Virus record (IMG/VR): IMGVR_UViG_3300014819_000037
Location: 1 to 31,091 of that record
DNA length: 31,091 nt
Source of the DNA: a virus
Direction: 5' to 3' (one strand)
The notes under the pieces were generated by a model. It was not told the DNA's origin and made no database searches. It worked only from the letters and a program-made list of their open reading frames with translations. Positions within the stretch are counted from its first letter, which is position 1; the number at the start of each line of letters is the position of its first letter. Made by a program: the position numbers and the translations under genes. Shown piece after piece: positions 1 to 31,091 of the stretch.

Positions 1-3000
1 TTCCAAGATCATTAATAGTGTATATTCCTACCGATGATATGTTGTAACTGTAGGAAGCAGAGTTTGCTTCACCACCAACTGTAAGAATAGATCCAGAACC
101 AAAGTATTTGCTTGTATATTTTTCAGTAATAGAACCACTAATTGTGAAGAGATCAGTAGTTTCTGGTTGTTTTGTGACAAATGCTGCAGATGATGCGCCG
201 CCACGAATTGTGGAGATTGAACCAGAACCAGAATATGTAATGCCAGCAAGATTTGCAATTCCAGCAGAACCAAAGAATTTGAGAAGACCGAATGGATAAT
301 AAGTGGTTGTGTCTTCAATTGAACCATAGTTAAAGAATCCATCGCCAAGATTTCCAATATTCCCATAATTAACTGTAGTTCCAGAAACAGTAATTGCACC
401 GTAATCAGAACTATCAAATGTTTTAATTGAAGATGTATTATAATTGTATGCAATCGCTGCAGAAGAATTACTAATTGCGAAGAGTGTTCCAGAACCTTTA
501 GTAATTCTTACAAATGCTGTAGCAGAGACGCCACTTACAGTATAAAGATTGGTATCTCTGTAGATGTAAATTTGTGGTACTGGTTGTGCTTGAGCAGTTG
601 TTGCAGCACCAGAAATATTGATAGATCCTGTGGTTTGATGACTAAATGATCTCTTTGCAATGTTGTAAGAGCCATTGACTGAAAGAGTGCCATATGGATA
701 ATTATTTTTTGTGTCAATAACAGAACCGTAATCAATTCCAACGTCACTACCAACAAAAATTGTTCCATAATTTGAAGTTATATCAGCAATGTTGCTGACT
801 AAACCATAATTATCAGTAGAGAATATTGTTATTGAAGAAGAATTATAACTGTATACTGTAGAGTTAGTAACTACCCCAACTTCAAATAGTGATCCAGTAC
901 CAACAAAAGAAGGACTTTGTTTTGTTAATGCTGAACCATAAACACTAAACAGAGATGTTGATGTATCTGTTCTAACACTATCAATTCTATTTTGCTCTTT
1001 CGTACTGAATGCAAACAGATTACCAGAACCAATATACGAAGGTATTCTACAGAATTGAACAGAAGCAGAACTGCTTACAGATACACAACCTCTGTATGGG
1101 AATTCTGTAGTTGTATTAATAATATAACCACTATCAATTTTACTACCACTACCAGCAGTAATAAATCCATAATTAGTGGTTGAACCAGAAGTAATTACAT
1201 CACCATAATCAGATGCGGTAAAGTAATTAACTGAATTAAAATCATAATTAAAACTTACGGAAGAATTGGAACCGCTGATTGTAAATAGAGATCCAGATCC
1301 AATATATGATGGTCTTCTATAGAAGATTGTTGACGCAGAACCAGTTGCAATAATTGCTGGTTTTCCGTAAATAGAATTGAATTGATATTCAACAGGAACA
1401 TAAACTTGTGGTGTTGGTTCAATAAATGAAACTGTTGCAGTTCCGATAGTTGATAGTATTCCAGATCCAACAACAACTTGTGATTTTTTAGTTGTGGAAG
1501 ATCCTGTTACATTCAGTAAACCATAAGGATAAATGGTTCTCGTGTTAATAATTACACCATAATCAAATCCAACATCACTACCAATAATTACAGAACCATA
1601 ATTTGCTGTATCGCCACTAGTAATAATTGTTCCAGCATCAGATGTTGAGAATACTGATACAGAAGAAGAATTATAACTATACGTTTCAGTACTTGTAGGT
1701 GTTTGTGATATTTCATAATTTCCTACATAAATGTTTCCTGAAGTAGTATAAGAACCTCTGAACAGTACAGATGCATTACCTTGAATCCCGAAGAGAGATG
1801 TTGATGTATCTGTTGTAAGAAGGGGTAAAGCAAAATCTGCAGATCCTTTGAATGTAAAGAGTGATCCAGAACCAACTTGCTTGTAAATATTTTGTTTTGT
1901 CGTAACTCCAGAACCAGAAATACTTGTAGAACCGTAAGGTCTAATTTGTCCAGTATGAATTACATATCCATAATTAATTGCTGCAATATTGAATTCTGAA
2001 ATTGAACCATAATCGGATGTAGATCCATAAGAAACAATATCTCCATAATTCTCTGTTGAGAATGCAATTGTTGAAGCAAGAGTATAATTATAAATGACAG
2101 AGAATTTACATCCACTATCTTTATAGATTAATCCAGAACCATTATATGCGTAAGAAGTTTTATATGCAGTTGTTGCAGAACCATTAATTGCATATAATCC
2201 ATAATCTCTTTCAACATAAATTTGTGGAATTGGTTCAATAAATGCAACTGTTGCTGTTCCAGAAATTTTATTTGAACCAGATCCATTATATGCTGGTGGC
2301 GTGCGAACTTCACTACACGAACCAGAGTAAATAAATTTACCGTATGGATAAACATAATCAGTATTGATGATGTAACCATAATCAATTTCTTGATCACTAT
2401 CAATACCAATAGAACCATAGTTAGTTGTTGAACCAGAAGTTATAATATTTTCAAAATCAACAAACGAGAATGTATTGATTGAAGAATTTGAATATCTGTG
2501 TGTATACTTGTTTGTAGATTCACCATACACATAACTAGTACCAGTACTAGTAAGTATTAAAGTAGTATTAGATGATGAAGAACCATTGATTTCAAAAAGA
2601 TCAGTAGTTTCTTGTTGTTTTGTAATAATAGATTCTGTTTGTGCAGATCCACCAAATAATTTTTTAGTTCCAGAACCAGAATTAATGTATAAATGTGTAT
2701 AATCAGAATCTGCAGATCCATAGAAAACTCTATAACCCTTATATGGAAGATCAGATTCTGCTACAATTAATCCATAATTAATTCCAGAAGTTGATCTTGC
2801 ATTAATCGTTCCATAATCAATTGTAGATCCATTTTCAACAACACTACCAAGATCCAATGTGGAGTAAAGATCTTCAGATTGTGTAATAAAAATATATTTT
2901 CTTGAGAAAGAATTATTTGACTCAAGATCAGAATATATAAATCCAGATCCATTATAAGGATATGTGGAATTAAACGTAATGTTACAAGATCCAGTAAAGG

Positions 3001-4130
3001 AAAATAACTCAAATCCTTCAGCAAGAATTTCTTGTGTAGTCGGTTCTGCAAATGTGATAGATGCAGATTTAAATGTACTAATTTGACCAATTCCAGTATA
3101 ATCAAAAGTTCTAATGACAGGTTCAGAAGTTCCAATAATATTGGTAAGGTTTTTACCATCAGTGATACTTTTATCTACAAGGTATTCATAATCATATGCA
3201 CTTGTAAATATGTCTGTTATTAGACCATAATCGGTTGTAGATGCATAATCATTAATTGCTCCCAGGTCAATAGAATTAATACTAAATGATTTTGTTCTAT
3301 AGTATTTGTATGCAAATGCTTCATTTAAGCTTCCAGAGGTGTAAAGAACGTCTGAAGCAGTATATGTGTATGTTTGATTAATTCTTGGTTGAATAGTGTA
3401 AGCAGAACCAGAAATCGTAAACAGAGAGGTTTCTGATTTAATTTCAATAGTATTTGTTTTTGATTGTGATGATCCCGAAATAGTTGAGAACGATCCAACT
3501 CCAACATAAAGTTTTGGTAAACTTATTTCAGCAGAAGAATCAAATCTATATGAACCAAATCTAAATGGATATTCAAGTAATCCATAATCTTGAATAGGTT
3601 CTAATACTTCATTGTTAATAAATCCATAATCAAAATAAATTGAATATAAATCTAAATCACCATAATTTTTATAATCTGGTACTTGAGTTTCTGTAAATGC
3701 TTGATAGGTATAATTATGAGAATTATTTGATGTACCTGTAATATTAAATAATCCAAATCCAGATGGAGCGGGAGTAAATAAGGAATATGTGCTAATATTA
3801 TTAAAAGCAAATAATGTACCTTCACCAATAATAATTGGAGAAGATGAATTAAATTCTATGCCGCTTCTAATAATAGAAATAGCACCAGACCCATTATAGG
3901 ATGGTGCAAAATTATATTCTGTATACGAATACAGGAATTCGGATCCAAATGGATACTTATATGTCTGAATTAAATCGTTTGCATAATCAATTCTATTTGT
4001 TTCTGTTTCTGATATTGCACCATAATCAAACGCATTTGTGGTTGTAGAGTAAATACGTCCATAATCAGTGGAGTAAGGTGCATTTACAACAATAGAATCG
4101 TAATTATATGTAACTGGACCAGTAATTAAT
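1..4130 (-). repeat. tandem protein-coding repeats, ~400 bp unit, ~819 bp super-repeat
   Basis: Codons for the YPYG-like turn recur near 3950, 3565, (3180, degenerate), 2740, 2342, 1933, 1523, 1097, 695 and 291, a spacing of about 385-440 bp. Two other motifs recur at about twice that spacing. EPxPQ-type segments lie near 3045, 2230, 1405 and 580. Segments of the type ETTDLF / TSTSLF lie near 3425, 2598, 1793, 955 and 150. The region is therefore a degenerate A-B dimer repeat of about 272 residues. It lies wholly inside one open frame. Two dozen or so D/N-Y-G motifs are spread through it. Confidence 0.85.
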
Positions 4131-4636
4131 GGTAATGTTCCACCATAATAATATTTTGCTGTATCTGATTCTCCTTCAAAATTAATATTTCCGTTTCCAA
4201 TGTATGCATTTGTGTGTCGAGGGGGTCCCGTAATTCCAGGAGCAACAATTAGGGTAATATCACCACCCATTTCAAATAAAGTACCGTTACCTACCCAAGT
4301 AAAAATTATATTATTTTCTGACTTATAATTATAAACTCTAATATTTCCTGCGACAATATTATTGTAAGATGCAGAGGATTGTGAACTTCCTCCAGCAGTA
4401 AATATTTTATTGGTATATGAAGCATCAATAAATTTGTAATCAAAATATTCATAAGTAATATCTAAATTACCTAAATCAATAAATGTATCAATTGATTGAT
4501 CAATAGTAGAATAATCTACAATTGTTATAATTTCTGAATTATTAGTTTTGTAACTGAATACAAAATTAGGTACAACATCTCCTACTGACGAAATCAAAGT
4601 TTCGCTAATTTCTGAATTGTAGGAAAATACAACCAT
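1..4636 (-). CDS. giant repetitive virion/adhesin-like protein, 3' end outside window
   Basis: From ATG at 4636 the minus strand stays open to base 1, giving 1545 codons plus one base and no stop, so the true protein is longer. A good Shine-Dalgarno (GAGGT) lies about 8 bases upstream. The first ~200 residues (MVVFSYNSEISETLIS onward) are less repetitive. From about residue 190 onward the chain is made of ~135-residue repeats with two or three D/N-Y-G-x-I strands, a Y-P-Y/F-G turn, then Gly-Ser-Gly blocks such as GSGSLFTISGS. Composition is Ser/Thr/Gly/Tyr/Ile-rich, with few Lys and very few Cys. No transmembrane segment or catalytic motif was seen. It follows structural and fibre genes on the same strand, so I infer an extended beta-rich tail fibre or virion-surface protein. 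I do not recognise a named family, and the function is inferred from context and repeat architecture only. Confidence 0.88.
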   Translation of the reverse strand, partial: MVVFSYNSEISETLISSVGDVVPNFVFSYKTNNSEIITIVDYSTIDQSIDTFIDLGNLDITYEYFDYKFIDASYTNKIFTAGGSSQSSASYNNIVAGNIRVYNYKSENNIIFTWVGNGTLFEMGGDITLIVAPGITGPPRHTNAYIGNGNINFEGESDTAKYYYGGTLPLITGPVTYNYDSIVVNAPYSTDYGRIYSTTTNAFDYGAISETETNRIDYANDLIQTYKYPFGSEFLYSYTEYNFAPSYNGSGAISIIRSGIEFNSSSPIIIGEGTLFAFNNISTYSLFTPAPSGFGLFNITGTSNNSHNYTYQAFTETQVPDYKNYGDLDLYSIYFDYGFINNEVLEPIQDYGLLEYPFRFGSYRFDSSAEISLPKLYVGVGSFSTISGSSQSKTNTIEIKSETSLFTISGSAYTIQPRINQTYTYTASDVLYTSGSLNEAFAYKYYRTKSFSINSIDLGAINDYASTTDYGLITDIFTSAYDYEYLVDKSITDGKNLTNIIGTSEPVIRTFDYTGIGQISTFKSASITFAEPTTQEILAEGFELFSFTGSCNITFNSTYPYNGSGFIYSDLESNNSFSRKYIFITQSEDLYSTLDLGSVVENGSTIDYGTINARSTSGINYGLIVAESDLPYKGYRVFYGSADSDYTHLYINSGSGTKKLFGGSAQTESIITKQQETTDLFEINGSSSSNTTLILTSTGTSYVYGESTNKYTHRYSNSSINTFSFVDFENIITSGSTTNYGSIGIDSDQEIDYGYIINTDYVYPYGKFIYSGSCSEVRTPPAYNGSGSNKISGTATVAFIEPIPQIYVERDYGLYAINGSATTAYKTSYAYNGSGLIYKDSGCKFSVIYNYTLASTIAFSTENYGDIVSYGSTSDYGSISEFNIAAINYGYVIHTGQIRPYGSTSISGSGVTTKQNIYKQVGSGSLFTFKGSADFALPLLTTDTSTSLFGIQGNASVLFRGSYTTSGNIYVGNYEISQTPTSTETYSYNSSSVSVFSTSDAGTIITSGDTANYGSVIIGSDVGFDYGVIINTRTIYPYGLLNVTGSSTTKKSQVVVGSGILSTIGTATVSFIEPTPQVYVPVEYQFNSIYGKPAIIATGSASTIFYRRPSYIGSGSLFTISGSNSSVSFNYDFNSVNYFTASDYGDVITSGSTTNYGFITAGSGSKIDSGYIINTTTEFPYRGCVSVSSSASVQFCRIPSYIGSGNLFAFSTKEQNRIDSVRTDTSTSLFSVYGSALTKQSPSFVGTGSLFEVGVVTNSTVYSYNSSSITIFSTDNYGLVSNIADITSNYGTIFVGSDVGIDYGSVIDTKNNYPYGTLSVNGSYNIAKRSFSHQTTGSINISGAATTAQAQPVPQIYIYRDTNLYTVSGVSATAFVRITKGSGTLFAISNSSAAIAYNYNTSSIKTFDSSDYGAITVSGTTVNYGNIGNLGDGFFNYGSIEDTTTYYPFGLLKFFGSAGIANLAGITYSGSGSISTIRGGASSAAFVTKQPETTDLFTISGSITEKYTSKYFGSGSILTVGGEANSASYSYNISSVGIYTINDLG

Positions 4637-4650
4637 TAATACTACCTCTA

Positions 4651-4681
4651 AATTAAAAAGGGATTACCCATAGGCAATCCC
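4651..4681 (-). terminator. rho-independent terminator-like hairpin before the giant gene
   Basis: On the minus strand, GGGATTGCC pairs with GGGTAATCCC (positions 4681-4660) through a 9-bp stem containing one G-T wobble and a ~4-base loop. TTTTTAATTT follows directly. It lies about 34 bases after the stop of the 393-aa gene and ends only a few bases before the Shine-Dalgarno of the giant gene. No TATAAATA box lies between hairpin and start. The giant gene therefore seems to depend on read-through or on a promoter I cannot see. Confidence 0.72.
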
Positions 4682-4715
4682 TCAAACTGAATAATATAAG
4701 TAATTTTATCAAAAA

Positions 4716-5897
4716 TCAGTCAAGGCTAACATTCAGAGTGATCTTAATTTGGTCGCCGTTGTTTTGAATGGGATATGGACCATTTGTAAATCTTTCAGCA
4801 AACAGAATGCTTGGCAGCAGAGTTGCATTACCAGCACCCGCAAGAGCAGGAGATGTTGTAAAACTAGTACTAGTTGTGCTGAATACAGTATAGTGACCAG
4901 GAGTTACAGTAGAACCACCAGAACCAGCGGCAATATAAATTACGTCACCAACTTGAAGGTTGTGTGCAGTAGCACCTGTAGATACTACAGACCAATTCAA
5001 ATCAATACTGGAGTCAGTAGCAACCTGAATGTTATCAGTCAAAGTAGAAGACAGATAAATTCTTCTAAGAGCATTATCAACACCAGTAATTGTTGTACCA
5101 GAAGCAACAGCAGTGTTACCAGTTATTCTTTGGCCTACAGTAACATTGTCCATTACGTTTGCAACGTTAGGAAGAGTAATATAGTTATTACCAACAACGC
5201 CAATACAAGGATTACTATTATCACCTTTTGCAGAAGTGCCATTAGCAGTAGAGGTAGCAGCATCTGCTACACCTTGAATGGCAACAGGCATATTCTGTGC
5301 TCTGGAAAGATAATAACCATAAATGTTTCCAGCAGCGGCAGTGAAAGTAAATACTTGCTCGGGATATGTTGCAGTTGTAACACCACCACTAAAACTAATA
5401 GCACCAGAAACAGTACCAGTGTTTGCCGTATTTAAAGTAATGAGTGATCCACTTACATTACTTACTTTAGCACCAGAAGCAATACCAGTACCAGAAACAA
5501 TGTTACCTACGCTAACTGTACCAGTAAGACCAGTCACAGTAATTTGAAATGCGCCAGAAGAACCAGTGGAATTAGTAGAAGAAGCTACAGGATCTGAAGC
5601 AGTAGTAACTGTCCAGCGATTGCCATTAAGTAAAACTCCGTAGTTAGCAGTATAATCTTGATCAGAACGATTATTTACAAGTAGTGGATAACCAGTGGTT
5701 GGAGCAGAACCATAACCATTTGTATTGGTTGAGTTGTATGGTTCAAAATAAGCAGTTGCCGAAGGAACATCACCTTCAGCAGGAGTTGTGTTAGAAGTAA
5801 AAAGCTTCAGAACCAAGTTTCTTGGGATCTGATGTGTCGCATTTAGCAAAGTGCGAAGCGAATCTACCTCACCAATATTTGGGACTAAAAGAGCCAT
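4716..5897 (-). CDS. virion structural protein (fibre/decoration type) with two inserted beta modules
   Basis: This 393-aa protein resembles a common marine T4-like phage structural protein as I remember it. The N-terminus has MALLVPNIGEVDSLRTLLN followed by LVLKLFTSNTTPAEGD. The C-terminus has FAERFTNGPYPIQNNGDQI, then a short beta strand. Residues ~118-172 and ~238-300 look like two related beta modules; the first has VGNIVSGTGIASGAKV and the second VGQRITGNTAVASGTTI. The outer parts can be read as one domain interrupted by them. The ATG at 5897 is preceded by a strong GGAGGAAC Shine-Dalgarno and by a perfect TATAAATA late-promoter box at 5947-5954. No signal peptide or transmembrane segment was seen. 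It probably sits on the tail, baseplate or fibre; its exact location is unknown. Confidence 0.85.
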   Translation of the reverse strand: MALLVPNIGEVDSLRTLLNATHQIPRNLVLKLFTSNTTPAEGDVPSATAYFEPYNSTNTNGYGSAPTTGYPLLVNNRSDQDYTANYGVLLNGNRWTVTTASDPVASSTNSTGSSGAFQITVTGLTGTVSVGNIVSGTGIASGAKVSNVSGSLITLNTANTGTVSGAISFSGGVTTATYPEQVFTFTAAAGNIYGYYLSRAQNMPVAIQGVADAATSTANGTSAKGDNSNPCIGVVGNNYITLPNVANVMDNVTVGQRITGNTAVASGTTITGVDNALRRIYLSSTLTDNIQVATDSSIDLNWSVVSTGATAHNLQVGDVIYIAAGSGGSTVTPGHYTVFSTTSTSFTTSPALAGAGNATLLPSILFAERFTNGPYPIQNNGDQIKITLNVSLD

Positions 5898-5946
5898 GTA
5901 AAAGTTCCTCCAAGGAAAAAATTGATTTTTGTAATTAGTTCAAATC

Positions 5947-5954
5947 TATTTATA
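5947..5954 (-). promoter_or_regulatory. T4-type late promoter box TATAAATA
   Basis: TATAAATA reads on the minus strand 50-57 bases upstream of the ATG of the 393-aa gene. It overlaps the TAA stop of the 233-aa gene. T4 late promoters consist of just this -10 element, recognised by gp55 with the sliding clamp. A start about 6 bases downstream would give a ~43-base leader containing the GGAGG. Confidence 0.75.
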
Positions 5955-6651
5955 ATTTTATTTTCAGTGCGATTGAAAATTTATTAATTCCCGCCGCTGA
6001 AATAACATTATAATTAAGAATGTCGCCAGCGTTAAGAACTTTATTCCAAGCACTTAAATTATCGCTGGTATTTTTATTTTGAGTTACTAATGAGGGTCTA
6101 TTTCCCCCACATATTGTAGTAACGTTTGGATAATCAGCATATGATGATTTTTTAATATCCAAAACTAAACTACCAATTTTATCAGCAACCAATACCCAAG
6201 ATTCTATCACACCTGTGACATCAATTGCAAGACAACCTTTATCACCAATAGTGATTGCACTTGAACCATAATCAACAACATAATTAATAGTTCTTGTTAA
6301 ATCAGCAGTATTTGCTAAAGCAATACCAAAAAAAGGAACATTACAGGGAGCAGTAGCAAACGTAATCTGATTTCCTGATACAGAATATCCTACACCAGGC
6401 TGCAATATAATGTTATTTATAGATATGATAAGTTGTTGATCATTCAAAGCATTATACAAAATTCCACCAATTCTAATATCAAAAGTTTTTTTAATGCAAT
6501 CAAATTGACCAGAAAGATCATCAATAATTAAATTTTGATATTGAATTGATTTTGGTGGAGATTGATAATCAATACCGACCCTATAAAGATCTGGATTTTC
6601 ACCAGTTACCAAATAAGATGGTTGATTTAATGTTACTTGATAATCAGACAC
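5950..6651 (-). CDS. tail-fibre-like virion structural protein
   Basis: This 233-aa protein starts at GTG 6651, whose G is shared with the TAG stop of the 110-aa gene (TAGTG). An AGGGG Shine-Dalgarno lies about 8 bases upstream. The C-terminal ~85 residues contain ESWVLVADKIGSLVLDI, then SSYADYPN, a Thr/Ser-rich segment, AWNKVLNAGDILNYNV and a final beta strand FSIALKIKL. This resembles a C-terminal beta module I recall from many marine phage tail-fibre and structural proteins, where it may contact surface glycans. The N-terminal half contains a strand-rich segment (IQYQNLIIDDLSGQFD). No enzyme motif was seen. Translational coupling with the 110-aa gene suggests the two proteins act in one structure. 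Confidence 0.8.
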   Translation of the reverse strand: MSDYQVTLNQPSYLVTGENPDLYRVGIDYQSPPKSIQYQNLIIDDLSGQFDCIKKTFDIRIGGILYNALNDQQLIISINNIILQPGVGYSVSGNQITFATAPCNVPFFGIALANTADLTRTINYVVDYGSSAITIGDKGCLAIDVTGVIESWVLVADKIGSLVLDIKKSSYADYPNVTTICGGNRPSLVTQNKNTSDNLSAWNKVLNAGDILNYNVISAAGINKFSIALKIKL

Positions 6652-6983
6652 TATGTTACCCCTGGAGTTACTGTAGCAATTCCTTCTACTACTCGGGTTT
6701 TAATACTAGCAGGAGAAGTTAAAACAATATCATAAACATAACGTTTAGGATCTAAAGTTGCAGTAGTTGCAGCAGGTAACGACAAAGAAATTATACCTTT
6801 AATTCTATCAACAAATCCTACTGTAAGAGGAACAGAATTAGAAGTATAATAACTTTTTTTCATTTTTGCTTCTGCAGTATATCCAGTTAGATTCAGATAC
6901 GAACCATCAAAATTTCTAATAGTAAAAGTTGCAGAGAAATCTGTATTTTTCTCAATGACAATATTGATGGTTATAGCAGACAT
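6651..6983 (-). CDS. small beta-rich structural protein (BppU-N-like fold suspected)
   Basis: This 110-aa protein begins MSAITINIVIEKNTDFSATF, then has a strand pattern with DGSYLNLTGYTAEAKMKK and GIISLSLPAATTATLDPKRY, and ends VVEGIATVTPGVT. This layout is like small all-beta proteins of phage baseplates and fibres (the N-terminal domain of baseplate upper protein BppU is the nearest type I can name). That comparison is from memory and tentative. Its stop overlaps the next start by one base. Its own late-promoter box and a Shine-Dalgarno-like GGAAGG lie in the hairpin directly upstream. Confidence 0.8.
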   Translation of the reverse strand: MSAITINIVIEKNTDFSATFTIRNFDGSYLNLTGYTAEAKMKKSYYTSNSVPLTVGFVDRIKGIISLSLPAATTATLDPKRYVYDIVLTSPASIKTRVVEGIATVTPGVT

Positions 6984-6987
6984 TTAT

Positions 6988-7021
6988 AAAAAAAGACCTT
7001 CCTTTTATTTATAAGGAAGGT
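6988..7021 (-). terminator. terminator-like hairpin with embedded late promoter
   Basis: On the minus strand ACCTTCCTT (7021-7013) pairs with AAGGAAGGT (7004-6996) in a perfect 9-bp stem around an 8-base loop. TC and then seven T residues (6994-6988) follow. It lies just after the stop of the 63-aa gene, so it would end transcripts of the glycosyltransferase pair. The loop holds TATAAATA and the 3' arm holds GGAAGG, about 13 bases before the ATG of the 110-aa gene. Confidence 0.8.
7006..7013 (-). promoter_or_regulatory. T4-type late promoter box TATAAATA in hairpin loop
   Basis: This is a perfect TATAAATA on the minus strand, formed by the last base of the hairpin 5' arm and seven bases of the loop. 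It is 23-30 bases upstream of the 110-aa gene. A transcript starting about 6 bases downstream would begin inside the 3' arm and so escape the terminator fold. Confidence 0.72.
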
Positions 7022-7028
7022 TTGATTA

Positions 7029-7220
7029 TTATTCTTCAGGCTTTTGTTCTGAAGGTTCTACAGCTTCTGATGGTTCTAAAATACTCAATGCTTCAAGAGC
7101 ACCTTTAAGTTTTAATGCCATTTCTTTTTTTGTAGTCAATTGACTTTCAAGATTGCCAATTTCATCAACAATAGTATTAAATTGATTTGTAAAATTTTCT
7201 TTAAGTTCTTGTGGTGTCAT
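7029..7220 (-). CDS. small coiled-coil protein
   Basis: I chose the ATG at 7220 because a GAGGAAAATT Shine-Dalgarno precedes it at normal spacing; a TTG at 7232 would add four residues but lacks such a site. The 63-aa product has a heptad-like helix over residues ~5-48 (NTIVDEIGNLESQL, then KKEMALKLKGALEAL) and an acidic Pro/Glu tail (EPSEAVEPSEQKPEE). The Shine-Dalgarno overlaps the TGA stop of the glycosyltransferase, so the two genes are coupled. I recall similar short proteins in cyanomyoviruses but none with a known role. A scaffold or structural helper is possible. Confidence 0.75.
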   Translation of the reverse strand: MTPQELKENFTNQFNTIVDEIGNLESQLTTKKEMALKLKGALEALSILEPSEAVEPSEQKPEE

Positions 7221-7228
7221 AATTTTCC

Positions 7229-8410
7229 TCAAATAGATTGTAAATATGTGAGCATTTTTTTAGCAACGTTATCCCACTGATATGCGGGATTTTGAGTCAT
7301 CTTAGCACATGCCTTTGCTTGTGTTGCATAATATTTTTTATTTGAATATAATTTATTCAGTTTTTCTACTACACTATCAATAGAAACATAAGCTCTATCA
7401 ATACCATAATTTATATCTTTTCCCATAAAGGCAATGTCAGCAAGTTCTCCACAATCTGCAAAAATTTCAGCACTTGCTGCATAATTAGGAATAATTTGTG
7501 GGCAACCAGTTGCTGCCATTTCAAATGGTACTAGACCCCAACCTTCACCCTCAGAAGTATTGATACCAACATCACAAGAGTTATAAACAATATTTAAAAC
7601 TTCTGGAGTAATATTATTTTTTTCTGGAGTAATATCAGTTCCCGAAAGATATAATCTTCCTTCAGAATCAACACCATTTTTTGCCATTTCCACATTAAAA
7701 AGTGGAACAATATCCCAACCACAATCTTTAATCCCCATATGAAGATAAAGTTTAGTATTCGGTTTTCCAACAGCAAATTTTGCAAATGCCATGATGGTTA
7801 AATCAATTCTTTTGCGTGGTTGATTTCTATTGCCATTAAAAACAATAAAATCATCTTTTTTCATGCTGCCAATGATATCTCTACATTCTTGTTTATTTTT
7901 TCTATAAAAAATATCACTATCAATACCATGCTCTAAAGTTTCAATTCTGCCAGTATAACCAGCTTCTTTAATTACATTAGCAGCAAAATTTGTATATGTA
8001 ATTGAAAGATCAATATCATTAAGGAATTCCACTACCTCAGGAAACCAACCACCACCATCTACAGGAAAATAAGCAACAAACTTAAATTCATCTTCTTCTT
8101 TATATTTTTTTAAAATTTCCCAGTAATATTTAATAATCCAAACATCATTAAAGGCGATAATAATATCTGGCTTAATAGCATTATAAAGTTCTTCAAGATA
8201 CTTAAATCCATATGGATCTACTTGCTGCCCACTTTTTGTGGATGCCGCAAAAATGTTGAATGGGAAATCATGCTTTTGTCCAAAATAATTAATGCCCATC
8301 ACATTGGTGTTAAATTCTTGATGAATTCTTGTTAAAATAGATTCAGTAACTCTGCCAAATCCACTTGGAATAACACAGTCACCTAACCATAATATTTTCT
8401 TTTTACTCAT
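7229..8410 (-). CDS. GT-B fold glycosyltransferase (GT4-like)
   Basis: The ~393-aa protein opens with KKILWLGDCVIPSGFGRVTE, the Gly-rich N-terminal loop of GT-B glycosyltransferases. NGNRNQPRKRIDLTIMAF marks the start of the C-terminal Rossmann domain. TSEGEGWGLVPFEMAATGCP contains the EX7E pair (Glu289 and Glu297) that binds the sugar nucleotide in GT4-type enzymes. It likely transfers a sugar from a nucleotide donor; donor and acceptor cannot be read from the sequence. I chose ATG 8410 (MSKKKILWLG), since the TATAAATT box at 8445-8452 would place a transcript start around 8439. Alternatives are ATG 8419 and GTG 8434 (401 aa); none has a clear Shine-Dalgarno. Its place among fibre genes suggests glycosylation of a virion protein, but host-surface modification cannot be excluded. 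Confidence 0.85.
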   Translation of the reverse strand: MSKKKILWLGDCVIPSGFGRVTESILTRIHQEFNTNVMGINYFGQKHDFPFNIFAASTKSGQQVDPYGFKYLEELYNAIKPDIIIAFNDVWIIKYYWEILKKYKEEDEFKFVAYFPVDGGGWFPEVVEFLNDIDLSITYTNFAANVIKEAGYTGRIETLEHGIDSDIFYRKNKQECRDIIGSMKKDDFIVFNGNRNQPRKRIDLTIMAFAKFAVGKPNTKLYLHMGIKDCGWDIVPLFNVEMAKNGVDSEGRLYLSGTDITPEKNNITPEVLNIVYNSCDVGINTSEGEGWGLVPFEMAATGCPQIIPNYAASAEIFADCGELADIAFMGKDINYGIDRAYVSIDSVVEKLNKLYSNKKYYATQAKACAKMTQNPAYQWDNVAKKMLTYLQSI

Positions 8411-8444
8411 AAAAACCATAAGGGGGTTAGACACATCATACTAT

Positions 8445-8452
8445 AATTTATA
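8445..8452 (-). promoter_or_regulatory. probable late promoter variant TATAAATT
   Basis: TATAAATT on the minus strand differs from the T4 late consensus at the last base. It lies in the 36-60-base gap after the fibre gene stop (8471) and 35-42 bases before ATG 8410. The same variant occurs before the 47-aa gene at 30636-30643. Confidence 0.45.
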
Positions 8453-8470
8453 AGAGTTGTCAAGAACGAA

Positions 8471-10456
8471 TTATGCGATGCTTCCTCCAATTGTACTATT
8501 AGCATTAAATACCGTTACAACTGCAGTGCCAGAAGTTGCTGCTAATGTAACTGAAGTAACACTAGCACCACCAGCAGATGAACCTGGAGATAAACTTACT
8601 GCTGCAAATCCTGTGGTTGTTGTACTAGCTGTAATATTAATTTGTTTTGTGGAGGCGTTAGTATTTCTTAAATAAAGTGTAATAACTCTACCTGCGGTAA
8701 GATTACTGATATTAATTGTTCTTGCAGTACCAGTGGCACTCTGTACATATGCATAATATGAAGTGGTTGCTGAATCTACTGTAGCATCTGCATCAGTAGT
8801 TGAACTTGAATTGCCGTAAGTTTTATTTGTAAGTGTATCGGATGTTGCCCTACCAACTAAAGTATCATTAGTAGTTGGTAAATTTAATGTTCCAGTATTT
8901 ACAATACTAGAAATAGTTGGTGTGGTTAAAGTTTTGTTAGATAATGTCTGTGTTCCATCAGTTGTGACTATTTCTCCCGCAGCATTAGTAAACCCCTTTC
9001 CTAAAACTTGAGTACTTGAAAGAACAGTAGTTCCATTAATTTGATAAGTTTTAGTATTTGCAATATTTAAGTTTTCTGTTGATGACCAACGAGTTCCTGT
9101 ATTAGAATATGTGAAAGTAATTCCTGTTGTTCCTAATGTAATTCCAGCACCATCAACTAAGGCCGATGTTGCTGCACCATCAGCAAGAATAATATTAAGA
9201 TCGTCAATACTTAATACGGTAGAATTAATTGTAGTTGTAGTTCCATTGACTGTCAAATCACCGTTAACTGTGACGCCAGAAGCAGTTAAATTTCCAGTAA
9301 AAGATGCTGAAGTACCACTTAAACTACCCAAAAGATTTAAATTTTTATATGCAATAATTTTTTCAAACCCATCACTTGTTTGAAAATCTAAGTAACTATT
9401 TGAACCTTCTTTAATACTTAAAGCTGGATTAATATTATCTTTAACTGTAATATTGACACCTTGATTTGTCAAATCAATTGTTGAACCTTTTACTTGAAAT
9501 GAATTATTAATTGTTGTTGTTCCAGTTCCAATAGAAGAACCAATATTAACTCCACTATTATTAGCTAATAGTTTAAAATTATTAACTGATGATAAAATTT
9601 CACCACCATTTACATTAACTGTACCATCAAAATACGACGCTAAATTTCTGACTCTAAATGTTCCACTAACAGTAGCAGAACCCATAGTAATGTCAGTCGC
9701 CGCACCAAAAGCATTCACAGTAGTTGCTACGGTATTATAAAGATTTTGTGTTGTTTGAGATCCAATTATTGTAGGACTTTTTATAGTACAAACTCCTGTA
9801 GTTGCGCCAATATTTAAATTAGTACTAGCACCAAAGGCATTGATAGTTGTTGCATTATAATTAAAAACATATCCCGTAGTTGCTATAGTATCAATTACAC
9901 CTGAATTTATATTTACATTTCCAGAAATAGTGACTGTTCCAGAAACATTTAATGTATTCAGAAAGGAAGTAGTATTAACATATAAGTTTCTCCATCCTTG
10001 ATTAGTACTACCCAAATCAAAAGTATTATCTTGATTGGGAATTATGTGTGAGTTTAAATCTGCATTGAAAACAATATTATCAGTATTTAAATCGCCAAAT
10101 GTTAATGTGCCATTAGTATCATTACCAGCTTTAAAAGTAATATTTCCATCAGCAGTAATATCACCGCCAACATATAAATTTTTACTAACTCCTAGTGTAG
10201 TGGAATCAAATTTATAAATCCCTAAATCAACTGCACTATCAAAAGATAAAGATGGTAAAGATTTAGTACCAGTTTTAAGTTGAATGGTTTGTCCAGAAAG
10301 AGTTACTGCGCCAGCAACTACACCATCAATTGAACCTACAATTGTTTTATCTGCAGTCACCAAATATTGACAATCACCAATATCCGTACCAATTAAATTA
10401 ATTAATTGACGTTGTTGTTCAAAAGTATTGCTTAATAAAACTTGTCTAATTGTCAT
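8471..10456 (-). CDS. tail-fibre-like virion structural protein
   Basis: This 661-aa protein is low in charge, rich in Thr/Asn/Gly/Ser, and made of short beta repeats. In order it has an N-terminal helix-like segment (FEQQRQLINLIGTDIGD), then TADGNITFKAGNDTNGTL, then NTFDLGSTNQGWRNLYVN at ~145-165. Two copies of a TTxNAFGAxTxxxxG segment follow at ~205-265, then LTVNGTTTTINSTVLSIDDL at ~410-430, and a DGTQTLSNKTLTTPTIS turn near 505-515. Such segments are typical of cyanophage long-fibre and fibre-like proteins as I know them. The C-terminus (from ~590) is Thr/Ser-rich beta strands. No chaperone-type peptidase or enzyme motif was seen. Its start overlaps the 67-aa gene by 11 bases, which implies co-translation. 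It probably forms a trimeric fibre or fibre adaptor. Confidence 0.85.
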   Translation of the reverse strand: MTIRQVLLSNTFEQQRQLINLIGTDIGDCQYLVTADKTIVGSIDGVVAGAVTLSGQTIQLKTGTKSLPSLSFDSAVDLGIYKFDSTTLGVSKNLYVGGDITADGNITFKAGNDTNGTLTFGDLNTDNIVFNADLNSHIIPNQDNTFDLGSTNQGWRNLYVNTTSFLNTLNVSGTVTISGNVNINSGVIDTIATTGYVFNYNATTINAFGASTNLNIGATTGVCTIKSPTIIGSQTTQNLYNTVATTVNAFGAATDITMGSATVSGTFRVRNLASYFDGTVNVNGGEILSSVNNFKLLANNSGVNIGSSIGTGTTTINNSFQVKGSTIDLTNQGVNITVKDNINPALSIKEGSNSYLDFQTSDGFEKIIAYKNLNLLGSLSGTSASFTGNLTASGVTVNGDLTVNGTTTTINSTVLSIDDLNIILADGAATSALVDGAGITLGTTGITFTYSNTGTRWSSTENLNIANTKTYQINGTTVLSSTQVLGKGFTNAAGEIVTTDGTQTLSNKTLTTPTISSIVNTGTLNLPTTNDTLVGRATSDTLTNKTYGNSSSTTDADATVDSATTSYYAYVQSATGTARTINISNLTAGRVITLYLRNTNASTKQINITASTTTTGFAAVSLSPGSSAGGASVTSVTLAATSGTAVVTVFNANSTIGGSIA

Positions 10457-10649
10457 CGGTAATTTTCTTTAATAATTGCTTGACTTCATCAAGTTCCTGC
10501 TTCAAAGTATTTATCTCGTTTATCATATTCTCTCTATTTGCTTTTGCTTTTATATAAAGGTCATATTCATCACGATTACAATTAATCACAGCACCACTAT
10601 TAAGATCACGATAAAGATTACTATGACCTTCTACTTTCAATCTATCCAT
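10446..10649 (-). CDS. small coiled-coil protein between fibre genes
   Basis: The 67-aa product begins MDRLKVEGHSNLYRDLNSGA and ends in a clear coiled coil from about residue 36 (NRENMINEINTLKQELDEV, then KQLLKKITDDN). ATG 10649 shares one base with the TAA stop of the 2525-aa gene (TAATG), and the 3' end overlaps the fibre gene by 11 bases, so the three are translationally linked. Short proteins of the form 'N-terminal RDxxxGAIxN loop plus coiled coil' occur among marine T4-like structural genes in my memory, with no defined function. Confidence 0.8.
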   Translation of the reverse strand: MDRLKVEGHSNLYRDLNSGAVINCNRDEYDLYIKAKANRENMINEINTLKQELDEVKQLLKKITDDN

Positions 10650-13600
10650 TATGAATTAGCAATTACTCTTAAATCTTCAAGACGTGGAGCAAGTGCTGGA
10701 TTAGATCCAGTAAATACAATTTTAATGGCAAATGCTTTAAATGGTTTTAAGTTAGATGCAGTATAAGAATATTCAATATAAGAATCAAGATCTTCTGATG
10801 ATGGAGATAATGCTTCTAAATTGCTTGGAATTATACTTCCAACATTATCAGAATATCCAGTTACATTAAAATATTGCCAATTAATATTATTCATATCAGC
10901 TGTACTTCCATCTGGTTTAATTTTATAAAGAACTTTAATATCTGTATTATTAAACAGATTTGCAGTAATTTTGCAATTAAGTGCTGTTCCTGGTGTATCA
11001 AGAACAACTTCTTTAGTTACATATTTTGAAGCAGCGGAGCTTCCATATGGATTTGTATCGGGAACAAAAAGAAATCCTCCAGTGTTAGAGACAGCAGAAA
11101 CAGTTCTTCCTGTAACTGGAGAAGTTCCAGCATCATTGTCATTTACAATATCCCCAACTTCAAATTTTGTTGGAGAAGTTAATTTAAGTTTTAATGATCC
11201 AGTTCCAGAATCCCAACCAATAATCACACCACTTTTAACTACAAAAGAAGTTGGAGTTGTAGTTACAGATCCTTGTGTAATGGGAGAAGTAGCAACAAAA
11301 TCACCAATTATATCAATTAATTTTAATTTTTTATTTGCCAAATCTACACTAACAATTTGTGCAGATGCTCCAGATAAAGATTGTGTAACTCTAGTATTAC
11401 TATCTACTGTATTTACAAAATTGCCACCACTAGATGTTGAATAACTAACAATAGCCGATTTAATAGTTTTTGTAGTATTAGTAATTGTATATGCAGAAGA
11501 AGTTGGAAGTATTAATGTCTGTGAAGAAGCACCGTATCTATCTTCATTTCCAGTAGGATTATCTATTCTTGATCCAACTGTGATGATATTAGTTCTATTC
11601 ACATCAATTACTGGAGAAATATTATCTCTATTAGATTTCATTGTAAGTGAATATAAAATAGATCTCTTACCAGAACTTGAAGTAAGACCTCTATAAATTT
11701 CATTATTTTTGGAAGCAATTACTCTGCTATCATCAAAATAATAATTATCACCTGGAGAAATTTCTACAGAAGTTGCAAGAGAATATTCATTAGATGTAGA
11801 AGAATCAACTGCTTTGCCATAAATTGTTTTTATATTATGAGAAATTGAACTTGATGGGAAAGAAAGAGTTTCAATTTGTGATTGAATAATTTGATAAAGT
11901 TTATTGGTGGTGGCACGAACATAATTTCCACCACCAGAACCAGAACCAGTTACTGCAACATTAGCAGTATTCCAAAGTGTAGAATCAATTAAAATGCAAT
12001 ATTCATCTAATCCTACATTACTGATTGAATGAATTCCATTTAATAAACTTACGGGAACACCATAGATATTTGAAGGAGATCCAGTACCAATAATGTCGGA
12101 AAGTATTACAGTATCTCCTGTTTTCATGCCGTGATTTGGATGATTTATTCTAACAACTTTTTGGTTAGATCCAAACAATGATGAAATTCCCAGAGTATTA
12201 TCAATTAAAATTGGATTATTTGGCAAACTTACATATTCTATTTCACTATTAACCAACTCTACAGTAGCAGTTGATTTAGTATCAAATACGCATCTATTTA
12301 CTGTAAATTTGAGGTCTTCTAAAGAATCTTCAATAAAGGAAAAGGAATTTTGTGCCTTATAAATTGATCCCACTCTTGGTTGATTTGAAGCAACAACAAT
12401 ACTATTCAATAATTGATCGCCAACTTTTGAACTATAAAGTTGATAATCAGGAGAAGAACTTTTTACAATCAATGCATAAGTTTTATTATTTTCAAGATAT
12501 ACTGGCGAAGGAAATTTAAAATTTGTTTTTGCAGTAGCATTTGATGAAGTAGAAATGCCCATTTTTACTGAAGGATTTGTAATTCTAATTACAGATTCAG
12601 CAGTGGCGAGGGTATCGCCGCCAGTAATGATTACTGTTGGTGAAGTATAATATCCAGATCCATTATTAGTCACTGTGATATCATAAATTTTGCCATTATA
12701 AATTTTTGCAGATGCAGTTGCAACACTGCCAAAAGATCCGCCATTATCACCAGTAATAGAAATAGTAGTTGAATTTGAAGAATATCCCGAACCAAAATTA
12801 GTAACTCTAATTTTTTCTACAATACCACAATCTTGATCAATATAAAATTTAGTTGATGTAATCAAAGGTGAACGATTAAGTATAATTTCTTCTCCAGCAA
12901 TAAAACTTATTCCATTATGATTGGAAAGAATTAAATTATATCTAGTGTTTACTGAGGATACAGATAGATTTGTTTTTATAGTTCCAGTGGCACCTGAAGT
13001 TTTTCCAGTAATTGTTTCTCCAGCATTAAATGTAATTCCAGTAGGAACATCATTTCCAAGTTTAATGCGAAGAATTGTATCTGGATTTAAAGATGTTTGA
13101 CTAAATGGAATGATATTTCTTGTGGGAATTCCCGCAGAGGTTTCTGTAAGATAAACTGATACTGGTCTGTCCGTATCATCACCAGAAGAATTTGTTTTAG
13201 AATTAAAATAAAGATCAATACTAGATGCAAATAATCCTTCTTCATATCCACTAATGGTAAATGTTTGAGCAAGTGGATCTAATAATCCATCTTGATTGAT
13301 ATTTACTCTAACACCATTGATAGTTTGAACTGTATCATTTGTATCTACAGAATTTCTACTAATATTAGCAGATCTTGTAGATTGATTATTATTTGGCGCT
13401 CCAGAAATTACATATTCAGTTTCAGCAAATGTTTTTACGTCTGAATTAGAAGAACTATTTGTATTGCTAGATGTTAATCTAAAAGTTTTTACTCCAGTAG
13501 TAAAGTTTCTTGGTGTGCTGGAAGTATTATAAAATGTTGTTGCAGAAATTTCCCTATCATATAATTTTTTACCTGCTGCTGGAGCATATCCTGCTGGAAC

Positions 13601-16600
13601 TAAGAAAATACCACTAACATTTCCATTGGTATCTGTAATAATTGATGTACCAAATCCTTTTTCAGCATATCCAGCAATTCCAGTAAATGGAGTTGTAATT
13701 CCCGTAACATCATCTGGATTTACCCAAGAAGAAACTTCAATACCATCAAAAAATGCATATAGACGAGTTCCTGGTTCTAATCCCTTTGCTACAAATTTAA
13801 CAACATTTGTTCGAGCATATGGAATATATGCATTAGATACTACTCTTTGTTGTACAGAAGAATTTGGAGAACCATATGGCGTTAATCTATTTTGAGTACC
13901 ATTTCTAGTTCTTGTTCTTGTTTTACCTTTAATTACAGATGTAACTGTAGAATTAAATTGAGTTGTTCCAGAAGAATTATTTAATGCATAATTTGGAGTT
14001 CCTGTCCAAAGAATTTGCCACTCATTCCAAATACTTCCCCAAAGATTACTATTATTATTTTGAATGGTATCAAATATAGAATTTTCATTTACAATTAATT
14101 CTGGTGATCTATCAGTATCTTTCCATTCATCAATAGCGGGGTCTAAAGTCAATATGCCAGAAAACTTAGAAGATTTTCCTGGATTAATATTAATTGTTTT
14201 TGTTGCATATGGATTACTTACAGTTAATTGTTCTGTAAACGGAAGTGTTAATAATTCCCCCGTTTTCTGATATCCATTTGCAATTCTCTGAGAATCATTT
14301 AGATTTTTTTCAATCAATTTAGTTTGAGATGCATAATATGATGGTCTCAAAACTCCAGTTTGAGTATCAATCGAACAAGAATAATCAAGAGAATTTGTAT
14401 TTCCTACATTATGACCTTCAAAATTATCTACTAAAACGCCATTTTTAAATCTTTCATTTCCTAAAGAATCTCTAACTTGAGTGTTAAAAGTATCTTGTTC
14501 AAGTAAACTTAATACAGTATAATATTCTAATTTTTCAATTCTTTTTTCAAGCTTTCCAATATCTCTCATTGTATAGCGTTTATTGTCAATACTTTTAATT
14601 TGAATATCTTTCAAATCAAAAGTATATGCTGGAATATTGAAATAATATAATAAAAAACCATCAGAAAGTTCTGCTGGTGTTTGGGGATTTAAAGATGGAG
14701 TTCCTTTAGAAACTTTAAATGTGCCATCTTTAGTAATATAAAGAGCATCAATTCTATCCAAATAATATTCATAACCAGTGTAATAAGAAGTTCCATATAA
14801 AGGAAATGTAGAAATTGCGGAACCAGTTCCATTAAATTTTAATGCATTAATTGTAGTAAATCCATTATACCCAGGAAGAACTGTTTCAGTATTAAGCCCA
14901 GTATAATCAGAAACTCTTGGTCTGAAATCAACTACATCACGCAATGAAATTTTTCCATATACACTAGAATTATAATCTGGAATATTTTTATATGTAAAAT
15001 TATCTGTAAATGTATAAGAATTGACAGTAAAATAATCTCCAGTTCCGCTTGAACCAATATGCTTAAAATAATCAAACACTACAAGCATTTTATTTGTGGG
15101 AACAATTGCTCCTGGTTTTCTAATTAATCTTGCAAGATCATAATGAGTATCTCTTTGGCCGCCATCAAAAATAAATCTATCTGTAATGTCTACATCATTT
15201 GCAGTTGCATCTGCTGAAGATGCTGACATATAAACACCTTTGAGTTTATATCCATCAGCATAATTAAGTGGAATTGTTGAATATGAAAATCCTGTTGAAA
15301 TTTGATATTCTTGATTTTCAATCAAAGTTTTTGTTTTCGGTGCTGTATCTGATTTTACTACGGGAGCAATAATTTTATATGCAAGAGTTGCAAATGATGC
15401 ACCTAGATTAATAGTTGCAGATTGAGCATTGCTACCAAGAGTTACTGCTCCACTAAGATCTAATAAATCTCCAGTTTGAGGATTTGCAAAAATCCAATTA
15501 TTTGAAGAATATGATAAAAATGTTTCATTAGTTCCAACTGAAAGAGTTATTGTACCAGATCCATCAAGATTTCCTAAAAATTCTCTTTGAACAGTATAAT
15601 TAATATTAGTGTTATTTGGATCAAGAATTGTAGTTTTTACATTCTTATTTGGTAATGGAAGAAGAAGAGTATTTCCAGAAACACCATTTAGTTTAGATCT
15701 CAAACGTTCTACAGTTTTGGCGGTAAAATTACTCAATATAAAACCATAAACATAAATTCTTGCTGTTGAAGAAGTGCCAGATTTTGTTGCAAATTTGACC
15801 AAATATTTTCTTATTGTTCCAGAATCATCAGTAATTTTAATAATATCACCATTCACAAGATCAAAATCTGGTCTTGAATTTAAATTATCTGAAGTTATAT
15901 AATAGGAATTTTCCACAGCACTGAATGTTGCTCCACCAGCAACATTAAAAGTATCTTGAAGAGATGAAATATCACCAGTAAATGAATTTCCAGTATTAGA
16001 ATTAAAAAAACTTTTGATTAAAGAAGAATCGTAATTAATTACATTATTTTTATTTAAAACTGCAATATAACTTGCTCCAGAACCAGAAGAAGAAGTAATA
16101 GAAACAGTAGGTGATGTATCAAATTTACCAATACTTAAACGAGCTGCTGCTGTAATTTTAATAGATCTTAACTGATTGTTTGATAATGGGTATGATAATA
16201 TAATATTTGAATATCCAATTGCAGAAGTTACATTAGTTCCATTAATATTAATTGTTATTCCACTAGATGATGTATATCCACTACCAAGTGATACTGGTTT
16301 TAAATACGCAATAGATCCATCATCTTCAATAAAATTATAAGGCGTAGATGTTCCATCAAGTTCAGAAAGAATTGTTTCTCCAGATTGAAAAATTCCAGAA
16401 ACTTGTGATAAAATTATTTCATTAGTTTCTGAAGAAAGTAATTCTACAATTCCAGTTGCTCCACTGGTTTGTCCTGTAATAATTTTTCCCTTTGTGAAAT
16501 TAATAGCATTTTTACAAAGAATTTTTGTAAAATACTCTGTTGCAAATAATCCTAATTTATATTGAGAAGAACTTTTATTATATATTTTTGAAGTTGAATT

Positions 16601-18226
16601 TCCAGAAAGAAATTGTAAATATTTTGTTTTTGATAATCCAACATATGGTGTGCTTAATCTTTCAGCAGTAGAAATAGTGGCAGTAATTCCGCCCATGCTA
16701 ATAGTTCCGCCAATAGTATATTCAAATGTTGTTGGATTAGTAACTACAGCAAATGCTTTAGTTGAGGAAGAATTTAATTTGTAATATCTTACTTGGCAAG
16801 CTTGCCCACTGATAGAACCACCAACTCCACTATGAGTATATGCAGTTCCAGATGATATAAGAGTAGTTCCAGAAAGAGAGGAAAGAGTTAAAATGAAAAA
16901 TCTTTCATCTTCTGGTGCTGTACTATCAAGATTTGCTGTTGTTTCTCCATAAAGAGCATCTACATGAGTATCATATAATTTAATTTCTTGATATGGATTT
17001 GTAGTAACTAAACCAGTACCTGTGATATTTTGAGATTTTCCTTCAATATCAGGGAAAGAATAAAGATTATTTACAGTAAAATTAGAACCTTCTAATGGAG
17101 AAACAAAAGTATCTGACTGTGTAGCATAATCTCTTGCTTTATCAATATCAACATATCTTACTGAGGTGGTCTCAATTTCAAAACCACGAACATATGCTTT
17201 ACCAGCATTAATTGCAGCAACAAATTTACTATCAGTACCACCTTGAGTAGAAGTATATACTCCATTATTTGAATTTGAGTTCAAGTGTTCTCTTAAACTT
17301 AATCCAAAATCTCTTACTATATAATCGCCAGATTCATCAAATGTTCTTCTTGCAAGAATATCTTGAATAAGACCATTTGCTTGCACCGATTCTACAGTAC
17401 TTGAAAGATTTCCAGATTGAATTAAAAGTAATTGTACAAAATCTTTTTGATCTGGAGAATTTAAATCTCTCTTACTTAAATTAACTATTAATGAAAGTCT
17501 ATGAGATCCAGGAGCAGAAAAATTTGAATATCCTTGTGCATTATCAAGTAAAGAAAAATCCTCTTCGGGAGTAATTAATTTTTCCGATACTAAAAATCCA
17601 ACCTTATAAGAAGGATTATTATTATATTTTTCTAAAATAATTGTTTGAGTATCATTTCTTACCAAAGTACCATTAATAAAATAAATCCCTTCTTTTATTG
17701 TAACAGAAGAACCAAATCCTAAGGCGGAGCTTTGTACTGGCTTTACATTTCCACTAACACCAACAATTGCCGTTGGATTTCCAGGAGAACTTGCAATAAT
17801 TGTTTCTCCTTCTGTAAATGTTATCTCTTTACTTGAAGTTCCACTATTTTCATATTTTACAAATAAAGTAGCAGCATCAGTATCAGTTTCTATAGTAGCA
17901 TTTACTACTGTAGCTACAACTCCACTGTTATTGCCCGTCATTTTAAATCCAATATAATCAGTGATTGCAAGATTATTGGTAAATGAACTCACTTTAACAT
18001 AACTATATTGCTTATCAAAAATAATTTCGCCAGGTACTACAATTGATCCTTGCTTAAAATTTGCTTTTGCAAGATTTTCAATTTGATTTTGAAGAATTGA
18101 TTGTAAAGTAGTAAGTTCTCTGCTCTGAATTGAATATCCAGGTCTAAAGAGAACTCTATAAAAATTTTTTAATGAATCAAAATCATCAAAATATGGAGCT
18201 TTGTTAAGATTAGTACTCTGGGGCAT
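10649..18226 (-). CDS. very large DUF4815-type baseplate/tail structural protein
   Basis: This 2525-aa protein occupies the place of T4 genes 9-11, after gp8. The N-terminus (KAPYFDDFDSLKNFYRVLF, then RPGYSIQSRELTTLQSILQN and a region with PGEIIFD) is characteristic of the DUF4815 family of phage structural proteins. Later parts are beta-rich with recurrent modules: ITGQTSGATG at ~585 and ITGKTSGATG at ~1735, and GSGYYTSPTVIITGG near 1855. A domain near 1460-1560 has YIPYARTNVVKFVAKGLEPG and a Ser-rich follow-up. The C-terminus ends FKAFAIKIVFTGSNPALAPR, then LEDLRVIANS. No signal peptide or enzyme motif was seen. No clear Shine-Dalgarno precedes ATG 18226. It probably links the baseplate periphery to fibres. 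The length is unusual, but giant structural genes occur in cyanomyoviruses. Confidence 0.85.
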   Translation of the reverse strand: MPQSTNLNKAPYFDDFDSLKNFYRVLFRPGYSIQSRELTTLQSILQNQIENLAKANFKQGSIVVPGEIIFDKQYSYVKVSSFTNNLAITDYIGFKMTGNNSGVVATVVNATIETDTDAATLFVKYENSGTSSKEITFTEGETIIASSPGNPTAIVGVSGNVKPVQSSALGFGSSVTIKEGIYFINGTLVRNDTQTIILEKYNNNPSYKVGFLVSEKLITPEEDFSLLDNAQGYSNFSAPGSHRLSLIVNLSKRDLNSPDQKDFVQLLLIQSGNLSSTVESVQANGLIQDILARRTFDESGDYIVRDFGLSLREHLNSNSNNGVYTSTQGGTDSKFVAAINAGKAYVRGFEIETTSVRYVDIDKARDYATQSDTFVSPLEGSNFTVNNLYSFPDIEGKSQNITGTGLVTTNPYQEIKLYDTHVDALYGETTANLDSTAPEDERFFILTLSSLSGTTLISSGTAYTHSGVGGSISGQACQVRYYKLNSSSTKAFAVVTNPTTFEYTIGGTISMGGITATISTAERLSTPYVGLSKTKYLQFLSGNSTSKIYNKSSSQYKLGLFATEYFTKILCKNAINFTKGKIITGQTSGATGIVELLSSETNEIILSQVSGIFQSGETILSELDGTSTPYNFIEDDGSIAYLKPVSLGSGYTSSSGITININGTNVTSAIGYSNIILSYPLSNNQLRSIKITAAARLSIGKFDTSPTVSITSSSGSGASYIAVLNKNNVINYDSSLIKSFFNSNTGNSFTGDISSLQDTFNVAGGATFSAVENSYYITSDNLNSRPDFDLVNGDIIKITDDSGTIRKYLVKFATKSGTSSTARIYVYGFILSNFTAKTVERLRSKLNGVSGNTLLLPLPNKNVKTTILDPNNTNINYTVQREFLGNLDGSGTITLSVGTNETFLSYSSNNWIFANPQTGDLLDLSGAVTLGSNAQSATINLGASFATLAYKIIAPVVKSDTAPKTKTLIENQEYQISTGFSYSTIPLNYADGYKLKGVYMSASSADATANDVDITDRFIFDGGQRDTHYDLARLIRKPGAIVPTNKMLVVFDYFKHIGSSGTGDYFTVNSYTFTDNFTYKNIPDYNSSVYGKISLRDVVDFRPRVSDYTGLNTETVLPGYNGFTTINALKFNGTGSAISTFPLYGTSYYTGYEYYLDRIDALYITKDGTFKVSKGTPSLNPQTPAELSDGFLLYYFNIPAYTFDLKDIQIKSIDNKRYTMRDIGKLEKRIEKLEYYTVLSLLEQDTFNTQVRDSLGNERFKNGVLVDNFEGHNVGNTNSLDYSCSIDTQTGVLRPSYYASQTKLIEKNLNDSQRIANGYQKTGELLTLPFTEQLTVSNPYATKTININPGKSSKFSGILTLDPAIDEWKDTDRSPELIVNENSIFDTIQNNNSNLWGSIWNEWQILWTGTPNYALNNSSGTTQFNSTVTSVIKGKTRTRTRNGTQNRLTPYGSPNSSVQQRVVSNAYIPYARTNVVKFVAKGLEPGTRLYAFFDGIEVSSWVNPDDVTGITTPFTGIAGYAEKGFGTSIITDTNGNVSGIFLVPAGYAPAAGKKLYDREISATTFYNTSSTPRNFTTGVKTFRLTSSNTNSSSNSDVKTFAETEYVISGAPNNNQSTRSANISRNSVDTNDTVQTINGVRVNINQDGLLDPLAQTFTISGYEEGLFASSIDLYFNSKTNSSGDDTDRPVSVYLTETSAGIPTRNIIPFSQTSLNPDTILRIKLGNDVPTGITFNAGETITGKTSGATGTIKTNLSVSSVNTRYNLILSNHNGISFIAGEEIILNRSPLITSTKFYIDQDCGIVEKIRVTNFGSGYSSNSTTISITGDNGGSFGSVATASAKIYNGKIYDITVTNNGSGYYTSPTVIITGGDTLATAESVIRITNPSVKMGISTSSNATAKTNFKFPSPVYLENNKTYALIVKSSSPDYQLYSSKVGDQLLNSIVVASNQPRVGSIYKAQNSFSFIEDSLEDLKFTVNRCVFDTKSTATVELVNSEIEYVSLPNNPILIDNTLGISSLFGSNQKVVRINHPNHGMKTGDTVILSDIIGTGSPSNIYGVPVSLLNGIHSISNVGLDEYCILIDSTLWNTANVAVTGSGSGGGNYVRATTNKLYQIIQSQIETLSFPSSSISHNIKTIYGKAVDSSTSNEYSLATSVEISPGDNYYFDDSRVIASKNNEIYRGLTSSSGKRSILYSLTMKSNRDNISPVIDVNRTNIITVGSRIDNPTGNEDRYGASSQTLILPTSSAYTITNTTKTIKSAIVSYSTSSGGNFVNTVDSNTRVTQSLSGASAQIVSVDLANKKLKLIDIIGDFVATSPITQGSVTTTPTSFVVKSGVIIGWDSGTGSLKLKLTSPTKFEVGDIVNDNDAGTSPVTGRTVSAVSNTGGFLFVPDTNPYGSSAASKYVTKEVVLDTPGTALNCKITANLFNNTDIKVLYKIKPDGSTADMNNINWQYFNVTGYSDNVGSIIPSNLEALSPSSEDLDSYIEYSYTASNLKPFKAFAIKIVFTGSNPALAPRLEDLRVIANS

Positions 18227-18265
18227 ATTATTAAACTATTTTTGATTTTTGATCTAAAGTATATA

Positions 18266-19828
18266 TTAAAATTCTACAACTAATTTTACATCTTCAATTT
18301 GATCAATAGAACGAGAAACAGTTCTTCTGTTTTCAACATAAATGATATCCCCAGTATATTTTTCAATCTCTGGTCTTGAATATCCATTAGAAAAATTTAA
18401 ATTAGATATTGTTAAACTATAATTAGTATCTGGAGTTTCTACAGCACCTGAAGTAGCACCAGTAATGGAATTTCCTCCAGAAAATAATTGTAAAGAACCA
18501 CTCTGATTTCCAGTAGAAATATCTTCATATTTTGTTTGATACAATTTTAAAATTTTTGTTGTACTATCCCAAGAAACTACTCTTCCCTTCGCTCCAGTTA
18601 CTGCTTGTGTTATGAGTTCGTCAACAGCAAAAGTTGCTGAAGTAGCAGTTGGAAATTTAATGGCAGTAAGAGCATTATATGTTGATGATGTAGCAATAAC
18701 TCCTGTAGAATCTTTGGGGTCACGAAGAATACCAATTCTTCTAAAATCGTTGTCTACTGGAAATTCAAGAGTTTCATCATATTGCAATCTAGAATTAACC
18801 ATAACTCTTTTTGCACCAAGTTCTTTATAAACGTTATATCCATGTCCTCCTGTTGGTGGTATAATAACTTCAAGAGATGCTCCAGACCCAGCACCAATAC
18901 CAGAAATTTCAGTGGAATTTACATTAATAACTCCATAAGTATAATATTGACCTGGAGTTGTGATAGTTGCAGAAGTTACAGTACCACTATTAACAGTAAT
19001 TGTAGAAACTGCTTGAATACCACCAGTTTTTCTTGTATAATCACCTCTGATGGGAACATTTGTATATGTACCATCAGTATAGCCAGATCCACCATTTTTA
19101 ATCACTATGGTGTCAATAGCACCATCTACAGCGGCATTTTTAACATCAGTACCATTCGTTGGATCACCAGAAACACCTATTCCCCAATCGGCAGGAAGTG
19201 GCATATAAGATGTAGTAAGGAATTTTACAACATCATCAGTGCCAATACTATACATAAATTTCCATTTATATCCATCAGCAGTACTAAATACCGAGTTAGA
19301 AGTTCCAGTAGGAGCAACAGTTGATGCAATTCCATTTGGATTTGCAACATTAGATCCATTGTAAATGCATTTATATATTTTATAATTATTAATTACATAA
19401 AATTTAGCATTGTATAAATTAGAGGCATTTTCTGCGGCGGAGTTTGCTTTATAGTCAGCACTATAATTAGAACGATACATTGAATAAACTTGTCCCGATG
19501 TCCAATTATATCTTGGAATTACTAATCTTACATCAGTTGATTGAATTTTTTTCAATGAAATCATATCATCAAAAATTTCTCTTTCATATTTAAAATTATC
19601 AATTGGAGTTGGTGGATTGTTTTCATCTGGAGAAGCAAGATATGAATTACTATGCTGACTACCAGTTGGTTGTCCAATATATGAAGTTATGCCAGCAACA
19701 GAAGTAGTATCCCAAGTTTGAGGTCTACCAACAAAAAAATACATATTAGTTGGAGAAGCTTCTCCAAATGCTTCTTGAAACTGTTGTGCATTATGAATTC
19801 TAAACTGTTCAGAGATAAGGGCTGGCAT
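18266..19828 (-). CDS. gp8: baseplate wedge subunit gp8
   Basis: The 520-aa protein matches T4 gp8 (334 aa) in key stretches recalled from the T4 sequence. The N-terminal EQFRIHNAQQFQEAFG and MYFFVGRPQTWD correspond to T4 KFRTEKMLNFYNSIG and IFITFGRSEPW. DGYKWKFMYSI corresponds to DGYVWEYLFEI, DFRRIGILRDPK to GFRQISIITNP, and the C-terminal GDIIYVENRRTVSRSIDQIE to GEMIYMENRPPIIMAMDQTE. Gp8 is a dimeric wedge component that joins gp7, gp6 and gp10 in T4. The extra ~190 residues come largely from inserted beta segments, one at ~225-320 (NGGSGYTDGTYTNVPI, then SATITTPGQYYTYG) and one at ~410-475 with a TGAKGRV/ITGATSGAV pair. A perfect late-promoter box precedes it. No Shine-Dalgarno is visible. 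Confidence 0.9.
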   Translation of the reverse strand: MPALISEQFRIHNAQQFQEAFGEASPTNMYFFVGRPQTWDTTSVAGITSYIGQPTGSQHSNSYLASPDENNPPTPIDNFKYEREIFDDMISLKKIQSTDVRLVIPRYNWTSGQVYSMYRSNYSADYKANSAAENASNLYNAKFYVINNYKIYKCIYNGSNVANPNGIASTVAPTGTSNSVFSTADGYKWKFMYSIGTDDVVKFLTTSYMPLPADWGIGVSGDPTNGTDVKNAAVDGAIDTIVIKNGGSGYTDGTYTNVPIRGDYTRKTGGIQAVSTITVNSGTVTSATITTPGQYYTYGVINVNSTEISGIGAGSGASLEVIIPPTGGHGYNVYKELGAKRVMVNSRLQYDETLEFPVDNDFRRIGILRDPKDSTGVIATSSTYNALTAIKFPTATSATFAVDELITQAVTGAKGRVVSWDSTTKILKLYQTKYEDISTGNQSGSLQLFSGGNSITGATSGAVETPDTNYSLTISNLNFSNGYSRPEIEKYTGDIIYVENRRTVSRSIDQIEDVKLVVEF

Positions 19829-19859
19829 TTTTACTAAATCTGTGGGAAATTTCTTGTGT

Positions 19860-19867
19860 TATTTATA
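19860..19867 (-). promoter_or_regulatory. T4-type late promoter box TATAAATA upstream of gp8
   Basis: TATAAATA on the minus strand lies five bases beyond the TGA stop of the 2496-aa gene and 32-39 bases before the gp8 ATG. The implied leader of ~25 bases lacks a Shine-Dalgarno. Confidence 0.75.
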
Positions 19868-19871
19868 TTTA

Positions 19872-22800
19872 TCATCCTCGCCAAGAGAGATTGAAATAAT
19901 CTCCTTGGTTGTGAGAAGTTGCGGTTGTGGAGTTTATTCCGCGAGCACAATTTAATAATGTTACTCCAGAAATAGAAGTATATGAAATTATTTCATTTCC
20001 AAACTGAATATATCCAGACGAAGGGAATTTAGACAATGAAGTTACTCCACTAGCAATAATTGTTGTTTCTGAAGAAGTAATTGTATTAGCAAGTTTTGCT
20101 CCAAATGTAACATAACCATCTTGAGAAATATTCATAATATTTGTTTCACCAGAACCCGTAGTTCTTCCCGCTCGTGTTATAAAATCATTGATTGTAAGAT
20201 TAGGAAAATAGCGAGAAAAAGTTTCAATTGTCATGCCTTGATAAAGATATGGTGCTTCGGTACTGTTCAAATTAGCATAAGGTTCTTTTGGTTCATATGT
20301 AAATTTGTTACTATCAAGATTTGCGAGAACATAAGAAAGCGCGGGAGAAGAAGGATTTTTATTAGATTCGCTTTCAATTTGAATTGTTTTTTGCATTGAA
20401 GTTGTAATTTCAGTTACAACACGAGGAAGTTCATATTGTTCATAATGATCTTTAACTACATTCAGTCCCAAAGAAACTGGTGTAGAATTACCATCATTTA
20501 AACCAGTATTGACAATTATTTCTTTAGAAATTTTTATTGGGTATTTTTGTCTAATAACTTGATATTTTTTTAAAAATAAAACATCTGGAGCTGATGTATA
20601 TCCAGAACCAGGATTTGTAACAACTACATTTTGTATTTGTTTATTTTGAATTACTGCATATCCATCAGCTCCAGTTCCTGGATTATTACAAGCAGTTTTA
20701 AAAATAACAATTGGAGGAGTTTCATAATCTATACCAGGATTTAAAATATTAACTTTTGAAACTCCATAATTATAAACTGGAGGAATTTCAACAATTCCAG
20801 AAATAGAAACTGTTCCACTTATAGTTACTGTATTTCCATTTGGAATAGTAACACCAGACATTACTGCTATTCCAACAGCATTTTTACCAAATATAAATGA
20901 ATTGTCTGTATAAATTGCAGCATTATATTGATAATTATCAGAATATTTAGTTACAGAAGTATCAAATGAAATTAATTCTTTTGGCGTCTCACCATCAATT
21001 TGAATTAAATCACCAGGAATAATTAAATCTTCATAGATGGAATATTTAACATAAGTTTCACATTCATTATTTGTTGATTTACCTAAATTAATAATTTTTT
21101 CAAATGGTTTACCATTCCAAATAGTAATAGTTTTTTCAAATGTTTTTCCGTAAAAATAAAGAATTTTGCATTTTTTATCAGAAATTGGAGGTTCAGTAAA
21201 AATTAATAAATTATCATAAATTGTATATGATAATTTATTATTTTGAGGAACTCCATCAAGAAGAACCACGATTTGATCAATATCTGGAATTTTTATATTT
21301 TCTTCTATATATTGTAGATTAAAAATTTTATTAGTACCATTAAACTGTGAGGATATATCATTTAAGATTTTATATTTACTAAATGTATATCCAAAAAACT
21401 GTCTTTCTTTCTCATAAACTGAACTAAAAACAATTTTATTTGGAATTACTGTTCTATCAATAGTATAACTTTCTCCATAAATTTGCAATACACCATCAAT
21501 AAAAATTAAAAGATTTTCATCTGCTAAAGTAGAAATGTTTGTAGCGTCAGATTTATATAAATCAAATTTTGTTGTTGAACCATCAAAAATAATATTTTGC
21601 AATTTATATGAATATCTTTCATCATCAGATGCATTTAAGAATTTAAAGAAAGTTGAATAAAAAACAGATCCTTCTTTTGGCGGTTCAAATAATTTAATTG
21701 CGGTATTTGCATACTCAAATTCACCCTTAATTAATTTTGCATTCGTTAAATAAGAATTTGAAATTATTCCAGAGGCAACGGTAGGATTATCAAAAAGTAC
21801 TTTAAAAGTATTTGCAGTGTCGACAGAATAAATTTCAAATTTATCATTAAAGTTTATATTATATCCAGAATATGTTACGCCCTCAATATGAACATATTGA
21901 TCAACAGGATATGTTACTCCAGATTGAGTATATGCATAACCATGGTTGCCTACCGTAGTAATTGTTGCAACATTGTTTGTCAATGAAATTGAAGAAATAT
22001 CTTTTTTTTCAATTGGTTCTTGAAAAATTTCATTGATGCAAAGAATTATAGATGTATTTTTTGTATCTGTTGGAAAATTACGGTCAGTAGATGTTAAATT
22101 AAATTGAGTTGTTGATGAATTAAAAGAATTGGAAATATCATCAATTTTAACTGCATCAATTTGATTTTCCAAAAAATTAAGGGAAGCAACACCTTCACCA
22201 ACAATAGCAGATGGTGTTCTGGTATTAATTGTTTGAATTTCATATTTTTTATAATTAATGGTAGATTCTACATTAATTTTTGGTGCCTCAATTACTACAA
22301 CATGATTTGTGTAATTTGTTGGTAAGAAAACACTAGAATCTGTTACTCCAGAAGTAACAAAATTTCCAGATTTTTCAATTGCAACTTCCCCAAAAAGCTT
22401 AAATCCTAATGGATGAACTGCTCTATCAATTTTTGTTTTATAATCTTTTAAAGATTTTGTACTTTTAATAACATATGAAAAATCTTGATAATAATAACTG
22501 TCAGTTATTTTTTGAGATGAAGCACTCAACTTACCAAGATCGCCATCAAAAAATCCAGATCTTTCAATATATCCAGAAATATTTCCGTATATTTTGGCAT
22601 TTTTAACTTCATAAATTTTTGAAGTTGTTTGTTTAATTGTCCCAGTAATTATATCACCAACATTTATAACTCCATCAATCAACTGAACTTCTATCAAATA
22701 GGAATTGATTCCAATTTGCATAGATGATACCATTCTCAAAAAAGCACCACTAGAAGTATTAAGATATTCAAAATTTTTATAAATTTGGTTTGATAAATTT

Positions 22801-25800
22801 GAAATTATTAATTTGTAATTAAACAATAATTCTTTTGATAAAGTTCTGTCTATATTAAATTGACTTCCATAATTAGAAAAATTAATTGTTTTAATTTTAC
22901 CAATAGAATTACTTAGAGGAAAAATTTCTGCTGCAGTATCAACAGCAATGATATTATCAGTTAAAGTATAATTTTCGCCCCCATTCACTACTTTTATAAA
23001 TTTAATACTGCCATTTACTATAGTCGGAATTAAAATAGCACCAGTTCCAGTAGAACTTATAAATTTAATTATAGTATTATTTGAATATCTATTTCCACCA
23101 GAAATAACTTCAATATTATCTTGAATGCTTCCACTACTCAATGAATATTTAAATTTTGCGTCATCTAATTCTGTATGTACTAATCCTTGTACTAAAGGTA
23201 ATTTTTTATAATCTGCGCCGCCGTCAATGTTTTTAATTTTTACTACATCACCAATAGCAGATTTTGAATAAGTATAATATGTTACACCACTATATGTTGT
23301 CTTTTCTGGCTGACCCAATAATGAATATTTAAATGTATTATTATTAATGACCTTAATACTATGAACATCTTCAATATAAGAATTTTTAATAGTAAAGAAA
23401 ATTTTATTATTTTTAATTAAATTATTTTGCTCAAAATAATAAATTCTAGAAATTAATTGATCATTAAGAATTTCTTCACTAAATGTTATAGTTGCCCCAG
23501 GCGATCCCGCTGTTCCTGAGCGAACAGCATTTGTTATTTCATTGATATTCAAAGAATCTTCACTAAAAACTAAATTATATCCTACATTACTTGAATCGCT
23601 AATATCAAAAATATAACGAGTATTACGAATCATTTCAAATGATAGGTCTCTTATATAATAATTTCCAGTATTTGTTGGATCAATTTCCCAATAAACTTGT
23701 TTTGCTGATACCGAAGATATAGAAATTGATCTTCCCCCTGGTGGATTTGGCACAGAAGAATCCTTAATAACACTACTATTTGTTAATGTACCAGAAAAAA
23801 TTCTAACCTCAATAGTAGAATTTTGTTTATTTACATTGTAAATTACACCAGAAACTCCATTTGAACTAATTGAATCTCCAACATTAATTCTATAATCAGG
23901 ATTACTATCTGGAATATATAAAGAAACTTTATTTCCACTATTATGTAATCTAAGTGGTGTATTGAATTGAGATCTTATTACTGTTAATTGACTATTACTA
24001 TAGTTAATTGATGTAATTTTTAAAATTTCATCATTAATTATGATATAATCATCATTTCTAAATCCAGATGATGATATTACATTTATTGTATTTTGATTAA
24101 ATGAAACATCAGAATTTAAAGTAGTATTAAATACTGGTTTATTATATTTAATTGTTTGATATGGGGAAGTTCTTACTTTAAAAGTTTTAGTTGTTTGTAA
24201 ATTAATTTTATTAATATTTAAATTGACAACATCGCCATCAGAAAGTAAATGAGGAACACTAGTTGTTACATATGCCTCATAAGGAATTTCAGTATTAGTA
24301 TAAGTTATTGATGTTGGAAATGCAAATTGAGATAATCCACCACTTATGGTAACACCAGATGCTGTAAATCCAGATGCAACAGCATAAGTTACAGAACTTA
24401 CTGTGACACCACCAATTGCTTCAACATTTGCTAATACGCCAGATCCCTCTGTATTAGTACTATCGACAAATAAATAATCATTAATTTTAAACACTTTATC
24501 ACTATAAGCAATTTTATAAGAATCTACAGATCCCCTTTCTACTAATTTTACTAAAAGTTTAGCATCATATCCTTTAGATGGAGTATTATTTGTCTTAATT
24601 CTTTTTGCTTTTTCGGGAAGATTATATTCTTCTTGATTATGTGTTACTAACGTATTATTTTTAGAAGGAACTGAATTATATGTTTTTCCTAAAATATAAG
24701 GAAAAATCCCTTTTCCAAAAGAATCAACGGTAATAAAATAACAATATCTTCCCTCTGGAAAATCTGGAGTTTTGCAAAAACGTCCATTACTTGTATCAAG
24801 ATCTCCCAATCCATTTACAAACTCATAATCTTCTATGAATGCCCCAAGAGGATATAAAGTTGTGCTTGGTCTATTTGATGAACTAGTAACTAATCTATAA
24901 CTACCAACAATTCTTTTAATAGAACTTGAAGTATTTAAGGCATCAGAATAACCATAAGGACCATAAATTGGATTTCCATCATACGCCCAACCTATAATTG
25001 GTGAATGTGTAAATCCAGAAATAATTTCTGCATAATCTGATCCAGGACCAGTTACATTGTCATTTAAAATATTACGAAGAATTTTAGGATTAAATGCATA
25101 TGCATATTCTAAACCATATGCAACATTATTACTTGGATACAAATATCCATTACCAGGATCTGTTTTCTTTATTGGAGAAATGGACCATTCTTTAGTTGTA
25201 GAATTTTGAGTATAATTTAATTTAAAAACTCTATCATAATTCCATTTTCTTGTCACAATATTTGCTTTTACACCAGCACCTTTTGATACTAATTTAACTA
25301 TAATATTTGATTTTTCAGAATAATCAATACCACCACTTAATACATCAATACTCGTCACAATTCCATTGCTAATATTTGCTTTTGCAAATGCACCTTTTCC
25401 TCTTCCTGTAATATCGGTAATTACAACATTTGGAGGAATAGTATAATTATTGCCAGAATTAGTTACAGAAATAGTTTTAATTGATCCATTTAAAATATCA
25501 GTAGTATTTAAAATAGAAGCAGTTGCATCAAAACCATAAGCAATTTCCAATTCAGCATCTGAAGTATAATTACTTCCTCCACTCAAAACATCTACTGTTA
25601 TAACTTTTCCATTCGCAATATTTGCATGAAAAGTGGCACCAGAAGCAGTAACATTTTTAATTCTAAAACTTGGTTGAATATTATCTTCAAAACCATATCC
25701 ATTATCAGTTATATTTACTGATACTACATCACCAAAGGTTTCATAATCAAGATCTTGGCAACTAAAAGCTTCTACGCCATTAGTAAATAATCCAATTGAA

Positions 25801-27362
25801 CGATTTCCGACTGATTGTATTTGAGTTATTTTTTGAGTTTTTAATGGAATTGTTTTTAACAGATATTGATTTCCAACATTATATCCACTATTAATAAATG
25901 GACCAATTGGATAATTTGGTAATCCAGTAGATGCAATATAAGCATAATTGTCTGTTTTATAAACAGCAGTTACTTCAGTGCTTAAATTTTTTACTCTATT
26001 ATTAATTTCTGTGTTTGAACTACTTGATAAATTCCCTTCTTCATTAATTCTCCAAGTAGTAAATTGTTTTCTGACATCATTTGTCCCATCATTTAATAAT
26101 TCAATTGAATCTAGATCATTATAATATGATGAGCCATCAATAATATCATAGGCGGAAATAACACCAACTAATTTCATTTTAATAATATTTTCTGCAGTTT
26201 CAATACCTGCAGAATAACCATAAAGATATTCAGTAGTTTTTACTGAAGAAAAATTAATATGCGCTACTTTTTCAGTATCATATGAACCTCTATTACAATC
26301 AAAAAATTGATTAAATGATTTGAATCTATAAGTAATAATTTCATTATCAATTTGAATTATTCCATTTCTTTCAGGAAATCCAATAGTACTATCAACTGTA
26401 ATTACACTATCAGTAGAAGTTAAAGATCTTCTTAAAATTGTTTCTGATGGTACTTTAAAATTATTTCTATTTAAAATGTTTAATCTAATTTCATAGATAT
26501 TTTTATTTCCAGAAGGATAATTGGTAATGTTATTAACAACAATTGTGTCAACAATTGCACTTGCTAACGATGTTCCAGATATATCAGTTTGTTTAATTTC
26601 ATATCCAACGAGACCATATGGATCACCAACAATTGTTTCTATTTTAATAATATCATCAACTGTCCAATCTGAATATGAAGATTTAATTACATAATCTTTT
26701 GGAAATTTTATTGTAATTTCTTCATTAAAAAGAGAACGGAATAAAAATTGAATTGATGAATTAGTTCCTTTAGATGCATAAAAATCTTTAATATTTTTAA
26801 TTAAAGTTACTAAATCTATTTCAGAATTTATTTGTGTATATGGAAATCCTTCTAGATATTGTTCCTCATAATTTTTTATAATTGAAAAGAGAAATAAATT
26901 TGATAAATTATTTACTATAGAACCTTTTGTATGGACTGCTGCAGTACTAGAAGTAACAGTTGTACCAATCTCTTTTAATTCGGTAGTGGCAGAATATCCT
27001 CTTTGACAATTTAAAAGACTATTTGTTGCGATATCTACGTTTTGATAAAAAATAATTTCATTGTCAATACTAATTATTCCATTAGTTTTTTCAAATCCAT
27101 AAAGAGAGTTTAATTTAATAGTAGAAGTAGTAGAATTAATATTTTGATTGAGAATATTTGACTTAACTAAATTTGATTTAGACAAATTATCAAGATCTAA
27201 ATATTCTAAAATATTATTAGAAATATCTAAAGGAGCACCTTTAATTTCCAAAGATTTATAATATTCTGCAAAGAAATTTATAAAAACAGAAAAATCTTCA
27301 GATACAAAATCTGGAAGTTGCTGTTCAATAAAATCAGAAATATTTAATCTATTAAAACTCAT
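19872..27362 (-). CDS. giant gp7-like baseplate wedge protein with YHYH-like domain
   Basis: This 2496-aa protein lies between gp6 and gp8, the T4 gene 7 position. Residues ~193-215 (IKDFYASKGTNSSIQFLF, then LFNEE) match T4 gp7 YDFYSTKGIEASYKFLF...LYNEE. RAVHPLGFKLFG with His1650 matches gp7 RFVHPVGFGF. In T4 (1032 aa) these are close together near the C-terminus; here ~1430 residues lie between them. That interval contains a YHYH-like domain (GWAYDGNPIYGPYGYSD around Trp792, EGRYCYFITVD near 870) and Gly-rich SGGxxYT beta repeats (~550-700). Four copies of a GFxxxxGxIxIDNEII module lie at ~80-145, 315-375, 1085-1150 and 2425-2490. It likely forms the rigid core of the wedge. The gp7 assignment rests on position and two motifs. 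No clear Shine-Dalgarno precedes ATG 27362. Confidence 0.85.
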   Translation of the reverse strand: MSFNRLNISDFIEQQLPDFVSEDFSVFINFFAEYYKSLEIKGAPLDISNNILEYLDLDNLSKSNLVKSNILNQNINSTTSTIKLNSLYGFEKTNGIISIDNEIIFYQNVDIATNSLLNCQRGYSATTELKEIGTTVTSSTAAVHTKGSIVNNLSNLFLFSIIKNYEEQYLEGFPYTQINSEIDLVTLIKNIKDFYASKGTNSSIQFLFRSLFNEEITIKFPKDYVIKSSYSDWTVDDIIKIETIVGDPYGLVGYEIKQTDISGTSLASAIVDTIVVNNITNYPSGNKNIYEIRLNILNRNNFKVPSETILRRSLTSTDSVITVDSTIGFPERNGIIQIDNEIITYRFKSFNQFFDCNRGSYDTEKVAHINFSSVKTTEYLYGYSAGIETAENIIKMKLVGVISAYDIIDGSSYYNDLDSIELLNDGTNDVRKQFTTWRINEEGNLSSSSNTEINNRVKNLSTEVTAVYKTDNYAYIASTGLPNYPIGPFINSGYNVGNQYLLKTIPLKTQKITQIQSVGNRSIGLFTNGVEAFSCQDLDYETFGDVVSVNITDNGYGFEDNIQPSFRIKNVTASGATFHANIANGKVITVDVLSGGSNYTSDAELEIAYGFDATASILNTTDILNGSIKTISVTNSGNNYTIPPNVVITDITGRGKGAFAKANISNGIVTSIDVLSGGIDYSEKSNIIVKLVSKGAGVKANIVTRKWNYDRVFKLNYTQNSTTKEWSISPIKKTDPGNGYLYPSNNVAYGLEYAYAFNPKILRNILNDNVTGPGSDYAEIISGFTHSPIIGWAYDGNPIYGPYGYSDALNTSSSIKRIVGSYRLVTSSSNRPSTTLYPLGAFIEDYEFVNGLGDLDTSNGRFCKTPDFPEGRYCYFITVDSFGKGIFPYILGKTYNSVPSKNNTLVTHNQEEYNLPEKAKRIKTNNTPSKGYDAKLLVKLVERGSVDSYKIAYSDKVFKINDYLFVDSTNTEGSGVLANVEAIGGVTVSSVTYAVASGFTASGVTISGGLSQFAFPTSITYTNTEIPYEAYVTTSVPHLLSDGDVVNLNINKINLQTTKTFKVRTSPYQTIKYNKPVFNTTLNSDVSFNQNTINVISSSGFRNDDYIIINDEILKITSINYSNSQLTVIRSQFNTPLRLHNSGNKVSLYIPDSNPDYRINVGDSISSNGVSGVIYNVNKQNSTIEVRIFSGTLTNSSVIKDSSVPNPPGGRSISISSVSAKQVYWEIDPTNTGNYYIRDLSFEMIRNTRYIFDISDSSNVGYNLVFSEDSLNINEITNAVRSGTAGSPGATITFSEEILNDQLISRIYYFEQNNLIKNNKIFFTIKNSYIEDVHSIKVINNNTFKYSLLGQPEKTTYSGVTYYTYSKSAIGDVVKIKNIDGGADYKKLPLVQGLVHTELDDAKFKYSLSSGSIQDNIEVISGGNRYSNNTIIKFISSTGTGAILIPTIVNGSIKFIKVVNGGENYTLTDNIIAVDTAAEIFPLSNSIGKIKTINFSNYGSQFNIDRTLSKELLFNYKLIISNLSNQIYKNFEYLNTSSGAFLRMVSSMQIGINSYLIEVQLIDGVINVGDIITGTIKQTTSKIYEVKNAKIYGNISGYIERSGFFDGDLGKLSASSQKITDSYYYQDFSYVIKSTKSLKDYKTKIDRAVHPLGFKLFGEVAIEKSGNFVTSGVTDSSVFLPTNYTNHVVVIEAPKINVESTINYKKYEIQTINTRTPSAIVGEGVASLNFLENQIDAVKIDDISNSFNSSTTQFNLTSTDRNFPTDTKNTSIILCINEIFQEPIEKKDISSISLTNNVATITTVGNHGYAYTQSGVTYPVDQYVHIEGVTYSGYNINFNDKFEIYSVDTANTFKVLFDNPTVASGIISNSYLTNAKLIKGEFEYANTAIKLFEPPKEGSVFYSTFFKFLNASDDERYSYKLQNIIFDGSTTKFDLYKSDATNISTLADENLLIFIDGVLQIYGESYTIDRTVIPNKIVFSSVYEKERQFFGYTFSKYKILNDISSQFNGTNKIFNLQYIEENIKIPDIDQIVVLLDGVPQNNKLSYTIYDNLLIFTEPPISDKKCKILYFYGKTFEKTITIWNGKPFEKIINLGKSTNNECETYVKYSIYEDLIIPGDLIQIDGETPKELISFDTSVTKYSDNYQYNAAIYTDNSFIFGKNAVGIAVMSGVTIPNGNTVTISGTVSISGIVEIPPVYNYGVSKVNILNPGIDYETPPIVIFKTACNNPGTGADGYAVIQNKQIQNVVVTNPGSGYTSAPDVLFLKKYQVIRQKYPIKISKEIIVNTGLNDGNSTPVSLGLNVVKDHYEQYELPRVVTEITTSMQKTIQIESESNKNPSSPALSYVLANLDSNKFTYEPKEPYANLNSTEAPYLYQGMTIETFSRYFPNLTINDFITRAGRTTGSGETNIMNISQDGYVTFGAKLANTITSSETTIIASGVTSLSKFPSSGYIQFGNEIISYTSISGVTLLNCARGINSTTATSHNQGDYFNLSWRG

Positions 27363-27363
27363 T

Positions 27364-29217
27364 TTAGTTTACGTCTTTAAATATTTGAAAATTGCTATTA
27401 TCCAGAGAAAGATCAAGATATGTTTCTCTTACTGCATAAATATCAGGATTTTTTGGAGTAACTGTTATAAAGATTTCATCATTGTCATTACTTCCAGCAG
27501 TAATCTGAAGTAAATTTATGTTTACTTCACCATTAGAAAAATTAATATTACCAATATTATCTAAAAGAATTACTTTAGTTGCCGTTATCGAATCAATAGT
27601 ATATATTCTAATAGTTCCATCTGATATATTATCAAAATATACATTATAATTTGGATAATTTGCAATTTTAAAAGAACTTGAAACAATATTAGTTTCATTA
27701 TTACATTTTGGATCTAACTCATTTACATAACAGAGGAGATACTGAGCTTTTGTATTAAGCGCGGGAAGAAGTTTTTTTCTTAAATGTATATTAGTATTAT
27801 TTGATGTAATAGAATCTTCCGAAGAATCAATAACTGTACTTAATTTACTTTTCTTTATTGATCCGCCAAATTTACTTAAAATATTTGTATTTTTATATTC
27901 AAATAAATTTTGTATACAAAGATTTTTAACTTTTTCTGAACTTAAATTTGTTAATGATGGATTATAATAAATTTTAGAATCCAAAAGTACTTCAATAATA
28001 GAAGGATCTAAAATTACGGGAGTTACTGATGCTACAGTATATTGTTTTAACTGTTCAATTATTGATTTTTTTGTTGATGTGCTTAATTTATCAGAATATT
28101 TTGGTTTAATAGCAATTTTTACTCTTCCATATTCAGGTGGAGATTCATTTTCTCCGCCATAAACAATAATATCAGCAATAGATGCATATAGTTTTTGTAT
28201 AATAATTTTATAATCATCTAATGTTACTGCTCTATTTTGAGAAGAATAAAATTTTGGAGCACTATTTTTAATTTCTTGAATAGATTCAACATCATTTCCA
28301 CCTTCACTTTTGGAAATTAAAGTAACACTGATGTTATTTAATTGTCTTTGGAGATTTTCGTCATAAATTTCGCCCGAAAATACAAAAGATTGCAAATTAT
28401 TACCATTTTTTCCAGAAGAAACAAGATAACTTACTTCAATAATTTCACCATTTTGCAATTTTCTTCCAATAACTCCATCACCAAACAATAATTCATAACG
28501 TAAATCATCAACTTCTTGCACAAAAAATACTAAATCTGTTGCAGAAACATTTAAAATGTTTTCTGATGGTAAATATTTGATTATTTTTGTTGAATTTACA
28601 TTCTCCCTAACTTTAACAACTAACGTGCTTGTGTCAATATTCTCCGTTGGAATAATAAATTTTTGATCAGGAATTGTAGTATCGACAGTAAATTTATATG
28701 TAATGTAAACACCTTCAGTTACTTTTAAATTATCAGTACCAATGATATTTGAAATGTAGCAAATATTATCAATTACTGGTGATACAATATCCTCAGAAAT
28801 AGCAAATTGATAAGTATCTGATCTATTTTCTGGACTAGAAGAAATAAAACAATTTCCTTTCTTTAAAGTTAAAAATTTAGGAACATTATTTGGATTTGTA
28901 GCAGCAAGCGAAGAATAATCTACTTTTAATGTAAGATATGCGTTTGAAGAAGTTTTTGACTTTGGAGTATAACCAAGTTCTTTTGCTTTTTTTACGACAT
29001 TATCTCTAAGAGAAGCAGAAGTTAAAAATGTTTCATTAACTGCCATCGTTGTATTGAAGGCAGTATAGTAAGTATTATATGCTAAAAGATCAAGAATTGA
29101 AGAAAGTGTGGACGCTTCAAAATCATAGTCAGTAAAATCCGTATTACGCCTTAAGTATTCCCTTAAAGCGATTTTAATATCTGCGTAATCTAGTGAACTG
29201 ACTTGTGTGAATGCCAT
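27364..29217 (-). CDS. gp6: baseplate wedge subunit gp6
   Basis: The 617-aa protein is close in length to T4 gp6 (660 aa). The N-terminal SLDYADIKIALREYLRRNT, then DYDFEASTLSSILDLLAYNT and NETFLTSASLRDNVVKKAK are hallmark gp6/gpJ-like baseplate sequences. VEEVSYLVSSGKNGN-like and GGNDVESIQEIKNSAPKFYS segments in the middle correspond to the conserved core of the family. Gp6 dimers form the continuous inner ring that ties the six wedges together and responds to sheath contraction. It lies 3 bases downstream of gp25 and its stop is 1 base from the next start, consistent with one late operon. No Shine-Dalgarno is visible before ATG 29217. The lower-charge C-terminal third is more divergent. Confidence 0.92.
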   Translation of the reverse strand: MAFTQVSSLDYADIKIALREYLRRNTDFTDYDFEASTLSSILDLLAYNTYYTAFNTTMAVNETFLTSASLRDNVVKKAKELGYTPKSKTSSNAYLTLKVDYSSLAATNPNNVPKFLTLKKGNCFISSSPENRSDTYQFAISEDIVSPVIDNICYISNIIGTDNLKVTEGVYITYKFTVDTTIPDQKFIIPTENIDTSTLVVKVRENVNSTKIIKYLPSENILNVSATDLVFFVQEVDDLRYELLFGDGVIGRKLQNGEIIEVSYLVSSGKNGNNLQSFVFSGEIYDENLQRQLNNISVTLISKSEGGNDVESIQEIKNSAPKFYSSQNRAVTLDDYKIIIQKLYASIADIIVYGGENESPPEYGRVKIAIKPKYSDKLSTSTKKSIIEQLKQYTVASVTPVILDPSIIEVLLDSKIYYNPSLTNLSSEKVKNLCIQNLFEYKNTNILSKFGGSIKKSKLSTVIDSSEDSITSNNTNIHLRKKLLPALNTKAQYLLCYVNELDPKCNNETNIVSSSFKIANYPNYNVYFDNISDGTIRIYTIDSITATKVILLDNIGNINFSNGEVNINLLQITAGSNDNDEIFITVTPKNPDIYAVRETYLDLSLDNSNFQIFKDVN

Positions 29218-29220
29218 TTA

Positions 29221-29625
29221 TTATACTTTTGAAGAAGATGAAAGATTCAAGTTTATGCTATTTACCTGAGGACTTGAATCTGGAATACTATATTCAATTT
29301 GAATATCATATGTATATTCATCATCATTCAAATCTACAATGATGTTGAGAATGTTAACTCTCGGTTCATAAGTATTAACTAAGTTAATAATCTGATCTTT
29401 GATCATACCAGCAGTAGCATAATCAAAAGGTTCAAATAATAAATCTGGTATTCCACTGCCAAAGCGTCCATTGAAAAACTTTTCTCCTTTTTTGAAGGAG
29501 AAAAGATTTAGTAATGCACGTTTAATAGCATTATCATTTTTTAAAAGTACAAGATCTTTAGTTAATGGGTTTTTTGAAAATGTAAAACTCAAATCTTTAT
29601 AAGATCTTGACGGTTTGAGAGCCAT
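29221..29625 (-). CDS. gp25: baseplate wedge subunit gp25 (GPW/gp25 family)
   Basis: The 134-aa protein has the size of T4 gp25 (132 aa) and the family signature: a short N-terminal helix region, RFGSGIPDLLFEPFD at ~54-68, and the invariant E-P-R at 87-89 (NTYEPRVNI). The GPW/gp25 family is shared by myophage baseplates and type VI secretion TssE. In T4 it sits next to gp6 and gp53 on the inner baseplate and helps attach the first sheath ring. The gene is followed 3 bases later by gp6. A late-promoter-like box lies just upstream at 29646-29653. Confidence 0.93.
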   Translation of the reverse strand: MALKPSRSYKDLSFTFSKNPLTKDLVLLKNDNAIKRALLNLFSFKKGEKFFNGRFGSGIPDLLFEPFDYATAGMIKDQIINLVNTYEPRVNILNIIVDLNDDEYTYDIQIEYSIPDSSPQVNSINLNLSSSSKV

Positions 29626-29645
29626 CTGATACCAGTATTTTTATT

Positions 29646-29653
29646 TATTTATG
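29646..29653 (-). promoter_or_regulatory. possible late promoter variant CATAAATA upstream of gp25
   Basis: On the minus strand CATAAATAAATAAAAATA begins two bases after the TAA stop of the 61-aa gene and ends within about 15 bases of ATG 29625. It differs from TATAAATA at the first base. Position and overlap with the stop-codon area match the stronger boxes in this window, but AT-richness makes chance plausible. Confidence 0.4.
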
Positions 29654-29654
29654 G

Positions 29655-29840
29655 TTATTCGTGCCATCTCTCCACATAATCATCAAATCCACCTTTGCCA
29701 CCACACGGCCTTGAATATCTATCAACTGGAGGTTCATTATTTTTTTGTTTATTTTGTGAGACATAATCGGTAATCAACCGATTTGTGCCCCAATTTTCAA
29801 TCATATACTCAGTATCACGATCTACTTGGTACTTTGCCAT
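29655..29840 (-). CDS. conserved-looking small protein of unknown function
   Basis: The 61-aa protein begins MAKYQVDRDTEYMIENWGTN and has a Gly/Arg patch with a single Cys (SRPCGGKGGFDDYVERW). A clear AGGAG Shine-Dalgarno lies about 8 bases before ATG 29840. It is intensely charged, with no membrane segment or recognised domain. It lies between the 152-aa gene and gp25 and would be co-transcribed. I recall similar small proteins near gene 25 of marine T4-like phages without a known role, so the function is unassigned. Confidence 0.75.
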   Translation of the reverse strand: MAKYQVDRDTEYMIENWGTNRLITDYVSQNKQKNNEPPVDRYSRPCGGKGGFDDYVERWHE

Positions 29841-29886
29841 CTGTTTTCTCCTAAAGTAAGGTTGAACAGAACTTTTTACGGGGTTG

Positions 29887-30345
29887 CTATCCCGATTTTT
29901 TTACCATTTCGTAGTCATCGCCAAGAATTTCTTTTAAGTAAGCATCATTCCAGTGATGATAATATCCTGTTTTTGCTAGTTTTTCTCTATTTTTTCTTAA
30001 ATGCTCTTTATTTTGCATTAAAATGAGGTTATACTTACCATTATTTGTCTGCACATCGCCAATATAAGTATTATATGAGGCACAATCTTCAAAAAACAAC
30101 CATTCATCATACAAATTATTGTAATAGTTGACCCAAAATTGAACTGACTGAAGATCAAAGTAGTTCTTTACTACATAAAAAACGACATCATACCCAGAAA
30201 TAGGCATAATGTCTTCTGCTGAAGTTTCAATCACTAAGTATTTTGCCTTTGAAGCAAAAGGACAAATTGCAAAATTTCCTAATTCTGGTCGAACTTTGGA
30301 AACTTTTTTAATCCAGTCTTCTATATGTGCTTCAGTTTTTGTCAT
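29887..30345 (-). CDS. hypothetical protein, CPFA motif (distant DUF1415 look-alike)
   Basis: The 152-aa protein starts MTKTEAHIEDWIKKVSKVRP and has GNFAICPFASKAKYLVIE at ~23-40 with Cys28, a second Cys at 88, and a His pair in YYHHWNDAY at ~128-136. The W...CPFA...K pattern recalls DUF1415-type proteins, which carry a Cys-Pro-Phe/Tyr-Ala motif, but this is a weak, remembered similarity. Soluble, mixed alpha/beta composition; no membrane segment. ATG 30345 overlaps the 41-aa gene by 14 bases and lacks a Shine-Dalgarno. The product could be an accessory enzyme rather than a virion part. Confidence 0.8.
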   Translation of the reverse strand: MTKTEAHIEDWIKKVSKVRPELGNFAICPFASKAKYLVIETSAEDIMPISGYDVVFYVVKNYFDLQSVQFWVNYYNNLYDEWLFFEDCASYNTYIGDVQTNNGKYNLILMQNKEHLRKNREKLAKTGYYHHWNDAYLKEILGDDYEMVKKSG

Positions 30346-30457
30346 TTTTATCTGGATGTTCTTGATCTGCAGGGGCTTTGCCTACAACATATCCAAAAAT
30401 TTTAGCTTGTGATACTGGAGTGTCTTTTTGTGATTGTTCTTTTTTTTCTTTTGACAT
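30332..30457 (-). CDS. 41-aa charged small protein
   Basis: This short open frame starts at ATG 30457, sharing its A with the TAA stop of the upstream 47-aa gene (TAATG), and ends TGA 30332-30334 inside the next gene. The product MSKEKKEQSQKDTPVSQAK continues with IFGYVVGKAPADQEHP and a Lys/Asp tail. The N-terminal half is highly charged and likely disordered; a small hydrophobic IFGYVVG patch lies in the middle. Both overlaps and the lack of a gap support a real, coupled gene. Function unknown. Confidence 0.6.
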   Translation of the reverse strand: MSKEKKEQSQKDTPVSQAKIFGYVVGKAPADQEHPDKNDKN

Positions 30458-30600
30458 TATTTTCCTTGTCCTCTATAACGTTTACGTGCTACATTGCTTG
30501 AGCTTGCACTATATTTAGTATTTTTTCCCATACCCTGACGAGTACGCTTTGGTTTGAATTGAATTTCAACTTTATTAGTGGGAGAAGAATTTTTTGCCAT
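30457..30600 (-). CDS. 47-aa basic small protein
   Basis: This short open frame runs from ATG 30600, with an AGGTAG Shine-Dalgarno about 6 bases upstream, to TAA 30457-30459. The product begins MAKNSSPTNKVEIQF, continues KPKRTRQGMGKNTKYSAS and ends NVARKRYRGQGK. It is rich in Lys/Arg and Gly, and probably binds nucleic acid or an acidic partner. I recall a very similar basic small protein ending in RYRGQGK in marine T4-like phages, without known function. A TATAAATT late-promoter variant lies ~40 bases upstream, so it may head the transcript of the small-gene cluster. Confidence 0.75.
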   Translation of the reverse strand: MAKNSSPTNKVEIQFKPKRTRQGMGKNTKYSASSSNVARKRYRGQGK

Positions 30601-30635
30601 TTTATCTACCTATAAACATTTTTATTATATCACAT

Positions 30636-30643
30636 AATTTATA
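30636..30643 (-). promoter_or_regulatory. probable late promoter variant TATAAATT
   Basis: TATAAATT on the minus strand lies in the 51-base gap between the Ig-like gene stop (30652) and the 47-aa gene, 36-43 bases before its ATG. It matches the T4 late box at seven of eight positions. Confidence 0.5.
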
Positions 30644-30651
30644 ATATGTCA

Positions 30652-31091
30652 TCAATCTCGATAACCTTCGGGGATGTACATCTCAGACCTATATGTAGTA
30701 TAACCAGGAGCACTAATTGAAATACTTATAGTACCAGCTTCATGTGGAAGAACTAAACCAACAGTTGCGCTGCCAGATGTAGATCCATCAAAAGTTCCTG
30801 AAGGAGGCTGGAGATAGAAAAAACCAGATGTAGATCCATTAAAAGTAACTGAATATGTAAAAACAACATTATTTGAAATTTCTTCAGATGTTCTATACAC
30901 ATTAACCTCAAACAAATCCGCATAAGATGTTTGGCCATAGTACGTGAAGGAACCATTTACTGTAGGTGGTGGTACTACAGTAACAGTTTGGTTTGATGAT
31001 AAAGATCCTCCAGAACCAGAAGCACTTAATGTATAAGTTGTTGTACTTGTAGGAGAAACAGTTGTTGATCCATTAGTTGCAACAGAACCAA
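30652..31091 (-). CDS. Ig-like virion structural protein, 5' end outside window
   Basis: The minus frame ending TGA 30652-30654 is open to the right edge (145 residues visible), so this is the C-terminal part of a longer gene. The visible start contains NGSTTVSPTSTTTYTLSA, a signature of bacterial/phage Ig-like beta-sandwich domains. A Ser/Gly linker (SGSGGSLSSNQTV) and a PPP turn follow, then a final domain with VVFTYSVTFNGSTSG, a second GTFDGSTSGSATV segment, HEAGTISISISAPGYTTYRS and an acidic end. A TTG at 30915 could be mistaken for its start, but no stop precedes it. Ig-like domains of this kind decorate phage capsids, tails and fibres. Which one applies cannot be told from the fragment. 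Confidence 0.8.
   Translation of the reverse strand, partial: GSVATNGSTTVSPTSTTTYTLSASGSGGSLSSNQTVTVVPPPTVNGSFTYYGQTSYADLFEVNVYRTSEEISNNVVFTYSVTFNGSTSGFFYLQPPSGTFDGSTSGSATVGLVLPHEAGTISISISAPGYTTYRSEMYIPEGYRD

Follow-up and report, generated by a model that had tools for sequence, protein, structure and literature searches.

The window, the whole 31,091-nucleotide stretch of viral DNA analysed here, carries a giant repeat gene whose product, a tandem array of about ten ~132-residue units, is probably the shaft of a long tail fibre, presumably trimeric, that a T4-like marine phage anchors at its baseplate or close to it. A tail-fibre role of some kind is likelier still, and a trimeric shaft with its length set by the number of units is somewhat favoured. 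The protein belongs to a real, well-defined repeat family, apparently an undescribed variant of an ordinary kind of protein, the phage tail fibre; a literature search found no description of the family, although it is present in named phages.

The Giant Gene and Its Repeat Unit

The gene is a single minus-strand open frame, window 2..4636 with its ATG at 4636, that runs off the contig end, and 1545 residues of its product are seen, with the C-terminus missing. The original prediction, made for positions 1-4130 and thus for most of this gene, described about ten units with DYG, YPYG and GSG motifs, and a profile search confirms them. The unit profile was built from six units of L013, a related contig with a full-length giant, and then iterated over the proteins collected. 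It recovers ten contiguous units in tandem, each of 131-143 residues, over residues 177-1528 (window 53-4108), together with one partial unit, and has no match at E<=1 in 200 shuffles of the protein or in ten other proteins of the window.

All units lie on the minus strand, and each residue range given here opens at the unit start. Unit 1 (residues 177-314; 3695..4108) is followed by unit 2 (309-442; 3311..3712) with the segment ETSLF, unit 3 (443-578; 2903..3310) with EPTTQ, unit 4 (581-712; 2501..2896) with ETTDLF, unit 5 (713-844; 2105..2500) with EPIPQ, unit 6 (849-979; 1700..2092) with TDTSTSLF, unit 7 (986-1128; 1253..1681) with EPTPQ, unit 8 (1129-1261; 854..1252) with TDTSTSLF, unit 9 (1262-1396; 449..853) with QPVPQ and unit 10 (1397-1528; 53..448) with ETTDLF. 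Of an eleventh unit only the start is present (2..52, minus strand) before the contig ends, and it matches the start of a single extra unit at residue 1533 of L013. The N-terminal region holds one partial, diverged unit (residues 27-138; 4223..4558, minus strand), recognised by the same profile, with a W-V-G-N-G-T-L-F-E motif that is common to many relatives.

Every unit has the same layout, namely three D/N-Y-G-x-I motifs, a YP(Y/F)G turn and then GSG/LF-x-I-x-G blocks. The D/N-Y-G motifs are spaced by 12-13 residues, not by the ~14-16 that had been predicted, and the spacing varies within the unit, a 13-residue part coming first and blocks of ~22 residues after it. The consensus of the unit is YSYNESSIEEFESEDYGSITTSGTSTIDYGSITEPSDGEIDYGSIVITETTYPFGLFKISGSASEKKRTFAYVGSGSIFTISGQAEVAVFQSPADESTGLFEISGSAETKFSRSYVGSGSLFSIGDKAESAA, in which conservation is strongest at Y1 and Y3, at 15/28/41 for the three D(Y)GxI motifs, at PFG (53-55), at G105 and at GxL (119-121). 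A repeat pair detected at the DNA level is spaced by exactly 816 bp. A self dot-plot, which had been proposed as a check, gives only a faint signal at the level of raw identity because most units of the protein are only 20-46% identical to each other; a BLOSUM autocorrelation of the protein does recover the repeat, with peaks at lags 268 (z 6.5), 548/550, 416 and 134. The composition is 15% Ser, 11% Thr, 10% Gly, 10% Ile and 9% Tyr, so that S/T/G/I/Y make up ~54%, with 0.3% Cys.

Relatives and Host Signals

In a profile search the window protein matches only phrog_11522 (9 stretches, E 2.6e-27), and the full-length protein of L013 matches the same family in 25 stretches (E 2e-125). The family had been called unrecognised; it has a match, and the function of that match is unassigned. 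No family in Pfam or NCBIfam was above cut-off for the window protein, and a PDB search with the unit consensus and a full-length relative returned no solved structure at a meaningful level. A match to a known, characterised fibre family, which had been named as a test of the prediction, was thus not found in Pfam, NCBIfam or PDB, and the same holds for known solenoid families.

Relatives were gathered from the upstream neighbour of the giant gene, phrog_10467, for which 80 loci were fetched, two of them being duplicates (L015, from the population of the window, and L016, the same contig as L013). Over 13.7 kb (its positions 1-13747), L015, which is IMG/VR contig 3300023179_000956, shows 100% identity to the window, and the two are probably one virus population. 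A giant lies downstream of the partner gene in 69 of the 80 loci, directly adjacent in 65; 11 loci have none there, seven of which hold less than 1 kb in that direction. The 38 distinct full-length giants, six of them named or separately fetched, range from 1321 to 3811 aa, an almost threefold range in one gene slot that is partly due to gain or loss of whole units. The full-length giant of L013, with 3811 residues and 23 recognisable units, has a C-terminal stretch made up of GSG-LF blocks alone. Most full-length relatives, including that of L013, share a short conserved C-terminal tail, typically P.R.[FY]..II, and the window protein is cut before it. Conservation is on average highest over the last 40 residues (63% vs 51% for the middle), and the last 110 are better conserved than the middle in 14 of 23 pairs, so that the ends are only moderately better conserved.

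Five named phages, S-CAM1, S-CAM3, S-SSM7, S-SCSM2R and Sf-FS3, carry the family, and the gene is annotated there as hypothetical protein or TolB. The proteins of S-CAM1 (AOV57854.1, hypothetical protein, 2130 aa) and S-CAM3 (AOV59077.1) resemble the window protein in gene position and in their DYG and GSG-LF repeats, and share with that of L013 a C-terminal P.R.[FY]G.II. The S-CAM1 protein differs from the window protein in a longer spacing of its DYG blocks and in having 5 recognisable 132-aa units rather than 10.

A scan of genome contigs for the partner gene gave three loci, one in a Prochlorococcus single cell and two on MAG contigs, and a giant adjoins the partner in the single cell and in one of the two MAG contigs. 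The member in the single-cell contig (L101, QCHO01000030.1, 997 onward) hints at a host. The other (L102, 9095 onward) lies on a contig binned as Rhodobacteraceae, which may be a binning error. Genes of psbA/psbD type occur in three of 17 contigs of relatives, and a T4-type gp23 is present on the contigs of L013, L018, L038, L042 and L047; the capsid protein of L013 is ~70% identical to its closest counterparts, which come from Synechococcus, Prochlorococcus and Pelagibacter phages alike.

Gene Neighborhood

The giant gene belongs to the tail-fibre cluster found in T4-like marine phages. Upstream of it in the window are gp25, gp6, a gp7-like giant, gp8 and a DUF4815 protein, the homologues of gp25, gp6 and gp8 being in order, as in a T4-like tail module, and between these baseplate genes and the giant come first a gene related to tail-fibre assembly and then a virion structural protein. 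The former (6651..6983, minus strand, 110 aa) matches phrog_1084 and phrog_3304 (L-shaped tail fibre assembly) in profile searches, and its Pfam hits, BppU_N and LtfC-like, are weak and fall below cut-off. The latter (5950..6651, minus strand) matches phrog_10330 and also a tail fibre family. The conserved partner gene, phrog_10467 (4716..5897, minus strand, 393 aa), then immediately precedes the giant. AlphaFold2 gave a fair model of the partner (pLDDT 82.6), which had no match in PDB at E<=0.001; against BFVD the best match was the S-CAM3 homologue, and the other matches at E<=0.001, including phage fibre and structural proteins, had query TM-scores of 0.22 or less.

On the downstream side, which is off the contig in the window, L013 has a phrog_9648 tail protein followed by a very long virion structural protein, and S-CAM3 has a phrog_9648 tail protein, one small gene and then a phrog_9851 tail fibre. 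The giant is thus enclosed by phrog_10467 and phrog_9648 in L013 and S-CAM3, and the window shows the upstream side of this arrangement. Gene order is similar in all five named phages.

All 22 of the aligned loci, L013, L017, L018 and L025 among them, have a GC-rich hairpin with a T run behind it a short way upstream of the giant's start codon, and its stem sequences differ among loci while the pairing is kept. The window copy, between the partner and giant genes (4658..4683, minus strand), has a folding energy of -16.6 kcal/mol (z -3.7). Its appearance is that of an intrinsic terminator or of a processing or stability element just upstream of the giant gene.

Several other features of the window may be recorded. 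The motif TATAAATA occurs at four sites, all on the minus strand (5947-5954, 6414-6421, 7006-7013 and 19860-19867), and three of these precede a gene start by ~23-50 bp, which is where late promoters of the T4 type would lie. Chance alone would give 9 sites, more than the four present, and position is the sole argument for considering them putative late promoters. A glycosyltransferase gene, phrog_2170 (7229-8434), sits in the middle of the tail-fibre cluster and is kept in L013. Upstream of the cluster (8471-10456), a fibre-like protein has an N-terminal (N/S)TFEQQRQ(L/V/I)IN motif, and proteins with this motif directly follow phrog_10467 in other loci (L071, L081-L084, L087, L089 and L093), which suggests a common N-terminal anchoring module.

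Probable Gain, Loss and Exchange of Units

EPxPQ-like and ET(D)LF-like segments had been predicted to occur only in every second unit. In the window protein the former are found at residues 531, 801, 1073 and 1351 and the latter at 402, 676, 942, 1223 and 1492, with segments of the same type 266-281 residues apart (about 272 aa), and they alternate over the last eight units. All 35 splits of these eight units into two groups of four were compared. The alternating split came first in the half that follows YP(Y/F)G (the GSG half), fourth over the entire unit and 26th in the DYG half. As the lowest tail attainable with 35 partitions is ~0.03, this is moderate evidence for a two-type pattern restricted to the GSG half. 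Units also alternate over eight units in L017. Alternation is not a rule of the family, however, because L025 has EPVPQ in three consecutive units, and L013 has one extra unit at residue 1533 that breaks the pattern and is without counterpart in L017, the units that flank it pairing one to one between the two proteins.

The further claim that the protein grew by duplication of a dimeric unit has partial support. Its best form, in which two-unit blocks of 272 aa were duplicated and gene conversion later acted between the DYG halves, is a serious alternative that we nevertheless place below even. It is favoured by the top rank of the alternating split in the GSG half, by the alternation in L017, by the slightly greater likeness of units two apart than of neighbours (0.31 vs 0.29) and by indels of 259-262 aa, whereas the low rank of the DYG half, the single-unit indels of 132-133 aa that also separate close relatives, the extra unit of L013 and the EPVPQ triplet of L025 count against it. 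Given these indels, the extra unit and the triplet, the sequences suggest that the array evolved largely by gain and loss at the level of the unit, sometimes of two units at once, and that duplication of dimers was one contribution and not the rule.

A comparison of the window with L013 points to exchange within the array as well. Across the first units and the genes next to the giant, their DNA is ~80-92% identical, with a low of ~69% at one intergenic boundary, and identity then shifts within the array, at about window 2100-2500, to 97-100%. The likely breakpoint zone (2105..2500) has ~80-89% identity on its 5' side and 97-100% on its 3' side, and the mosaic is most simply read as a recent recombination within the repeat gene. 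A 42-bp stretch over the KQPETTDLFTISGS segment (window 131-207 and 2579-2655; L013 7205-7246) is 95-98% identical at the DNA level between window and L013 units that are otherwise ~30% alike, and it is possibly a hot spot for recombination between units.

Proposed Fold and Place on the Virion

The original prediction placed the D/N-Y-G strands in a beta-solenoid or stacked sheet within a long fibre. The long, repeat-built fibre is well supported because of gene context and relatives, and composition and repetition fit a beta-fibre; the solenoid has fared less well. We regard a single-chain beta-solenoid, in which each (D/N)YG-x-I stretch would be one rung of an intrachain parallel beta-helix, as improbable. 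The regular 12-13 residue spacing of three D/N-Y-G motifs with a YPYG turn and the long, repetitive, S/T/G-rich chain are what such a fold could have, but that spacing is not kept through the unit, no solenoid family in Pfam or PDB matches, and AlphaFold2, run on two units as a monomer with a 140-row alignment, placed no strands (pLDDT 52.6, pTM 0.19). AlphaFold2 usually recognises solenoids well, and a strandless model is what one would expect from a single copy of a chain whose sheets form only with two partner chains. The strandless model fits a chain of that kind, as weak evidence for interchain strands, because the poor alignment (683 columns, 18% mean identity) may explain the low confidence and could give the same outcome.

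Known fibres offer partial parallels. The long tail fibre proteins gp34, gp36 and gp37 of T4-type phages are long, repetitive, beta-rich and encoded among tail genes, as the giant appears to be, and have no Pfam or PDB match to it. The triple beta-spiral shafts of adenovirus and reovirus consist of short strand-turn-strand repeats with a Gly turn and variable loops, their repeat number setting the length; they differ from the giant in repeat length and have no sequence match to it, and the giant has a higher-order 132-residue unit, known from sequence. The corresponding slot of S-TIM4, which lies downstream of gp8 and a VrlC-named gene, holds another large, fibre-like protein, ORF108, a YadA-domain structural protein of 2236 aa that mutates during host adaptation (PMC6224464). 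Its sequence differs and a phrog_11522 profile search of the genome gave no match, so that the slot is analogous and the protein is not a relative. By analogy, the slot would appear to hold host-contact proteins in related phages; the S-TIM4 result itself is not transferable to the phrog_11522 family. The literature yielded no virion proteome from a carrier of the family; virion proteomics is available for S-TIM4 and for S-CREM2, whose genome likewise gave no match to the phrog_11522 profile, and both are without the family.

A fibre or decoration elsewhere on the virion, such as a neck whisker or a capsid surface protein, is a still less probable reading than the solenoid. In S-CAM1 the small gene that comes directly after the giant has been annotated as possibly Hoc-like, and neck genes lie further downstream in S-SCSM2R, but that small gene matches the tail family phrog_9648 in S-CAM3 and L013, tail-fibre and structural proteins follow it, and the upstream genes are baseplate genes. 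That the protein is no part of the virion and serves, for instance, as an adhesin secreted or displayed on the host during infection is very unlikely given the close linkage to baseplate and tail-fibre genes, even though the chain is very long, of low complexity and adhesin-like in composition and proteomic evidence that would place it in the virion was not found.

The fibre shaft is our preferred reading, against which stand the lack of a meaningful match in PDB, Pfam or NCBIfam and the only moderately better conservation of the ends. The (D/N)YG-x-I strands, of 13 residues each, would number three or four per unit and be accompanied by about four strand-turn-strand blocks of the GSG-LF-x-I-x-G kind, each of ~22 residues, and the tandem units would act as repeated spacer modules. 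The chain would most likely be an intertwined homotrimer with strands pairing between chains, and its two ends may dock to partner proteins. The number of units would then set the length of the fibre (at the rises of 0.5-0.9 Angstrom per residue of known fibres, 3811 aa would span very roughly 200-330 nm), and relatives would change that length by recombination between units, with one or two gained or lost, and swap stretches to give mosaics. It can be speculated further, as a doubtful extension, that the 132-residue DYG/GSG unit is a previously unknown trimeric beta-fibre architecture and that unit number is an evolving ruler, with fibre length under selection.

Significance

Fibres decide which cells a phage attaches to, and in T4-like marine phages many of their proteins are still annotated as hypothetical. 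One of the longest of these now has a defined repeat unit, a known gene neighbourhood and, through its family, a natural series of lengths. This series, in part the product of whole units gained and lost, is the most interesting feature, and with it the question of how unit number bears on fibre length and host range becomes directly testable.
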